Source of the DNA: Pseudomonas sp.
Lineage (GTDB): Bacteria; Pseudomonadota; Gammaproteobacteria; Pseudomonadales; Pseudomonadaceae
NCBI RefSeq assembly: GCF_030683065.1
Contig: NZ_JAUXMX010000047.1
Coordinates: 1 to 64,000, forward strand
Direction of reading: 5' to 3'
Length of the DNA: 64,000 bases
Shown here piece after piece: positions 1-64,000 of this stretch. Numbering within the stretch: the first letter of the stretch is position 1; every line of letters begins with the position of its first letter. The translations under genes and the position numbers were made by a program. Under the pieces are notes generated by a model, which did not search any database, was not told the origin of the DNA, and saw only the letters and a list, made by a program, of their open reading frames with translations.

Positions 1-57
1 TCTACTCAACCGCTTGCGCTTCCGATCTGCTTCAAGCATCTCGTCAGCGGGAGGCGA

Positions 58-85
58 ATAATACAGCGTTTAAAACCGCTGTCAA
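58..85 (-). promoter_or_regulatory. rRNA operon promoter P2 (leftward)
   Basis: Read on the minus strand there is TTGACA, a 16-bp spacer and TATTAT, followed by the GC-rich TCGCCTCCCGC discriminator and leader typical of Pseudomonas 16S rRNA operons. It points out of the left edge, so bases 1 to about 51 should be the start of the pre-16S leader. The 16S gene itself is not in the window. The core hexamers are seen directly; the rRNA assignment is from recall of pseudomonad rrn leaders and of the gene order (pssA next to an rrn operon). Confidence 0.75.
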
Positions 86-258
86 CCACCTCATTACCGC
101 TTTCGATCTTCTCGATCAAATCACTAACAAGGCATCTATAACCGCCTCGCTAGCCCGCCGCATCCTACACAGCTTTCGCCGTACCGGAACCCCTCTTTTT
201 AAGCTAACTTCTTGTTTTACAAGAGGTTTACCGAGAGGCCTGCGCCAGAAGAGGTGGG

Positions 259-286
259 ATTATAGGCCCAGCAGAATCTACGTCAA
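259..286 (-). promoter_or_regulatory. rRNA operon promoter P1 (leftward, distal)
   Basis: On the minus strand TTGACG, a 16-bp spacer and a perfect TATAAT followed by CCCACC lie about 200 bp upstream of P2 in the same direction. The sequence further upstream (to about 340) is A+T rich, as expected of an UP element. Tandem strong promoters with 16-bp spacers are the norm for rRNA operons. Confidence 0.7.
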
Positions 287-399
287 GGCTTTATTCGGCT
301 TTTATGACCATTAGTGCTTTATCGGCAAAAATAACCTCGCCACAGACCTCAACAGCCACCCCTCACACTAATCCAGCAAGAGATTGATCGCGCAGATAC

Positions 400-437
400 A
401 ACAAGGCCGTCGATACAGCAGCATCGACGGCCTTGTT
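400..437 (-). terminator. Hairpin after pssA
   Basis: A perfect 15-bp inverted repeat (AACAAGGCCGTCGAT and its complement) encloses an 8-nt loop just downstream of the pssA stop on the minus strand. It separates pssA transcription from the rRNA promoters. There is no long U run, so it may be a weak or bidirectional terminator. Confidence 0.6.
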
Positions 438-453
438 ACAGCAAGACGACCCA

Positions 454-1269
454 CTACTCAGCAGCCTTACGACGACGCAACTGCAGCAAGTACTGAACAG
501 GGCCAGAGGCGGCATAGGCCAGGAATATGATCAATAGAATACGAGGAGGATCACTGAACACCACAGCAAAGACCAACACTACCGCCAGAATGGCCACAAA
601 AGGCACCCGCCCTTTCAAATCCAAATCCTTGAAGCTGTGGTATTTGATATTACTGACCATCAACATCCCGGCAGCTGCCACCAATATGGCGACGACGAAG
701 GCCATGTTCGACCCCTTGATACCGAAATCACTGAACGCCCAAACGGTACCGGCTACTACACCCGCGGCAGCAGGACTGGGTAAGCCAATGAAGTAGCGCT
801 TGTCGGCGCTGCCGATTTGAGTATTGAAGCGAGCCAGACGCAGCGCCGCACCTGCGACATAGATAAAGGCAACCATCCAGCCGACCTTACCCATACTCCC
901 CAGCGCCCACTCAAAGGCCAGCAACGCTGGAGCGACACCAAAGGCAACCATGTCGGATAACGAGTCATATTCAGCGCCGAATGCGCTTTGTGTATTAGTC
1001 AGTCGCGCCACTCGGCCATCGAGGCTATCCAGCACCATGGCCACGAACACGGCAGCCGCCGCCACATAGAAATTCCCGTTCATCGCATTGATGATGGCGT
1101 AGAAGCCCGCAAACAGGTTAGCGGTGGTAAACAGATTGGGGAGAAGGTAGATGCCGCGATGACGAACCTTACGACCTTCGGCGTCATGCCCCTCCTCGAC
1201 ATGCTCATCGATAGGCAGCAAGCTTTCAGCGTCTGGGGTCAACGGGGACTCTTCTGGACGTTCATTCAT
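454..1269 (-). CDS. pssA: CDP-diacylglycerol--serine O-phosphatidyltransferase
   Basis: Makes phosphatidylserine from CDP-diacylglycerol and serine in the inner membrane, the first step to phosphatidylethanolamine. The complete CDP-alcohol phosphotransferase motif is visible as DGRVAR...G...D...D (DGRVARL to DSLSD), followed by several hydrophobic segments. The ORF track opens 16 codons earlier, but the start at MNERPEES is preceded by AAGGTG at good distance and gives 271 aa with the usual hydrophilic N-terminus. It lies downstream of ilvC in the same direction but behind its own hairpin. Confidence 0.92.
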   Translation of the reverse strand: MNERPEESPLTPDAESLLPIDEHVEEGHDAEGRKVRHRGIYLLPNLFTTANLFAGFYAIINAMNGNFYVAAAAVFVAMVLDSLDGRVARLTNTQSAFGAEYDSLSDMVAFGVAPALLAFEWALGSMGKVGWMVAFIYVAGAALRLARFNTQIGSADKRYFIGLPSPAAAGVVAGTVWAFSDFGIKGSNMAFVVAILVAAAGMLMVSNIKYHSFKDLDLKGRVPFVAILAVVLVFAVVFSDPPRILLIIFLAYAASGPVQYLLQLRRRKAAE

Positions 1270-1381
1270 GAACAACACCTTGCAACTGATTTGGAGAATT
1301 TCGACAGTCGTTGCCAACCAAGGCTAGCTGTCAGCTTTGACTCAACGCTCAGGCTTTATAACAGAAGCCTGCCTCAGAATG

Positions 1382-1409
1382 AAAAAACGCGGCCGTAGCC
1401 GCGTTTTTC
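1382..1409 (-). terminator. ilvC rho-independent terminator
   Basis: AAAACGCGGC, a CGTA loop and GCCGCGTTTT form a GC-rich stem flanked by A and T runs, so it would work in both directions. It sits 15 bp after the ilvC stop. Confidence 0.85.
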
Positions 1410-1424
1410 TCAGATAGAAAACCC

Positions 1425-2486
<1,062 letters not shown>

Positions 2487-2978
2487 TTATATGCTGAGTA
2501 CTTTGTCGCCACGGGCAATGCCCGTGACGCCGCTGCGTACGGTTTCCAAAATCGAGGCTGCGCCTACTGCCTGAATAAAGCTGTCCAGCTTGTCGCTCGT
2601 GCCGGCCAGCTGAATGGTGTAGACGCTGGTATTCACGTCAACAATCTGCCCGCGAAAAATATCAGTGGTCCGTTTGACCTCGGCACGCTGAGCGCCGGTG
2701 GCCTTAACCTTGACCAGCATCAACTCGCGCTCAATGTGCGCGCTCTCCGACAGGTCGACCAACTTGACCACTTCGATAAGCTTGTTGAGGTTCTTGGTGA
2801 TCTGTTCGATCACATGATCGTGGCCGACGGTGGTCAACGTTAGACGCGACAGGGTCGGGTCTTCGGTTGGCGCAACAGTCAGGCTTTCGATGTTGTAGTT
2901 GCGTTGCGAGAACAGACCGACAACACGGGACAATGCGCCTGGTTCGTTTTCCAGTAGCAGGGAAATAATGTGTCGCAT
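2487..2978 (-). CDS. ilvN: Acetolactate synthase small (regulatory) subunit
   Basis: Regulatory subunit of acetohydroxyacid synthase, which confers valine feedback inhibition. The N-terminal ACT domain (MRHIISLLLENEPGALSRV) and the C-terminal dimer domain are complete in 163 aa. The track starts 10 codons earlier inside ilvI; MRHIIS is the correct start, 2 bp after the ilvI stop, which implies translational coupling. Pseudomonads often call this gene ilvH. Confidence 0.94.
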   Translation of the reverse strand: MRHIISLLLENEPGALSRVVGLFSQRNYNIESLTVAPTEDPTLSRLTLTTVGHDHVIEQITKNLNKLIEVVKLVDLSESAHIERELMLVKVKATGAQRAEVKRTTDIFRGQIVDVNTSVYTIQLAGTSDKLDSFIQAVGAASILETVRSGVTGIARGDKVLSI

Positions 2979-2980
2979 GA

Positions 2981-4705
2981 TTAGGTACGCTCCGTCTTGC
3001 TCAGCCACATATCGCGCATCGAACCGTCTTTGATGTGCATCGGATAGACGTGTTCACTGGTGTCAACCTGAATGTCGAGGAATACCAGACGATCCTTCAG
3101 CGCGAACGCCTCTTCCATCTTTGGCTTCAAGTCTTTCAGATCGGTGATCCGCATACCGACATGGCCATAGGCTTCTACCAGCTTTACGAAGTCAGGTAAT
3201 GAGTCCATGTACGAGTGCGAGTGGCGGCTGCCATAGTTCATATCCTGCCACTGACGCACCATGCCGAGCGCGCCATTGTTCAGGTTGACAATTTTCACCG
3301 GCAAATCGTACTGCAGGCAGGTCGACAGCTCCTGGATGTTCATCTGGATACTGCCTTCGCCGGTCACGCAGGCTACATCATCATCTGGAAAACTGAGTTT
3401 GACGCCCATTGCCGCAGGAAAACCAAAGCCCATCGTGCCCAGACCGCCTGAATTGATCCAGCGATTGGGCTTATTGAAACGATAGTACTGGGCTGCGAAC
3501 ATCTGATGCTGACCCACATCGGAGGTAACGAAGGCGTCGCCTCGAGTCACTTCACTGAGGGTTTCGATAACCGTCTGTGGCTTGATGATCGTGCCGTCAC
3601 CCTTGTCGTAAGGGAACATGCCGCGGCTGCCGCGCCACTCTTCGATTTGCTTCCACCAACTAGAGAGCGCCTCTTTGCTGGGGGTCTCACCGATTTCCTT
3701 GAGAATCGCCACCATCTCGGTCAGTACGCTTTCCACAGGACCGACAATCGGTATATCCGCCTTGATGGTCTTGGAGATCGACGCAGGATCGATGTCAATA
3801 TGAATGATCTTGGCGTTCGGGCAGAACTTGCTTGCACCGTTGATGACCCGATCATCAAACCGCGCGCCAACAGCGAAAATCACATCAGCGTGATGCATCG
3901 CCAGGTTAGCCGTGTAACTGCCGTGCATGCCCAGCATGCCGAGGAACTGGCGATCGCTACCTGGATAACAGCCTAACCCCATCAGGGTATTGGTCACCGG
4001 CAGATTGAGCATTTGCGCCAGCTCGGTCAGTGGCGATGATGCGCCACCCATGATCACGCCGCCGCCCGCATATAGAATCGGCCGCTTGGCGCTCAGTAGC
4101 AATTCCGCTGCCTTGCGAATTTGACCCGAATGACCGCGCAGCGCCGGGCTGTAGGACCGCAGCTTGACCTTCTTCGGGTAGACGTATTCGAATTTTTCCG
4201 CCGGGTTGGTCATGTCCTTGGGGATGTCCACGACCACAGGACCGGGCCGACCGGATTGCGCCAGATAGAACGCCTTTTTCAAGACTTCCGGAATTTCGGA
4301 CGCATGTTTGATCATAAAGCTGTGCTTCACGATCGGCCGGGAAATACCGATCATGTCGGTTTCCTGGAAGGCATCGGTGCCGACCATGTTGCTCGGCACC
4401 TGGCCGGACAACACGACCATTGGAATCGAGTCCATGTAAGCCGTGGCAATGCCGGTAATGGCATTGGTCGCGCCTGGCCCGGAGGTCACCAGCACCACGC
4501 CGGCCTTACCGGTGGCACGGGCATAACCATCAGCCATGTGAGTTGCCGCCTGCTCGTGGCGAACCAGGATGTGATTGACCTCCGGCTCCTGGAACAGGGC
4601 ATCGTAGATATGCAGCAGGGCACCACCAGGGTAGCCGTAAATGTTTTTAACGCCTTCGTCACGCAAGAAGCGGACGACCATTTCAGCGCCGGATAAAAGC
4701 TCCAC
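2981..4705 (-). CDS. ilvI: Acetolactate synthase large catalytic subunit
   Basis: Thiamine-diphosphate enzyme that condenses pyruvate with pyruvate or 2-oxobutyrate. It has the three TPP-enzyme domains: an N-terminal pyrimidine-binding region with the catalytic Glu ([18 protein letters not shown]), a central FAD-type domain, and a C-terminal [12 protein letters not shown]...NNGALGMV pyrophosphate-binding motif. Two GTG codons compete as start. The downstream one at 4705 has GAGGT 6-9 nt before it and gives 574 aa ([11 protein letters not shown]), so I chose it over the track's 577 aa. First gene of ilvI-N-C, after a leader of several hundred bases. Confidence 0.93.
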
Positions 4706-5292
4706 GTTATTCACCTCTAAAACGCCAGAAAACCGCCCACTGTGAGACGGCCTAAGATAGGTTTACTGCCAAGCAGAGCATGAGCGACGGTGGTCGCCGA
4801 CTACGTCAGCTACTACTGAGCAAGTATTGGGAATGCCCCAAAGTGTTGCGGGGTCTTCCCACCCAGCGCGAGGTAACGCGTTGCGGGTGAAACAGGTCGG
4901 CACGGGTATGCGCCTCATGTCTGCTGAGCTAAAGCCTGCTTGCGGCGGACTCCACTACAGCGAACGTCGAATTGTTCTGATTCGAGGAGGGCAAGTCAAG
5001 TAATCCGTGCCGGATTCTGCAATCAGTGGCTTATCTTTACTGATTACCCAGCGGCGGCAGCGTTTGGTTATGCACCGAAAAAGTTCCGATCAGTAGGCCT
5101 GGCCTGCGTTTAACAAGCGCCGCGAGACTACTGCTACGCGCACAACAAGGCGCGGCGCTTCAATCTGGGCGTGTACGATAGTAAGCAAATAGTTGTCGGA
5201 GGCCCCAAGTCCTGTGACACAGCGCAGGATGAAGATGCGACCGATTTGGTTATAGTAGCAACCACGTATCGCAGCTCTAAAAAGGAAACAGC
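4706..5292. other. Divergent regulatory region between ilvI and a DUF4124 gene, with a possible ilv leader ORF
   Basis: About 590 bp without a confirmed gene. On the minus strand a TTGACT/AACAAT pair near 4980-5005 could start ilv transcription. A 51-codon frame (ATG at 4918, TAA at 4763) lies in the leader and contains a Val-Val-Ala-Asp-Val-Val run, but there is no clear U-tailed terminator after it. On the plus strand a TATAGT at 5251-5256 is a weak -10 for the next gene. I could not recognise a known attenuator or riboswitch. Confidence 0.3.
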
Positions 5293-5727
5293 ATGCGCCG
5301 TATGATTCTCACCAGCAGCTTGCTGCTCGCCCTGAGCGCAAGCGCCATGGCCGGCCAAGTTTACAAATGGGTCGACGCACAAGGAGGCACCCATTTCAGT
5401 GGGCAGCCGCCACAAGGCCAGCAAGCCACCACTATCAATACCGCGACCCCGCCACCGAAGGCTGCCGAGACTGAGGCAGCAGCACCTTTCGAGAGCGCTG
5501 CCGACCCGCAGCAAGCCGCTATCGATGAAAAAGTGAAGCGTGAAGTGGCGATCCAGGAAGCTGAACGCAAGAAATACTGCCAATCCATGCGAACCAATCT
5601 CGCACAACTGGAAAACAACCCGCGCGTACGCGTGGAAGTTGACGGTGAAGTGCGCAGACTGAGCGAAGAACAGCGCCAGCAGCGGATCAGCGAAGCCAAG
5701 CAGGCAATTGTCAAAAACTGCACGTAG
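5293..5727 (+). CDS. DUF4124 domain periplasmic protein
   Basis: A 144-aa exported protein of unknown function. A signal peptide (MRRMILTSSLLLALSASAMAG, cut after AMA) is followed by the DUF4124 signature QVYKWVDAQGGTHFSGQPP. A charged, Glu/Gln/Arg-rich, probably helical tail carries two Cys (KKYCQ and the penultimate Cys) that could form a disulfide. RBS AAAGGA lies before the start. It diverges from ilvI, an arrangement I recall from other pseudomonads. Confidence 0.85.
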   Translation: MRRMILTSSLLLALSASAMAGQVYKWVDAQGGTHFSGQPPQGQQATTINTATPPPKAAETEAAAPFESAADPQQAAIDEKVKREVAIQEAERKKYCQSMRTNLAQLENNPRVRVEVDGEVRRLSEEQRQQRISEAKQAIVKNCT

Positions 5728-5766
5728 CTCGCGCGACGCTAACAGGCCGTCGAACCGGATGCGACC

Positions 5767-6096
5767 TCAGGCCGCACCGGAAATTAGCTGATCGAAGTCA
5801 CCAAGCAACTTCACTAGCCCCTGCGCCTGCTTACGACGACCACCATAGACCTGCTCAGCCATTGGCTGAATGCCACACGCCTCTGGCAGCGAGGCATCGC
5901 TCTCGAGCAGGTGTTTCATGCGCGGCAAGAATATCCACTGCAGCCATTGCTCAAAAGCCAGCGTGTCAACGCAAAAAGGTTGCTCACTGGCCAGCGCATT
6001 GTCGCTTGGCGCCTGCTCATCCCACCAGCCTTGCAGGCGCAACTCACGCTCAATCAGCAACAGATGTTGAGCGATCACAGGTATACGAGCGTCCAT
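5767..6096 (-). CDS. YqcC family protein (DUF446)
   Basis: A 109-aa cytosolic all-helical protein. Hallmarks are the N-terminal LLLIERELRLQGWWDEQAPS and the central PFCVDTLAFEQWLQWIFLPRM, both typical of the YqcC family, whose role is not established. Its ATG shares one base with the TAA of the upstream lipoprotein gene (TAATG), so the two are translationally coupled in an mrcB-lipoprotein-yqcC operon. Confidence 0.85.
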   Translation of the reverse strand: MDARIPVIAQHLLLIERELRLQGWWDEQAPSDNALASEQPFCVDTLAFEQWLQWIFLPRMKHLLESDASLPEACGIQPMAEQVYGGRRKQAQGLVKLLGDFDQLISGAA

Positions 6097-6809
6097 TACA
6101 AACTGACCCGCGCCTGCTCGCGCGCCTGCGCCGCACCAGCTGGATCACCCTGCTGCTCACGCGCCTGGGCAATCAGGTTCCATAAACTGGCTTGCAGAGC
6201 CGGGCGGCCACTGGCGTAGCTAAGGCCGCGACGCGCGAACTGCTCAGCCTGCGCCGCATCGCCTTGAGCCAGGCGCACTTCCGCGAGGCGATAGAGTACT
6301 TGCGGCTCGCGCGGAGCAATGCGCTGGGCGCGCTCCAAACTAGACGCCGCGCTGTTCAGGTCGCCACTGCCCTGCTGTTGCTGGGCGGCAGTCAGCAGTG
6401 CCAGCACAGGGCCATCCAGCTGCTCATCGGCGGCCAAACCACCAGACCCCGGCATACCGCTCGGCATCGAAGACGGCACGTTATAGCTGCCCGCACTCGA
6501 GGGCTCACTGAACACGGGGGCCGAGCTAAAAGGCTCGCTGCTGACTGCACCGCTTATCGGTGAGCTTGGCGCTGGAAATGTCTGTATAGGCGTCGAACTG
6601 CCACCCGCTCCGGGTACCATCACTACAACCCCGGAATCCTGAGGCTGGCTCTGCGGCGGCTGAACAGTCGAACCACTCCCCGTACCAGCTTGCTGCTGGC
6701 CATAGACCGACGAACTGGAATCAACAACAGGGATAGAGCCGCGCGGCACACTGGCACAACCGCCAAGCATTACCGAGGCGGTTAAAGCTGGAATCAACCA
6801 CTTAATCAC
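6096..6809 (-). CDS. TPR-repeat lipoprotein downstream of mrcB
   Basis: Predicted outer-membrane lipoprotein with lipobox LGGC (MIKWLIPALTASVMLGGCAS). A long Ser/Gly/Pro/Gln-rich linker (about residues 25-130) is followed by tetratricopeptide-like helices (NSAASSLERAQRIAPREPQVLYRLAEVRLAQGD) to the C-terminus. The track begins at a GTG directly abutting mrcB. The next GTG (6809), with AGAGGG 6 nt upstream, gives a cleaner signal peptide and 237 aa. Position after mrcB suggests a role with PBP1b at the envelope, possibly as an activator-like lipoprotein; that is inference. Confidence 0.78.
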   Translation of the reverse strand: MIKWLIPALTASVMLGGCASVPRGSIPVVDSSSSVYGQQQAGTGSGSTVQPPQSQPQDSGVVVMVPGAGGSSTPIQTFPAPSSPISGAVSSEPFSSAPVFSEPSSAGSYNVPSSMPSGMPGSGGLAADEQLDGPVLALLTAAQQQQGSGDLNSAASSLERAQRIAPREPQVLYRLAEVRLAQGDAAQAEQFARRGLSYASGRPALQASLWNLIAQAREQQGDPAGAAQAREQARVSL

Positions 6810-6824
6810 TTCACACCCTCTCAC

Positions 6825-9143
6825 TTAATCCAACCAACCACGTACCCAATCCATCACCGAATCGACCGGCGCCTGAATACCACAAGCCTGACCGGGTACT
6901 GGCTCACTGCCGCGAATATACGGCATCTGCACGACATTCGCGCAGCTCGGATCGGAACCCTGACCAGTAGCAGCATCCACCCAAGCTTGAACAACGTTAT
7001 CCGGTAGTGGCATATCCAGCGGCAGCGGATCGGCCTTGATCATGAAGTCCGTCCAGACCTGCAAAGCACCGGTTGCGCCAGTCAACGGTGTAGGACCATT
7101 GTCATCGCGACCGAGCCAGACCACTGCCAGCAGATCCTGACTGAAGCCTGCGAACCAACTGTCACGTGAGTCATTACTGGTGCCTGTCTTGCCGGCCAGT
7201 GCCAGAGAGCTGGGCAGACGACTATAAACCGAGCGGCCTGTGCCATCGCGCATGGTGCGCTGCATGGCATTTTGCAGCAGGTATATCGCACCGGCATCGA
7301 AACGCTGCTGGATCTGGTAGGGATAGCGCTTGAGCGGCTCACCCTCGGCCGCCAGTACACTGCGAATACCGCGCAACGGCGTATTGAAACCACCATTGGC
7401 GATAGTCTGATACATATCCGCTACTTCCATGGGAGTCAGCGCGCCAGCCCCCAGCAACATCGACGGATAAGCCGGCCATTTACGCGAAACGCCAAGACGT
7501 TCAAGTGTTTTGAGTACATTCGGCACACCCAGCTCCAACCCCAATTTGGCGCTCGACAGGTTGTAGGAATTGACCAGGCCCTGGTACAGATAAACCGTGC
7601 CGTGGGCCTTGCGATCATAGTTTTGCGGGCTCCATACCTGACCATCCTGTCCCTTGATCGAAAAAGGCTGATCTTCCAGCAAGCTGGTAAGCGTGTACTG
7701 GCTCGGACGCTCCAGGGCGGCCAGATAGATCGCTGGCTTGATCAGGGAGCCGATCGGCCTTACCGCATCCAGGGCACGATTGAAGCCGGCATAGCGCGGC
7801 TGACGACTACCGATCAGCACCTGTACTTCGCCGGTTTCCGGGTTGGTCACGACCATTCCGGCCTCAACCTGATCCACACCTTTGCGGCCAGACAAGCGTT
7901 TGAGGGAGTCAGCCAAGGCACTCTCAGCCTTGAGTTGGAGAATCGGGTCGAAGCTGGTGAAGATGCGCAGGCCTTCTTCGGTCAAATCCTCTTCGCGGTA
8001 ATCCTCGCGTAACTGGCGCTTGACCAGATCGAGGAATGCCGGGAACGAGCTATCGGCCATGCTGCCGCGCTGGGTCACGCCGAGCGGCTTCTGCTTCGCC
8101 GCAGCGACCACCTCAAGGGTGGCTACGCCCTGCTCTGCTAGAACATCGAGAACAAGGTTGCGCCGTTCCAAGGCTCGCTCAGGATTACGTCGCGGATTGT
8201 AGTAGGTAGGCCCCTTGACCATTCCGACCAGCAGAGCCACTTGTTCGAGTTTCAACTCGGACAACGGCTGGCTGAAAAAATACTGACTGGCTAAGCCGAA
8301 CCCATGCACCGCTCGCTGGCCGTCCTGACCGAGGAAAACCTCATTGAGGTAGGCCTCAAGGATATCCTGCTTGTCGTAATGCAACTCGAGCAGCACAGCC
8401 ATCATGGCCTCGGTGGCCTTGCGAATCAGGCTGCGCTCATTGGTCAAAAAGAAATTCTTTACCAACTGCTGGGTCAGGGTACTGCCACCCTGAACCACCT
8501 GTCCGGCAGTCGCATTGACCCAGACAGCGCGAGCGATCGACTTGGGCGACACACCGAAGTGATTGAAGAACTCACGATCCTCGATCGCCACCAAGGTCTC
8601 AACCAGATAGGGCGGCACTTGATCAAGCTTGATCAGCAAGCGGTCTTCCTGATGCGCTGGGTACAAGCCACCAATTAGCATCGGCTCCAGGCGAGCTACC
8701 GCCAGGCTAGAGCCATTGGCCTGACTCAGGCCAGCGACGTAATCGCCGGAAAAACGCACGCGCACACGCTGCGACGGCTCACGGCTTTCATAGAACTGGA
8801 AGCCGCGGGTGTGCAGCTCGAGGTTATTGCCGGCTACCGACACGGCACCCGGACCATCGCCTGCACTTTCACGGCGATAACCGAGGGCATCCAGCTCTTT
8901 AAGGAAGTCATCCTTGGCCAGTTTCTGGCCGACGAACAACTCCAGCGGCCTGGCATAAACCTTGGCGGGCACAGTCCAGCGCTTGCCGGAGAATTTCTCC
9001 TGCACTACGGCATCGAAATAAACCGCAAAGCCGGCGAGCACCACCAAACCGACCAAGCCGAGCTTGATAGCCCAGCCCAGCCAAGGGCGCATGCCGCGCG
9101 AGCGACGCTTTGAACGAGAACGAGGAGATCGGGTACGAGTCAT
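6825..9143 (-). CDS. mrcB: Penicillin-binding protein 1B (bifunctional)
   Basis: Class A PBP that polymerises and cross-links peptidoglycan. Order: basic cytosolic tail (TRTRSPRSRSKRRSRG), one transmembrane helix (about 25-45), UB2H region, GT51 glycosyltransferase (VAIEDREFFNHFGVS, GGSTLTQQLVKNFFL), then transpeptidase with SLIK (RPIGSLIKPAIYL), SYN (NSYNLSSAK) and KTGTS motifs. Its 772 aa fit PBP1b. The downstream lipoprotein and yqcC follow in the same direction. Confidence 0.95.
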   Translation of the reverse strand: MTRTRSPRSRSKRRSRGMRPWLGWAIKLGLVGLVVLAGFAVYFDAVVQEKFSGKRWTVPAKVYARPLELFVGQKLAKDDFLKELDALGYRRESAGDGPGAVSVAGNNLELHTRGFQFYESREPSQRVRVRFSGDYVAGLSQANGSSLAVARLEPMLIGGLYPAHQEDRLLIKLDQVPPYLVETLVAIEDREFFNHFGVSPKSIARAVWVNATAGQVVQGGSTLTQQLVKNFFLTNERSLIRKATEAMMAVLLELHYDKQDILEAYLNEVFLGQDGQRAVHGFGLASQYFFSQPLSELKLEQVALLVGMVKGPTYYNPRRNPERALERRNLVLDVLAEQGVATLEVVAAAKQKPLGVTQRGSMADSSFPAFLDLVKRQLREDYREEDLTEEGLRIFTSFDPILQLKAESALADSLKRLSGRKGVDQVEAGMVVTNPETGEVQVLIGSRQPRYAGFNRALDAVRPIGSLIKPAIYLAALERPSQYTLTSLLEDQPFSIKGQDGQVWSPQNYDRKAHGTVYLYQGLVNSYNLSSAKLGLELGVPNVLKTLERLGVSRKWPAYPSMLLGAGALTPMEVADMYQTIANGGFNTPLRGIRSVLAAEGEPLKRYPYQIQQRFDAGAIYLLQNAMQRTMRDGTGRSVYSRLPSSLALAGKTGTSNDSRDSWFAGFSQDLLAVVWLGRDDNGPTPLTGATGALQVWTDFMIKADPLPLDMPLPDNVVQAWVDAATGQGSDPSCANVVQMPYIRGSEPVPGQACGIQAPVDSVMDWVRGWLD

Positions 9144-9259
9144 GGCGCGGCATTATACGCACTTTAACCAAGACAAGCAGGAGCAGCCCGGCGGTTTGCA
9201 TAGCGGCTCTCAGCGGCCATAATGGCCAACTCTATTTGTTTGAAAGCCAAGGATCGCCC

Positions 9260-10822
9260 GTGAGCCAAGCCCTGATTGCCGCACTGCAGAACCCGGCCAT
9301 TTATCCCCACCCGGTAGAGGCTTTCCAGGTCATCGAGACGCATATCTCCTGGGTAGTGCTGACCGGCCCCTACGCCTACAAGATCAAGAAACCGGTGAAC
9401 TTCGGCTTTCTCGACTTCAGCGAGTTAGCCGCTCGCGAACACTTTTGCCAGGAAGAGTTGCGCCTCAACCAGCGCCTCACTCAAGGCCTGTACCTGGAAG
9501 TCTTGCCGATCAGCGGTAGCGTAGAGGCACCGCAACTTAGCGGCCATGGCCCAGCCATTGAGTACGCCCTGAAAATGCGCCAGTTCCCCCAGGATCAATT
9601 GCTTGCCGAAGTGCAGGCACGCGGAGAGCTGAACGAAGCGCATATAGATGCCTTGGCCAAACAGATCGCCCAGTTTCATCTAGACGCGCCTCTGGTACCC
9701 CAAGCCCATGAACTGGGCTCGCCGCAAGCGGTCATGGCGCCAGTCAGGCAGAATTTCGAACAAATCAGTGCACTGCTTTCGGACAAGGCCGACCTGCAAC
9801 AACTCGATGCACTGCAAGCCTGGGCAGAAAGCAGTTTCGAACGCCTCGAGCCGCTGATGACCCGGCGTAAAGCAGAAGGTTTCATTCGCGAATGCCATGG
9901 CGATATCCATCTCGGCAATGTCACGCTGCTCGACGGCCAAGTCGTGCTGTTCGACTGCATTGAATTCAACGAGCCGTTTCGCCTGATCGACATTGCCTCG
10001 GACGCAGCCTTCCTCGCCATGGATCTCGAAGACCGCGGCCTCAAACCGTTCTCCCGACGCTTTATCAGCGCCTGGCTGGAGCACACCGGCGACTACGCCG
10101 CGCTGGAACTGCTGAATTTCTACAAAGCCTACCGCGCGATGGTGCGTGGCAAGGTCAGTCTGTTCCGCCTCGGTCAGGAGACAGATGCCGTCCAGCGCGC
10201 CGTGATCCTGCGCCAGTACCGCCGCTATGCCGCCCTGGCGGAAAGTTACAGCGCCATTCCGTCGCGTTTGCTGGCCATCACCCATGGGGTTTCCGCCGTT
10301 GGCAAGAGCCACGTCGCCATGCGTCTGGTTGAAGCCCTAGGAGCCATTCGCCTGCGTTCGGATGTAGAGCGCAAGCGCCTGTTCGGCGAACAGAAAGGCA
10401 CCGATAAAGACCAATTGAGCGCCGGCATATACAACCAGGATTCCAGTGCGGCCACCTATCAACGCCTGCACCAACTGGCCGATGCCGCACTGCACGCCGG
10501 TTTTCCGGTGGTGATTGATGCGACCTACCTCAAGCAGGCGCAACGCCAGGCAGCCTGCCAGATTGCCGAGGAAACCGGCGTCCCCTTCCTGATTCTCGAC
10601 TGCAGCGCACCTGATGCAGTGATCGCCAGCAGGCTGGCACTGCGTCAGGAAACGGCCCTGGACCCGTCCGACGCCACCATGGACGTAATCAACGCCCAGC
10701 AAGCCAGTCGCGAAGCACTTTCCCAAGCCGAGCTCATCCTTAGCCAGCGCGTCGACACGCATGAGAGTGCCAGCCTGGATAGCCTGATTGCGCGGATTCG
10801 CCAGCACCTGCCAGGGCTCTAG
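9260..10822 (+). CDS. Bifunctional aminoglycoside-phosphotransferase-like/AAA ATPase protein
   Basis: 520 aa. The N-terminal half is a kinase-like fold with Brugada-type motifs: HGDIHLGNVTLLDGQVVLFDC contains the catalytic loop and the metal-binding Asp region. The C-terminal half (from about 385) is a P-loop kinase domain with Walker A HGVSAVGKSHVAM and a VVIDATYL Walker B-like strand. The substrate is unknown. I chose GTG at 9260 (AAGGA 6 nt upstream, MSQALIAALQNPAIYPHPVE) over the longer track start, which overlaps the divergent mrcB 5' end. Confidence 0.82.
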   Translation: MSQALIAALQNPAIYPHPVEAFQVIETHISWVVLTGPYAYKIKKPVNFGFLDFSELAAREHFCQEELRLNQRLTQGLYLEVLPISGSVEAPQLSGHGPAIEYALKMRQFPQDQLLAEVQARGELNEAHIDALAKQIAQFHLDAPLVPQAHELGSPQAVMAPVRQNFEQISALLSDKADLQQLDALQAWAESSFERLEPLMTRRKAEGFIRECHGDIHLGNVTLLDGQVVLFDCIEFNEPFRLIDIASDAAFLAMDLEDRGLKPFSRRFISAWLEHTGDYAALELLNFYKAYRAMVRGKVSLFRLGQETDAVQRAVILRQYRRYAALAESYSAIPSRLLAITHGVSAVGKSHVAMRLVEALGAIRLRSDVERKRLFGEQKGTDKDQLSAGIYNQDSSAATYQRLHQLADAALHAGFPVVIDATYLKQAQRQAACQIAEETGVPFLILDCSAPDAVIASRLALRQETALDPSDATMDVINAQQASREALSQAELILSQRVDTHESASLDSLIARIRQHLPGL

Positions 10823-10982
10823 GAGGCTGTCCGAGAACAGCGACCGTAGCGAGGGAAAGACCGGCTTGAGGCAGTTTTTGTGCTCTTTTGAGGCGAATAG
10901 TCGCTCTATTTAACGAAAAAGAGCACGAAAAATGACCAATCCGGCTTTTCCGCAGTAGGTCAGTCTGTTCTCGGACAGCCTC
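10823..10982. repeat. MITE-like element, copy 1 (18-bp inverted ends)
   Basis: A 160-bp noncoding block bounded by perfect 18-bp inverted repeats (GAGGCTGTCCGAGAACAG), starting at the base after the preceding stop codon. The centre holds a second palindrome (GTGCTCTTTT and AAAAGAGCAC). A diverged copy lies at 34991-35153 with the same internal landmarks (CGTAGCGAGGGA, GAGGCGAATAG, ATTTAACGAAAAAGAGCA). It encodes no protein, so it would depend on a transposase elsewhere. Confidence 0.75.
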
Positions 10983-11074
10983 ATAGGCCCAGCACAAGGC
11001 AAATAAAGCCGCGACGGGCAAAGCGCGCCGCGGCCCCCTATACTGCCAAAAAACCCACAACGGACGTCCTGCTC

Positions 11075-11419
11075 ATGAGCCAACCCTGCCAACTCGATAG
11101 CCCGCTCTATCAGCTGCTACATAATGAGAACATCCGTGGCTTCAACGCCCAGAAACCCAAGGATGGAGAGATAGACCTGCGCAATGGCGACTTTCGCGGC
11201 CTTGACTTGCGGGCGATCGACGCCGAGCGCATCAATTTCAGCGGCGCATATTTTCGTGGCACGGATTTGCGCGGACTTGACCTGCGCCAAGCACTACTTG
11301 AAGGCGCCAGCCTGGCCCATGCGCAGATCTCCGGAACCTACTTCCCCGCTGAATTGAGTGCCGACGAAATACTCATGTCGGTCAACTTCGGTACGCGCCT
11401 GCGCTACCGTACGCGGTAA
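11075..11419 (+). CDS. Pentapeptide-repeat protein
   Basis: 114 aa, cytosolic. Residues about 30-95 follow the A(D/N)LXX pentapeptide pattern (IDLRNGDFRGLDLRAIDAERINFSGAYFRGTDLRGLDLRQALLEGASL), which folds as a right-handed quadrilateral beta-helix. There are too few coils for a Qnr-like DNA mimic, and the function is unknown. It is a single-gene unit between the repeat element and a gene-poor stretch. Confidence 0.82.
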   Translation: MSQPCQLDSPLYQLLHNENIRGFNAQKPKDGEIDLRNGDFRGLDLRAIDAERINFSGAYFRGTDLRGLDLRQALLEGASLAHAQISGTYFPAELSADEILMSVNFGTRLRYRTR

Positions 11420-12156
11420 GTCTGAGCGAAACTGCCCAACTGTTCAGCGCCTGTGCGGGCACCCACGGCAGTTTCTGCTCACATTGACCTCAGCTTCTAC
11501 TCAGCCGACTGACCGCAGCCCTAACGAAAACTGGCCGCAAACATAGCCTGCGATAATGGCAAGGCGAAAATGTCCTTGCCCCAACACTTTTTACCGAGCT
11601 CCAGCCTACGCCCTGCATACAGCCATGCAGCCATGCAGCCAACAGGCATCTCCTGCTCGCCGTAACCGCCGAAGCACATCCGCGGCCCAATGCCCGTCTC
11701 GATTTAATCGGTGCCACCCAGGCCTTGCATTGGCTCGTCCGCCAGGCGCCTTTCATAGAAGTCTTGCGCCTGCTCAAGGTTTGGCGACTGGCGTTAGGGT
11801 TTGATACGGATAGACAGCCCTCGGGTGGACTGAAGAGCATTTTCACTGGGCATCCTTGATGGTTATAGATCACCTGAACGCACCAGTATCGACACCAGCC
11901 ACCGTGATCTTCAGTCACCCCCTCACCGACGGTCGCCATCGGGACACACTGGTATTGCCCGCAGCTAACGGCTACCCGCGCACGTGGGCTGGCAGCGCCA
12001 GCAGTACCTGATCTGGGCACTAATTGGGGCCTGCACTGCACGGGTGCCGGAGCGATAGCAAACAGCCACGTTTTATTCACTGGCCGCTACACTCAATGAC
12101 AGGTATCGCGCTATGAGCGCTCTATCAACGATTCACAGACAGCGCAAGGAGGCTCA
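11420..12156. other. 737-bp stretch without an intact gene; possible decayed coding DNA
   Basis: No convincing intact gene. On the plus strand a frame is open from 11557 to a TGA at 11857-11859 with protein-like composition (RHLLLAVTAEAHPRPNARLD, then WLVRQAPFIEVLRLLKVWRL) but no credible start. Another short frame follows at about 11900-12010 (IFSHPLTDGRHRDTLVLPA). This could be an old pseudogene, but I do not recognise a family. A CAGCCATG direct repeat lies at 11620-11638. The 196-aa minus-strand ORF of the track looks like a shadow. Confidence 0.3.
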
Positions 12157-12429
12157 ATGAATGACGAATTGCAACACTTGAAGAACCTTGGCAAAACATC
12201 AGCTCAGTGGTTACATGCCGTCGGCATTCACAGCGCTAATGACCTGCGCCGGCTGGGCGCTGTCGATGCCTATCGCGCCGTGCGTGCGCGTGGCTTTCGC
12301 GCCTCAAAGGTATTGCTCTACGCCATTGAGGGCGCCCTGCTTGATGTGCACTGGAGCGAACTACCGCCAGCCCACAAAGCCGAGTTGAATGGCCAGCTCG
12401 ACGCGTGTCCTGCGCACAACAAGCGCTAG
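12157..12429 (+). CDS. TfoX/Sxy C-terminal domain protein
   Basis: 90 aa matching only the C-terminal, helix-hairpin-helix-like TfoX domain: LKNLGKTSAQWLHAVGIHSANDLRRLGAVDAYRAVRARGFRASKVLLYAIEGALLDVHW. Full TfoX/Sxy competence regulators also have an N-terminal domain, which is absent here; stand-alone versions are common in pseudomonads and are uncharacterised. A strong AAGGAGG lies 5 nt before the ATG. Confidence 0.85.
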   Translation: MNDELQHLKNLGKTSAQWLHAVGIHSANDLRRLGAVDAYRAVRARGFRASKVLLYAIEGALLDVHWSELPPAHKAELNGQLDACPAHNKR

Positions 12430-12535
12430 CTCACAACCTGTACACGCCAGGATGTACCTGATGCTTGGCAACGCTTATTGTCTCGTTTATATACGTACGC
12501 TTTAGCCAGACCAGCCAGCTCAAGGAACTGCACAC

Positions 12536-13333
12536 ATGTATCTACTCGGGGAGCAACCAGCTTACGCCGACCAGCTGATCAACCGACTACAAAGCATCCC
12601 CGCTCAATTACTGGAAGGCCTGGCACCTTGCGGAGATACCTTACAACTAACGCGAGTCGAAGATCTGGCTCAAGAGCTGCCGGCAAACCAGTTGTTCATC
12701 ATCGAGAATGGCTTGCTGCACGCCTTGGTTGACGAACGCCCGCTGTTCTATTTGCAAGAGGGTGACTTGGTTGGACTGCGCCAGGGCATCGACCTGCCCA
12801 GCTGCCGTTATAGCAGCGAGGAGCCACTCAGCCTGACCCCTTACTCGCGCAGTGAGGTGTTCAAACACATCTATGTCAGCGAGCCGCGCCAAGAGCTGTT
12901 CATTCAGTACCTGATCGGCCATACCGCTCTGCTCTCCGACGCGTTGGCGCGCCTCAAGCAACCGGAAATCCGTCCCGCGACCGGTTTTCAGCACTTCGCC
13001 GCAGGTGAAGAACTGATCCACCAAGGCGACGCGGCTGATCATGTATTCATCATCATCGAAGGCCATGCGACGGCCTATGTCGACGGGCACAAGGTCGGAG
13101 ACGTACAAAAAGACGAGATCTTCGGTGCCATGGCCGTATTCACCCGCGAGAAACGCAGCGCCACCGTACTGGCCAGCGAACCGTGCACGGTGATGGTAAT
13201 TCCCAAGGAGCAATTCCTCAGCCTGATGCAGAGCAATCCGCGTATCGCCCACAGCCTGATTGAGAGCATGGCGCGCAGGATCGACCTGCTTAACAAGGAA
13301 GTGACCCAACTGCGCCTGCCAGCAACCGCCTGA
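12536..13333 (+). CDS. cbpA: Cyclic nucleotide-binding protein (CbpA-like)
   Basis: 265 aa. The C-terminal half is a cyclic-nucleotide-binding domain (FAAGEELIHQGDAADHVFIIIEGHATAYVDG ... IFGAMAVFTREKRSATVLASE), and the N-terminal half is a degenerate second cNMP-like or adaptor domain. There is no DNA-binding helix-turn-helix, so it is not a Crp-type regulator. In P. aeruginosa the cAMP-binding protein CbpA lies directly before the PrrF sRNA genes, and the same arrangement is seen here. The symbol rests on that synteny plus the domain. Confidence 0.75.
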   Translation: MYLLGEQPAYADQLINRLQSIPAQLLEGLAPCGDTLQLTRVEDLAQELPANQLFIIENGLLHALVDERPLFYLQEGDLVGLRQGIDLPSCRYSSEEPLSLTPYSRSEVFKHIYVSEPRQELFIQYLIGHTALLSDALARLKQPEIRPATGFQHFAAGEELIHQGDAADHVFIIIEGHATAYVDGHKVGDVQKDEIFGAMAVFTREKRSATVLASEPCTVMVIPKEQFLSLMQSNPRIAHSLIESMARRIDLLNKEVTQLRLPATA

Positions 13334-13355
13334 CGGAGCCTCGTGCGCCACTCTC

Positions 13356-13390
13356 GCAAACCCGGCCATCTGCCGGGTTTGCTGTTTTCA
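13356..13390 (+). terminator. cbpA terminator
   Basis: GCAAACCCGGC and its complement GCCGGGTTTGC form an 11-bp stem with a 5-nt loop followed by TGTTTT, 23 bp after the cbpA stop. Confidence 0.8.
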
Positions 13391-13432
13391 GCTCACCGTG
13401 GCGACGCACTGCAATTATTTTTGCCAAGATGA

Positions 13433-13466
13433 TTGACATGCAAATGATAATCGATATTATTAGCAA
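13433..13466 (+). promoter_or_regulatory. Fur-box promoter of PrrF
   Basis: TTGACA, a 16-bp spacer and TATTAT form a near-consensus sigma-70 promoter. The spacer and -10 contain AATGATAATCGATATTAT, which matches most of the 19-bp Fur consensus. Fur with iron bound would block RNA polymerase, so the sRNA should be made when iron is scarce. Confidence 0.85.
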
Positions 13467-13580
13467 CAGCCGGTCGCGAGATCGGCGGGTAAGCTTAAGA
13501 GACCTTCAGTCGGCCTCTTCAGATTATCTCCTCATCAGGCTAATCACGGTTTTGACCCGGCTCTTGCCGGGTCTTTTTTT
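13467..13580 (+). ncRNA. prrF: PrrF iron-responsive small RNA
   Basis: About 114 nt. It contains the conserved PrrF core (GGTCGCGAGATC, then GGCCTCTTCAGATTATCTCC and TCATCAGGCTAATCACGG) and ends in the GACCCGG/CCGGGTC stem with seven Ts. PrrF base-pairs through Hfq with mRNAs of iron-rich, non-essential proteins to spare iron. P. aeruginosa has two tandem copies and the haem-responsive PrrH. Here only one copy is present, as in other pseudomonads, where the second lies elsewhere. The 5' end is estimated from the promoter. Confidence 0.9.
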
Positions 13581-13701
13581 GTCTGGCAAAAAGTGCTCGC
13601 GCTGTTTCGCCGCGGCATGGCAGAAAGACACGTCATGCCAACGACCCTTAGGCCGCACGCAGCCAACGTGGCCCGACCAACGTGGTACGAGCCTACCTGC
13701 G

Positions 13702-15846
13702 TTAGTACTCGAGCTTGGCGTAGAGCGTCTTGCGTGACGCCTCGCGTGCCTGCTTGAGCGTGTGAATCCCCCGCTCGGCGAGTAAGGGAATCAGCTTAAG
13801 GAACACCTCACCCGTAACCATCGCATCGCCCAGTGCGGTATGCCGGCCAACTACGTGCACCCCGAGGCGAGCGGCGATCTGCTCCAGTCGATGATCGTCA
13901 GCCGCGTGCCCCGGATGCACCAGAGCCGACAACAGCAGGGTATCGAGTACAGGCTGGATGAAGCGGATGCCGGTCTGCGCCTCCTTGAGTTGCAGGAAGC
14001 GCATGTCGAAGGCGGCATTGTGAGCGACTAGCACCGTATCTTCGGCAAAGCGCTGAAACAACGGCAGCACCTCGCCGATGCTCGGCTGCCCCGCCAGCAT
14101 TTGTCGTGATAGGCCATGCACCTGCTGTGATTCGCGCGGGATTGGCCGGTGCGGGTCAATCAGTTGCTCGAAGCATTCCTGCATCAGCAGCCTACTGTTA
14201 ACGATGCGCGCTGCACCAATCGAGATGATTTCGTCACCCTCAGAAGGCGACAGCCCGGTCGTCTCGGTGTCGAACACGGTATAGGCCAAATCGCTCAACA
14301 GCCGCTCATCGAGCTCCGGGGTTTGCCCCGGCTGGCTGAACAGATCGAAGTCGTAATACACCGGCCGCCCCTGAACCCTGGAAGGGAGCGGCGCCTGTGT
14401 TTGCGGCTGGCTGACCGGCAACTGCAGATACAGACGATTGTCGCCGACAAGCGCACTGGCCTGGCACCAGAGTTCGCCGCCATGCCGCTCCAGCACCTCC
14501 TTGAGCGTGGATGCAGCGGCATCCTCTTCGGCCAGCGGACTGCATGGGCGCTGCTCCCACTCATGCAACTGCTGCGAGTCGAGTGCTGCCCCGCTCCAAC
14601 ACAGGGCCAAGCGCACAAAACGGCCTTCGACGGCCAACTCGAATTGCACCTCACGAATACCCAGTGTGGCCACCATGGCGCCCATCAGTTGGGTCAATGC
14701 CTGCACCAGGGAATAGCTGTCCAAACTCAACCAAAGCGACTCATTGCCGCCCTCATAGCGGGCGACAACCCCAAGCGTGGCGGCAAAGTTACGCTGCAAG
14801 GCAAGCAGCAGGTCGGTCGCCAGCATGTCTTCCAGCGGCCACTGCGGGTGCAGCAGATCGGCATGCTGGCTCAGCGTCTGCTCAAGGTGCCGGGAAAGTC
14901 GCTGCGCTTCGTCACTGATAACCTGGCCAAAGCGTTGACGGCGTTCGGCATCCATCTCCGGGTATTGCTGCACGGTCTCCGCGGCCGCACGGATATTGCC
15001 CAAGGCCGCCCGAGTACCTTCGGTCAGTTGCTGCAACAGTGCATCGCGACGGCTGTTGAGTTCGACCGAGCGGGTGATGTCATCGAGGATCAGGACGAAT
15101 CCGATCAGTTCACCATGCTGATCCAGCACCGGTGCCATCTGCGCCCGCAGCAGATGAGTACCTCGTGCCGTGACGAAATGCGCTATCGGGCTGGTACTTT
15201 CCTGCTGCAGACGCTGCCTGACCCGCTCCAGGGCATGCACGATCAGGCGCTGATCGAGAATGCCGAAGATCGAGCGGCCCAAGCCCACCGGCGCACCGGC
15301 CGGACCAGCAGCATCCGGTTCGAGTAACAGGCTGGCACTGCTGTTATAGAGCAGAATGCGCCCCTCGCGATTACACACCAGCACGCTTTGTTCGAGTTCC
15401 GACATCAGCGCGGCCAGGCGATTCTTTTCCTGCTCGAGACGCGCATTGGCTTCCTCAACGCGCACTGCGACCTCACGCTGCAGTGCGCAATGCGCCTCGG
15501 CAAAGGCATTCAGGGCCGCGCCCAGCCGACGCATGTCGCGGCTACCCGTGAGGGCCACACGGTGCGCGGGATTGACCCGGCGAATGATGTCGATCTCCTC
15601 GCTCAGGCGGATCACCACCTCTGGGTAGGCCGCCAGCCACAGGCGCAGGAGCACGCCGAACGGGAGCAGCAGAAACCCGGAAAGCACCACCAGCAGCGCA
15701 CCACGCCCGGCCATCAAGGCGAGCACGGCGGCACGCTCCTCGCGGCTCAAGTCAGCCCATAACAGGCTACCTGCGAGCGCCAGCAAACTGCCAAGCAACA
15801 GGCTGAGGATGACCAGCCAGAAGGCGAAACGCAGACGTGGACTCAT
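13702..15846 (-). CDS. Membrane PAS/kinase-like protein fused to a DEDDh 3'-5' exonuclease
   Basis: 714 aa. Two transmembrane helices (about 8-31 and 48-70), a HAMP-like/coiled segment, a PAS domain (SVLVCNREGRILLYNSSASLLLE to FVLILDDITRS), then a region laid out like a histidine kinase dimerisation/ATPase domain but without a clear phospho-acceptor His or G boxes. From residue about 520 there is a DnaQ-type exonuclease: FDTETTG (D526), VAHNAAFDMRFL and HTALGDAM supply the DEDDh residues. It ends a four-gene operon, 3 bp after the receiver gene. Sensory control of a nuclease or RNase activity is inference. Confidence 0.85.
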   Translation of the reverse strand: MSPRLRFAFWLVILSLLLGSLLALAGSLLWADLSREERAAVLALMAGRGALLVVLSGFLLLPFGVLLRLWLAAYPEVVIRLSEEIDIIRRVNPAHRVALTGSRDMRRLGAALNAFAEAHCALQREVAVRVEEANARLEQEKNRLAALMSELEQSVLVCNREGRILLYNSSASLLLEPDAAGPAGAPVGLGRSIFGILDQRLIVHALERVRQRLQQESTSPIAHFVTARGTHLLRAQMAPVLDQHGELIGFVLILDDITRSVELNSRRDALLQQLTEGTRAALGNIRAAAETVQQYPEMDAERRQRFGQVISDEAQRLSRHLEQTLSQHADLLHPQWPLEDMLATDLLLALQRNFAATLGVVARYEGGNESLWLSLDSYSLVQALTQLMGAMVATLGIREVQFELAVEGRFVRLALCWSGAALDSQQLHEWEQRPCSPLAEEDAAASTLKEVLERHGGELWCQASALVGDNRLYLQLPVSQPQTQAPLPSRVQGRPVYYDFDLFSQPGQTPELDERLLSDLAYTVFDTETTGLSPSEGDEIISIGAARIVNSRLLMQECFEQLIDPHRPIPRESQQVHGLSRQMLAGQPSIGEVLPLFQRFAEDTVLVAHNAAFDMRFLQLKEAQTGIRFIQPVLDTLLLSALVHPGHAADDHRLEQIAARLGVHVVGRHTALGDAMVTGEVFLKLIPLLAERGIHTLKQAREASRKTLYAKLEY

Positions 15847-15849
15847 GGG

Positions 15850-16221
15850 CTATTCAACCGCCAATTGCGCGCCGATCTGTGCCAGCAATGCCTGGGTCGA
15901 GAACGGCTTGGTGATGTAGGCGTTGGCGCCCAGGGCCAGGCCCTTACTGATCTCGACCTCGCGGCCCTTGGCCGTCAGCATGACGACACGTATATGCTGC
16001 CACTGCGGATTCTCGCGAATCTTCTGGCACACGTCGAAACCGCTCAGGCGTGGCATCATCACATCGAGCAGCACCAGGTCTGGCGGCTTGCGCTGGATGG
16101 CCTCCAGAGCCTCCTGACCGTCGTGCGCGACCATCACCTGGTAGCCGGCCTGTTCAAGCAAAAATTCCAGTGAGATGACGATATTCGGTTCGTCGTCGGC
16201 GATTAATACGGTTTTACTCAT
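15850..16221 (-). CDS. Stand-alone response-regulator receiver
   Basis: 123 aa with only a CheY-like receiver domain: acidic pair DDEP at 9-12, phospho-acceptor D53 (LVLLDVMMP), Thr in VVMLTAKG and Lys in YITKPF. It has no output domain. The true start is [10 protein letters not shown], not the 36-codon extension in the track; its ATGA overlaps the stop of the upstream SLC5-kinase gene by 4 bp, so the two are coupled and are almost certainly partners. Confidence 0.88.
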
Positions 16222-18992
16222 ACTCCATACTCCGTTTCGCGGCCTGCGTCTGACGCGGCCGCATTCGCCTGCCCCAAGGGCAGGGTAAAGGAAAAGGTTG
16301 CACCCTGTCCGCGCACACTCTGGACCCACAGGCGGCCACCGAAGTGCTCGATGATCTGCCGGCTGATTGGCAGTCCCAGGCCCGTGCCTTGCGGCTTCTC
16401 GGTGAGGTTGTCGCCAGCCTGGCGAAACTTCTCGAAGATGGTCTGCTGATCGGCTGGGTCGATCCCGCAGCCGTTATCACGTACATCCACCTGCAATGCT
16501 TCGGGCAGCACCTGCACGGCGATGCCGATGCGCCCCGCCTCGCGGTCGCAGAACTTCACCGCGTTAGAGATCAGGTTGAGCAGTACCTGCAGCAGGCGAT
16601 CGCGGTCGGCCAGTACCGGCGGAATCTGCGCCGGCAGGTCGAGGCGCAGTTCCACACCCTGTTCCTGCAACAGCTGACTGGTGGTGGCCAGGGCATCCTC
16701 GATCACCTCTTGCAGGTCGAGTGCGGCCGCGTGCCATTCGGCACGTCCCGACTCGAGTTTGGCCAGGTCCAGCACTTGGTTGATCATCCGCGTCAGGCGC
16801 TCACTCTCCTTGACGATGATGCCGACGAAACGCGCGCGCTGCGCAGGGTCCAGCTCGGGATTGTCGTGGAGAATCTCGGAGAAGGCGCGGATTGAGGTCA
16901 GCGGTGTGCGCAGTTCATGGGTCACCGTAGAGATGAAGTCATCCTTCAACAGGTCGAGCTCCTGCAGCCGCGCATTGGCCGCGCGCAGTTCGCCGGTGGC
17001 CGCCTCCAGTTCCTGTGACTGCTGCTCCAGGCGGCGACTGTAGGCAATCACCTGTGAGGCTTCGTCCAGAATGCCGAGTACCTCATCCATGCCGAGCGGC
17101 TCCTCCTGCACCACCGAGGCCAGCATCACCCGCGCCGAGGCGTTGCCAATCGCGCCCGCCAGTTGCTGCTCGGCGAAGTGCACCAGGGCAGCATCCGCCA
17201 CCAGCTCGCTACTCGATGCCAGGCCTTGCTGCTGGGCGTAGCCGGCGAATGCCTCGGCGGCCCGTACCGGCCCGAGGAAGCGCCCGACCAGCGCGATCAC
17301 CTCCGTTACCGAGGCACTGCCGCGCCACAAGCTGGAGCTACGCCCAGCGACCTTGAAGGCATCGACGAACAGCAGCGCCTGGGCATGCTCGCGACTGCTC
17401 TGCCGACTGAACAGCGACACGCCGACATAGGCGCCGAGGTTGGCCAACATACTCCAGAACAGCGAATGGCCGATCTCGTCCAGCCCCGCCAGACCGAACA
17501 GCGCCAGCGGCTTGAGCCAGGCGATGGCGAACGGCCCCTGCTCAATGAAACTCAGCGGCAACCAGCCGGACTTGGCGAACGCCGGCAACAGCAGGGTATA
17601 CAGCCACAACAGAAAGCCCAGCGACAGGCCAGCCAGAGCACCGGCGCGAGTGCCCTGCTTCCAGTACATGCCGCCGAGCAGCGCCGGGGCGAACTGCGCC
17701 ACTGCGGCGAACGACACCAGGCCGATCGAGACCAGCGCATAGGCCTCACCTGCCGCGCGGTAATACACATAGCCGAGCAGCATCAACAGCAGAATGGCGC
17801 CACGGCGAATGCCCAGCAGCAGCCCCGACAGATCCGTGCGCTGCGCCAGACCGAGGGCCTTCCAGCGCAGCAGCAGCGGCATCGCCAGGTCGTTGCAGAT
17901 CATCGTCGAGAGCGCAATGGTTTCGACGATGACCATGCCGGTGGCGGCTGACAGCCCGCCGATGAACACCAGCAGCGCCAACGCCTGTTGCTGATGGGCC
18001 ATGGGCAGGGTGAGAACGAAGGTGTCGGCATCCACTGTGCCGGCAGGGAAATGCATCAGGCCGGCGAAGGTGATCGGCAGGACGAAAATATTGATCGCCA
18101 GCAGGTACAGCGGAAACAACCAGATGGCCTTGGCCAGGTGGTTCTCGTTGACGTTCTCGACCACGCTGATCTGGAACTGACGCGGCAGAAACAGAATTGA
18201 CAGCATCGACAGAAAGATCAGCGAAGCCCAGGAGCCATAAGTCCCGGCCGGGCCGCCAAGGGTCAACAACTGGTCAATATCGGGCAAGCGCGCGGCCTGC
18301 TCGAATACGTCGGCGAAGCCATGGTAAAGACCGAAGGTGACATAAAGGCCGACCGCCAGAAAAGCCAGCAGCTTGACCAGCGACTCGAAGGCGATGGCCG
18401 CCACCATGCCTTCGTGGCGCTCGGTAGTGTCGAGGTGGCGGGTGCCAAACAGGATGGTGAAGATCGCCAGCAACAGCGCCACATAGAGCGCGGTGTCCTG
18501 CAGCGGACCGAGCGCCTCGCCCTGGTTTGGCATCTGGATCGCCGGGTACTGCCAGAGGATCAAAAAGCTGCTCGACACCGCCTTGAGCTGCAGGGCGATA
18601 TAGGGAATCACGCCGACCACGGCAATCAGCGTAACCAGGCCGCCGAGCAGCGCACTTTTACCGTAGCGCGCGGCGATGAAGTCGGCGATCGAGGTGATCC
18701 GATTGGCCTTGCTGATGCGGATCATCTTGCGCAGCACCAGCCAGAACAGTGCCGCCATCAGGGTTGGCCCGAGGTAGATCGGCAGAAAGCCAACCCCACT
18801 GGCCGCGGCACGGCCAACGCTGCCGTAAAAGGTCCAGGAGGTGGCGTACACCGCCAGCGACAGGGCATAGATATAAGGATTGGCGATGATCGAGCGGCCG
18901 GCATCGGCCCGTTTATCACCCCAGTAGGCGATCGCGAAGAGGATGCCCAAGTAGGCACAGGAGGTCAGCAGGATCAGGCCACCGAGCGGCAT
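16218..18992 (-). CDS. SLC5 (Na+/solute symporter)-histidine kinase hybrid
   Basis: 924 aa, inner membrane. The N-terminal half has about 13 transmembrane segments of the sodium:solute symporter family ([31 protein letters not shown], the same pattern as CbrA). A STAC-like linker follows, then a kinase core with H-box [11 protein letters not shown] (His692), N-box [19 protein letters not shown] and [12 protein letters not shown]. CrbS/MxtR-type kinases linked to acetate sensing share this architecture, but the solute here is unknown. It starts with GAGGAGG overlapping the stop of the small upstream gene. Confidence 0.88.
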
Positions 18993-19005
18993 GGGCAGCG
19001 CCTCC

Positions 19006-19206
19006 TCATCGGTTCGAGCACTCGACGACCAAGATCATCGCCACGATCAGCAGCGCCCAGATCCCGAACAGATAGGCAAACAGCAGCGGAATACCAAACA
19101 CCTCGCCGCCGCTGTCGAAAAGCGCCAGCAAGGGATAGCTGAACAGCAAGCAGCCCAGCATGAACACAGCCACCAGCCGCTGTGCCCGCAGTGTGCGATT
19201 GGCCAT
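19006..19206 (-). CDS. Small two-helix membrane protein upstream of the SLC5-kinase
   Basis: 66 aa starting MANRTLRAQRLVAVF. Two hydrophobic helices (LVAVFMLGCLLFSYPLLALF and GIPLLFAYLFGIWALLIVAMILVV) are separated by a short loop. Small DUF485/DUF4212-like membrane proteins commonly precede SLC5 transporters (e.g. yjcH before actP), and this gene sits in the same place, 13 bp before the SLC5-kinase. I infer a symporter-associated subunit; the family match is not proven. Confidence 0.7.
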   Translation of the reverse strand: MANRTLRAQRLVAVFMLGCLLFSYPLLALFDSGGEVFGIPLLFAYLFGIWALLIVAMILVVECSNR

Positions 19207-19329
19207 AGCCCGAACCTCCTCGGCTAAGTGTGGCCGATTATTCGCTCGGCGCACTGCGCGACCATGGTAGGGGGCCAGGCAAGGATGGGTTTTAACGCAC
19301 CGCGACTAAATAAGCAGGAAGACCACCTG

Positions 19330-20211
19330 CTAGCCGGCGAAATCGGCGCAGTAATCGCGCGCCGGCAACGCCGGGGTATACCAGACAAAATCAGCGGTAG
19401 CGGCGCTGACCGATTGTCCCACGCTGGCCAGAATCAGTACCCGAGAGACGGCTTGATCGCCCAGATCCGCCAAGTGCAGTGGCACCCCAAGATCACGCCG
19501 CACATGAAAGGTGCCCGCGAACAGCAGGCTTGGCTGTGGCGCAGCCAGCAAGGCCGTGGCCATGCGCCGGTCACGCTGCTGCTGCACGGCAAGCATGGCC
19601 GGCATCTGGCTCTTCGGCAGCTTGCCGCAGTGCGAGGTGAAAATTTGCGCCAGCAAGGGCTCCTGCACTGCTGGCGCCGTGGACAGTGCACCAATCAAGG
19701 TCGGGCGCTCGCGATAAATCCGCCGTATTTGCGTTTGATCCAGATTGGCGGCGAGCAGCGGGTAAGGCTGGGCAAGCGCGTGCTGCACAATCGGCCCATA
19801 CAGCGTCCAGTCCCAACCTGTTTGCCAGACCAGTGCCGCAGGCAGATCGGCGACCGGCTGCCCGGTGGCCAAGCGGGCACGCACCGCATCGACATTATTC
19901 TGCTGATCGGGCGTTAGCATTTCCAGCAGCAGGCTGCCCTGCGGGCGTTGCGCCTCCAGTGCCTGCAGCAACCAGAGCTGCAGAGCGTGATGATCGGGGT
20001 TGTCATGCGCCTCGCCGACCAAGACCCGTGGCACTGGGGCCAGTTGCTCGATCAATTGCTGCGGACTCAGGCGCTGCCCCGTACGCAAGTCGACGATCTG
20101 CCCCAGATCGGCGTGCTCACGCCCCTCGGGACTTTGCCAGTCAGGCAGCGGCGCCAGGGAGGCCTGGCAAGCAGACAGCAGAGTGACAGCGAACACAAGC
20201 AGCAGGCGCAT
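19330..20211 (-). CDS. ChaN-family haem-binding-type lipoprotein (PhuW-like)
   Basis: 293 aa lipoprotein with lipobox LSAC (MRLLLVFAVTLLSACQAS). The body fits the ChaN/haem-binding uptake domain: RVLVGEAHDNPDHHALQLWLLQAL, LLEMLTPDQQNNVDAVRARL and LFAGTFHVRRDLGVPLHL. P. aeruginosa encodes a ChaN-type PhuW at the end of phuSTUVW, divergent from phuR. Here a haem-receptor remnant lies about 570 bp upstream in the divergent direction, so this is plausibly the last intact gene of a decayed phu locus. Confidence 0.8.
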   Translation of the reverse strand: MRLLLVFAVTLLSACQASLAPLPDWQSPEGREHADLGQIVDLRTGQRLSPQQLIEQLAPVPRVLVGEAHDNPDHHALQLWLLQALEAQRPQGSLLLEMLTPDQQNNVDAVRARLATGQPVADLPAALVWQTGWDWTLYGPIVQHALAQPYPLLAANLDQTQIRRIYRERPTLIGALSTAPAVQEPLLAQIFTSHCGKLPKSQMPAMLAVQQQRDRRMATALLAAPQPSLLFAGTFHVRRDLGVPLHLADLGDQAVSRVLILASVGQSVSAATADFVWYTPALPARDYCADFAG

Positions 20212-20632
20212 AAGGTAATCCTTGGTGTTTTAGGGCTAAGCAAAGAGTAGCAGCGAAGACACGCCGGGAACCTGCCCGAGAATAGCCATTGCCTGCACAG
20301 TGTAGGTTGGTGCAGAAAAACGAAGCCCAACACAATCAGTCTGTTGGGGCTCGCGGCGCTCAGCCTGAGCGGCATACACCTGCATTCTCGGGCACTGGGT
20401 GAGTAGCACGCAGCAACTACGGTGGCGAGTTGGCCTGGACCCCGGTGGCTGCCAAGGAGCGCATCGACGAAACAATCCGGGACCGCGGGTAACAGACACT
20501 CCACATAAAAGCTCACGCCGGGACGGGACGCTCTCCTACAAGCGCGCAGCAATCCCTGTAGGAGCATGGCCTCGGCGCGAAGGGCCGGCAGGCCCAGCAA
20601 ATACTCGCGGACAAGTCCCCTCCTACGGCAAT
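20212..20632. repeat. Intergenic REP-like repeats upstream of the ChaN gene
   Basis: No gene. At about 20302-20385 there is a GTAGGTTGG...AAGCCCAACA/TGTTGGGGCTCG palindromic unit, and at about 20557-20628 a CTGTAGGAGC...CTCCTACGG unit. Both resemble common Pseudomonas REP/BIME sequences. The stretch between them shows no feature I can name. Confidence 0.5.
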
Positions 20633-20788
20633 GCTGTTCACTTAAGCGGCCATCTCTGGGCGCCTGTCGTAGCCATGCACCCACCCGTAGCCCGGATGCA
20701 ATCCGGGAGCGATTATCAAGCGCCAGACTTCCCCCGGATTTCATCAGGGCTACAAAAAAATGCTGTTCACTTGGCTTAAGTGAACAGC
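20633..20788. mobile_element. 156-bp element with 14-bp perfect inverted ends
   Basis: GCTGTTCACTTAAG at 20633-20646 is exactly mirrored by CTTAAGTGAACAGC at 20775-20788. The interior carries a REP-type palindrome (20687-20753, GTAGCCCGGATGCAATCCGG ... GGATTTCATCAGGGCTAC) and no ORF. A second direct GCTGTTCACTT lies at 20762-20772, so the right end itself forms a hairpin. It may be a MITE or an internally deleted insertion sequence; it abuts the haem-receptor remnant. Confidence 0.5.
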
Positions 20789-20938
20789 CTTGCGGTAAAT
20801 GCCGGGCTGTTCAACCTCACCGACAAGCAGTACTCGCAGTGGGGCGATGTGCGCGGCCTTAGCGCCAGCAACGTCGGCCTCGACCGCTATACCCAGCCGG
20901 GCCGCTACGCAGCGGTGAATATGGCCTGGGAAATCTGA
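20780..20938 (+). pseudogene. C-terminal remnant of a TonB-dependent haem receptor (phuR-like)
   Basis: In frame to a TGA at 20936-20938 the sequence reads SLAVNAGLFNLTDKQYSQWG, then DVRGL, then DRYTQPGRYAAVNMAWEI. This is the characteristic last beta-strands of haem/haemoglobin TonB-dependent receptors, including the terminal aromatic-x-aromatic style ending. About 50 codons remain; some 700 upstream codons are missing. The break coincides with the right inverted end of the 20633-20788 element. Transcribed divergently from the ChaN gene, as phuR is from phuSTUVW. Confidence 0.8.
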
Positions 20939-21040
20939 TCGCTGCCGAACAAAAGGCAAACCGAGTTCCACTTGGCGCAGGGATGCGCCTTCCACTTCCA
21001 GCGCAGACCGGGATAATGCCCGCCTGAGCTGGAGATGCCG

Positions 21041-21358
21041 ATGAACCGTTTATGTGCCCCCAACGAGCTGGCCGAAGGTCAGAGCCGGGGCTTCGTGATT
21101 GACGATGAAAAACTGTTTGCCGTGCGCAAGGACGGCCAGGTGTTCGTCTACCGCAACCGCTGCCCGCACAAGGGCATCAGCCTGGAATGGCTGCCGGATC
21201 AATTCCTCGACACCAGCGCCAGCCTGATCCAGTGCGCCACCCACGGCGCGCTGTTTCTCATCGATTCGGGCGAATGCGTCGCCGGGCCCTGCGCCGGACA
21301 GTCGCTGCACGCGCTAACCTGCGTGGAAAATCACGAAGGAATCTGGGTCGAGGCGTAA
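21041..21358 (+). CDS. Rieske [2Fe-2S] domain protein
   Basis: 105 aa, essentially a single Rieske domain. The ligand pairs are RCPHKGI (Cys, His) and CATHGALF (Cys, His), as in ferredoxin components of ring-hydroxylating or nitrite-reductase-type systems. The second ATG (MNRLCAPNELAEG) has GGAG 6 nt upstream; the track's first ATG abuts the RBS. No oxygenase partner is nearby, so the electron acceptor is unknown. Confidence 0.88.
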   Translation: MNRLCAPNELAEGQSRGFVIDDEKLFAVRKDGQVFVYRNRCPHKGISLEWLPDQFLDTSASLIQCATHGALFLIDSGECVAGPCAGQSLHALTCVENHEGIWVEA

Positions 21359-21550
21359 CCTGGAAAGGCCCCGATTGCCGCGTCCTACGCTATAACCTCG
21401 GACGCCGGTGCGCACGGCGCACCCTACGGTGACTGCCCGCAAAGTCGAAGCCCGCAAACAACCCTGGAGAGATCGACACCGCGTAGGGTGTGCGGGGCCG
21501 CGTAGGCCGCGCGCACCGATAATCCCCACCCAAACCCCGGCGCAGCAAAT

Positions 21551-22258
21551 CTACAACTGCACCTCAAGCCGGTGCGTCAGGCGCACTTCCTGCGGGGTGA
21601 CCTGCGCGCCATAGGCCAACACCTCGACACCGGCGCTCACCGCCTCGCGCAAAGCCGCCGCATAGACCGGGTCGATCTCCTCGGCGGGGCGCACCGCGTC
21701 GATCTCGGTCAGGTTGACGCAATACAGCTGCACCGCCCGCACGCCATCGCGCGCCAGCGTTGCCAGTTCGCGCAGGTGTTTGGCACCGCGCTCAGTGCGT
21801 GCATCGGGAAACGCCGCGACCCGGCTGTCGGCAAAGCCCAGGGTCACGCTCTTGACCTCGACAAAGGCCGCGCCACTCGGGTAATCCAGACGAAAATCGA
21901 TACGGCTGCGCTCCTGGCCATAGGCCACTTCACGCTTCAAGGCGCTGAAGCCGGTCAGCTCGCTGATCAACCCGGCACGCAGCGCCTCTTCGACCAGGCC
22001 GTTGGCGCGTCCGGTGTTGATCACCGCTAGGCGGCCCTGTGGGGTTTCGCCGATTTCCCAGGTACCCGGCAACTTGCGCTTGGGATCATTGGTGCGACTG
22101 AACCAGACCCGCGCGCCCTCACTCATGCAATTGAGCATCGAACCGGTGTTGGGGCAATGAATGGTCAGCAGTTCGCCGCTGGCGGTTTCGATATCGGCGA
22201 GAAACCGTTTATAGCGGCGCAGCAGGCGCCCCTGCTCCAGCGCGGGTTCATAGCGCAT
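21551..22258 (-). CDS. sfsA: SfsA family DNA/RNA nuclease-like protein
   Basis: 235 aa matching SfsA over its full length: [27 protein letters not shown], the RSRIDFRLD...FVEVKSVTL nuclease-like core with acidic and Lys residues, and [20 protein letters not shown]. Originally named for sugar fermentation stimulation in E. coli; the fold resembles PD-(D/E)xK nucleases. Its start overlaps the end of the upstream aminotransferase gene by 11 bp, and dksA lies divergently upstream of that pair, an association common in gammaproteobacteria. Confidence 0.92.
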
Positions 22259-23429
22259 CGGGGCGCCAGCTTTTCAGGCCACGGGCAATCCGCTCGACGG
22301 CCTGCTGCAGACGCGGCAAATCCTGGGTATAGGCGAAACGCACATGCTGGCTGGCCAGGTAACGACCGAAATCCAGGCCCGGGGTGAAGGCCACATGCTC
22401 GGTCTCCAGAAAGTGCTGGCAGAAGGCGAACGCATCGCCGCCAAAGGCGCTGATGTCGGCATATAAATAAAAGGCGCCTTCGGGCTCCACGGCAATCTTG
22501 AAGCCCAGCTCGCGCAACGCCGGCAGCAGGAAGTCACGACGGCGAGCGAATTCATGCCGGCGCTGCTCGAGAATCTCCAGGGTCGGCGCCTCGAAACAGG
22601 CCAGCGCGGCATGCTGGGCCATGCTCGGCGCGCTGATGTAAAGGTTCTGCGCCAGTTTTTCCAGATCGGCCACCGCCGCCGGCGGTGCCACCAGCCAGCC
22701 GAGCCGCCAGCCGGTCATGCCGAAATACTTGGAGAAACTGTTGAGCACGAAGGCATCGTCATCCACTTCCAGCACGCTGCTGGCATCCACGCCGTAGGTC
22801 AGGCCGTGATAGATCTCGTCGACCACCAGGTGCCCGCCGCGCTCTTTCAAGGCGCAGGACAACCCGCCCAGTTCCTCACGAGATAACAGCGTGCCGGTCG
22901 GATTGGCCGGCGAGGCGACCAGCGCACCGACGCTATTCTGGTCCCAATAGCGTGCGACCAGATCCGCCGTCAGTTGATAACGCACCTCCGGCCCCACCGG
23001 CACCAACTGTGCGGCGCCTTCGACCAGACGCAGGAAATGCCGGTTGCACGGATAGCCCGGATCGGCCAGCAGCCAGTGCTTGCCAGGGTCAACCAATAAA
23101 CTGGTGGCCAATAACAGCGCACCGGAACCACCTGGGGTTATTAAAATCCGCTCAGGGTCTATGCTCAGGCCATAACGCTGGGCGTAGAAGCCGGCAATCG
23201 CTTCACGCAGGGCCGGTATCCCACGCGCCGCGGTGTAACGGGTGTGCCCGGCAGCCAAGGCAGCCTGGCCGGCAGCAACAATGGGGGCGGCAGTGGTGAA
23301 GTCAGGCTCGCCGATCTCCAAATGAATGACGTCGTGGCCGGCGGCCTGCAACTGGTTGGCGCGGGCCAGCAAAGCCATGACATGAAAGGGTTCGATAGCG
23401 CGGCTGCGCGCACTGTAGGACGGGGTCAT
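22248..23429 (-). CDS. PLP-dependent aminotransferase (class I/II)
   Basis: 393 aa starting [24 protein letters not shown]; the 66-codon extension in the track runs into the dksA promoter region and lacks support. The fold-type I signature includes the Schiff-base lysine in [18 protein letters not shown], the ASPANPTGT loop and the YTQDLPRL C-terminus. The amino donor is not predictable from sequence alone. In an operon with sfsA, opposite dksA. Confidence 0.88.
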
Positions 23430-23625
23430 GGACCTGCCTTGGATAGAGGTTGAGGCGCGGATTCTACCCAAGCCTTGAGCGAAACGGCAGCAACCATGAC
23501 AACCGGGAGTGGCGCGGCTTCGGTTGTTCTGGTAAGTTCGCCCGCTTGCAGCCGCAGGGCCGGGATTTTCCCGGCATGGACAGCATCCTGCGCAGTGGAC
23601 TAGATAGAGTGAGGGGCGGTCATCC

Positions 23626-24069
23626 ATGCCTACAAAAGCGAAAGCAAAAAGCAGCCAACTGATTCGTGGCTTCGAACCCTATAAAGAAACCAAGGGCGAA
23701 GAATACATGGGTGAGCCGATGCGCGCCCACTTCACCGGCATCCTCAACAAGTGGAAGCTGGAGTTGATGCAGGAGGTCGATCGGACCGTGCATCACATGC
23801 AGGACGACGCAGCCAACTTCCCGGACCCGGCGGATCGCGCCAGCCAGGAAGAAGAGTTCAGCCTGGAACTGCGTGCTCGTGATCGTGAGCGCAAGTTGAT
23901 CAAAAAGATCGACGAAACCCTGCAACTGATCGACGACAACGATTATGGCTGGTGCGACTCCTGTGGCGTCGAGATCGGCATCCGCCGACTGGAAGCCCGC
24001 CCCACCGCCACCTTGTGCATCGATTGCAAGACCTTGGCGGAAATCAAGGAAAAACAGATCGGTTCCTGA
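23626..24069 (+). CDS. dksA: RNA polymerase-binding transcription factor DksA
   Basis: 147 aa. A coiled-coil body carries the tip acidic residues (DDAANFPDPADRASQ), followed by a four-Cys zinc finger (CDSCGVEIGIRRLEARPTATLCIDC). It binds the secondary channel of RNA polymerase and, with ppGpp, represses rRNA promoters and activates amino acid genes. Pseudomonas has a Cys-less paralogue, DksA2; this is the zinc form. Followed by a strong terminator. Confidence 0.96.
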   Translation: MPTKAKAKSSQLIRGFEPYKETKGEEYMGEPMRAHFTGILNKWKLELMQEVDRTVHHMQDDAANFPDPADRASQEEEFSLELRARDRERKLIKKIDETLQLIDDNDYGWCDSCGVEIGIRRLEARPTATLCIDCKTLAEIKEKQIGS

Positions 24070-24076
24070 TCTGACC

Positions 24077-24106
24077 CACGGGGCGCTTCGGCGCCCCGTG
24101 TTGTTT
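24077..24106 (+). terminator. dksA rho-independent terminator
   Basis: CACGGGGCGC, a TTCG loop and GCGCCCCGTG form a 10-bp GC stem followed by TTGTTT, 7 bp after the stop. Confidence 0.88.
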
Positions 24107-24198
24107 CTGCTACTGCGCGATCCTGGTCGTCCCCTGTGGCAACCCGCACGGACTGCGATTGTTCTCATCCTCGCGCACAAGCCGCTATATTCCTCCGT

Positions 24199-25086
24199 AT
24201 GAACGCTCCCGCTTATATCGGTCGCTTCGCCCCCACCCCCAGTGGTTACCTGCACTTCGGCTCATTGGTCGCGGCGCTGGCATCCTATCTCGACGCGCGC
24301 GCGGTCGGCGGGCACTGGCTGCTGCGCATGGAAGACCTCGACCCGCCGCGTGAAGTCGCCGGTGCCCAGGACGCCATCCTCAGCACCCTGGAAAGTTACG
24401 GCCTTGAATGGGACGGCGAACTGCTGCGCCAGAGCGACCGCCATGCCGAGTACGCCGCCCTGGTCGAGCGTTTGCTGCAGCAGGGCCAGGCCTATGCCTG
24501 CACCTGCTCGCGCAAGCAACTGGAGGGCTTCCACGGGATCTACCCCGGCACCTGTCGCGATGCCGGGCATCCCACTCGGGACGCCGCGATCCGCCTGCGC
24601 GTGCCAGACGCAAGCTACGGCTTTATCGACCGCGTACAGGGCGACTACCGCCAGCACCTGGGCCGCGAAGTAGGCGACTTCGTTATTCGCCGGCGTGACG
24701 GCTTCTATGCCTACCAACTGGCGGTGGTGCTCGACGATGCCTGGCAAGGCATCACCGACGTGGTGCGCGGCGCCGACCTGCTCGACTCAACCCCGCGCCA
24801 GCTGTACCTGCAGGAACTGCTCGGCCTGGCGCATCCACGCTATCTGCACGTGCCACTGATCATCCAGCCGGATGGCCACAAACTGGGCAAGAGTTACCGC
24901 TCGCCAGCGCTGCCAAGCGACCAGGCCGCCCCGCTGCTGGTTCGCGCGCTACGCGCCCTGGGTCAAGCGCTGCCCGGCGAACTGGAGCAGGCCCGCCCGC
25001 CCGAACTGCTGGCCTGGGCAGTCAGCCACTGGGACGCCGGGCGCATCCCGAATAGCCGCACCCTGGCGGAGGCGCAACTGCTCTGA
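24199..25086 (+). CDS. gluQ: Glutamyl-Q tRNA(Asp) synthetase
   Basis: 295 aa truncated GluRS paralogue that glutamylates queuosine in tRNA-Asp. The class I HIGH motif appears as PTPSGYLHFGSL, and a zinc-binding cluster is at CTCSRKQLEGFHGIYPGTC. The KMSKS equivalent is GHKLGKSYRSP, and no anticodon-binding domain is present. The start MNAPAYIGRFAPTPSG is chosen over the 21-codon longer track start. The dksA-gluQ tandem is conserved in gammaproteobacteria. Confidence 0.93.
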   Translation: MNAPAYIGRFAPTPSGYLHFGSLVAALASYLDARAVGGHWLLRMEDLDPPREVAGAQDAILSTLESYGLEWDGELLRQSDRHAEYAALVERLLQQGQAYACTCSRKQLEGFHGIYPGTCRDAGHPTRDAAIRLRVPDASYGFIDRVQGDYRQHLGREVGDFVIRRRDGFYAYQLAVVLDDAWQGITDVVRGADLLDSTPRQLYLQELLGLAHPRYLHVPLIIQPDGHKLGKSYRSPALPSDQAAPLLVRALRALGQALPGELEQARPPELLAWAVSHWDAGRIPNSRTLAEAQLL

Positions 25087-25223
25087 TGCCGTGAGCGTGA
25101 CCGATTGGGCTAGGCGCCCGCGCCGCTCCTGAGTCCTGCTTGAGCATGACGTTGCGCGCGCCGCGACGCCGCATTTACCTTATCCTTGCCCCCACTATTG
25201 AACTGCCCTACAGGACCGTACCG

Positions 25224-25754
25224 ATGAAAGCCCAGCTCGAAGAATTGATCGGCAAAATAAGCTCGGGCTGCATGCTCGCCGAAGACGTCGCGCGCATCGC
25301 CGACGAGGCAGCCCAAGCCTACGCCGACCCGCAAGCCTTCCTCGCGGCCAACCCGGATATCATCTACGACGACAGCTTCCCGATCCCGCTCGGTGAGTGG
25401 GTGGTGCTCGGCAGCCTGCCGGATACGGTGCTGTTCCAGGCCGACAGCTACGAGCAGTTGTTCCAGCAGATCGTCGACTCCTTCGGCCCGCAAGTCAGCT
25501 TCGTGCTCAAGCCCAAGCAGCTTGCCAAGACCGAAGCGCTCAAAGCGCTCAACCGTATCCAGGTGCAACTCGGCAGCCTGTCGCCGGAAACCGGCGGCTA
25601 TGTCCTGGTGAACTTGAGCGAAGCGCTGGATGATGAACTGCAAGCCGTGCTGGTCTACCGCAACGACCTCGAGCGCGTGCTGGCACTGGCGGTGGAAATC
25701 GGCATCTATGCCGCACCGGCCTATGAGGCCATGAAGGCTGCGCAGGCCGAGTAG
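25224..25754 (+). CDS. Conserved-looking hypothetical protein, unrecognised family
   Basis: 176 aa, acidic, soluble, no signal peptide or transmembrane segment. The N-terminus (MKAQLEELIGKISSGCMLAEDVARIADEAAQAYADP) and C-terminus look helical, with a mixed alpha/beta middle containing IIYDDSFPIPLGEWVVLG. ACAGGA precedes the chosen ATG; the track's extra 28 codons overlap the region after gluQ and are unlikely. Function unknown. Confidence 0.65.
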   Translation: MKAQLEELIGKISSGCMLAEDVARIADEAAQAYADPQAFLAANPDIIYDDSFPIPLGEWVVLGSLPDTVLFQADSYEQLFQQIVDSFGPQVSFVLKPKQLAKTEALKALNRIQVQLGSLSPETGGYVLVNLSEALDDELQAVLVYRNDLERVLALAVEIGIYAAPAYEAMKAAQAE

Positions 25755-25781
25755 GCCGAGTAGGCTGCGCCGCGAATACCA

Positions 25782-27296
25782 TCAAGTTGCTACGACAGCA
25801 TCCTCGGCGATCTCGACCCGATTGCGGCCCAGTTGTTTGGCTTGGTAAAGGGCAAGATCAGCCTGATGAATCATGCTCGCCGGGGTGTGCTGGCTGACTC
25901 GATCTGTGTGGATCAGACCAAGGCTGACGGTGAAGGATACCGGTTCACCCGTATCGCTGAGGATGATCAATTCGGCGACGGTCTGGCGCAAGCGTTCGGC
26001 AAGCAACCGGCTCTGCTCCAGGCCCATTTCCGGGAAGACCAGCGCGAACTCCTCACCACCATAGCGGGCGGCGATATCGCCGGGTCGCTGACTGAAGCGG
26101 CGTAGCACGCCCGCCAGTTGGCGCAAGCACTCGTCTCCGAGCAAGTGGCCGTAGCGGTCGTTGACCACCTTGAAGTGATCAATATCGATGAGAATCAGCG
26201 CCAGGTCGTGACCGTGGCGGCTGGTTCGAGCATGTTCGGCGGCGAGCATGGCGTCGAAGTGGCGGCGATTGCTCAGGCCGGTCAGACCGTCCTGCTGGGA
26301 CAACTGCAGCAGCTCCTGGTTAACGCGCTGGAGCTGGCGGGTCGTATCGCTGTACTGGCTCACGCTCTGACAGATAGTGTCCAGTTCATGGAACAGGGTG
26401 CGCCGCGGCAGCTGAACCGGTTGCCCGGTATTGAGCTGTTCCAGCGCCCGGGTGCAGCGCAGGATCGGCCGCAGCAGGAGACGCTGAAAGGCGTACAGCA
26501 TGCCGAGGGTAATAGTGCCGAGTAGCCCCATGGACACCAGGCCATAGAGGCGGATCTGATCCGCTTTCCTCTCGACGGCCACGGCAATCTGCTGGGTCTT
26601 CAGCGCCGTATCGCTATTGAAGCTGGCGGCCAGTTGTTTCTGCTGCTCGATGGCCTGCTGGTAGGTCTGGCCGATCTGAACTTCCAGCGCCTGTAACTGT
26701 AAGAAGCGGGTCTGCAGCTCGCTGAAGACCCTCGCAGGGTCGGCAGAAAGAAGAGCCTGTAACTCGTTCGCCTCGCGGGCCAATGCCTGCCAGTCCGTGC
26801 CAATCAAACCGAGTCGAGTGCAGGAGGCGGCGAAGCGGGCAGCATCACCGGACATTGCATCATCGCGTTGCAGGGTGCCAGCCAGGGCCTGCAACTCGGA
26901 CAGAAAGAAACGCTGCCTATCGCGCAGCCGCGCCAAGGCCTGAATATCAAGGAAGATCCGTGAAACCTGGGCCACCTGCACACTGCCCGGCGCGAAGGCG
27001 AAGCTGTCGAGCAGCACTTGGGCCTGCAAACGACTGTTGCGCGCCACCTGGCTGTCGGTACTCCAGTAGAGCGTCTGGATGAAACCATATAACTGCTCGG
27101 TGCGCTGGGTGTTGTAACGCCAACGGGTCAGGTCGGGCAAATACTCATCGCGCACCTGATTGGCCTTATCGACGATGCCACCAAGCAGGGGCAGCGACAC
27201 CCAGACAGAAAGGCTGAACAGCAGCAGCAAGCCACCCAGAGCCAGTCGGACAGTGGTGGCCAGGCGGGGGCGAAAGTGCGGGGGTGGCGAAGTCAT
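25782..27296 (-). CDS. Membrane-bound diguanylate cyclase
   Basis: 504 aa. A transmembrane helix (about 14-36), a roughly 200-residue helical periplasmic sensor, a second transmembrane helix (about 240-262), a HAMP-like stretch, and a C-terminal GGDEF domain with the active motif RYGGEEF. An upstream RxxD-type I-site is not evident. It should make c-di-GMP in response to a periplasmic signal. It follows the solute-binding protein gene by 12 bp, so both are probably co-transcribed and functionally linked. Confidence 0.9.
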   Translation of the reverse strand: MTSPPPHFRPRLATTVRLALGGLLLLFSLSVWVSLPLLGGIVDKANQVRDEYLPDLTRWRYNTQRTEQLYGFIQTLYWSTDSQVARNSRLQAQVLLDSFAFAPGSVQVAQVSRIFLDIQALARLRDRQRFFLSELQALAGTLQRDDAMSGDAARFAASCTRLGLIGTDWQALAREANELQALLSADPARVFSELQTRFLQLQALEVQIGQTYQQAIEQQKQLAASFNSDTALKTQQIAVAVERKADQIRLYGLVSMGLLGTITLGMLYAFQRLLLRPILRCTRALEQLNTGQPVQLPRRTLFHELDTICQSVSQYSDTTRQLQRVNQELLQLSQQDGLTGLSNRRHFDAMLAAEHARTSRHGHDLALILIDIDHFKVVNDRYGHLLGDECLRQLAGVLRRFSQRPGDIAARYGGEEFALVFPEMGLEQSRLLAERLRQTVAELIILSDTGEPVSFTVSLGLIHTDRVSQHTPASMIHQADLALYQAKQLGRNRVEIAEDAVVAT

Positions 27297-27308
27297 GCGC
27301 GATGGTTG

Positions 27309-28064
27309 TCAGTAGATGCTGAAGGGGAAGTAGTTACGATTGATCCGATCGTAGACGCCATTCAGGCGAATTTCCTCCAGCGCCTGATTGACCCGGCCCA
27401 GCAAGGGGTCGTTCTTGCGCACGGCGATATGCGCCTTGCTATTCAGGGTATCGCCGAGCAGGGGCCGGCCAATGAAGTCATAACCTGCGGCCTTCGGCTG
27501 CTGCAAGAAACTCAGCAGGTTTATGGTGTCGGACAACACAAGGTCGGTTTGACCCTCCAGCAGCAGGGCGAAGGCCTTCTCCTGATCGTCGACCAGCAGC
27601 ACCGGGCTCTGGGGATAGCGTTGCTTGGCGAAGTCAGCCTGGATGGTGCCGCGGATAATCGCCATGCGCAGGCCCGCCAGCGCGGCGGGCGAACTATCGG
27701 CGGCGATGCCGGTCTTGCCGGCGAATACCGAGTGCGACTGATAGTAGTAGTCGCTGAAGGCGACTCGCTGCTCACGCTCGGCGGTACGCGCCATGCTGGC
27801 GACGATCATGTCCACCTGATCTGACTCCAGACTGGGGATCAGTTGCTCCCAGACAATCGCCTGAACCTCGCAGTCGAGTTGCATGTGCCGACACAGGGCC
27901 TGAGCGATCTCGACATCGAAGCCGGCCAGGCTACCGTTGTCATCGTGGTAGCTGAACGGCGCATAGTTGCCCTCGGTGGCGATACGCAGGGTTTCGGCAT
28001 GTGCGCCCTGAGCCAGTAATAGGCTGAGCACCAGCAGGGAAGTAAGGGTCTTACCTGAGCCCAT
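27309..28064 (-). CDS. Periplasmic amino-acid-type solute-binding protein
   Basis: 251 aa of the SBP_bac_3 family: signal peptide (TLTSLLVLSLLLAQGAHA), then ETLRIATEGNYAPFSYHDDNGSLAGFDVEIAQAL and the DMIVASMARTAEREQRVAFSDYYY hinge motif. No ABC permease or ATPase gene is adjacent. Its immediate downstream neighbour is a diguanylate cyclase with a periplasmic domain, so a ligand-sensing role is more likely than transport; that is inference. Confidence 0.88.
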   Translation of the reverse strand: MGSGKTLTSLLVLSLLLAQGAHAETLRIATEGNYAPFSYHDDNGSLAGFDVEIAQALCRHMQLDCEVQAIVWEQLIPSLESDQVDMIVASMARTAEREQRVAFSDYYYQSHSVFAGKTGIAADSSPAALAGLRMAIIRGTIQADFAKQRYPQSPVLLVDDQEKAFALLLEGQTDLVLSDTINLLSFLQQPKAAGYDFIGRPLLGDTLNSKAHIAVRKNDPLLGRVNQALEEIRLNGVYDRINRNYFPFSIY

Positions 28065-28317
28065 CGTCGCGGTCCTTGAAGAGTTTATTGCTATTCAGAC
28101 AACCCCACGACGTCGACTCACCTCGCCGCAGAGGGGCGTCAGTGGCAGACGCTCGGCCGCGCACTGTCTGAATTCAGCGCCAAAGTGCCACCATACAACA
28201 GGCCGAGACCAAAGGCATAGAGCACACGCGGGCTCACGGCATCCGGCCCGCACCGTGCGCTTCAGGGGTCCAGCCATCCCCGCCCACCAATACGATGCCA
28301 GTAAACCCCTCGTTTGC

Positions 28318-28452
28318 CACACAGACCTGAACAGCTACGTCGGCGCCACCAGCAACGCGAATGCGCTGGCGCCGCACCTGCACGTCGCTATTTTCCTGTT
28401 TGGCCCCGAGAAGCGGCGCTGGCAGCAAAGCAACGACGAACAACCATTGGCC
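28318..28452 (+). pseudogene. Fragment of an M23 (LytM-type) metallopeptidase
   Basis: Within the roughly 490-bp gap one frame reads LNSYVGATSNANALAPHLHV, then AIFLFGPEKRRW. That is the conserved zinc-site end of M23 peptidases (G-Y-V-G-x-T-G-N-A...PHLHFAIF). The rest of the domain is missing, and the H-L-H ligands sit in a diverged context (HLHVAIF). There is no start and no signal peptide. I see nothing else in 28065-28550. Confidence 0.6.
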
Positions 28453-28550
28453 CTCGCTGCAGCGCTGATCTCTATGCTGACTCACCGAAAAAAGAGACAG
28501 CTTTATTAACGCCTCTATCGACGAGGCCAGTCGGTAGCGGCTGGCGAACC

Positions 28551-29720
28551 CTACAACTCCCCGCGCAACGCCTTCTCGAACAAGCGGCTGTACTCGCTCG
28601 CGCTAAAACCAATCGGGTTGGTCCCCGCTGACGGGTCGACTTCGGCCATTTGCCCGACCTGCTCGATGCGGCTGTCGTCGATGCCGATTTCGCTCAGGCT
28701 GTGGGGGATGCCGACTTCGTTACGCAGGTGTAGCACCCAGTCGAGTACGCCGGTGAATCCCGGCTTGGCCAGGTTGAGGTAGCGCGCGAGACGTTCCATT
28801 TGTGGCTCGATGCTGGCGCGGTTGGCCTGCAACACGTAGGGCATCAGTACCGCATTGAGCAGGCCGTGGTGGGCGTCGTACAGCGCGCCGAGGGGATGGG
28901 CCAGCGCGTGCATGGCGCCGAGGCCGCGCTGGAAGGCGGTGGCACCCATGCTCGAGGCCACCAGCATCTGCAGGCGCGCCTCGACATCGCTGCCCTTGCT
29001 TACCGCCCGCGGCAGGTAATGCTGGACCAAACGCATACCTTCCAGGGCGATGCCTTCGGCCATGGGGTGGAACAGCGGCGAGCAGTAGGCTTCGAGGCTA
29101 TGCGACAGGGCGTCCATGCCGGTGGCGGCGGTGATTTTCGGCGGCAGACCGATGCTCAGTTGCGGGTCGAGGATGACCAGGGCCGGGAGCATCCGCGGGT
29201 GGAATATGATGCGTTTGATGTGCTCGGCGTCGTCGGTGATCACCGAGGCACGGCCGACTTCCGAGCCGGTGCCGGCGGTGGTCGGCACCGCCACCACCGG
29301 CGCCATGCCGGCGACGTCGACGCGGTTGCAGTTGTCGCCCACATCCTCGAAGTCCCACAGCGGGCGACTCTGACCGACCATCAGGGCGATAGCCTTGCCG
29401 GCGTCCAGCGCCGAACCGCCGCCGAAGGCGATCACCCCGTCGTGGCCTCCGGCCTTGAAAGCGGCCACGCCATCCATCACGTTGTGCCCGGTGGGGTTGC
29501 TTTTGATCGCCGAAAAAAGCCCGGCCTTGAGGCCATCGTCGCGGCACTGCAGCAGGGCGTGGTCGATCAGCGACAGGGCCGCCAGGCCGGGGTCGGTGAC
29601 CAGCAGCGGCGCGCGCATACCCAAGGCACGGCAGGCGGCCGGCAGTTCGGTGATGCGCCCGGCGCCAACGCGAATCGAGGTCGGGTAGTTCCAGTTCATG
29701 CGGTATTGATTCAGGTCCAT
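28551..29720 (-). CDS. Iron-containing alcohol dehydrogenase
   Basis: 389 aa group III Fe-ADH. NAD-binding motif FGGGSALDAGKAIAL, PTTAGTGSEV, and metal ligands in MDALSHSLEAY and ALAHPLGALYDAHHGLLNAVLMP are all present. The ATG at 29720 has GAGGTG 4-5 nt upstream and lies 8 bp from the aldehyde dehydrogenase stop; the track's GTG start is four codons earlier. Together with the next two genes it could oxidise a gamma-glutamylated amino alcohol (see findings). Substrate unproven. Confidence 0.88.
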   Translation of the reverse strand: MDLNQYRMNWNYPTSIRVGAGRITELPAACRALGMRAPLLVTDPGLAALSLIDHALLQCRDDGLKAGLFSAIKSNPTGHNVMDGVAAFKAGGHDGVIAFGGGSALDAGKAIALMVGQSRPLWDFEDVGDNCNRVDVAGMAPVVAVPTTAGTGSEVGRASVITDDAEHIKRIIFHPRMLPALVILDPQLSIGLPPKITAATGMDALSHSLEAYCSPLFHPMAEGIALEGMRLVQHYLPRAVSKGSDVEARLQMLVASSMGATAFQRGLGAMHALAHPLGALYDAHHGLLNAVLMPYVLQANRASIEPQMERLARYLNLAKPGFTGVLDWVLHLRNEVGIPHSLSEIGIDDSRIEQVGQMAEVDPSAGTNPIGFSASEYSRLFEKALRGEL

Positions 29721-29728
29721 GGCGCACC

Positions 29729-31117
29729 TCACAGCTGGGTCTTGAAGTGGAAGGATTTAGGCCGGGTCAGGTGTTCGTAGCCGATGCTCGACAGGCTGCA
29801 GCCGCGCCCGGAGTGCTTCACCCCAGTCCAGGCCAGGGCCGGGTCGAGGTAGTCGCAACGGTTGAGAAATACCGTGCCGGCGTCGATGCGGTCTGCCAAA
29901 GCCAGGGCGGCGTCGACGTCGCGGCTGAAGATGGCGGCGCTGAGGCCGAATTCGCTGTCGTTGATCAGCGCCAGCGCTTCCTCGTCGTCCTTGACCTTCT
30001 GGATGCCGACCACCGGGCCGAAGGATTCCTCAGTCATCACGCGCATGCCGTGGTAGACGCCGGTCAGCACCTGGGGCGCTAGGTAGGCGGAGCCGGGGCG
30101 ATCAAGGGCGAAGCCGGCCGGATCGATATGGGCGACCGCGCCCTGGGCCACGGCCTCGTTGATCTGCCGGCGAACGAAATCCGCCGCCTCGCTGCGCACC
30201 AGCGGGCCGAGGGTGGTTTGCGGGTCGTCCGAGCGGCCCAGCTTGTAGCGTTTGACCAAGGCCACCGCCTGTTCGACGAAAGCCTCGAACAGCGACTCGT
30301 GCACGTAGATGCGCTCGATACCGCAACAGGATTGCCCGGAGTTAAAAAAAGCACCGTCTATGCTGGTGGCCACCGCATGACTGAGGTCGGCGTCGGCGCG
30401 CACGTAAGCCGGGTCCTTACCGCCCAGTTCCAGGCCGACGCTGATAAAGCGCCCCGCCGCTGCCCGCTCGACCATGGCGCCGCCCGGCACCGAGCCGGTG
30501 AAGGACACATGCTGGATCGCTGGCGCCTGGATCAGCAGCTCGGTGTCAGCGTGACTCAGGTGCAGGTACTGGAACACACCTTCGGGCAACCCTGCCTCGG
30601 CGAAGGCTTCGACCATGCGCTCGGCGCACAGCGGGGTCTGCGCCGAGTGCTTGAGCAGCACCGCGTTACCGGCCAGCAGCGCTGGCATCAGCGCGTTCAC
30701 TGCAGTCAGGTAGGGATAGTTCCAGGGCGCGATGATCAGGGCCACGCCCAGTGGCTCGCGACGAATGAAGCGAGTGAAGCCGGCTTTTTCCGGCAAGCGG
30801 ATGTCGGCCAGGGCACTCTCGGCGATATCCGCCATGTAGCTGGCGCGCTCGACGAAGCCGCGTATCTCACCGGCGGCGTAGCGGATCGGTCGGCCCATCA
30901 TCCAGCACAGTTCCTCGGCCAGTTGATCTTCACGGGCGGCGAATGCAGCGATGGCCCGACGACCGATGGCCACGCGCTCGGCCAGCGGGGTGTGCTTCCA
31001 GGCTTGCTGCGCCCGTTCGGCCTTGGCCAGGGCGACCTTTATGTCACTGGCCGAAGCCAGCTCACGCTCGACATACAACGAGCCGTCGATGGGGGATATG
31101 CATTGCAGCTTGCTCAT
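29729..31117 (-). CDS. NAD(P)-dependent aldehyde dehydrogenase
   Basis: 462 aa ALDH superfamily. Motifs: IAPWNYPYLTAVNALMPALLAGN, catalytic Glu in VGLELGGKDPAYV, catalytic Cys in FFNSGQSCCGIERIYV, and EESFGPVVGI. Slightly shorter than the usual 480-500 aa but complete. It lies between the glutamine-synthetase-like gene (51 bp upstream) and the Fe-ADH (8 bp downstream), an operon for sequential alcohol to aldehyde to acid oxidation. Confidence 0.9.
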   Translation of the reverse strand: MSKLQCISPIDGSLYVERELASASDIKVALAKAERAQQAWKHTPLAERVAIGRRAIAAFAAREDQLAEELCWMMGRPIRYAAGEIRGFVERASYMADIAESALADIRLPEKAGFTRFIRREPLGVALIIAPWNYPYLTAVNALMPALLAGNAVLLKHSAQTPLCAERMVEAFAEAGLPEGVFQYLHLSHADTELLIQAPAIQHVSFTGSVPGGAMVERAAAGRFISVGLELGGKDPAYVRADADLSHAVATSIDGAFFNSGQSCCGIERIYVHESLFEAFVEQAVALVKRYKLGRSDDPQTTLGPLVRSEAADFVRRQINEAVAQGAVAHIDPAGFALDRPGSAYLAPQVLTGVYHGMRVMTEESFGPVVGIQKVKDDEEALALINDSEFGLSAAIFSRDVDAALALADRIDAGTVFLNRCDYLDPALAWTGVKHSGRGCSLSSIGYEHLTRPKSFHFKTQL

Positions 31118-31168
31118 TGCTCACTCCGCAGGATGTTATTCCGATCGGCCTGTAGGAACGTGCATGAC

Positions 31169-32542
31169 TCAGATGATTTCAAAGTAGCGATCCAGCTCCC
31201 AATCGCTGACATGCCGACGGTATTCACGCTCCTCCCATTCGCGGCTGGCAGCAAAATGCTCGACGAACGGATCGCCGAACAATTCGCGCGCAGCCGCCGA
31301 GGCTTTCAGGCGCTGCGCCGCATCCCACAGGGTGCGTGGCAAGGCCAGCTCCGGCGCGTGCTTCTGCGCATAGGCGTTGCCAGACACCGGCTCGCTCGGC
31401 TGCCACTGCTGCATCACCCCGTACAGGCCAGAACCGATGGCCACGGCGAGGGTCAGGTAAGGATTGCCGTCCGCCGCGCCAAGGCGGTATTCCTGTCGCT
31501 GCGACTTGTCGCTGCCGGGGATCACGCGCAGCGCCGCGGTACGGTTTTCTACGCCCCAGGTGGCGTCGGTCGGCGCCCAGAAGCCAGGAATCAGGCGCCG
31601 GTAGCTGTTCAGGGTCGGCGCCACCATGCACAGGAACTCGGGCATCAGACGCTGCTGGCCGGCGAGGAACTGGCGCTGGATCAGGCTCATGTTGTGCGCC
31701 TGACTCGGGTCATGGAAGGCCGATTTTCCAGTCGTCCGGTCGCGCAGGGAGACGTGAATATGCCCGCTCTGCCCCGGGTACTTGCCCGACCACTTGGCCA
31801 TGAAGGTAGCCATGAGACCGTTGCGCTGGGCCAGCACCTTCATGAAGGTCTTGAACAGCGCGCCCTTGTCCCCCGCGGCTTCGGCATGGTCATAGGCGAT
31901 GGCAGCCTCGATCACGCCGGGACCGGTCTCGGTGTGCAGACCTTCGATGGGGAAGTCCATCCGCTCGGCCAGTTCGAGAATCTCGTGGTACAGCTCGGCA
32001 TGCACCGAGTTGCGGATGGTCGAGTAGCCGAACCAGTCCGGGGTAAACGGCTTGAGGTTGCGATAGCCCTTTTCCCGCGCCGACTCCGGGGTTTCATCGA
32101 ACATGAAGAATTCGTATTCCAGCGCCGCGAAGGGATCGAAGCCCATTGCCTGGCAGCGCTCGATCACCCGGCGCAGGGTGGCGCGCGGACACACCTGCTC
32201 GGCCCGCTGGTCGAACTCGCAGATAAACAGCAGCATGCCGTTCTCGAAGGGAATATCGCGGCAAGTGTGCGGCAACACGCGCACCGGCGCGTCCGGGTAG
32301 CCGGTGTGCCAGCCGGTGTAGCTGGCGTTATCGTAGAGCTGATCCTTGACGTCCCAGCCGAGCACCACGTCGCAGAAGGCGAAGCCGCTGTCGAGGGCGC
32401 AGAGGAACTTGCTGCGGCTCAGGTATTTGCCGCGCATCACCCCGTCGTTGTCGAACACCCCGACCTTGACGTGACTGAGGCCGCGCTCTTCGACGATGCG
32501 TCTGGCGTCCTCGCTGGTTTTTACATCCCGCGGATTGAGCAT
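31169..32542 (-). CDS. Glutamine synthetase-like gamma-glutamyl-amine ligase
   Basis: 457 aa GS-fold protein: beta-grasp N-domain, then catalytic motifs ALEYEFFMFDE, KWSGKYPGQSGHIHVSL and the ATP/glutamate site ENRTAALRVIP. It lacks the adenylylation loop Tyr context of GlnA and resembles gamma-glutamylpolyamine/gamma-glutamylalkylamide synthetases (PuuA, IpuC). It probably joins glutamate to an amine. ATG at 32542 is preferred over the GTG two codons earlier. Its leader carries an A-rich Crc/Hfq motif. A weak sigma-54-like GG-N10-GC lies near 32611-32626. Confidence 0.85.
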   Translation of the reverse strand: MLNPRDVKTSEDARRIVEERGLSHVKVGVFDNDGVMRGKYLSRSKFLCALDSGFAFCDVVLGWDVKDQLYDNASYTGWHTGYPDAPVRVLPHTCRDIPFENGMLLFICEFDQRAEQVCPRATLRRVIERCQAMGFDPFAALEYEFFMFDETPESAREKGYRNLKPFTPDWFGYSTIRNSVHAELYHEILELAERMDFPIEGLHTETGPGVIEAAIAYDHAEAAGDKGALFKTFMKVLAQRNGLMATFMAKWSGKYPGQSGHIHVSLRDRTTGKSAFHDPSQAHNMSLIQRQFLAGQQRLMPEFLCMVAPTLNSYRRLIPGFWAPTDATWGVENRTAALRVIPGSDKSQRQEYRLGAADGNPYLTLAVAIGSGLYGVMQQWQPSEPVSGNAYAQKHAPELALPRTLWDAAQRLKASAAARELFGDPFVEHFAASREWEEREYRRHVSDWELDRYFEII

Positions 32543-32554
32543 AAACACCCCTGT

Positions 32555-32569
32555 CTCTTGTTGTTATTT
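32555..32569 (-). promoter_or_regulatory. Crc/Hfq CA-motif at the ligase ribosome binding site
   Basis: The mRNA reads AAATAACAACAAGAG, ending 12 nt before the ATG and flanking the AGGGG ribosome binding site. The AANAANAA pattern is the Hfq/Crc translational-repression site of pseudomonads. It predicts catabolite repression of this operon, relieved by CrcZ, which is encoded in this same window. Confidence 0.55.
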
Positions 32570-32588
32570 CGACTTCCGGTGTCGTAGC

Positions 32589-33010
32589 TCCAGGCGACCA
32601 CGAATACTGCTGCATGCAGACAGCCAAACCACCCACATGCCGAGCCACACCCTTGCCTGGCTGAACGCCCGGTGAAAGCTCATTGAGTGTGGTACAGGAT
32701 TGGCAACTTGGCGGGCGGGTCAGGCAAAAAACTACGGCCCGGCGCGCCTGCAAAACACGGTTATGTAGGGGTTAAGTGTTGCGAGGAGATAAGCGCCGGC
32801 GCGTTGCCTGAGGCGCAACGCGACAAAGCCCAATGAGACGTTGCATCTGCTTGTTGGGCTTGGCTGCGCTCAACCTACGCACCCGCGCCAACCTAGCTGC
32901 ACCCTCCTCGCCCGCCCTACGCTGCGAACGGATCACGGTTTTTTTGCAGCAGGCGGAAGTTTTTCACAGCAGTTCAGCGTAAGCGCCTCTTCACCGCCGA
33001 CCCGACTCGG
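32589..33010. other. Intergenic region with a REP-like palindrome
   Basis: No gene. A palindromic repeat at about 32826-32883 (AAAGCCCAA ... TTGTTGGGCTT ... CTCAACCTACG) resembles the units at 20302 and 56281. The remainder shows only the presumed promoter region of the ligase operon. Confidence 0.4.
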
Positions 33011-33541
33011 TTAGCCAAGCATGCGCGGCAGGATGTCCTGTCCTTGGCGGCGATGGGCGAAGGTCATCAGTACATGCCCGGCGATCAGCAGTAACAACAA
33101 CCAGCCGCCCCAACCATGGAAGAGGTTGGCCGGCAGCATCAGCCACTCGATCTTCTCGCCGGCAAAGCCCGGCATCAGCTGCAAGCCGAACACACTGAGT
33201 TCACGGCCCGAACCATATTGGCGCAACAGGGCGAACAGCGGCACACAGAACATCAACCCATAGAGCACGATATGCCCCAGGCTGGCAGCCAGCCCAAGGG
33301 ATGCCGGCCGCCGCTTGCGGCTGTGCAGCGCCCAGCCCACGCGCAACAGGATCAACAACATCAACACCACACCTGCGGCCTTGTGCGTGCCCCACATAAA
33401 TTCATCAAGGGCAGACTCCTCAAGCAGCACCCGCACCACAGTGGTCAAAAACTGCCAGCCCAAGATAAGCGCCATAGACCAATGCAAGGCGCGGCTAATA
33501 AACCCATAGCGCTGGGCGTTGTCGGAATAATTACGTGCCAT
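33011..33541 (-). CDS. Cytochrome b561 family protein
   Basis: 176 aa with four transmembrane helices. Haem-ligand histidines are in RALHWSMALILGW, MWGTHKAAGVVLML, LGHIVLYGLMF and LFHGWGGWLLLLLIAGHVLMT, as in CybB-type quinol:oxygen/superoxide oxidoreductases. It is a single gene between the catabolic operon and the TRAP genes, with no obvious partner. Confidence 0.9.
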   Translation of the reverse strand: MARNYSDNAQRYGFISRALHWSMALILGWQFLTTVVRVLLEESALDEFMWGTHKAAGVVLMLLILLRVGWALHSRKRRPASLGLAASLGHIVLYGLMFCVPLFALLRQYGSGRELSVFGLQLMPGFAGEKIEWLMLPANLFHGWGGWLLLLLIAGHVLMTFAHRRQGQDILPRMLG

Positions 33542-33748
33542 AGTTCAGATCTCGAAACGAATACATGAAAGAAGTTTAGCGGGCGCAAGTCTAAAGCTTA
33601 AAAGGAATCGATAACAACAAAGCGTATTGCGGGGCACAGTTGCTTGCCAGCAGCGCACATGCCGAGCGCTGCACAACCCAACGCAGCGTCCGCGATGTTC
33701 GGATTTGACCGGTATTTCACTGCTGGCACGGTATTACCGGGCGGCGTT

Positions 33749-33783
33749 GCGCTTTAGTCGCGGCACCAGCGCCGCTAAAGCGC
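33749..33783. repeat. REP-like palindrome
   Basis: GCGCTTTAG and its exact complement CTAAAGCGC flank GCGGCACCAGCGCCG. It sits in the 333-bp gap (33542-33874) between cytochrome b561 and dctP, where I see no gene. Confidence 0.5.
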
Positions 33784-33874
33784 CTCCCACGGTCAATTCA
33801 GAGGCGCTGGCAAGCCCCCGCCTCCACGCGCTAAGCATGTCGACAACAGGCAACTCAGACATAGCCCGCTGGCA

Positions 33875-34927
33875 CTAGCCGCGATACGGCGCACCCGCCT
33901 TGGCCATCAGGGCGTTGTATTTCTTGAATATCTCCACTACACGGGCGCAGCGTGGGCTGGTCTTGGCGATTTCGTCCCAGAACTTCAGCGCTTCGGCTTC
34001 CACGGTGGCCCATTCTTCAGCCGGTATGGAAGTCAACTGCAGCTTGCCGCCTTCGACCCGCAACTGCGCCTCGCCGCCCCAGTACCAGTGCTGGCGGTAG
34101 TAGTTGGAGCTGTCCATGCACAATTTGAACAGGGTTTTCAGGTGCTCGGGCACAGCATCCCATTTGTCCGAATTGGCGAAGTAGGAGCCGCACCAGGCAC
34201 CGGAGATGTTATTGGTGAGAAAGTATTTGGTCACGTTGGCCCAGCCAACGGTGTAGTCCTCGGTAATGCCAGACCAGGCAATGCCATCCAGCTCGCCGGT
34301 CTGCATCGCCACCTCGACGTCTTCCCAGGGCAGGGTCACCGGGATCACACCGAAACGGGTAAGAAACTTGCCGGCGGTGGGAAAAGTGAAGATGCGCTTG
34401 CCCTTAAGGTGTTCGAGCTTGGTGATCGGCTCCACGGTGGCGAAGTGGCAAGGGTCCCAGGCACCAGCACCGAGCCAGGTCACGCCTTTGACTTCGCCAT
34501 AGGCCTCGGCCCAGATTTCATTGAGCCCGTACTGTTCGAACAGCACCGGAATATCCAGGCTGTAACGGGTGGCGAACGGGAAGTAGCCGCCGAATACCGA
34601 GATATCCACCGGTGCCGCGATGGAGTCGTCATCGCTCTGCACCGCATCGATAGTGCCGCGCTGCATGGCGCGGAACAGCTCGCCAGTGGGCACCAGTTGG
34701 TCGGCGTAGTAGAGCTGGATTTCCATCTGGCCGTTGGCTGCCTTATTAAAGGCATCAATCGACGGTTTGATCACATGCTCGCCGAGGGCCGGGCCGGCAT
34801 AGGTTTGCAGGCGCCAGGTGATTTTCTTCGGTTCCTGGGCATAGATATGCGCCGAACCCAAGGCAGTGGCACCCACCGCACCAGTGGTCACTGCCGCGGT
34901 CTTGAGGAAGCTGCGTCTCGTAGTCAT
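33875..34927 (-). CDS. dctP: TRAP transporter solute-binding protein (DctP family)
   Basis: 350 aa. Twin-arginine signal TTRRSFLKTAAVTTGAVGATALG. The body matches DctP/TakP-like binding proteins (ITWRLQTYAGPALGEHVIKPSIDAFNKAANGQMEIQLYYADQLVPTGELF, and LTRFGVIPVTLPWEDVEVAMQTGELDGIAWSG around the ligand-site Arg/Trp). TakP-like proteins bind 2-keto or other small carboxylic acids; the ligand here is unknown. It is separated from its permease genes by 339 bp that include a repeat element. Confidence 0.9.
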   Translation of the reverse strand: MTTRRSFLKTAAVTTGAVGATALGSAHIYAQEPKKITWRLQTYAGPALGEHVIKPSIDAFNKAANGQMEIQLYYADQLVPTGELFRAMQRGTIDAVQSDDDSIAAPVDISVFGGYFPFATRYSLDIPVLFEQYGLNEIWAEAYGEVKGVTWLGAGAWDPCHFATVEPITKLEHLKGKRIFTFPTAGKFLTRFGVIPVTLPWEDVEVAMQTGELDGIAWSGITEDYTVGWANVTKYFLTNNISGAWCGSYFANSDKWDAVPEHLKTLFKLCMDSSNYYRQHWYWGGEAQLRVEGGKLQLTSIPAEEWATVEAEALKFWDEIAKTSPRCARVVEIFKKYNALMAKAGAPYRG

Positions 34928-34990
34928 GCTGGTATCTCCAATAGTGTCGATTCAGATGTCATACATCCGCATAGCACCACTGCGACCACT

Positions 34991-35153
34991 AGGAGCCTGT
35001 CGGGATTGACCGTTCGTAGCGAGGGACAGTCCGGTTTGATTCAGTTTTGTTGCTCTTTCGAGGCGAATAGCTCGCTATTTAACGAAAAAGAGCAGCAAAC
35101 ATGACCAAGCCCGGCTTTGCGCAGTAGAACAGTGTTGAGTCCGACAGACTCCT
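34991..35153. repeat. MITE-like element, copy 2
   Basis: A 163-bp block with imperfect inverted ends (AGGAGCCTGTCGG and CCGACAGACTCCT). Its interior parallels the element at 10823-10982: CGTAGCGAGGGACAG, TGCTCTTTCGAGGCGAATAG, ATTTAACGAAAAAGAGCA, ATGACCAAGCCCGGCTTTGC. It lies inside the TRAP operon between dctM and dctP. Confidence 0.75.
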
Positions 35154-35266
35154 CGGGGCGGTGCAGCGTTTTCAGGTGGGCAACTCGCTCCCCATGGGTG
35201 GCTGTACAGTTCTGCTTCGCCTTAACACGCCAATCGTTAGTTACTGCCGTTCCTGAATTCTTGGTT

Positions 35267-36592
35267 TCAGCGTGCGTAGTGCCACTGCGGTAACCACAGC
35301 GCCAGTTGCGGAAACACCATCACCAGCACCAGAGCTAGAACCATCACCAGCACGAAGGGCGTGACCGAAACGTAGATGTCGCGCAGCGACACCTCCGGCG
35401 GCGCCATGGCGCGCATCAGGAACAGGTTGTAGCCGAAGGGCGGGGTCATGTAGGCGATCTGGCAAGTAATGGTGTAGAGCACGCCGTACCAGATCAGGTC
35501 AAAACCGAGGGCGCCGACCAGCGGAATATAGAGGGGGGCGACGATTACCAGCATGGCGGTGTCGTCGAGGAACATGCCCATGACGATGAACGACAGCTGC
35601 ATCATGATGAGGATCTGCCAGGGCCCCAGGTCCAGTCGGTCGACGAAGAAGGTCTCGATGGCCTTGACCGCGCCGAGGCCGTCGAACACCGCACCGAAGC
35701 ACAGCGCGGCGAGAATGATCCACATAAACATGCAGGTGATACCCAGCGTCTTGCGCAGGGTTTCCTCCATCACCTTGGCAGTCAGCCGGCGCTTGAACAG
35801 GGCCGCCACGGTAGCCGCCGCCGCGCCCACCGCCGAACTTTCCACCAGACTGGTAACGCCCATCAGGAACAGGCCGGTCATGGAGAAGAAAATGAACAGC
35901 GGCGCAATGCCCGCCTGGAGCAGGGCCAGCTTCTCGCGCCAGCTGATCTGCAGGCGCTCCTCCTCGGGCAGCGCCGGCCCGAGCGCGGGGTTCAGGCGGC
36001 AGCGAATGACGATATAAAGCACAAACAGAGTGGCCATCATCAGCCCTGGGAAGACCCCGGCCAGCCACAACTGGCCCACCGGCTGGCGGGCAATCATGCC
36101 GTACAGCACCAGCACCACGCTGGGCGGGATGAGGATACCCAGCGAACTGCCGGCCTGGATCACCCCGGTGACCATGATTTTGTCGTAACCACGGCGCAGC
36201 AACTCGGGCAGGGCGATGCTGGCACCAATCGCCATGCCGGCGACGCTCAGGCCGTTCATCGCCGAGACCGCCACCATCAGACCAATGGTGCCGATGGCCA
36301 GGCCGCCATGCAGCGGCCCCATCCAGACATGGAACATGCGGTAGAGGTCTTCGGCCAGCCCGGATTCGGAGAGCATATACCCCATGTAGACGAACATCGG
36401 CAGGGTCAGCAGCGGGTACCACTTCATCAACTTCATCGCAGCGTTGAACGCCACTTCCGAACCGCCATCGCCCCACAGCAGTAAAGAGGCAATCACCGCG
36501 ACAAAACCGATGGCACCGAACACCCGCTTGCCGGTGAGCAGCAGCAACATCATGGTGGAGAACATCAGCAGCGCGATGAGTTCGTAACTCAT
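35267..36592 (-). CDS. dctM: TRAP transporter large permease (DctM family)
   Basis: 441 aa, about 12-13 transmembrane helices. DctM hallmarks: TLPMFVYMGYMLSESGLAEDLYRM, GASIALPELLRRGYDKIMVTGVIQAGSSLGILIPPSVVLVLYG, and MFLDDTAMLVIVAPLYIPLVGALGFDLIWYGVLYTI. It forms the Na+-driven channel with DctQ. Its start shares one base with the dctQ stop. Confidence 0.93.
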   Translation of the reverse strand: MSYELIALLMFSTMMLLLLTGKRVFGAIGFVAVIASLLLWGDGGSEVAFNAAMKLMKWYPLLTLPMFVYMGYMLSESGLAEDLYRMFHVWMGPLHGGLAIGTIGLMVAVSAMNGLSVAGMAIGASIALPELLRRGYDKIMVTGVIQAGSSLGILIPPSVVLVLYGMIARQPVGQLWLAGVFPGLMMATLFVLYIVIRCRLNPALGPALPEEERLQISWREKLALLQAGIAPLFIFFSMTGLFLMGVTSLVESSAVGAAAATVAALFKRRLTAKVMEETLRKTLGITCMFMWIILAALCFGAVFDGLGAVKAIETFFVDRLDLGPWQILIMMQLSFIVMGMFLDDTAMLVIVAPLYIPLVGALGFDLIWYGVLYTITCQIAYMTPPFGYNLFLMRAMAPPEVSLRDIYVSVTPFVLVMVLALVLVMVFPQLALWLPQWHYAR

Positions 36593-37098
36593 TACAGCGC
36601 CTCCCCGCGGGCGCTGGCGAGGTCCTTGAAGAAGATTGCGATCGCCTGTAGCAGCATCAACGCCACGCCGATGGTCATGACAATCTTGATCGGCGCCATA
36701 CGCGGCGACCAGGCTGAATAGCTGGTTTCGCCATATTCGAGGGCATACAGCGTAGAAGAAACGCCGCCGTAAAGGAGAAAGACCAGGTAGAAAATCAGGA
36801 AGCCGATAGTGATCACATCCATGATCGCGGCCGTGCGCGGCGACCAGCGGCTATAGAACAAATCCATGCGCACATGGGCATCGAGTTGCATGGAGTAGCC
36901 GCCGCCCAACAGAAAGTAGGCAACCATCAGAAACTGCGCCACTTCCAGGGTCCAGATCGCCGGAGTGGCAAAGGTCTTGCTGACCGAGGAATACAGCAGC
37001 ACCGCCAGCATGACAAAGATCAGGTACATGGCGAAGCGGCCGATGACTCGATTCATCGTGTCTACCGTTCGTACAAATATCCGTATGACCTTAGGCAT
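36592..37098 (-). CDS. dctQ: TRAP transporter small permease (DctQ family)
   Basis: 168 aa with four transmembrane segments; the conserved FLLGGGYSMQLDAHVRMDLFYSRWSPRTAA loop is diagnostic for DctQ. It heads the order dctQ-dctM-dctP. The TAATG overlap with dctM shows coupling. A later in-frame ATG (MNRVIGRFAMYL) could also serve as the start. Confidence 0.9.
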   Translation of the reverse strand: MPKVIRIFVRTVDTMNRVIGRFAMYLIFVMLAVLLYSSVSKTFATPAIWTLEVAQFLMVAYFLLGGGYSMQLDAHVRMDLFYSRWSPRTAAIMDVITIGFLIFYLVFLLYGGVSSTLYALEYGETSYSAWSPRMAPIKIVMTIGVALMLLQAIAIFFKDLASARGEAL

Positions 37099-37230
37099 GC
37101 GAATCCCTGCGAATTAGTCGTTATCTGGTCAGACTAGTCGAAGATTCAATAAAGCCAACCTGCACGTATTCGCGCGGCCTACTGGCTTTTTCGCGGCTAT
37201 GACTCGGCATGCCAGGCGCCACTATTGCGT

Positions 37231-37328
37231 GTGGGAGCGGTCTCGACCGCGAATGGCGACGCTACCCTCAGCTACCGGGTCGCCTGGGTTCTCGGCCAGT
37301 AACCAGGCGTCCCCGCTCCTCCTACAAG
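37231..37328. repeat. REP/BIME-like repeat
   Basis: GTGGGAGCGGTCTCGACCGCG at the left and CCCGCTCCTCCTACAAG at the right form the inverted ends of a common Pseudomonas palindromic unit. It lies in the 284-bp gap between dctQ and the lipase gene; there is no gene in it. Confidence 0.6.
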
Positions 37329-37382
37329 CTCGTGGCATGCCGCAAAAAAGTGCTCAAGCTCTGGATTCGCCGTGCGCCGCCC

Positions 37383-38273
37383 CTACAACCCGGCGTCGCG
37401 GAGGCGCCGGGCATGCTCGACGAATAGGCCCACCGGGTCGGCGCCCTTGCCGACCAGGCCGAAGGTCTGGTTGACGATGTCGAAGTGGTCAAGCGGAAAG
37501 TCATCGCCGATCACCGTACCCAGGTGCGAGCTGTAGCGCCCGACCATGCCGTCGCAATGCCCGGCTTCGCGCTTAAAGGTGCGGGCGAACAAGCGGCAGG
37601 CCCGGTTCGGCCCATCGAAACGGTTGCCACCACGATCAGTGATGCCAGGTTGCAAGGTGCCGGACCAAGAGTAATAGCGCACACCATTGATCTCGGCGGC
37701 ACCCTCGCCGCCCCAGGTATCCGGCAGGCCTTGGGGGAATTGCCGATTGAAGGCGGCGACGCCCGCAGTGGTCAGCGACTGCTGGGCGGCGGCGACATCA
37801 ACCGGTAGGCGTGGGCCTTTATAACCGGTCTCCATCCAGGCCATGCACACTGCCACGCCGCGCATCAAGGCAGCCAGCAGCCTCTCACGCCAACTGCCGT
37901 GGGGCGCCTTGCGCTGGAGAAAGTCGGCCAGCTCCGAGCCGTGATTGGGGCCGGCTACCGAGGTCACCGACGCGATCCATTGCGGCTTTAACGCCGCGGC
38001 ATAACGCGCGCTCAGCGCTCCCTGGCTATGGCCGATCAGATGAACCTTGGCGGCACCGGTTTCCTTGAGTATCTGAGCGATGCGTTCGAGCAATTGCTCG
38101 CCGCGCACCTCGCTGGAATGCACCGATGACACCAGTACAGGGAATACCTTGGCGCCCTGGCGACGTAACGCCGAGACGATCCCAAACCAATAGGAATAAC
38201 CGAGCAAGCGGATGAACCCGAGCAAGCCTGGCACCAACACCAGGGGGTAACGTGGCGCAGCGGTATTCGACAT
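37383..38273 (-). CDS. Triacylglycerol lipase (family I.1)
   Basis: 296 aa alpha/beta hydrolase. It starts directly with the oxyanion strand MSNTAAPRYPLVLVPGLLGF. Catalytic Ser83 lies in GHSQG, the Asp in CDGMVGRYSSHLG and the His in PLDHFDIVNQ. Two Cys (ACRLF, GHCDG) match the family disulfide. There is no signal peptide, unlike P. aeruginosa LipA but as I recall for P. fragi lipase. No lipase foldase (lif) gene is adjacent. Confidence 0.85.
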   Translation of the reverse strand: MSNTAAPRYPLVLVPGLLGFIRLLGYSYWFGIVSALRRQGAKVFPVLVSSVHSSEVRGEQLLERIAQILKETGAAKVHLIGHSQGALSARYAAALKPQWIASVTSVAGPNHGSELADFLQRKAPHGSWRERLLAALMRGVAVCMAWMETGYKGPRLPVDVAAAQQSLTTAGVAAFNRQFPQGLPDTWGGEGAAEINGVRYYSWSGTLQPGITDRGGNRFDGPNRACRLFARTFKREAGHCDGMVGRYSSHLGTVIGDDFPLDHFDIVNQTFGLVGKGADPVGLFVEHARRLRDAGL

Positions 38274-38409
38274 AACTAAGCATCCCTGTTCGAAACATAT
38301 GAATCGGTGCCGCCAGTACGGTCGTCATGCGCGCAACGTGCGGCCAACCATACGCTAAAGTCGGCGAAAGCATCGATGTCACGGCGCCAGCGGGTATAGC
38401 ACGCGAGAC

Positions 38410-38445
38410 GCACCAAAAAAGAGCGCTGTTTTTTTGCTGCGCACC
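38410..38445 (+). promoter_or_regulatory. Pair of NtrC-like GCACC half-sites upstream of ureE
   Basis: Two direct CGCACCAAAAAA repeats start 31 bp apart (GCACC at 38410 and 38441), about three helical turns, and lie about 80-110 bp upstream of a sigma-54 promoter. GCACCA is one arm of the NtrC site; the complementary arms are poor, so the assignment is tentative. Confidence 0.35.
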
Positions 38446-38521
38446 AAAAAAAACTACCCTGCGCGCCAATTGTGGCCGTCACAGGCCTTGCAGGCCCCGG
38501 CCCGCCTGCGCGAATGCAGCT

Positions 38522-38537
38522 TGGCAAGCCCCTTGCT
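38522..38537 (+). promoter_or_regulatory. Sigma-54 promoter of ureE
   Basis: TGGCAAGCCCCTTGCT fits the -24/-12 consensus TGGCACGnnnnTTGCT with GG and GC exactly 10 bases apart. The predicted start is near 38548, giving a leader of about 25 nt before the ureE ATG. Nitrogen control of urease maturation would be expected. Confidence 0.7.
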
Positions 38538-38572
38538 CTATCACCCTCATAATCCTGCCGGAAACTGCCCCC

Positions 38573-39073
38573 ATGCTGGTGATCCACCAACGCATCGCTA
38601 CCCAGGAGCACTGGGACGCGGAACTTGAATTGACTTTCGAGGCTCGCAGCAAAAGCCGCCTGCGCTGCTTCAGCCGTAGCGGTGAAGACGTCGGCCTGTT
38701 CCTCGAACGCGGCCAACCGCCCTTACATGACGGTGAATACCTGAGGGCGCAAGACGGTCGCATCGTGCGCGTCTGCGCCCGCGCCGAACAGCTGCTGCAC
38801 GTCACCTGCGCCAACCCTTTCGAGCTGATGCGCGCGGCCTATCACCTGGGCAACCGCCATGTCGCCCTGCAACTGGGCGACGGCTGGTTACGCCTGCCTG
38901 ACGACTACGTGCTCAAAGCCATGCTCGAACAACTCGGCGCCGAGGTCACGCTGATCGAGGCACCTTACCAACCCGAACAGGGCGCTTACGGCGGCGGCCA
39001 TCACCATTCCCACGCAGGCGATGCCGAATTCAGCTACGCGCCGCGCCTGCATCAGTTTGGGGCGCGCAAGTGA
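38573..39073 (+). CDS. ureE: Urease accessory protein UreE (nickel metallochaperone)
   Basis: 166 aa. The N-terminal peptide-binding domain (MLVIHQRIATQEHWDAELELTFEARSKSRLR), the nickel-site His in AYHLGNRHVALQLGDG, and a C-terminal His cluster GGGHHHSHAGDAEF are present. It delivers nickel to the UreDFG-urease complex. The ATG at 38573 is right for the family and lies just downstream of the sigma-54 promoter; the long track extension crosses that promoter. No ureDABC is in the window. Confidence 0.93.
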   Translation: MLVIHQRIATQEHWDAELELTFEARSKSRLRCFSRSGEDVGLFLERGQPPLHDGEYLRAQDGRIVRVCARAEQLLHVTCANPFELMRAAYHLGNRHVALQLGDGWLRLPDDYVLKAMLEQLGAEVTLIEAPYQPEQGAYGGGHHHSHAGDAEFSYAPRLHQFGARK

Positions 39074-39174
39074 ACAAGGCTGGGGCGCAGAAACTGGCCA
39101 GCGTGCAGTTGTCGAACCGCCTGCCGGCAACAACTCGGGCAACGTGCTTGTGCTTGGTGCGCCCCGGTGAATAA
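39070..39174 (+). other. 34-codon linking ORF between ureE and ureF
   Basis: GTG AAC AAG GCT GGG starts inside the ureE stop region and looks like a decayed copy of the ureF start (GTG AAT AAG GCC TGG). The frame stays open and ends in a TAA that overlaps the first codons of the real ureF, 97 bp downstream. It probably reflects a partial duplication at the junction and may carry ribosomes from ureE to ureF. Confidence 0.35.
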
Positions 39175-39841
39175 GGCCTGGGCACTACTCAGGCTCGCCA
39201 GCCCGCAATTACCCATTGGCGGCTACAGCTACTCGCAAGGGCTGGAAATGGCGGTCGAACAAGGCGTGGTCGCATGCCCGGACAGCGCCAAACGCTGGAT
39301 CGCCGACCAACTGCTGCTCAATTTGACGCGCTTCGAAGCGCCGTTGCTGCTGGCCCACTGCACGGCGGCAGCCAGTGGCGACTGGACAACCCTGCAGAAC
39401 CTGGCGGCACAGCACCGCGCCAGCCGCGAAACCCGCGAACTGCATCAGGAAAGCCGACAGATGGGCTACTCCCTGAAGCAACTGCTGAGCGACCTGCCTG
39501 AGCTGGACGAAGAGGCCCACGCACTGTTCGCCACACTCAGTGAGCCGGGTCTGGCCGTCGCTTGGGCGCTGGCTGCCCGGGCCTGGCACATCAGCCCACA
39601 GGATGCCCTCGCCGCCTGGCTGTGGGGCTGGCTGGAAAACCAACTGGCGGTGCTGATGAAAACCTTACCCCTCGGCCAGCAAGCCGCGCAACGCCTGACC
39701 ACGCAACTGATGCCTTTGCTCGACCTGGCTCAGCAGCAAGCAAGCGCACGACCACCCGAACACTGGGGCAGTGCCGCCTTTGGCCTGACCTTGGCGAGCA
39801 TGGCGCACGAGCGCCAATACAGCCGCCTGTTCAGGTCGTAG
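39167..39841 (+). CDS. ureF: Urease accessory protein UreF
   Basis: 224 aa all-helical protein of the UreDFG pre-activation complex. Signature N-terminus ALLRLASPQLPIGGYSYSQGLEMAVEQGVV, plus LSEPGLAVAWALAARAW and the conserved C-terminal RLFRS. It starts with GTG. In related species ureE and ureF usually abut; here a 93-bp stretch separates them (see the linking ORF). Confidence 0.93.
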   Translation: MNKAWALLRLASPQLPIGGYSYSQGLEMAVEQGVVACPDSAKRWIADQLLLNLTRFEAPLLLAHCTAAASGDWTTLQNLAAQHRASRETRELHQESRQMGYSLKQLLSDLPELDEEAHALFATLSEPGLAVAWALAARAWHISPQDALAAWLWGWLENQLAVLMKTLPLGQQAAQRLTTQLMPLLDLAQQQASARPPEHWGSAAFGLTLASMAHERQYSRLFRS

Positions 39842-39933
39842 CGCCATGCCCCCTGGATCGGCCCTGCGCCTACTCATTATTTCGACGGCCGGATCACTTC
39901 CGGCGCGAGCCCTGCAACAGAGGAAACCCATAA

Positions 39934-40548
39934 ATGAATAGCCACCCCCTGCGCATCGGTATCGGCGGCCCGGTCGGTTCCGGCAAGACCGCCCTGACCC
40001 TGGCCCTGTGCCTGGCCCTGCGCGAGCGTTACAACCTCGCGGTGGTAACCAACGACATCTATACCCAGGAAGACGCCCAGTTTCTGGTGCGCAACCAGGC
40101 TCTGGAACCGGAGCGAATCATCGGCGTGGAAACCGGCGGCTGCCCGCACACGGCAATCCGCGAGGACGCCTCGATCAACCTGGAGGCGGTCGACCAACTC
40201 AACCGGCGCTTTCCCGGTCTCGACCTGATCATCATTGAATCCGGCGGCGACAACCTGTCGGCCACCTTCAGCCCGGAATTGTCCGACCTGACCATCTATG
40301 TGATCGATGTGTCCGCTGGCGACAAGCTGCCGCGTAAAGGCGGGCCAGGCATCTGCAAATCCGACCTGCTGGTGATCAACAAGATCGACCTGGCTCCCTT
40401 GGTCGGCGCTTCGCTGGAAGTTATGGAGCGCGACACCTTGAAGATGCGCGGCGACAAGCCCTTTGTGTTCAGCAACCAGAAGATCGGCCAGGGGCTGGAG
40501 CAGATCATCGCCTTTATCGAACGCCACGGCATGCTCAACGTTGCGTAG
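39934..40548 (+). CDS. ureG: Urease accessory GTPase UreG
   Basis: 204 aa SIMIBI GTPase that powers nickel insertion. P-loop [11 protein letters not shown], the metal-binding GGCPHTAIR (CPH motif), ESGGDNL and the NKIDLAP guanine-specificity motif are intact. Confidence 0.96.
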
Positions 40549-40605
40549 GCGTCCCGCGCCTTAAAACAGACGCCCAAGTCTCACGACCAATCAAGGAGAA
40601 CCATC

Positions 40606-41178
40606 ATGACCCTGCGCAAATCACTGTTTGCCCTCGCCTTGTTCCTCAGCCCGGCCATGGCCTTCGCCCACGCCGGCCATGACCACTCCGGCCTGATGGC
40701 TGGCCTGGCCCACCCGGTATTCGGCCTCGACCATTTACTGGCGATGTTCGCGGTAGGCCTCTGGGCCGCGCAACAGACTGGCACGGCACGCTGGGCGCTG
40801 CCATTGACCTTCGTCACCAGCATGCTGCTCGGCGGCCTCTTCGGCTTCAGTGGCCTGCAGATACCGCTGATGGAAACCGGCATCGCCGGCTCGGTTCTGG
40901 CCTTTGGTTTGCTGGTTGCGGTCGCCGTGCGCCTACCAATGCTGGTTTCGCTGAGCCTGACCGCAGTGTTCGCCTTGACCCATGGCGTGGCCCACGGGCT
41001 GGAACTGCCAGAGTTGGCCAGCCCTTGGGGCTACGCAGCCGGCTTCGTCATCGCCACCGCCGCTCTGCACGCCAGCGGTTACCTCATGGTGCGTTTGCTA
41101 CCGCAAGCCGCCACGCCTTTAGTACGCATGGCGGGCGCTGCCTCGGCAGTCACCGGCGCGTGGCTGCTAGCCGGCTGA
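40606..41178 (+). CDS. ureJ: HupE/UreJ family membrane protein (nickel-related)
   Basis: 190 aa. Signal peptide (SLFALALFLSPAMAFA) followed by the family signature HAGHDHSGLMAGLAHPVFGLDHLLAMFAVGLWA and further helices, six or so in all. The His-rich HAGHDH motif and the position after ureG point to nickel supply for urease. Good AAGGAG ribosome binding site. Confidence 0.9.
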   Translation: MTLRKSLFALALFLSPAMAFAHAGHDHSGLMAGLAHPVFGLDHLLAMFAVGLWAAQQTGTARWALPLTFVTSMLLGGLFGFSGLQIPLMETGIAGSVLAFGLLVAVAVRLPMLVSLSLTAVFALTHGVAHGLELPELASPWGYAAGFVIATAALHASGYLMVRLLPQAATPLVRMAGAASAVTGAWLLAG

Positions 41179-42181
41179 GCCGCACCGCTAGATGCAACAT
41201 CGGACGCTGGAGTGCCGGCCTCCGCGGATTACATCCGGGAGACGGTTCTCAGATGCACCGCAGGATGCGGACCATGCTTGTTGCCAGCACGCTCTATCGC
41301 GCCCCTGCAACTGCTCGGGCGCTCGACGCAAACAGCGCACTGGATCAGCAGTTGGTTCTGCAATTGAGCAAAAAACCAGCAACTGTGGCTGCGCCTAGTG
41401 CCGTGTGGCCTGGGTGCAAGCGCACTCAGCTTATCCACAGATCGCTCCACAGCTGCACTGGATAACTATCTCCAGGATGCCTGTGGCGCCGAACAACCGC
41501 TTGAAATAACGGGATTAATCCTTGACCTGAAGCGCATCCACATGTGGCTTTCAGAGACCCGGGCGAATTGATCAAAAACCGATCAAGTCGCGCAAAGCCA
41601 CGGGCTGCAAGGCCTTCAGCCAGGCATACAGAGTTACCCACAGGCCTACCCACAGTAGCCGTGGACAACTTCCTGACTTTATCCCCAATCTTTGGATAAC
41701 TACCCCAAGCGCTTGTTTTATCAACAGAACACAGCTGCTTAAAAAACGTACAAGCAACCTAAACAGCCGCACAACTAGGCCTGTAGAAGCCTACACCCAC
41801 CTTATCCACAGTTCGTTCCACAGTCTTTGTGGGCAACTTGATTAATGCCCACGCGCTTGCCAAGCACGCACCTGAAGCTATCGTCATCATTGATGCAATC
41901 AACCAGTCCGCACGGCGCCTGGGGTGTAGCCTGAGCGCCAGGCAGAGGAGAAAACCATGCATTTAAATGACTTGTTACGCAGCCTGCTCGTCGCTTATGC
42001 CGCTGGCGCCAGCGGCTGCAGTGCCGAATGAATAGCCTGTAGGTCAGTGCTCAAATGTCGCATACAGGTAGTAGGTAGGCGCGTGCAGCGCTAGCTTGAG
42101 ACAGTCTAAAAACTCGCCCGCTGTCACGTTGTGCCCGATATGCTCACCGGCTTTGAGCCACCGCATTGTCGGGGAGTGAGC
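41179..42181. other. 1-kb gene-poor region with a cluster of DnaA-box-like sites (41431-41836)
   Basis: Two perfect TTATCCACA boxes (41431-41439 and 41802-41810) stand at the ends of a cluster. Between them are one-mismatch forms: TTACCCACA (41634), TTATCCCCA (about 41679), TTTGGATAA (about 41692, reverse) and TTATCAACA (about 41718). Weaker ones are near 41459, 41647, 41660 and 41828. Each perfect box is followed at the same spacing by TCG(C/T)TCCACAG, so the ends look duplicated. No intact gene of ordinary size is present. Confidence 0.6.
41957..42031 (+). CDS. Possible 24-aa small ORF
   Basis: ATG preceded by AGAGGAGAAAACC (a strong ribosome binding site) reads MHLNDLLRSLLVAYAAGASGCSAE and stops. 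It could be a real small protein, a leader peptide, or the preserved 5' end of a lost gene. There is no other support. Confidence 0.25.
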   Translation: MHLNDLLRSLLVAYAAGASGCSAE

Positions 42182-42748
42182 ATGACCTTACGTTCAATTT
42201 GCGTGTTCTGCGGCGCCAGCTCCGGTGCCCAGTCGATTTATAGTCAGGCAGCAAAAGACCTCGGGCGCCATCTTGCCGAGCAAGGTCTGCGCTTGATCTA
42301 CGGTGGCGGTGCAGTGGGCCTGATGGGCGTAGTTGCAGACGCGGCCATGGCCGCTGGGGGCGAAGTAATCGGCATCATCCCGCAGAACCTAGAGCGTGCC
42401 GAAATTGGCCATCCAGGTCTTACGCGCCTGGAAGTGGTTGACGGCATGCATGCGCGCAAAGCCCGGATGGCCGAACTCAGCGACGCCTTTATCGCGCTAC
42501 CCGGCGGAATCGGCACCTTGGAAGAACTGTTCGAGGTGTGGACGTGGGGGCAACTCGGCTATCACAACAAACCCCTCGGCCTGCTTGATATAAATGGTTT
42601 TTACAGCAAGCTCGGCGAGTTCCTCGACCACTTGGTCAGCGAACGCTTTGTACGCCCCCCGCACCGCGCCATGCTGCAACGTGGCGAGTCGCCGAGCGAA
42701 TTATTGGAGCTGCTGCGCCAATGGCAACCGAGCGCCACGCCCAAATGA
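42182..42748 (+). CDS. LOG family protein (cytokinin riboside 5'-monophosphate phosphoribohydrolase-like)
   Basis: 188 aa, TIGR00730 type. [48 protein letters not shown] and the catalytic [16 protein letters not shown] motif are complete. Bacterial LOG proteins hydrolyse nucleoside 5'-monophosphates to base and ribose 5-phosphate. The start [11 protein letters not shown] (17 codons into the track ORF) has GGGGAG upstream. Confidence 0.92.
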
Positions 42749-42774
42749 GTGGCATGCCTGGCTAAAAGAGCCTG

Positions 42775-43047
42775 TCAGGACGCCGAATGCAGCTGGACTT
42801 CGACAACCCCATCGTCACGCGCAGGCTGCTGCACGCCTGTCAGCTTGCTGATTAGCGACCACTGCTGATCGAGTTCCTTGCTAACGGCTTCCAGCCTGAC
42901 GATCATCCGCGAGCCGGCGCCACGCACACTGGGGTCGGTGCTGCGCATAAGATCGAATGACAACGAAGTGATCGCGGCGGTCAGGTGAGTGAGACTGCGC
43001 GAATGGAGGGCGAGAAGCTCGCTGAGTTGCTGTTCTTTGGGCGACAT
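42775..43047 (-). CDS. Hypothetical 90-aa protein upstream of cbrX
   Basis: Starts MSPKEQQLSELLALHSRSLTHLT with AAGGAAAGG upstream; the 20-codon longer track version is less likely. Helical, no signal or membrane segment, no recognised domain. It diverges from the cbrX-cbrA operon. Confidence 0.6.
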   Translation of the reverse strand: MSPKEQQLSELLALHSRSLTHLTAAITSLSFDLMRSTDPSVRGAGSRMIVRLEAVSKELDQQWSLISKLTGVQQPARDDGVVEVQLHSAS

Positions 43048-43293
43048 AGTGGCCTTTCCTTGGCGGGCATAAGCAGTGTTTATGAAGGACAACGAGAATT
43101 CTCGCAAGCGCCAGCCACTGTAATTGACACGATAGTAGCCGAGCAGTTCATCAATACCAGCCGCTTACAGCCACCCGGTCAGCGTGATCATTTGCCTGAA
43201 TGCCAGAGCAATCTTGCCCGGGCAAGCAGTGCCGACCTACGCAGGCCGGCGCGCATCCGTTACCATCGCGCCACTCATGAAAAGAGATGCGGC

Positions 43294-43470
43294 ATGTATA
43301 TCTATCGATTGGTTCTGATCCTGGTAGTGGGCATCTACCTGTTTTCCCCGGCGATCATGGACTGGTGGATCGACCCCAACGGTGCATGGTACCGGCCCTA
43401 TTTGCTCTGGCTGATCCTGATCGTGGTGACCTTTATCCTGCAGAGTCAGCGTGATGCTGACGAACTCTGA
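43294..43470 (+). CDS. cbrX: Small membrane protein CbrX
   Basis: 58 aa, two hydrophobic helices (YRLVLILVVGIYLFSPAIMDWW and WYRPYLLWLILIVVTFIL). In P. putida a small gene of this size, cbrX, sits directly upstream of cbrA and the two overlap and are translationally coupled. Here its end is followed by a 46-codon linking ORF and then cbrA. The track entry extends the frame upstream into noncoding sequence; ATG at 43294 fits the small-protein size. Confidence 0.75.
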   Translation: MYIYRLVLILVVGIYLFSPAIMDWWIDPNGAWYRPYLLWLILIVVTFILQSQRDADEL

Positions 43471-43594
43471 TACGCACCGGCGAAGCCTGGGATCGGTTGC
43501 TGCTTTGACGCGGCAACTCGGCCACGCATCTCGCGACAAAACACCAACAGCCCCCACTGTCCGTCCCTTACCTTTATTCGCAGAGTCAACGTAA
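43454..43594 (+). other. 46-codon linking ORF between cbrX and cbrA
   Basis: Its ATG CTG ACG AAC lies inside the last codons of cbrX and resembles the cbrA start ATG CTG ATG AGC, 140 bp downstream. The frame is open throughout and its TAA overlaps the cbrA ATG (TAATG). So a chain of overlapping stops and starts, cbrX to ORF to cbrA, is preserved. The sequence around both starts (GCAGAGTCA(G/A)CGT(G/A)ATGCTGA) is clearly duplicated. Confidence 0.4.
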
Positions 43595-46548
43595 TGCTGA
43601 TGAGCTTTAGCCTGAGCCAGCTGATCCTGATCAGCGCCGCTTACCTGCTGGTGCTGTTTGGTGTCGCCTGGGTCAGCGAACACGGCCTGATACCGCGCTG
43701 GATCATTCGCCACCCGCTGACCTACACCCTGTCACTCGGCGTCTATGCCAGCGCCTGGGCCTTCTACGGCACGGTGGGCCTGGCCTATCAGTACGGCTAC
43801 GGCTTTCTGGCCAGCTACCTGGGGGTTTCCGGGGCCTTTCTGCTGGCGCCGGTGCTGCTCTACCCAATCCTGCGCATCACCCGCACCTACCAGCTATCGT
43901 CGCTCGCCGACCTGTTCGCCTTCCGCTTTCGCAGTACCTGGGCCGGCGCCCTGACCACCCTATTCATGCTGATCGGCGTGCTGCCCTTGCTCGCCCTGCA
44001 GATCCAGGCGGTGGCCGACTCCATTGGCATCCTCACCCGCGAGCCGGTACGCGGACAGGTCGCACTGGCCTACTGCGGACTGATCATCCTGTTCACCATC
44101 CTGTTCGGCGCTCGGCATATCGCCACCCGCGAGAAACACGAAGGCCTGGTATTCGCCATCGCCTTCGAGTCGGTGGTCAAGCTGACCGCCGTCGGCATTA
44201 TCGGCATCTATGCGTTGTATGGCGTGTTCGATGGCCCGCAGGACCTGGAGCGCTGGCTGGTGCAGAACCAAGCCGCCCTGGCCAGCCTGCATACGCCGCT
44301 GCAGGAAGGCCCCTGGCGCACCTTGCTGCTGGTGTTCTTCGCTTCGGCCATCGTCATGCCGCACATGTACCACATGACCTTTACCGAAAATCTCAACCCG
44401 CGCGCCATGGTCAGCGCCAGCTGGGGCCTACCGCTGTTCCTGCTGTTGATGAGCCTGGCGGTGCCCTTGATTCTCTGGGCGGGCCTCAAGCTGGGCGTCA
44501 CCACCAACCCGGAGTACTTCACCCTCGGCCTGGGCATCGCGGTCAACAGCCAGACCCTGGCCCTGATCGCCTATGTCGGCGGCCTGTCGGCTTCCAGCGG
44601 TTTGATCATTGTCACCACCCTGGCGTTGTCCGGCATGGTCCTCAACCATGTGGTGCTGCCGCTCTATCAGCCGCCCACCGAAGGCAATATCTATCGCTGG
44701 CTAAAGTGGACCCGGCGCGCGCTGATCGCGGCCATCATCATGGCTGGTTACGGTTTTTATGTGTTGCTCGGCGCCGAGCAGGACCTGGCCAACCTGGGTA
44801 TCGTCGCCTTCGTCGCCACCCTGCAGTTTCTCCCTGGCGTGCTCTCGGTACTGTACTGGCCCACGGCCAACCGCCGCGGCTATATTGCCGGTTTGCTAGC
44901 AGGCATCAGCGTCTGGACAGTGGGCATGCTGCTGCCGATGCTCGGCAATCTGCAGGGGATCTACATCCCCTCGCTCAACCTGGTCTATGTATTGGACGAC
45001 AGCAGCTGGCACCTGGCGGCCATCGCCTCGCTGGCCGCCAACGTACTGACCTTCACCCTGGTCTCGCTGTTCACCGAAGCCAGCCCGGAGGAGAAAAGCG
45101 CTGCCGAAGCCTGCGCCGTGGATAACGTACGGCGCCCGCAGCGACGCGAGCTGCTGGTCGTATCGCCCCAGGATTTCGCCACTCAGCTGGCCAAGCCGCT
45201 CGGCGCCAAAACCGCCCAGCGCGAAGTCGAGCAAGCCCTGCGCGATCTGCACCTGCCCTTTGATGAAAGCCGGCCCTATGCCCTGCGTCGCCTGCGCGAC
45301 CGCATCGAGGCCAACCTCTCGGGTCTGATGGGGCCGAGCGTGGCCCAAGACATCGTCGAGACCTTTCTGCCCTATAAATCAGGCAGCGAAACCTTCGTCT
45401 CCGAAGATATCCACTTCATCGAGAACCGCCTGGAGGATTACCACTCGCGCCTGACCGGCCTGGCCGCGGAACTCGACGCACTGCGCCGCTACCACCGCCA
45501 AACGCTGCAGGAGCTGCCAATGGGCGTCTGCTCGCTGGCCAAAGATCAGGAGATCCTGATGTGGAACAAGGCCATGGAGGAGCTCACCGAGATCCCCGCG
45601 CACCGCATCGTCGGCTCGCGCCTATCGGCGCTCGCCGAACCCTGGCGTGGGCTGCTGCAGCACTTCATCGAACTGCCCGACCAGCACTTGCACAAACAAC
45701 GCCTGGGCCTGGACGGCCAGACCCGTTGGCTCAACCTGCACAAGGCGGCCATCGACGAACCGCTGACACCGGGCAACAGCGGCCTGGTGCTGCTGGTCGA
45801 AGACCTCACTGAAACCCAGTATCTGGAAGACAAACTGGTGCACTCCGAGCGACTGGCCAGTATTGGCCGCCTGGCTGCCGGAGTGGCCCACGAAATCGGC
45901 AACCCGATTACCGGCATCGCCTGCCTGGCGCAGAACCTGCGCGAGGAGCGCGAAGGCGACGGCGAGCTGACCGAGATCAGCGAGCAGATTCTCGAGCAGA
46001 CCAAACGTGTCTCGCGCATCCTCCAGTCGCTGATGAGCTTCGCTCATTCGGGCGGCCACCAACAAGCTGACGAACCGGTGTGCCTGGCACAAGTGGCGAA
46101 GGAGGCTATTGGTCTGCTGTCACTCAATCGACGCAGCGTCGAGGTGGAATTCTTCAACCTGTGCGATGCCGATCACTGGGTTGACGGCGACCCACAACGC
46201 CTCGCCCAGGTACTGATCAACCTGCTGTCCAACGCCCGGGATGCCTCGCCACCTGGCGCCGCGATCCGGGTCAGAACTGAAGCCTCCGAGCACACCGTCG
46301 ACCTGATTGTGGAGGATGAAGGCAGCGGTATTCCCAAGGCGATCATCGACCGCTTGTTCGAACCCTTCTTCACCACCAAAGACCCAGGCAAAGGCACCGG
46401 GCTTGGCCTCGCGCTGGTCTATTCCATCGTGGAAGAGCATTATGGACAAATAATAATCGACAGCCCGGTTGACCCCGAAAACCAGCGTGGCACCCGTATC
46501 AGGGTGACCCTGCCGCGGCATGTCGGCGCGACGTCCATAGCGAATTAA
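43594..46548 (+). CDS. cbrA: Sensor histidine kinase CbrA (SLC5 transporter fused to kinase)
   Basis: 984 aa. N-terminal SLC5-family transporter with about 13 transmembrane helices ([30 protein letters not shown]), then a STAC linker, a PAS domain ([28 protein letters not shown]), and a kinase core with His766 in [18 protein letters not shown]-box LLSNARDAS and [14 protein letters not shown]. It can transport histidine in other species and controls CbrB phosphorylation to balance carbon and nitrogen use. A start two codons later is possible. Confidence 0.95.
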
Positions 46549-46582
46549 ACCAGCGACCTGAGACCGTCGAGAGACCGAATTA

Positions 46583-48004
<1,422 letters not shown>

Positions 48005-48059
48005 CAGACCAGACAAGAAACGCATGCCGCCGCAACAGGCGATGCTGTTCTCTATAAAG

Positions 48060-48098
48060 AAAACGCCGCTTACCCCGAAATGGGAAGCGGCGTTTTTC
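48060..48098 (+). terminator. cbrB terminator
   Basis: AAAACGCCGCTT and AAGCGGCGTTTT enclose a 13-nt loop and are followed by TTCTT, 55 bp after cbrB. It separates cbrB from crcZ but may be leaky, since read-through cbrB-crcZ transcripts are reported in P. putida. Confidence 0.85.
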
Positions 48099-48162
48099 TT
48101 GATCTTTGCGCACCGCCACAAGATGCGGTGAGACAGATCGCTGAGCGCAAGGTTCCCCTCAT

Positions 48163-48188
48163 TGTTACCGCCTCAATACCGCGTAACA
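48163..48188 (+). promoter_or_regulatory. CbrB upstream activator site for crcZ
   Basis: TGTTAC, exactly 14 bases, then GTAACA: a perfect match to the CbrB site as I recall it from P. putida. Additional half-sites follow (GGTAAC at about 48204 and CGTAAC at about 48233). The site is about 100 bp upstream of the sigma-54 promoter, a normal enhancer distance. Confidence 0.8.
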
Positions 48189-48284
48189 AAGTCCGGGGCT
48201 TATGGTAACGAGCACATGGCGAGCTCCGTTCTCGTAACGACCCGTAAAAACCTAAGCTATTGTTTTAAAAGGAATTGATAAAGA

Positions 48285-48300
48285 TGGCACGGCTCATGCT
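48285..48300 (+). promoter_or_regulatory. Sigma-54 promoter of crcZ
   Basis: TGGCACGGCTCATGCT: the -24 element is consensus, and GG and GC are 10 bases apart. The predicted start is near 48311. Confidence 0.85.
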
Positions 48301-48310
48301 TTATCTACCG

Positions 48311-48677
48311 CACAACAACAATAACAAGCACTGCACCCGATAATAAAAACAAGACGTAACGACTCCAGCACAATAAAAACAACACGGCGGAGGCGCAGCT
48401 AACTGATCATTTTGGAACGCAATTGCTTTTGGGCTTGCCCCGCAACCGGACAGAGAACAACAAAACTGCCTCAAGGCAGATCCCGTACTGGTTGGGTCAC
48501 GCAATGACCATGGCAGCGTCAGCATTCAAAGTAATCCGTTTGCTATTGACTCCTGGCTTGGGAGTTTTTCAGACAGTCTTTGACTTAATAGAACGGGCAA
48601 CTCAACAAAAACAACAAGCCCGCCATAATAATAAAAATACAGCACGTACCTGCTTGAGGGGGAGCTTCGGCTCCCCC
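48311..48677 (+). ncRNA. crcZ: CrcZ regulatory RNA
   Basis: About 367 nt in the cbrB-pcnB interval, ending in the hairpin GGGGGAGC-TTCG-GCTCCCCC. It carries six A-rich Hfq/Crc-binding stretches: AACAACAATAACAA (48314), AATAAAAACAAG (48342), AATAAAAACAAC (48373), AACAACAAAA (48456), AACAAAAACAACAAG (48604) and AATAATAAAAAT (48627). CrcZ sequesters Hfq (with Crc) and relieves catabolite repression. No U run follows the hairpin, so the 3' end may be processed. The 5' end is inferred from the promoter. Confidence 0.9.
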
Positions 48678-48826
48678 AGTAGCATCCAGGAACCATGGTT
48701 CTGCCAGTACGCCCTGCACCATCTCCCCGACTCACCTACACCATCTCCCGACACAATGCTAGAATCCGCGCCATTCCAGTGGCCAGCGATTATCCTGGCC
48801 TGTCATTTCGTCAAACAGTGCATCCC

Positions 48827-50236
48827 ATGCTGAAAAAGCTGTTCAAGTCTCTACGCTCGCCCCTGCGCCGTGGCAAACCCTCGCACAGCACTCCTGAAGT
48901 GCTGAACAGTAGCCAGCACCCGATCAACCGCGGGGAAATAAGCCGCTACGCCATCAGCGTGGTCGAGCGCCTGCAGCAAGCCGGCTACCAGGCCTACCTG
49001 GTCGGGGGTTGCGTGCGCGACCTGTTGCTCGACATCGAACCCAAGGATTTCGACGTGGCCACCAGCGCCACCCCGGAACAAGTGCGTGCCGAGTTCCGCA
49101 ATGCCCGAGTGATCGGCCGACGCTTCAAGCTGGTGCATGTGCACTTCGGCCGCGAAATCATTGAGGTCGCTACCTTTCGCGCCAATCACCCGGAAGGCGA
49201 CGACGAGGAAGACAATCACCTGTCCTCGCGCAACGAGAGCGGGCGCATTCTGCGCGACAACGTCTATGGCAGCCTGGAGAACGACGCCCAGCGCCGCGAC
49301 TTCACCATCAATGCGCTGTACTACGATCCGGCCACCGAGCGCATTCTGGATTACGCCAATGGCGTGCACGACATTCGCAACCACCTGATCCGCCTGATTG
49401 GTGACCCGACCCAGCGCTACCAGGAAGACCCGGTACGCATGCTGCGGGCTGTGCGTTTCGCTGCCAAGCTGGACTTTGATATCGAAAAGCACAGTGCCGC
49501 ACCTATTTATAAACTGGCGCCGATGCTGCGTGACATTCCCTCCGCGCGCCTGTTCGACGAAGTACTCAAGTTGTTCCTCGCCGGTTACGCGGTTTACACC
49601 TATGAGCTGCTGGTCGATTACGGCCTGTTCGGTCAACTCTTTCCGGCCAGCGCCGCCGCACTCAAGCACAACTCCGACTACACCGACACCTTGATTCGCA
49701 ACGCCCTGGCCAGCACCGATCTGCGTATCCAGCAAGGCAAGACGGTAACCCCGGCGTTCCTCTTCGCGGCCCTGCTCTGGCCGGCGCTGCCAGCACGCGT
49801 GATCAAGCTGCAAGATCGCGGCGTGCCTGCCATTCCTGCGATGCAGGAAGCGGCCCAGGAACTGATCAACGAACAGTGCCAGCTGATTGCCGTACCCAAG
49901 CGCTTTACCATGCCGATCCGCGAGATCTGGGACATGCAGGAACGCCTGCCACGACGCACCGGCAAGCGCTCCGATCTGCTGCTGGAAAACCCACGTTTTC
50001 GCGCCGGTTACGACTTCCTCTTGTTGCGCGAAAGCGCTGGCGAGGAGACTGGCGGACTGGGCGAATGGTGGACGGATTATCAGGACGCCAGCGACAGTGA
50101 ACGACGCGCCATGATTCGCGACCTCAGCAGCCAGGACGACAGCAGTGGCGCACCGCGCAAGCGGCGTCGCAGCGGCAGCAAGCGCAAACGCGCACCCGGC
50201 GCCGATGGTGCGCCCAAGCCAGCTGCCAGCGAATAA
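48827..50236 (+). CDS. pcnB: Poly(A) polymerase I
   Basis: 469 aa. Nucleotidyltransferase motif YLVGGCVRDLLLDIEPKDFDVATSA, RRDFTINALYYDP, and the RNA-binding helical region are complete. A basic C-terminal tail (RKRRRSGSKRKRAPG) is typical. It adds A tails that speed RNA decay. Start MLKKLFKSLRSPLRRGK; the track's 44-codon extension overlaps the crcZ/pcnB spacer. Confidence 0.94.
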   Translation: MLKKLFKSLRSPLRRGKPSHSTPEVLNSSQHPINRGEISRYAISVVERLQQAGYQAYLVGGCVRDLLLDIEPKDFDVATSATPEQVRAEFRNARVIGRRFKLVHVHFGREIIEVATFRANHPEGDDEEDNHLSSRNESGRILRDNVYGSLENDAQRRDFTINALYYDPATERILDYANGVHDIRNHLIRLIGDPTQRYQEDPVRMLRAVRFAAKLDFDIEKHSAAPIYKLAPMLRDIPSARLFDEVLKLFLAGYAVYTYELLVDYGLFGQLFPASAAALKHNSDYTDTLIRNALASTDLRIQQGKTVTPAFLFAALLWPALPARVIKLQDRGVPAIPAMQEAAQELINEQCQLIAVPKRFTMPIREIWDMQERLPRRTGKRSDLLLENPRFRAGYDFLLLRESAGEETGGLGEWWTDYQDASDSERRAMIRDLSSQDDSSGAPRKRRRSGSKRKRAPGADGAPKPAASE

Positions 50237-50727
50237 TGCAGCGGGTGTATCTCGGCCTCGGCAGCAACCTTGCCGAGCCGCTCGCGCAACTGCGTGGCGC
50301 TCTTGCAGCGCTGGCCGCGCTGCCGCACTCGCAACTAACCGGCACCTCCGGCTTTTATAGCAGCGACCCGCTCGGCCCGGCCGACCAGCCGCGCTATGTA
50401 AACGCTGTGGCAGCGCTGGATACCGCACTGGAGCCGCTGCAACTGCTCGACGCCCTGCAAGCCATCGAGCTGAACCAGGGCCGTGAGCGCAAAGCCGAAC
50501 GCTGGGGCCCGCGCACCCTCGATCTGGATATCCTGCTATTCGGCGACCTGATACTCGACGAGCCACGTCTGCACGTGCCGCATTACCACATGCATGCCCG
50601 GGCTTTTGTGCTCTACCCGCTGGCAGAGCTTAATCCAGAGCTGCGCCTACCCGACGGTCGAACCCTGCAGGACTTGCTCATCGCCTGCCCCTTCGAAGGC
50701 CTGGAGCGCCTGCCTGACGGTCCGTAG
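50236..50727 (+). CDS. folK: 6-hydroxymethyl-7,8-dihydropterin pyrophosphokinase
   Basis: 163 aa folate-pathway enzyme. HPPK motifs YLGLGSNLAEP, YVNAVAALDTAL, and the signature RWGPRTLDLDILLFGD are intact. Its ATG overlaps the pcnB TAA by one base. Here it is followed by a repeat and then panB. Confidence 0.95.
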   Translation: MQRVYLGLGSNLAEPLAQLRGALAALAALPHSQLTGTSGFYSSDPLGPADQPRYVNAVAALDTALEPLQLLDALQAIELNQGRERKAERWGPRTLDLDILLFGDLILDEPRLHVPHYHMHARAFVLYPLAELNPELRLPDGRTLQDLLIACPFEGLERLPDGP

Positions 50728-50865
50728 GATAGGTTAGTCGGCAAGACCGCATTTTCTGCGCGGCGTAACCCATCATTGCGGCTATCTGCTGACGCCCTGT
50801 TGAGTTACGCGGCGCCTCGAATCTGTGATTGGCTCGGGAGTGCAGCCGCCGCTAACCCATCCTAC
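50724..50865. repeat. Palindromic repeat unit after folK
   Basis: GTAGGATAGGTTAGTCGGC at the left (containing the folK stop) and GCCGCTAACCCATCCTAC at the right are inverted and near-identical. An inner pair (GGCGTAACCC and GAGTTACGCGGCGCC) nests within. It is a Pseudomonas-type BIME of about 142 bp. I see nothing else of note in the 348-bp gap except the panB leader. Confidence 0.55.
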
Positions 50866-51075
50866 GACCCGCACCAGCACTCCAGCCTCGACCCTACGAG
50901 AGCGCATTGGCGGTAACGCCAGTAACAGACCGGTAACACCTGCAATTGACTTCGCGTCGCCCCATCAGGACTATAGGCGTCCCGTTGCCCCGCACCGGTG
51001 CAAACCGAGGCCAATGCAGGCCATTTTGAAGCAGCGAATGACTGCTTGCCGAACGCCTGAGTGAGGACGATTGTT

Positions 51076-51876
51076 ATGCCTGACGTTACCGTGACCACCC
51101 TGCAAAGCCTCAAGCAGAGCGGCGAGAAAATCGCCATGTTGACCTGCTACGACGCTACCTTCGCCCAGACTGTCTGCCAGGCGGGCATCGAGGTGCTGCT
51201 GGTCGGCGACTCCCTCGGCATGGTGCTGCAAGGTCACGACAGCACCTTGCCGGTCAATGTCACCGACATGGCCTACCACACCGCGTGCGTGAAGCGCGGT
51301 AACCAGGGGGCCCTGATCCTCGTTGACCTGCCATTTATGGCTTACGCCACCATTGAGCAGACGCTGCAAAACTGCGCAGTGCTGATGCAGGCCGGCGCAC
51401 ACATGGTCAAGCTTGAGGGCGCTGCCTGGCTGGCCGAGCCAATCCGCCTGTTGGCCGAGCGCGGCGTGCCGGTCTGTGCCCACCTGGGCCTGACGCCACA
51501 AGCGGTGAATATCCTCGGTGGTTATAAAGTCCAGGGGCGCCACGAAGCCCAGGCACGGCAGATGCGCGCCGATGCCATGGCCCTGGAGCAAGCCGGCGCG
51601 GCCATGCTGCTGCTTGAATGCGTACCCAGTGACCTCGCCACGGAGATCAGTCAGGCGGTGAAGATCCCAGTCATCGGCATCGGCGCCGGCAGCGGCACCG
51701 ACGGCCAAGTGCTGGTCCTGCACGACATGCTGGGCCTGTCCCTGAGTGGCCGCACGCCCAAGTTCGTAAAGAACTTCATGGCTGGGCAAAGCAGCATCCA
51801 GAACGCGCTCAGCGCCTACGTCAAGGCGGTAAAGGACGGTAGTTTCCCGGCAATCGAACACGGATTTTCTGCATGA
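51076..51876 (+). CDS. panB: 3-methyl-2-oxobutanoate hydroxymethyltransferase
   Basis: 266 aa TIM barrel that makes ketopantoate from ketoisovalerate, the first committed step to pantothenate. Motifs [34 protein letters not shown] and [17 protein letters not shown] are all present. Start [13 protein letters not shown] with GAGGA upstream, five codons into the track ORF. Confidence 0.95.
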
Positions 51877-52733
51877 TCACGGTTAAGACCACTTTGGAGC
51901 TACGCGCAGCCGTCGCCCAGGCTCGCGCCGAGGGCAAGCAGATCGGTTTTGTTCCAACCATGGGCAACTTGCACGCCGGGCATGTTGCCTTGGTTGAGAA
52001 AGCCGCTCAGCGCGCCGATTTCGTGGTCGCCAGCATTTTCGTCAACCCGCTGCAGTTCGGCCCCGGCGAAGACCTGAGCAACTACCCGCGCACCTTGGCC
52101 GCCGACCAGGAAAAACTCCTCAGTGCCGGCTGCCACCTGCTGTTCAATCCGGACGTGGACGAGATGTATCCCGACGGCATGGCCAGTCAGACCCGGGTCA
52201 GCGTTCAGGGTGTTTCCGAAGGCCTGTGCGGCGCCAGCCGCCCCGGCCATTTCGACGGCGTCGCCACCGTGGTGACCAAGCTGTTCAACCTGGTGCAACC
52301 CGACCTGGCCGTTTTCGGGCAAAAGGACTTCCAGCAACTGGCCGTGATTCGCACGCTGGTGCACGACCTGAACATGCCGATCCAGATTATCGGCGAGCCG
52401 ACCATCCGCGCCGAAGATGGCCTCGCGTTATCCTCGCGTAACGGCTACCTCGACGCCGCGCAACGCGCCGTCGCCCCAGCCCTGTACTGCAGCCTGCAAC
52501 AGATCGCCCGTGCACTTGACGCGGGTGAGCGCGACTTCAGCAAGCTGATCGAGACGGCACATCAGCAACAATTAGCCGCCGGCTTGCGCCCGGACTATCT
52601 GGAAATCCGCGAGGCGAGCAGCCTGCGCCCGGCAACCTCCACGGATCACCAGCTGGTGATTCTGGCAGCGGCATTTCTTGGCGGCACTCGCCTGATCGAC
52701 AACCTGATGCTCGACCTCAACGCCACAGTTTGA
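51873..52733 (+). CDS. panC: Pantothenate synthetase
   Basis: 286 aa; joins pantoate and beta-alanine with ATP. HIGH-type motif [38 protein letters not shown] and KMSKS-type [10 protein letters not shown] are complete. Overlaps panB by 4 bp (ATGA). panD is not here. Confidence 0.96.
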
Positions 52734-52749
52734 TCGACGGCCTTGGCTC

Positions 52750-52776
52750 GGTGTCATCAGCGGATCTGATGACACC
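52750..52776 (+). terminator. Hairpin after panC
   Basis: GGTGTCATCAG and CTGATGACACC enclose CGGAT, a perfect 11-bp stem 16 bp after panC. There is no T run, so its efficiency is uncertain. The rest of the 383-bp gap to pgi has no recognised feature. Confidence 0.5.
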
Positions 52777-53116
52777 GACGCGGGCCTGATCATGAGCGCC
52801 GACTGGCCGGTGCCTGGCCGCCGCACAATGCGATTGCGCTAGCGTTTGCCTCCTCTGGGCTCACGCCGGTTACACTGATGCGAGCTTTTTGACTTTTTGG
52901 CCTGACCCTTCGTCTACCTGCAACACGCACGTGGGGTAGCGCCTTTTCGTTGGTGGTGCATCCATTGCGTGCTGCACGGCGATGAACCGCAGGTGGGGCC
53001 GCCCAGGGCCAAATTGCCGCTTGCGCACGCATGCAATACCCAACGGATACACGGCCTATTCGCTACCCTGGCGCCGACTCACCCAAGACTGCTCACGCAC
53101 AAGGAAGCCACACCAC

Positions 53117-54781
53117 ATGGCGTACTACCAGCACCCACTTGATGTCACCGCCCTGCCCACCTGGAAGGCCCTCCAGGAACACCGCGCCAGCTTGCAGAGT
53201 TTCAGCATGCGCGAGGCCTTCAACAGGGACGCTCAGCGTTTCGATCACCTTTCTTTGAGCAGCTGCGGCCTGTTCCTCGACTACTCGAAGAACCTGATCA
53301 CCCTGGAAACCCGCGAGCTGCTGGTCCGCCTGGCCAAGGAGTGCGGACTGGAGCAGGCCATTCGGGCACAGTTCGACGGTGAGCCGATCAACGCCTCGGA
53401 AGCACGTCCGGCCCTGCACACCGCATTGCGCCGACCGATCGGCGACACGGTCATGGTCAACGGTAGCGACGTGATGCCCGAGGTACAGCGCGTGCTGCAC
53501 CAAATGACGGAGCTGGTCGGGCGGGTGCATGACGGGCTGTGGCGTGGCTACAGTGAGAAACCGATCACCGACGTGGTGAATATTGGTATCGGCGGCTCCT
53601 TCCTCGGCCCACAACTGGTCTCCGAAGCCCTGCTGCCCTTCGCCCAACGCGGCGTTCGCTGCCATTACCTGGCCAACATCGATGGCAGCTCGTTCCACGA
53701 GTTAGCCGCCAAGTTGCGCGCCGAGACGACCCTGTTCATCGTCTCATCGAAATCCTTCAGCACCCTGGAAACCCTGAAGAACGCCCAGGCGGCGCGCAGC
53801 TGGTACCTGGCCCAGGGCGGCTCCGAGGCCGAGCTTTATCGGCACTTTATTGCCGTGTCCAGCAACACCCAGGCAGCCGTGGCCTTCGGCATCCACGAAG
53901 AGAACGTGTTCCCGATGTGGGACTGGGTCGGCGGGCGTTATTCGCTGTGGTCAGCCATCGGCCTGCCGATCGCCATGTCGATCGGCATGTCCAACTTCAA
54001 GGAACTGCTGTCCGGTGCCTATAGCATGGACGAGCATTTCCAGAGTGCCCCCTTCGAACAGAACATGCCGGTGCTGCTGGCTCTACTGGGAATCTGGTAC
54101 GGCAACTTCTGGGGCGCGCAGAGCCAGGCGATCCTGCCGTACGATCACTACCTGCGCAATATCACCAAACACCTGCAGCAACTGGACATGGAGTCCAACG
54201 GCAAGAGCGTGCTGCAGGACGGCCAACCCGTGGCCTGTGCCACCGGCCCGGTCATCTGGGGCGGGGTCGGTTGCAACGGCCAGCATGCCTACCACCAACT
54301 GCTGCACCAGGGCACCCAACTGATTCCGGCGGACTTCATCGTCCCAGTGGTCAGCTACAACCCGGTTGCCGATCACCATCAATGGCTCTACGCCAACTGC
54401 CTGTCACAGAGCCAGGCACTGATGCTCGGCAAGACGCGCGAAGAAGCCGAGACCGAACTGCGCAGCCAGGGCCTGAGCGAAGCTGAAGTACAGCGCCTGG
54501 CACCGCACAAGGTGATCCCTGGTAACCGGCCGAGCAATACCCTGGTACTCGAACGCATCAGCCCGCGCCGCTTAGGCTCACTGGTGGCAATGTACGAGCA
54601 CAAGGTGTTTGCCCAGAGTGCCCTCTGGGGCATCAATGCCTTCGATCAGTGGGGCGTGGAGCTGGGCAAGGACTTGGGCAAGAGCGTCTATTCGCGCCTG
54701 GTTGGCAGTGACACCAAGCCAGCCGAGGATGCATCGACCCAGGGCCTGATTGAGTTCTTCCGCGGCCGCCATCGCGGCTGA
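53117..54781 (+). CDS. pgi: Glucose-6-phosphate isomerase
   Basis: 554 aa. PGI signatures [44 protein letters not shown] and [14 protein letters not shown] with catalytic Glu/His/Lys are complete. Start [19 protein letters not shown], 45 codons into the track ORF. The order panC-pgi matches other pseudomonads; the next gene in P. putida is an acetyl-CoA synthetase, whereas here it is a thiolase. Confidence 0.95.
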
Positions 54782-55091
54782 TTAGCGGCGGAAGCATCAC
54801 CCATCGACAACCCGGCCCTGGCCGGCTTGCGGCTGGCTGCACTGCTCTTCAACCCAGGGCGGTGCAGGAACTATTCTTATAGCCATGTGCGCATTAGCCC
54901 GCACCCAGACTACTTGCGAACAGCAAGGGCCAATGCACCCAGCGTGATGCGGCCACGGCCTGCCTCGGCCTGCCGTCGGCGTGATGCGGCCTCTGACCGG
55001 CGGGTTCGCACGCTGGTCCACAACCAAGCCCCTGTGCAACCATAGCGCCCTTGCCACAACTCACCGCCCCACTTTCTTGAGGAACTCCATC

Positions 55092-56273
55092 ATGCAAGAA
55101 GTCGTCATCGTCGCCGCCACCCGTACCGCCGTCGGCAGCTTCCAGGGTGCGCTGGCGAGTATTCCGGCCCCTGAATTGGGCGCTGCGGTGATCCGTCGCC
55201 TGCTGGAACAAACCGGCCTGGACGGCGCCGAGGTCGACGAAGTGATCCTCGGCCAGGTGCTGACCGCAGGTAGCGGGCAGAACCCGGCACGCCAGGCGGC
55301 AATCCTCGCGGGGCTGCCCCATGCGGTACCGGCACTGACCCTGAACAAAGTCTGCGGCTCGGGCCTCAAAGCCCTGCACTTGGGCGCCCAGGCGATTCGC
55401 TGCGGCGATGCCGAGGTGATCATCGCCGGCGGCATGGAGAACATGAGCCTGGCGCCTTATGTGATGCCCGGCGCCCGCACCGGCCTGCGCATGGGCCACG
55501 CCAAGCTGGTCGATAGCATGATCACCGACGGCCTGTGGGACGCCTTCAACGACTACCACATGGGCATCACCGCCGAAAACCTGGTGGACAAGTACGCCAT
55601 CACCCGCGAGGAACAGGACGCCTTCGCCGCCGCCTCGCAGCAGAAAGCCTGCGCCGCCATCGAGGCCGGTCGTTTCAAGGATGAAATCACCCCGATCCTG
55701 ATTCCCCAGCGCAAGGGCGAGCCGCTGGCCTTTGCCACCGACGAACAACCGCGTGCCGGCACCAGCGCCGAGTCGCTAGGCAAGCTGAAACCAGCGTTCA
55801 AGAAAGACGGCAGCGTCACCGCTGGTAATGCCTCCAGCCTCAACGACGGCGCTGCCGCGGTGCTGTTGATGAGTGCAGCAAAAGCCCAGGCCCTCGGCCT
55901 GCCGGTTTTGGCACGCATCGCCAGTTACGCCAATGCCGGCGTCGACCCAGCGATCATGGGCATTGGCCCAGTCTCTGCCACCCAGCGCTGCCTGGCAAAG
56001 GCCGGCTGGAGTATCGAGCAACTGGACCTGATCGAAGCTAACGAAGCCTTCGCCGCCCAGGCCCTGGCCGTCGGCAAGGAACTGCAGTGGGATGCCAGCA
56101 AGGTCAACGTCAACGGTGGCGCCATCGCCATCGGCCACCCGATTGGTGGTTCAGGCTGCCGGATTCTGGTGACCCTGCTGCACGAGATGATCAAACGTGA
56201 TGCCAAGAAAGGCCTGGCTACCCTGTGCATCGGCGGTGGTCAGGGCGTGGCCCTGGCAATTGAGCGCGGATAA
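55092..56273 (+). CDS. Acetyl-CoA C-acetyltransferase (thiolase)
   Basis: 393 aa type II biosynthetic-type thiolase. Active-site Cys in [39 protein letters not shown] and the C-terminal [13 protein letters not shown] are intact. Condenses or cleaves acetoacetyl-CoA. Stand-alone, preceded by a 310-bp gap with no recognised gene. Confidence 0.93.
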
Positions 56274-56474
56274 ACAACTTCACGCAGGTTGGGCGGGGAC
56301 ACGCTGACTGAGCTCAACAAAGCCCAGCCTACGCGTCACCGGCCGACCACAACCTCGGGCTTACGGCGTTAGTAACAGCCTACCCCGCGCTCTTCGCGTT
56401 GCCCTGCAAGCTGATCCAAACACCGGGCTTTTTCTTGATAAACTGCGCGCCTTTCCTTTCCCGAGTTGTCGCGC

Positions 56475-57491
56475 ATGCCCTCTCTCGACTTGGCGCTGCG
56501 CGCCGCACTGAATAACCGCCAGGACCTGCTAGCAGAGCTGCAGCAACAGGGCAGCGACTGTTACCGGCTATTCCATGGCAGCCAGGAAGGCGCCGGCGGT
56601 CTGACCATCGACCGCTACGGGCCGCAGTTATTGGTGCAAAGCTTTCATCAGAGCCTCAGCCGCGATGAGCTGCTGCAACTGGCCGAACAATCCAGCCAGG
56701 CCCTCGATACGCCGCTGCTACTGGTCTACAACGATCGCTCCCAAGGCAACTCGCGGATCGATCGCACTGATCCGGTCTATCTGCCCCAGCCCGAAGCGCT
56801 GGAGGATCAGATTGGCCATGAATGGGGCCTCAACTATCGCGTGCGCGCTCGCCATGCCGGCCAAGACCCGCTGCTGTTTCTCGACCTGCGCAACGCTCGC
56901 GGCTGGATCAAGGCGCACAGCGCCGGCAAGTCTGTGCTCAACCTGTTCGCTTACACCTGCGGCGTCGGCCTCAGCGCGGCCGCCGGCGGCGCCAGCGAAG
57001 TGATCAACCTGGACTTTGCCGAAGGCAACCTGGCAGTCGGCCGTGAAAACGCCGCACTGAATCCCCAACTGGCACCCATGCAGTTCATCCAGTCCGATTA
57101 TTTTCCGGCGATTCGCCAATTGGCAGGCCTGCCGATCAGCCCACGCCGCGGGCATAAGCTGCCCGACTATCCGCGCCTGCAGCCGCGCCAGTTTGACCGG
57201 GTATTGCTCGACCCGCCCGCCTGGGCCAAAAGCGCCTTTGGCACCGTCGACCTGCTGCGCGACTACCAGAGCCTGCTCAAACCAGCGATTCTTGCCACCG
57301 CCAATGACGGTGTACTGATCTGCTGCAACAACCTGGCAAAGGTCGCCCTGAGCGACTGGCGTGAACAGGTGCTGCGCTGCGCCGAAAAACTGGGGCGTCC
57401 GGTACGTGACTGCCAGACTCTGGCGCCAGCCCCGGACTTCCCCTCACTGGACGGCCAGCCGCCGCTGAAAACCCTGATCCTGCAGTTCTAA
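56475..57491 (+). CDS. Class I SAM-dependent methyltransferase, RlmI-like
   Basis: 338 aa. A PUA-like N-terminal segment (CYRLFHGSQEGAGGLTIDRYGPQLLVQ) is followed by a Rossmann methyltransferase: LFLDLRNARGWIKAHSAGKSVLNLFAYTCGVGLSAAAGG (motif I) and FDRVLLDPPAWAKS (motif IV). This is the layout of 23S rRNA m5C methyltransferases such as RlmI, though shorter. The track's TTG start is three codons earlier. Confidence 0.8.
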   Translation: MPSLDLALRAALNNRQDLLAELQQQGSDCYRLFHGSQEGAGGLTIDRYGPQLLVQSFHQSLSRDELLQLAEQSSQALDTPLLLVYNDRSQGNSRIDRTDPVYLPQPEALEDQIGHEWGLNYRVRARHAGQDPLLFLDLRNARGWIKAHSAGKSVLNLFAYTCGVGLSAAAGGASEVINLDFAEGNLAVGRENAALNPQLAPMQFIQSDYFPAIRQLAGLPISPRRGHKLPDYPRLQPRQFDRVLLDPPAWAKSAFGTVDLLRDYQSLLKPAILATANDGVLICCNNLAKVALSDWREQVLRCAEKLGRPVRDCQTLAPAPDFPSLDGQPPLKTLILQF

Positions 57492-57556
57492 CGCACAGAA
57501 AACACGCCACACTCGTCATCTGGAACTGTATGCACATGCCATACTCCAAGGCATTT

Positions 57557-60475
57557 ATGGTCGGGATAGATGACGTTTTTATGCTTAAAGGACTAAAGCG
57601 CGCTGCTGGCGCACTGCTGATTGCCGTTGCCCTCTACAGCCTGCTCGGCTTTTTGATTGTGCCGGGCATCGGCCTGCGTATCGCCAACCAGCAACTCGCC
57701 CAATACGGCAACGTGCCCGCCACGCTGGAGCGCTTGCAACTCAACCCCTTTAGCCTGGAAGCCGAGCTCTGGGGCTTGCGTATCGGCGAGCCTGGCCAGG
57801 AACACGTAGCCTTCGAGCGCCTCTATGCCAACCTGCAACTCGACAGCCTGTGGCGGGGCGTTCTGCACCTGAGCGCGGTCGAGCTGGTTAAACCGCATGC
57901 CCGGCTGCTGTTCGCCAAGGACGGTACGCTCAACCTGGCCCAGCTGTTCAAGCTGCCCGCCAGCGCCGAGCCGGCCGCCGAGCAGCCGCCCGGCGAGCCT
58001 TTCCCATTGCGCATCGCCCATATCAAGCTGACCGGCGGTAACCTGCACTTTCAGGATCTGCGCCCCAGCGAACCCATCGAGCTTACCTACGACGACCTCA
58101 GCGTCGAGTTACACAACCTAAGCACCCTGCGCGACGACAATGCCGCGATGACCCTGGTTGCCACCGGCCCCCAAGGTGGCCAGATCGACTGGAGCGGGCA
58201 GCTCAGCCTGGTGCCGATCAGCTCCAGCGGCAGTTTGAAAATCAGCGATGGCAAGATGAAAGCCTTCTGGCCCTACGTGCGCGATGCCCTGCCCTTGGTG
58301 CTTGAAGACGGCGTGATCGACTTGGCCACCGACTACAGCCTCAGCCTGGCCAGCAATACACAACTGCTGCTGAGCAACACCCAGATCAAGATTGCACCCT
58401 TTGCCATCAAGGCACCGGATGGCCGGCCGCTGGTCAGACTGGCCAACCTGGAAGTTAGCGAGACCAGCCTGGACCTGCTCAAGCAACAGGTGGTGATCGG
58501 CAAGATCCGCAGCCAGCAACTGGAAACCTGGGTCGCCCGCGAGGCCGATGGCCAGCTGGACTGGCAGCAACTGTTCGCCACCGCACCGCAGAACAACAAG
58601 GACCAGGCCACAGCCTCGGCGCCGGGCAAACCCTGGCAAGTGCTGCTGCGTGACGTGCAACTGCGCGACTATCGGGTGCACTTGGCCGACCGCGTGCCGG
58701 AGCAGGATGTCGCCCTCGAACTGGGGCCACTCAACCTCGACTTGCAGGATTTCGACAGCCTGGGCACCTCGCCTTTCACCCTGAAGCTCGACACCGGCCT
58801 GGGCACACAGGGCACGCTGCAGGCAGAGGGGCGCGTGCAACTGAACCCGACCACGGCCCGCCTGAAAATCGCCAGCCGCGCGATAGACTTGCGTGTGGCT
58901 CAGGCCTATCTCAGCCCTCTGGTGCGCATCGAACTGCGCAGTGGCCTGTTCGACAGCGAGCTGGACGTGGCCCTGGAGACCACCGAGCCACTGGCCTTCA
59001 GCATCACGGGCAAGGCCCAGGTCAACCAACTGCACACCCTCGACACCCTCAAAGAGCGCGATTTCGTACGCTGGCAGCAGCTCGACCTGCTCGGCATCAG
59101 CTACCGTCACGGCGACAGCCTGAATATCGACAAGGTGCAGCTGAACCAGCCCTATGCACGCTTTATCATCAACGAAGACCTGACCACCAACGTCAGCGAC
59201 CTGCTGATCACTCAGGCCGGCGACCCGGCAACCCGCGAGTCGAGTGCCACACCTGCGCCCGCCAGCCCGCCGCTAGGCATCCATATCGGCGAAGTGAGCT
59301 TCACCGACGGTTCGGCCAATTTCGCCGACTTCAGCCTGACACCGAACTTCGCCACGGCCATCCAGCAGCTCAACGGCCGTATCGGCACCCTCGACAGCCG
59401 CGCGCAGAAACCGGCCAGTGTGGATGTCACTGGCAAAATCGACCGCTACGCGCCGGTCAGCGTCAAGGGCAGCCTGAACCCCTTCGACCCAATGGATAGC
59501 CTGGATATCATCACCCAGTTCAAACAGGTCGAACTGACCACCCTGACGCCCTACTCCGGCAAGTTCGCCGGCTATCGAATCCGCAAAGGCCGGCTCAACC
59601 TGGACCTGCATTACCGCATCAGCCAGGGCAGGCTGAACGCCGAAAACAGCGTAGTGGTCGAACAACTGCAGCTCGGTGAAAAAGTCGACAGCCCCAGCGC
59701 AGTCGACTTGCCAATTCGCCTGGCAGTCGCCCTACTCAAGGACACCGAAGGCAAGATCGGCCTGAGCCTGCCCGTGCAGGGCGACCTCAATAGCCCCGAG
59801 TTCAGCGTGATGCCAATTGTCTGGCAAACCCTGCGCAACCTGGTGCTGCGCGCAGCCCAAGCGCCGTTCAAGTTTATCGGCGGACTGGTCAGTGGCGGCG
59901 CCGAGATGGACCTGAGTACGGTGCCATTCAACCCCGGCAGCAAGGATCTCGACAGCAGCGCCCAAGCCGCCCTGGACCTGCTCGCCAGCGCCCTCAAGGA
60001 GCGCCCGGCGCTGCGCCTGGAAGTCGAAGGCATGAGTGCGCAGAGCAGTGACGGCCCGCCACTGGCCGAGCAGCGCCTGCAGCGCGAGTACCAGAATACC
60101 TACTACAAGATTCTCCAGCGCCGTGGCGATGCGGTCCCCACCGCGCCCGGCGCGCTTGAGATTACAGACGACGAACGAGGAGCAATGCTCGAAGGCATCT
60201 ACCGCGCCCGCCTGAAACAGCAGCCACCTGCCGAATGGAAAGAACTGGACAAGGAGCAGCGCGCCATCAATCTGCGTGACGCCATGCTGCAGCACTGGGG
60301 CAAGAGCCAGTTATTGCAACGCCAACTGGCTCAGGCGCGCGCCGCCAGCATCAAAGATTACCTGGTTGACCGCGGCGGCCTGGCTGGCGAGCGGGTTTAC
60401 TTGCTGGATGTCGGCCCCGGCCAGGCGCTAGCAGACAACAGGGTAGCCACCCTACTGCACCTCGATAGCGAATAA
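57557..60475 (+). CDS. DUF748 (AsmA-like) envelope protein
   Basis: 972 aa. One N-terminal transmembrane anchor (GALLIAVALYSLLGFLIVPG), then long AsmA/TamB-like beta-rich repeats with the DUF748 motifs (LNPFSLEAELWGLRIGEP, FRDL-type LHFQDLRPSEP, YSGKFAGYRIRKGRLNLDLHYRIS). The C-terminal region resembles an OmpA-like fold (FNPGSKDLDSSAQAALDLLASALKERPALRLEVEG). Possibly involved in lipid transport across the periplasm. The ATG at 57557 has AAGG upstream; one at 57581 is also possible. Confidence 0.82.
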   Translation: MVGIDDVFMLKGLKRAAGALLIAVALYSLLGFLIVPGIGLRIANQQLAQYGNVPATLERLQLNPFSLEAELWGLRIGEPGQEHVAFERLYANLQLDSLWRGVLHLSAVELVKPHARLLFAKDGTLNLAQLFKLPASAEPAAEQPPGEPFPLRIAHIKLTGGNLHFQDLRPSEPIELTYDDLSVELHNLSTLRDDNAAMTLVATGPQGGQIDWSGQLSLVPISSSGSLKISDGKMKAFWPYVRDALPLVLEDGVIDLATDYSLSLASNTQLLLSNTQIKIAPFAIKAPDGRPLVRLANLEVSETSLDLLKQQVVIGKIRSQQLETWVAREADGQLDWQQLFATAPQNNKDQATASAPGKPWQVLLRDVQLRDYRVHLADRVPEQDVALELGPLNLDLQDFDSLGTSPFTLKLDTGLGTQGTLQAEGRVQLNPTTARLKIASRAIDLRVAQAYLSPLVRIELRSGLFDSELDVALETTEPLAFSITGKAQVNQLHTLDTLKERDFVRWQQLDLLGISYRHGDSLNIDKVQLNQPYARFIINEDLTTNVSDLLITQAGDPATRESSATPAPASPPLGIHIGEVSFTDGSANFADFSLTPNFATAIQQLNGRIGTLDSRAQKPASVDVTGKIDRYAPVSVKGSLNPFDPMDSLDIITQFKQVELTTLTPYSGKFAGYRIRKGRLNLDLHYRISQGRLNAENSVVVEQLQLGEKVDSPSAVDLPIRLAVALLKDTEGKIGLSLPVQGDLNSPEFSVMPIVWQTLRNLVLRAAQAPFKFIGGLVSGGAEMDLSTVPFNPGSKDLDSSAQAALDLLASALKERPALRLEVEGMSAQSSDGPPLAEQRLQREYQNTYYKILQRRGDAVPTAPGALEITDDERGAMLEGIYRARLKQQPPAEWKELDKEQRAINLRDAMLQHWGKSQLLQRQLAQARAASIKDYLVDRGGLAGERVYLLDVGPGQALADNRVATLLHLDSE

Positions 60476-60485
60476 GGCCCAAGCG

Positions 60486-60782
60486 ATGATAACCATCAGA
60501 CACCTCTGCCTGACACTGTTCCTCGGCTACGGCTGCGCAGTCCAGGCAGAAACCCTGCGTTGCGGCAGTCAGTTGGTGAGTGTCGGCGACCGCAGCTTCG
60601 AGGTGGAGCAGAAATGCGGAGAACCAGCATTTCGTGACTTGGTCGGTTACACCCTCGGGCCCTACCAGCGGCGCGAGATGAAAATCGAGGAATGGGTCTA
60701 CAGCCCCAGCAACGGCATGCTGACCATTCTGACCTTCGAGGGCAACCGCCTGACACGCATCGAAAGACGCCGCGGGCACTGA
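60486..60782 (+). CDS. DUF2845 periplasmic protein, paralogue 1
   Basis: 98 aa. Signal peptide (HLCLTLFLGYGCAVQA), then ETLRCGSQLVSVGDRSFEVEQKCGEP with two conserved Cys, and EEWVYSPSNGMLTILTFEGNRLTRIE. 10 bp after the DUF748 gene. Function unknown; the paralogue follows. Confidence 0.85.
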   Translation: MITIRHLCLTLFLGYGCAVQAETLRCGSQLVSVGDRSFEVEQKCGEPAFRDLVGYTLGPYQRREMKIEEWVYSPSNGMLTILTFEGNRLTRIERRRGH

Positions 60783-60839
60783 CAAGCGCCCGGCAGCACG
60801 GTAGCCTGAGTCACCTCCTTTGGCCAACCGGTTAACCTT

Positions 60840-61136
60840 GTGAAAGCGCTTATCAGCACCCTGCTCGTATTACTGGCTGGCAGTATTGAAGCCGCGACTT
60901 TACGCTGCGGCAGCGCTCTGATCAGTACTGACGATAGCACCAGCGAAGTCATCGCCAAATGCGGTGAACCGCGCAGTCGCGACTTCCTCGGCTACCGCGA
61001 AATACGCGACAGCTATGGTTTTTACAACGAAGTGCCCCTCGAAGAATGGACCTACGGCCCACGCAGCGGCATGTACCACTTCCTGCGTTTCGAAGGTAAC
61101 CGGCTACGCAGCATCGACAGTAAGCGCGGCAACTGA
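60840..61136 (+). CDS. DUF2845 periplasmic protein, paralogue 2
   Basis: 98 aa, GTG start. Same layout as the preceding gene: signal peptide, ATLRCGSALISTDDSTSEVIAKCGEP, PLEEWTYGPRSGMYHFLRFEGNRLRSIDSKRG. The two copies are about half identical, so the tandem duplication is old. Confidence 0.85.
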   Translation: MKALISTLLVLLAGSIEAATLRCGSALISTDDSTSEVIAKCGEPRSRDFLGYREIRDSYGFYNEVPLEEWTYGPRSGMYHFLRFEGNRLRSIDSKRGN

Positions 61137-61304
61137 ACACGAGCAAGCATGACCTGCCGCGCTTGCTCGGCTGACTCACGCGCCCACTACTGGCTAGCGT
61201 CTTCCTGAGCCATGTGGCCTGGCAACCAGCAATGCGTTTTTTGGCCCGGACCGCCAGCAAGTTGGCCCCTCGCATGCAACTGTGCCGGAAGTGCGGTGGA
61301 GAAG

Positions 61305-61327
61305 GCGATACGTGCGGCACGTATCGC
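61305..61327 (+). promoter_or_regulatory. Perfect 11-bp palindrome upstream of the fap operon
   Basis: GCGATACGTGC arms on both sides of a single central G, about 290 bp upstream of the sigma-54 promoter. This is the right size and symmetry for a dimeric regulator, possibly the enhancer-binding protein of the operon. A second pair, ACATTCGTA/TACGAATGT with a 23-bp spacer, lies at 61412-61452. Confidence 0.4.
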
Positions 61328-61613
61328 ATACAACTCCCGCCTCAGGGTTCTGGCGAGATACGCGCCTCGCGACGAGCAACCCATGACTTGGCCCCAATCC
61401 TGGTGACTCGAACATTCGTACAGTCCAAATATTTTTATAGTGTTACGAATGTGCAACAGCCAATCAATACACGTACTGCCAAGCCATATAAGGCCCGCAC
61501 CTATATTTGCGCTGCATAGCTGGCAGCTAGTTGTATCAGGACACTTACACTTAATAACCGCCCCGTACGCTAATTAAAAAGCAAGCCATTGATGTTATTG
61601 CCTTTTCATCACT

Positions 61614-61629
61614 TGGCACGACTACTGCT
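61614..61629 (+). promoter_or_regulatory. Sigma-54 promoter of the fap operon
   Basis: TGGCACGACTACTGCT: perfect -24 element, GG and GC 10 bases apart, TGCT at -12. The predicted start is near 61640, 27 nt before the GTG I assign to the first gene. It also rules out the longer ORF start at 61589. Confidence 0.75.
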
Positions 61630-61666
61630 ATTTATTAGCCAGCTGAAACTTTACGGGGAATATATT

Positions 61667-62101
61667 GTGAAACTATCAACTTCGGCTTTCTCATGGATGG
61701 TGATCCTGATCGTTGTTGCACCCCTGACTGTGAGTGCAGCGGAGCGTGGTGACATCATCATTTCTCGTGATGTTCAGCCTCGCTCTGCAACGCGCCAACC
61801 CATGATGCCTGACCCCAACCCACGGGTAAGTAATCCTGGCGCTGTTGTCAAATACAGCACAACCAATGAATTGAGCGATGCTGACTTTGCCAGCATGTCG
61901 ACTGGCATGGCATTGCCCGAGCGCATAGTGCATAACCATTTAAACGGCAACTCATCACTCATGGGGGCGCCTACTCACCAATCCGTACCGGGGATTAACG
62001 CTTCACACGGCGGAGGTGGTGCCGCGGGCGGTGTTGCTGGGCAGGTCAACCGCGGTATTCAGCAAGGGTTGCGCCCCCTACAGATCATAGGAGGGCGTTG
62101 A
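61667..62101 (+). CDS. fapA: FapA-position protein of the amyloid operon
   Basis: 144 aa starting at GTG (MKLSTSAFSWMVILIVVAPLTVSAAERGD) with GGGGA upstream. Signal peptide cut after VSA. The mature part is Ser/Asn/Pro-rich with a Gly cluster (HGGGGAAGGVAGQVNRGIQQGL) near the end. Named FapA by its place ahead of the two amyloid-subunit genes; I could not confirm the family from sequence alone. One base separates its stop from the next gene. Confidence 0.55.
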   Translation: MKLSTSAFSWMVILIVVAPLTVSAAERGDIIISRDVQPRSATRQPMMPDPNPRVSNPGAVVKYSTTNELSDADFASMSTGMALPERIVHNHLNGNSSLMGAPTHQSVPGINASHGGGGAAGGVAGQVNRGIQQGLRPLQIIGGR

Positions 62102-62102
62102 C

Positions 62103-62678
62103 ATGCGCCAGATGATCATCGCCCTGTTGCTTGTCAGCCCTACGCTGGTGGCTGAACAGACGCTGCAGGTCATGGATGCCCAGATTGAGGACAGCGGGCA
62201 ACGCTTCAACGGCAATTTCAGCCTTAACCAAGCCGCAGGCCTCAGTCATCAACAGGTCAACAGCCGTGTTATCAGCACTGGCGACAGCGCCAACGCCACA
62301 TCGACCATCAGGCAAACGCTTGAAATTGTGCCCGGCAGCACTACGGGTGCACAGATGAACTCCCGAATTGAAGGGGCTTCTTTCAGCCAAGGCAATGGCG
62401 TGATCGGGATCAATCAGAGTGCGGGTATCGGTAATCAGCATATTAACGCTTTTCGCATAACGCTCGGCGCTGTGCCAGAAAGCCTGGACGATAGCGTTCT
62501 CTCACAGAACGTAACTCGTCCGTCCATCTCCGGGATAGCTGTACCCAAGAATGGCGAACGCAGTGTTGCAATAAGCGACGATGCATTCGCTGGTAGTCGT
62601 GGTGTGGTGCAACTGAACCAGAGTGCCGGGATTGGCAATACAACTGCCAATAACCTGAGCATAAGGGTTGTGGAATGA
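62103..62678 (+). CDS. fapB: Minor amyloid subunit, FapB-like
   Basis: 191 aa secreted protein. After the signal peptide (IIALLLVSPTLVA) come three short repeats at about 41-53, 103-115 and 171-183: LNQAAGLSHQQVN, INQSAGIGNQHIN and LNQSAGIGNTTAN. The spaced Gln/Asn ladder is typical of curlin- and Fap-type fibres. It has no cysteine. In Fap systems FapB nucleates FapC fibres; position and repeats fit, but the repeats are shorter than those of the neighbour. Confidence 0.65.
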   Translation: MRQMIIALLLVSPTLVAEQTLQVMDAQIEDSGQRFNGNFSLNQAAGLSHQQVNSRVISTGDSANATSTIRQTLEIVPGSTTGAQMNSRIEGASFSQGNGVIGINQSAGIGNQHINAFRITLGAVPESLDDSVLSQNVTRPSISGIAVPKNGERSVAISDDAFAGSRGVVQLNQSAGIGNTTANNLSIRVVE

Positions 62679-62723
62679 CCCTGTAGCAAAAAGCCCAACA
62701 CCCATGCGTAAGGAGAAATACCC

Positions 62724-63539
62724 ATGAAATGCAAAATGATTATCAGCCCTCTGGCGTTTGCACTGACTGCCGTAATTGCTTCTACTGCAGCCTATGCAGG
62801 CGGTGGTAATAATGGCGGCCATCACGGCGGTCATAATACTACCGGTGCATCCGCCATCGTCAATGACACCCAACTGAACTACGGCAACGATGTTGATAAT
62901 GATGCCACCAAGAACACTGCCACTATTGACGGTTCTCTCAATGGCGCGTCGGGTAATGTGGGGGCCAACGTCGCGGCCGGTGACAATAACCAGCAGGCAA
63001 ATGCTGCTGCCATTGCGACTGCTGATGCCTACTTCGTCTTTGGTTTAGGTCAAGGCTTGGAAGCCAATGCCAGCATCGGCGTAACTCAACAAGCCTACGA
63101 CAATAACGTGGTCAACTATGGCACCCAGAACAACGCCAGTCTGGTTGACTCTGGCAATGACGTGCAGGGCAGCGTTGGCATTAACGTAGCCGCGGGTAAC
63201 TTCAACCAGCAGAAAAACGACATGGCGCTCGCATCGTCGGAAAAGGCCTTCACTGCCGAAGCGTCGGTTGATGTAATGCAGGAGTCTTCGGGCAACTATA
63301 CCAACAACAACACCGGCGATGTCTATGAGGTCAATGATGGCCTGCAGGTTGTCTCCAGCGGCTTTGGCTGGTGGCCACCACAGAAGCCGCAAACCCCAGT
63401 GGTCAACAATGCCAGCTTGAGCAACTCGCTCAATAATGCTTCTGGCAATGTGGGCGTGAACATCGCTGCCGGTGCCGGCAACCAGCAAAGCAATACGCTT
63501 GCAATTGCTGCAGGTTGCAACGCTTGCATCGCACAATGA
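62724..63539 (+). CDS. fapC: Major functional amyloid subunit FapC
   Basis: 271 aa. Signal peptide to AYA25, a Gly/His-rich stretch (GGGNNGGHHGGHN), then three 35-residue repeats at 64-98, 136-170 and 228-262. The core is GNVGANVAAGDNNQQANAAA, GSVGINVAAGNFNQQKNDMA and GNVGVNIAAGAGNQQSNTLA, joined by unlike linkers of about 37 and 57 residues. It ends with the CxxC motif GCNAC (265-268) known from Fap subunits. It forms the extracellular biofilm fibre in pseudomonads. Confidence 0.85.
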   Translation: MKCKMIISPLAFALTAVIASTAAYAGGGNNGGHHGGHNTTGASAIVNDTQLNYGNDVDNDATKNTATIDGSLNGASGNVGANVAAGDNNQQANAAAIATADAYFVFGLGQGLEANASIGVTQQAYDNNVVNYGTQNNASLVDSGNDVQGSVGINVAAGNFNQQKNDMALASSEKAFTAEASVDVMQESSGNYTNNNTGDVYEVNDGLQVVSSGFGWWPPQKPQTPVVNNASLSNSLNNASGNVGVNIAAGAGNQQSNTLAIAAGCNACIAQ

Positions 63540-63554
63540 TGTAAGGCCAATGAC

Positions 63555-63587
63555 CAACAGAGTTCTGGCTTAGCCTGAACTCTGTTG
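63555..63587 (+). terminator. Stem-loop between fapC and fapD
   Basis: CAACAGAGTTC and GAACTCTGTTG form a perfect 11-bp stem with an 11-nt loop, 15 bp after fapC. There is only TCTTG after it, so it is more likely a partial terminator or mRNA 3'-end stabiliser, which would give more fapC than downstream message. Confidence 0.6.
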
Positions 63588-63606
63588 TCTTGAAAAAGGA
63601 GGTCAT

Positions 63607-64000
63607 ATGCTCCGAGCACTGTTACCTCTCACGGGCGTGTTATTTTTCACGTCCGCTTCATTTACTGCCACTGCAGCTGAAATACGATTTGCCGCGCTGC
63701 CTAATGGCGCTATCGCTTACAAGTTAGTCGTGAGTATGCGTGAGCGACGCTTCGCCAATCTGGTCGAGCAGAAAACCGACTTTAGTTGTGGCGCAGCAGC
63801 CTTGGCTACAGTGCTCAATGCCGCGTATGGCTGGAATCTTGAAGAAGAAGACATTATCAAAGGCATGCTGGAGCAGGCCGATGCAGACGTGGTTCGCACA
63901 CAGGGCTTTTCAATGCTCGACATGAAGCGCTATGCGGAAAATCTCGGTTTGCGCGCACGTGGCTACCGCATCGATCCCAACAAGCTGGAAAGCCTTAAAG
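63607..64000 (+). CDS. fapD: C39-family peptidase FapD (partial, cut by window edge)
   Basis: First 131 codons; not in the ORF track because no stop lies inside the window. Preceded by AAAAAGGAGG. Signal peptide (LPLTGVLFFTSASFTATAA), then the papain-like C39 catalytic motif TDFSCGAAALATVLN with Cys61, and MLDMKRYAENLGLRARGYRI. In Fap operons this periplasmic protease is needed for fibre export; fapE and fapF would be expected beyond the edge. Confidence 0.85.
   Translation, partial: MLRALLPLTGVLFFTSASFTATAAEIRFAALPNGAIAYKLVVSMRERRFANLVEQKTDFSCGAAALATVLNAAYGWNLEEEDIIKGMLEQADADVVRTQGFSMLDMKRYAENLGLRARGYRIDPNKLESLK

Follow-up and report, generated by a model that had tools for sequence, protein, structure and literature searches.

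The four-gene operon on the minus strand at 19206-13702 of the window, i.e., of the whole 64,000-nucleotide stretch of Pseudomonas sp. DNA analysed, appears to encode a two-component system whose signal ends in an enzyme and not in gene switching, because none of its products has a DNA-binding output and its exonuclease is intact. The operon joins a transceptor histidine kinase, a lone receiver and a 714-aa protein that is, judged from its sequence, a membrane pseudo-histidine kinase joined to an intact DEDDh exonuclease, predicted to be active. A signalling chain from kinase to receiver to pseudokinase to exonuclease, as suggested by the anatomy of the proteins and the linkage of their genes, is probable, and the whole explanation as an enzyme-output two-component system, including a step in which the exonuclease erases a nucleotide modification, has about an even chance of being correct.

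The genes of the small membrane protein, the kinase, the receiver and the sensor-exonuclease are spaced by 13, -4 (an ATGA overlap) and 3 bp (Table 1), which confirms the coordinates and the tight spacing given in a preliminary description of this DNA. Pfam domains were found in the kinase (HisKA and HATPase_c), the receiver (Response_reg only) and the 714-aa protein (PAS and RNase_T), so that the receiver indeed lacks an output domain, as had been claimed. For the 66-aa small membrane protein, no Pfam or NCBIfam family scored above the cut-off; its gene lies immediately 5' of the kinase gene in most loci surveyed. The arrangement is far beyond chance, since it recurs in dozens of genomes.

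Table 1. Positions of the operon genes, their domains and further genes in the window
Feature	Position	Strand	Basis
Small membrane protein, 66 aa, first gene of the operon	19006..19206	-	
SLC5-STAC-HisKA-HATPase_c transceptor histidine kinase, 924 aa	16218..18992	-	Pfam and 10ed match
Regions of the 924-aa kinase: SLC5 about 1-530, STAC about 555-650, kinase 676-912; phospho-acceptor H691			
Lone receiver, 123 aa, phospho-acceptor D53, without output domain	15850..16221	-	Pfam Response_reg
Sensor-exonuclease, 714 aa, TM - TM - PAS - pseudo-histidine kinase - DEDDh exonuclease	13702..15846	-	
PAS domain, residues 151-261 of the 714-aa protein	15064..15396	-	PAS_4, E 2.9e-7, and structure model
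Pseudo-histidine kinase, DHp-like and CA-like, residues 262-485	14392..15063	-	hhalign and fold match
H-box His position of the pseudokinase, E276	15021-15019	-	
DEDDh 3'-5' exonuclease domain, residues 515-714	13705..14304	-	RNase_T, E 1.1e-33
Protein with C-terminal cNMP-binding domain, 265 aa	12536-13333	+	
CbrA-like SLC5-STAC kinase, 984 aa	43594-46548	+	
CbrB-like receiver-bearing regulator, 473 aa	46583-48004	+	

The transporter part of the kinase matches the solved transceptor chain 10ed over residues 7-474 (E 8e-74), the Pfam SSF model gave no match to it, and the chain contains the LGPxxA motif that is given for the STAC family (PMC4834066). Together with the two kinase domains, these features uphold the SLC5 transporter-kinase of the preliminary description. 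All three domains of an SLC5/STAC histidine kinase lie in one chain, and the phospho-acceptor histidine and the ATP site are intact, with H691, N805/N809, D838 and G868/G870 invariant in 32/32 kinases. The transporter part shares an amino acid identity of 46% with a CrbS-like paralogue and 31% with CbrA, both of the same genome. In CbrA, a lysine occupies the Na2 site and transport is proton-coupled (PMC13022988). This lysine is kept as K206 in 32/32 kinases and the position of the histidine-stacking Phe248 of CbrA is a serine in the operon's kinase, the natural reading of which would be a transceptor of the proton type whose ligand is not histidine. From the gene neighbours, the ligand is most likely acetate or a similar acid. 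Unlike CrbS, its closest paralogue, the 924-aa kinase carries no receiver of its own, and a separate receiver is therefore needed. The window contains a second transceptor kinase, which is CbrA-like and directly followed by the CbrB-like regulator gene. In the genomes of two loci (L021 and L045), an SLC5-STAC with a transporter part 63–67% identical to that of the window's kinase is fused to GGDEF-EAL and not to a kinase (L201:8376-11579 and L202:5108-8332), which gives this kind of sensor a cyclic-di-GMP output, and the L045 genome also carries the normal operon.

The preliminary description had presented the 714-aa product as a membrane PAS protein with a DEDDh exonuclease as output. The PAS and RNase_T domains are indeed present; what it overlooked is a complete, though catalytically inactive, histidine-kinase core at residues 262-485. 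This core aligns with that of the operon's own kinase across both DHp and CA (hhalign probability 99.1%, E 1.6e-18). None of 132 relatives has the phospho-acceptor histidine, at whose position Glu or Asp mostly stands. The two N-box Asn residues have likewise disappeared, giving way mostly to Tyr/Phe and Arg/Lys, and the G1 Asp has become Trp in 131, so the histidine, N-box Asn and G1 Asp of an active histidine kinase are all missing. Amid the lost catalytic residues, the tryptophans W372, W417 and W430 are near-invariant, suggesting selection for a role that is not catalytic, and the core is a plausible receiver-docking site. The predicted structure of the 714-aa protein has a mean pLDDT of 77.7 and a pTM of 0.37, at which the domain folds are usable and their relative arrangement is not. 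Its fold matches are headed by whole sensor kinases (WalK, 472 columns, E 1.5e-21), followed by PolC/DnaQ exonucleases, and include a NifL-NifA structure.

The exonuclease domain has the motifs DTETTG, HNAAFD and HTALGD, it matches PDB 2p1j (E 3e-31), and its residues D526, E528, D614, H669 and D674 are invariant in 132/132 relatives, in keeping with the earlier proposal of a signal path that lacks a DNA-binding output and ends in a DEDDh exonuclease. By solved structures and by profiles, the domain is closest to the proofreading exonucleases of the PolC/DnaQ type and to DinG, rather than to RNase T or oligoribonuclease. A role in anti-phage defence was rejected, as PADLOC matches the exonuclease by DEDDh-domain models only and the gene context is metabolic; a phage origin was likewise rejected, with PHROGs matching only DNA-polymerase exonuclease families. 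In a tree of DEDDh domains, which has several long branches and was used only for its broad split, the pseudokinase-fused nucleases stand apart from the stand-alone DUF294-linked ones, which form two sets, and a close kinship between the fused and stand-alone enzymes was not seen. Shortened exonucleases of 465–476 aa, found after DUF294-hyp162 at two loci (L185:7494-8891 and L187:5997-7427), nest in the pseudokinase-exonuclease clade and have no receiver.

The receiver tracks the exonuclease and not only the kinase, and no other link within the operon is as stable as the adjacency of these two genes. The receiver adjoins the sensor-exonuclease in 76/83 assessable loci of the close-relative survey and in 36/44 of an independent, evenly drawn sample; the frequent separation of the exonuclease gene from kinase and receiver, which the preliminary description had held to be damaging to its proposal, was thus not observed. 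The two genes lie a median of 3 bp apart (n=113 loci), and they stay adjacent in four loci with the order receiver, exonuclease, small protein and kinase, as well as in eight loci with no kinase nearby. The receiver itself is well conserved, D53, K105 and T/S83 each being present in 75/75.

The first survey took in the window together with four plasmid loci and the 80 best-matching loci from genomes. It found the order small protein, kinase, receiver and exonuclease among Gammaproteobacteria and Betaproteobacteria, in Paracoccus and in a few assemblies labelled Chloroflexi, with the kinase present in 67/76. A second sample was drawn evenly to lessen the bias toward near relatives. It held the sensor-exonuclease (E <= 1e-60) in 11/274 genomes of the class and 36/299 of the phylum, and its 33 loci with full flanks contained the receiver in 27, DUF294 in 24, the kinase and an SSS symporter in 21 each, and acs in 13. 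Many loci of the phylum-wide sample have the alternative order, with receiver and exonuclease ahead of small protein and kinase. Gene order therefore differs between groups while membership is kept, which points to function and not to mere descent as a block. Kinase-free loci were considered as counter-evidence, and most of those checked turned out either to be additional copies in their genome or to lie in a genome that encodes the kinase at another site. In each of the four Accumulibacter genomes with an orphan copy that were tested, a complete operon accompanied by DUF294 is present as well, two other genomes (G068 and G199) have a second, complete copy besides the orphan one, and two with a Marivivens-like locus arrangement (G498 and G537, Rhodobacterales) encode a full-length kinase elsewhere. 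One genome (G522) gave only a longer CrbS-like kinase match, and G530 and G410 (74% completeness) have the sensor-exonuclease with no strong or full kinase match in the genome.

Genes near the operon encode acetyl-CoA synthetase, ActP-type symporters and, more often than either of these, a DUF294 nucleotidyltransferase. DUF294, acs or ActP lies nearby in 46/51 full-flank receiver-bearing loci, which supports the statement in the preliminary description that exonuclease genes recur next to SLC5 transporters of the acetate type. The exceptions, with none of the three near the operon, are the window, its three nearest relatives and one further locus (L091), where weaker matches occur further out. 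The genome of the window has three DUF294 genes elsewhere, each with an exonuclease partner and beside a BCCT or ActP transporter. In addition to the nucleotidyltransferase domain, most of the DUF294 proteins contain CBS domains and many contain cNMP domains, and the catalytic signature GSxGRxEQ...DxD is intact in 30/34. A DEDDh gene lies immediately downstream of 22/29 sampled DUF294 genes and within two genes after 25/28 assessable ones (the 22 immediate cases, two one gene further and one behind the receiver, with one gene near a contig end left out). The exonucleases in these pairs come from more than one DEDDh lineage, and such repeated pairing with different lineages suggests opposed chemistry. 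It is reported that DUF294_C groups with the substrate-binding domains of GlnD and GlnE (PMC3710099). By chemical inference, hydrolysis of a protein-linked NMP and the trimming of a nucleotide from a 3' end would cleave one and the same type of phosphodiester. When the operon is compared with a writer/eraser cycle of protein nucleotidylation like that of GlnE/GlnD, the DUF294 linkage and the intact signature are found in relatives, and no DUF294 gene lies beside the window's operon.

The 265-aa protein gene convergent with the operon encodes a C-terminal cNMP-binding domain after about 140 residues with no Pfam match; it was rejected as the missing DUF294 partner, as it has neither CBS nor nucleotidyltransferase domains, and a gene of this kind occurs at the same place only in two relatives, Pseudomonas sp. 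MMS21 TM103 and P. sagittaria. The genome of another locus (L104, C6:6000-25900) has two DUF294-DEDDh pairs, each by a BCCT-type transporter, that look like a duplicated transporter/nucleotidyltransferase/exonuclease unit. A family of 162–173 aa with no Pfam match, here called hyp162 (L105:3288-3794, L011:7784-8272, L150:11422-11943), recurs by ActP or between DUF294 and the receiver or exonuclease.

In the proposed mechanism, acetate or another short monocarboxylate bound in the SLC5-STAC transceptor would set the activity of the histidine kinase, which would phosphorylate the lone receiver. The receiver may then dock on the pseudo-histidine-kinase core, by analogy with DivK on the pseudokinase DivL, and the docked receiver and the PAS domain would together switch the attached exonuclease on or off, either sign of control being conceivable. 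The exonuclease would strip a terminal nucleotide, its likeliest target being a nucleotidylated substrate made by the GlnE/GlnD-like DUF294 that is usually adjacent, and the two enzymes may act as writer and eraser on a step of acetate or pyruvate uptake or activation. That the exonuclease opposes the DUF294 nucleotidyltransferase is a tentative and, taken by itself, rather doubtful step. The same caution applies to the view that a two-component system here controls a post-translational nucleotidylation cycle, on a protein or another target, and so tunes short-monocarboxylate uptake or activation without transcription. Genomic pointers to an enzyme that antagonises the DUF294 nucleotidyltransferase are at least as strong as those to the turnover of a nucleic acid or signalling nucleotide, which the preliminary description had suggested.

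Two other substrates of the exonuclease deserve weighing. It may be an RNase acting in mRNA turnover, as the DEDDh nucleases include RNases and the domain is intact throughout; the authors of the study on the P. putida exonuclease PP_0353, to whom its mechanism was unclear, have themselves speculated on mRNA decay (PMC9927547). However, the kinship with proofreading exonucleases and DinG rather than RNase T or oligoribonuclease counts against this role, and a generic RNase leaves the DUF294 linkage unexplained, which makes mRNA turnover unlikely. Cleavage of a linear dinucleotide or a similar molecule, lowering a second messenger in carbon signalling, is suggested by the CBS and cNMP domains of the neighbouring DUF294 proteins and by the GGDEF-EAL fusions, from which it follows that an SLC5-STAC sensor can drive nucleotide signalling. 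This reading is very unlikely, however, as the exonuclease domain is PolC/DnaQ-like and not Orn-like and no DEDDh enzyme is known to open a cyclic nucleotide.

The link between receiver and exonuclease may also be questioned. Lone receivers often have several partners, and sensor-exonucleases without an adjoining receiver exist in the second copies of Accumulibacter and at five other loci, so that the receiver might be a phosphate sink or act elsewhere, with the sensor-exonuclease answering only its PAS domain. However, the adjacency of receiver and exonuclease outlasts the loss of the neighbouring kinase and the retained pseudo-DHp core is a natural surface for receiver docking; a receiver acting elsewhere is therefore improbable, and signalling through the docked receiver is the preferred reading. 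The outputs of two-component systems are mostly DNA-binding or cyclic-dinucleotide enzymes. If true, a pseudokinase-tethered exonuclease as the end point of such a system would represent a new output class, and the operon offers a testable handle on the recurrent, unexplained acetate gene set of acs, ActP, DUF294 and exonuclease. No description of an operon of kinase, receiver, pseudokinase and exonuclease was found in the open-access literature.

Among known systems, CrbS/CrbR (MxtR/ErdR) controls acs, actP and a CBS-domain/exonuclease pair (PMC9927547, PMC5715377), and both it and the operon use an SLC5-STAC histidine kinase. However, CrbS is a hybrid kinase and CrbR a DNA-binding regulator of the LuxR type, in contrast to the non-hybrid kinase, receiver-only partner and exonuclease output found here, which set the operon outside that system. 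CbrA of CbrA/CbrB, whose genes also lie in the window (Table 1), is likewise an SLC5-STAC kinase with a lysine in the Na2 site, and 10ed, the best match among solved structures, is of its transceptor type, but it is 31% identical to the operon's kinase, differs at Phe248 and acts with CbrB, a DNA-binding regulator of the NtrC type. DivL is described as a pseudo-histidine kinase in a response-regulator circuit (PMC9430884). DivK-DivL and NifL resemble the 714-aa protein in using a histidine-kinase-like core without kinase chemistry as a docking module, but their output controls another regulator, whereas the operon's pseudokinase carries a covalently attached exonuclease.

The nearest studied relative is the P. 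putida pair PP_0354 (CBS-domain protein) and PP_0353 (exonuclease), which form one operon under MxtR/ErdR (PMC9927547). Deletion of PP_0353 slows growth on pyruvate and deletion of PP_0354 does not, neither matters on acetate, and the PP_0354 deletion gave no phenotype on the carbon sources tested; normal pyruvate growth requires ActP-I as well as PP_0353 (PMC9927547). A CrbS/R target in P. fluorescens, Pflu5625, is a protein with cAMP-binding, CBS and nucleotidyltransferase domains and a predicted role in nucleotidylation (PMC5715377). The P. putida pair and the present operon have in common an RNase_T-family exonuclease with an operon partner, control by an SLC5-STAC kinase system and a link to ActP and to growth on pyruvate. 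For PP_0353, however, the only description given is that of an RNase_T-family exonuclease. The nuclease studied here differs in being attached to a membrane pseudokinase and in having a kinase and a receiver of its own, and it belongs to none of the sampled lineages of stand-alone DUF294-linked DEDDh exonucleases.

Follow-up and report, generated by a model that had tools for sequence, protein, structure and literature searches.

A three-module cluster of DnaA boxes downstream of ureJ in Pseudomonas as a probable Fis-linked variant of DARS

Why should a Pseudomonas chromosome gather DnaA boxes in the noncoding DNA between ureJ and a LOG gene, at a locus that does not hold dnaA? The question is raised by the 64-kb stretch of DNA analyzed here (the window), in which a first-pass annotation had described an oriC-like box cluster of about 410 bp and offered three readings of it: a DnaA-titration (datA-like) site, a DARS-like control site, or the relic of an integrated replicon. 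The boxes themselves are as described. Exact TTATCCACA occurs at 41431 and 41802, both on the plus strand, and one-mismatch boxes lie in both orientations at 41634 (+), 41679 (+), 41691 (-), and 41718 (+). The placement of the cluster away from dnaA is also correct, the true dnaA being found at C6:55716, immediately downstream of boxes of its own. The extent was set too small, as the unit is larger and begins at 41365.

Lone one-mismatch boxes are common, and a cluster could in principle arise by chance. The whole window contains 12 box matches versus 5.9 expected from shuffles, and half of the 12 fall inside the 380-bp stretch of the cluster. The cluster has six boxes with no more than one mismatch, against an average of 0.06 in a 410-bp stretch of this genome, as counted over 740 kb. 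The annotation had named comparable density in many other intergenic regions as grounds for refutation; in these 740 kb such density occurred at one other stretch only, mnmG-mnmE, which lies 5 kb from dnaA and ties with the cluster as the densest. This second cluster (G000:C6:50034-50440; L179:10034-10440), with six boxes of at most one mismatch in 410 bp, includes an AT-rich stretch with GATCTTTATTTTT; it resembles an E. coli-type origin beside mnmG and is distinct from the boxes just upstream of dnaA.

The extended motif TTATCCACAGNTCGNTCCACAG reported at both ends of the element proved real. In a search of the whole genome, exact copies were found solely at these two ends, the other copies being one with 1 mismatch on contig C43 and one with 3 mismatches on C6. 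The architecture is nonetheless not one of two shared ends but of three repeated modules, the middle pair at 41634 included. Three related units appear when the surroundings of the boxes at 41431, 41634, and 41802 are aligned, and 41365-41838 consists of three copies of a module of ~103 bp. Each module has a Fis-like 15-mer and then, 50 bp on, three DnaA-type boxes that read on the minus strand as I(→)-5 bp-II(←)-3 bp-III(←) in every copy. The features of the element are listed below, with matches to R1, a model made from Pseudomonas modules only and from sequence alone.

41365..41467, plus strand: module 1, whole 103-bp unit (R1 match 41365-41466, 61 bits, E=5e-16, nhmmer on its own genome; module 1 is itself among the sequences used to build R1)
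41366..41380, no strand assigned: module 1 Fis-like 15-mer GAGCAAAAAACCAGC, offset -65 from box III
41431..41439, plus strand: module 1 DnaA box III TTATCCACA, perfect (box and geometry scans)
41443..41451, plus strand: module 1 DnaA box II CGCTCCACA, degenerate (geometry scan)
41457..41465, minus strand: module 1 DnaA box I TTATCCAGT, inverted, 5 bp from box II (geometry scan)
41501..41526, no strand assigned: conserved block between modules 1 and 2, consensus TTGAAATA.C..GATTATT.CTTGAC (conservation profile of 32 elements)
41569..41670, plus strand: module 2 (R1 match, 66.7 bits, E=7.9e-18)
41570..41584, no strand assigned: module 2 Fis-like 15-mer GATCAAAAACCGATC (consensus and offset analysis)
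41634..41642, plus strand: module 2 box III TTACCCACA (box and geometry scans)
41646..41654, plus strand: module 2 box II CTACCCACA (geometry scan)
41660..41668, minus strand: module 2 box I TTGTCCACG, inverted (geometry scan)
41736..41838, plus strand: module 3 (R1 match, 71.8 bits, E=2.1e-19)
41737..41751, no strand assigned: module 3 Fis-like 15-mer GCTTAAAAAACGTAC (consensus and offset analysis)
41802..41810, plus strand: module 3 box III TTATCCACA, perfect (box and geometry scans)
41814..41822, plus strand: module 3 box II CGTTCCACA, degenerate (geometry scan)
41828..41836, minus strand: module 3 box I TTGCCCACA, inverted (geometry scan)

In the window modules, box I agrees with the box consensus at 7/9 positions and box II at 6-7/9, and the lone boxes with one mismatch (41679, 41691, and 41718) fall outside the conserved modules. 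The search for IHF sites at the element gave several weak matches, with 2 mismatches each and none standing out; the conserved block at 41501-41526 is a candidate IHF site, promoter, or other element. A profile iterated from the three window units finds the unit at many other Pseudomonas loci, and the consensus of 75 copies reads TGnTCAAAAAACGAnCA, a spacer, and TTATCCACAGnnCGnTCCACAGTnnTTGTGGGCAACT, with hardly any gaps. The spacers, which run from the Fis-like site to the boxes, are richer in inverted repeats than their shuffled counterparts (mean stem 4.93 versus 4.01, sd 0.10), and stems of at least 7 bp occur in 11 modules versus 1.4 in shuffled spacers. The outer arms of these stems vary in sequence while complementarity is kept (e.g., L070:4571-4673 and L077:5267-5369).

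The element is conserved at its locus. Scanning named genomes for the exact end motif gave 35 stretches, the Pseudomonas ones including P. borbori, P. peli, P. tumuqii, P. aestuarii, P. benzenivorans, and P. guineae; many of them adjoin ureJ and/or LOG, with outer pairs usually 371-373 bp apart and the middle pair near +203/204. Other Pseudomonas species carry an ortholog downstream of ureF-ureG-ureJ at spacings of 0/~207/375. Conservation in relatives, which the annotation had left to be checked, extends genus-wide downstream of ureJ, with spacings of 0/204-207/371-375, and LOG is not always the downstream neighbor. In a profile of 32 elements, conservation is concentrated in the box trios, the A-tract sites, and one stretch lying between modules 1 and 2. 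Several DnaA boxes in noncoding DNA would also be expected at a replication origin or in the relic of an integrated replicon. We regard this reading as very improbable, since there is no GC-skew turn at the element, dnaA lies elsewhere with its own boxes, neither dnaA nor rpmH adjoins, and box directions and spacing are unlike those of E. coli oriC; a relic is further contradicted by the same ureJ-linked locus and near-constant module spacing throughout the genus. Class C sites were likewise considered as oriC and rejected, lying 0.6-1.0 Mb from dnaA.

Scoring by geometry alone singles out the same three units. They rank at the top of the 64-kb window (23, 22, and 22 of 27; the next site scores 19), and within 740 kb only four sites score at least 22, i.e., the three modules and C21:194907; four Markov simulations of equal length yielded no such site. 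These scores, the Fis-like site at a fixed offset, and the order and spacing of the three modules kept across species make a chance cluster scarcely credible; conservation already refutes it.

The trio has a counterpart in the DnaA-reactivating sites of E. coli, where DARS1 and DARS2 have identical box spacing, with box I opposite to II and III (PMC5742627). Applied to 37.5 kb of E. coli DNA, R1 gave two matches only, one at DARS1 (E=2.3e-4) and one in the DARS2 region at 2969135 (E=1.1e-3), and it gave none in the surroundings of datA and oriC; these E values are rough, given a shortened calibration, and correspond on the scale of the whole E. coli genome to ~0.03 for DARS1 and ~0.14 for DARS2. 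The alignment to DARS1 spans model positions 17-102 and therefore takes in part of the spacer, not the boxes alone. DARS1 itself reads TTATCCACT-ATTCC-TGTGGATAA-CCA-TGTGTATTA, the 9-5-9-3-9 pattern of the modules. Two trios of this pattern lie in the rppH-mutH interval, the location of DARS2, and which of these two similar cores is the published one is our inferred choice. The mutH-ygdR interval (L121), taken at one point for the DARS2 region, had no match and was dropped in favor of rppH-mutH.

We consider the element to be a three-module, Fis-linked Pseudomonas variant of DARS, a reading of its sequence to which we give a probability of about 0.68. It shares with DARS a three-box core spaced by 5 and 3 bp, sequence relatedness, and an intergenic position; the strong modules placed in 25 genomes lie, like DARS, between oriC and the terminus. 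Among the options of the annotation, the DARS-like one is supported: the trio geometry is identical, R1 recovers both DARS1 and DARS2, and the Fis-like site keeps a constant distance from the boxes. The likeness is not complete at either E. coli site. DARS1 (bioD-uvrB, MG1655 ~813107) has the same 9-5-9-3-9 trio with box I inverted, and its alignment continues beyond the core, taking in adjoining spacer sequence on the side of box III; reviewed work gives DARS1 a ~50-bp regulatory region beside the core, presumably on this same side. Unlike the element, DARS1 is a single site rather than three tandem modules, shows by eye no Fis-like site at the module's position, and has its perfect box at II, whereas the perfect box here is III (modules 1 and 3). 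DARS2 (rppH-mutH, MG1655 ~2969135) resembles the modules in trio geometry, in its position between oriC and the terminus, and in its reported dependence on Fis, for which the modules have a candidate site; by our own reading of its sequence, DnaA box V, among the Fis sites of DARS2, lies on the box III side. In contrast, DARS2 carries IHF and Fis sites and is 455 bp long, while the modules have no clear IHF site, set the Fis-like site 50 bp from box III, and are repeated.

The link to Fis was assessed at loci picked by boxes III and II only, so that circularity was avoided. At all 65 Pseudomonas loci, the first G and last C of the Fis 15-mer (G1, C15) stand at -65 from box III, and an inverted box I that agrees with the consensus at 6/9 positions or better is present (65/65). 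At least 5 of 6 Fis-consensus positions are found at -65 in 55/65 loci, other offsets averaging ~0.6 loci. Six sites from non-Pseudomonas records have neither the Fis-like site nor the inverted box I. Fis is encoded in the window genome. The strict Fis consensus GNNYANNNNNTRNNC is present at only 13/65 loci, because many sites have C, not T, at position 11; this count speaks against the DARS reading. In distant relatives the Fis-like site is often the perfect palindrome TGATCAAAAAATGATCA, and in many of them the strong box is II, as in E. coli, with 8-9 of 9 matches; these loci were chosen with R1, and both features are therefore description rather than test.

In E. coli DARS, the DnaA molecules on boxes I and II face each other head to head and give up their ADP, assisted by box III and Fis (PMC8682772, PMC10380432). 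By analogy, we infer that ADP-DnaA would bind the box trio of each Pseudomonas module and that head-to-head contact on boxes I and II would bring about ADP release, after which apo-DnaA would depart and rebind ATP. Box III would serve as helper to the DnaA on boxes I and II, and Fis, bound on that same side of the core, would activate the module during growth. Together, several modules on the two chromosome arms would raise the level of ATP-DnaA ahead of the following initiation. Two features sit uneasily with this scheme. Box II is off consensus (6-7 of 9), and the perfect box of modules 1 and 3 is box III, which reverses the arrangement of DARS1; in E. coli DARS it is boxes I and II that are said to be essential as a pair. 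In addition, there is no clear IHF site, which E. coli DARS2 needs. Each of these two main differences could mean a weaker module, different partners, or a role mainly in DnaA binding.

If the boxes mainly bound DnaA, or promoted ATP hydrolysis as datA does, free ATP-DnaA would be lowered after fork passage. High-affinity TTATCCACA boxes, dense and fairly early on both arms, suit such a titration or datA-like role, and part of one report (PMC12371093) credits DARS1, DARS2, and datA with a large part of E. coli chromosomal titration. Titration alone, however, needs no invariant trio geometry, inverted box, or Fis-like site at fixed distance. As for datA, it too is a noncoding DnaA-box cluster away from oriC, but its boxes are arranged on either side of a central IHF site (PMC10380432), and it has neither a module match nor a matching trio, the closest geometry match there having a poor inverted box I; the datA-like option of the annotation is not supported. 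We hold titration or datA-like action to be an unlikely account of the element, and passive titration may accompany the modules as a side effect.

DnaA and Fis might instead regulate a neighboring gene or a small RNA. The conserved CTTGAC block between modules 1 and 2 and the inverted repeats in the spacers would fit transcription control, which we nevertheless judge improbable: the module stands beside unrelated genes at other loci (an IMPACT-family gene, a TIGR03862 flavoprotein gene, gcvR-like/rarD), LOG is not constant downstream at the ureJ locus, and no Rfam match comes near its gathering score. An RNA reading was rejected, as the best Rfam hit was the c-di-GMP riboswitch at 16.5 bits against a cutoff of 35 and RNAalifold found no consensus structure among the modules.

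The DARS-like module is widespread in the genus. All 26 Pseudomonas genomes searched have matches at E<=0.01, with 6-21 each, and the window genome (65 contigs) has 13 at E<=1. At E<=1e-4, matches occur in 188/293 genomes of the order (85/118 genera) and in 106/229 genomes of the class, mostly one or two per genome and weaker. The 146 strongest modules of 25 genomes (matches above ~44 bits, distances counted from dnaA, 13 genome sizes rounded, and orthologous loci not independent) lie at 0.11-0.73 of the origin-terminus arm, with a median of 0.23, 129 of them between 0.1 and 0.3 and on both arms. Most strong modules are found 0.3-1.0 Mb away from dnaA, and across Pseudomonas the same few positions recur, with repeated distances and orientations. 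The complete genome G029 has most of its module loci 1.2-2.4 Mb from dnaA, which suggests a large rearrangement.

Elsewhere in the window genome, two further tandem modules lie between the gcvR-like gene and rarD (G000:C27:74409-74620), and E. coli-like copies, with box II perfect and box III weaker, occur at G000:C21:194876-194974, C39:31592-31695, and C19:2771-2872. The genome thus holds both the box II-perfect kind and the window type with box III perfect. We put forward, tentatively and at less than even odds, that Pseudomonas has a dispersed network of DARS modules, not two single sites, in which single, double, and triple Fis-coupled copies lie on both arms about equally far from the origin. 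In such a network the role of strong box would have passed from II to III, and DnaA reactivation would be timed jointly by copy number, arm symmetry, and Fis.

DARS-like sequences have been noted in many proteobacteria (PMC10380432), and relatives of E. coli have been described as conserving DARS2 (PMC4245941, PMC8682772). The literature searched contained no description of DARS in Pseudomonas, and the founding paper (Fujimitsu 2009), outside its scope, may list relatives. With that paper aside, the tandem, multilocus, Fis-coupled form was not found in this literature either, and the same search gave no account of the recycling of spent DnaA in pseudomonads from one replication round to the next.

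If these modules act like DARS, the timing system worked out in detail in E. coli has a multicopy, tandem form in a large and important genus. Its anatomy is simple, one Fis-like site and one box trio in ~103 bp, and the weaker class-wide matches suggest that this compact unit may be old in Gammaproteobacteria, in which case DARS would gain a searchable signature. Placement on both arms permits a direct test of whether the timing of initiation depends on gene dosage and on distance from oriC.
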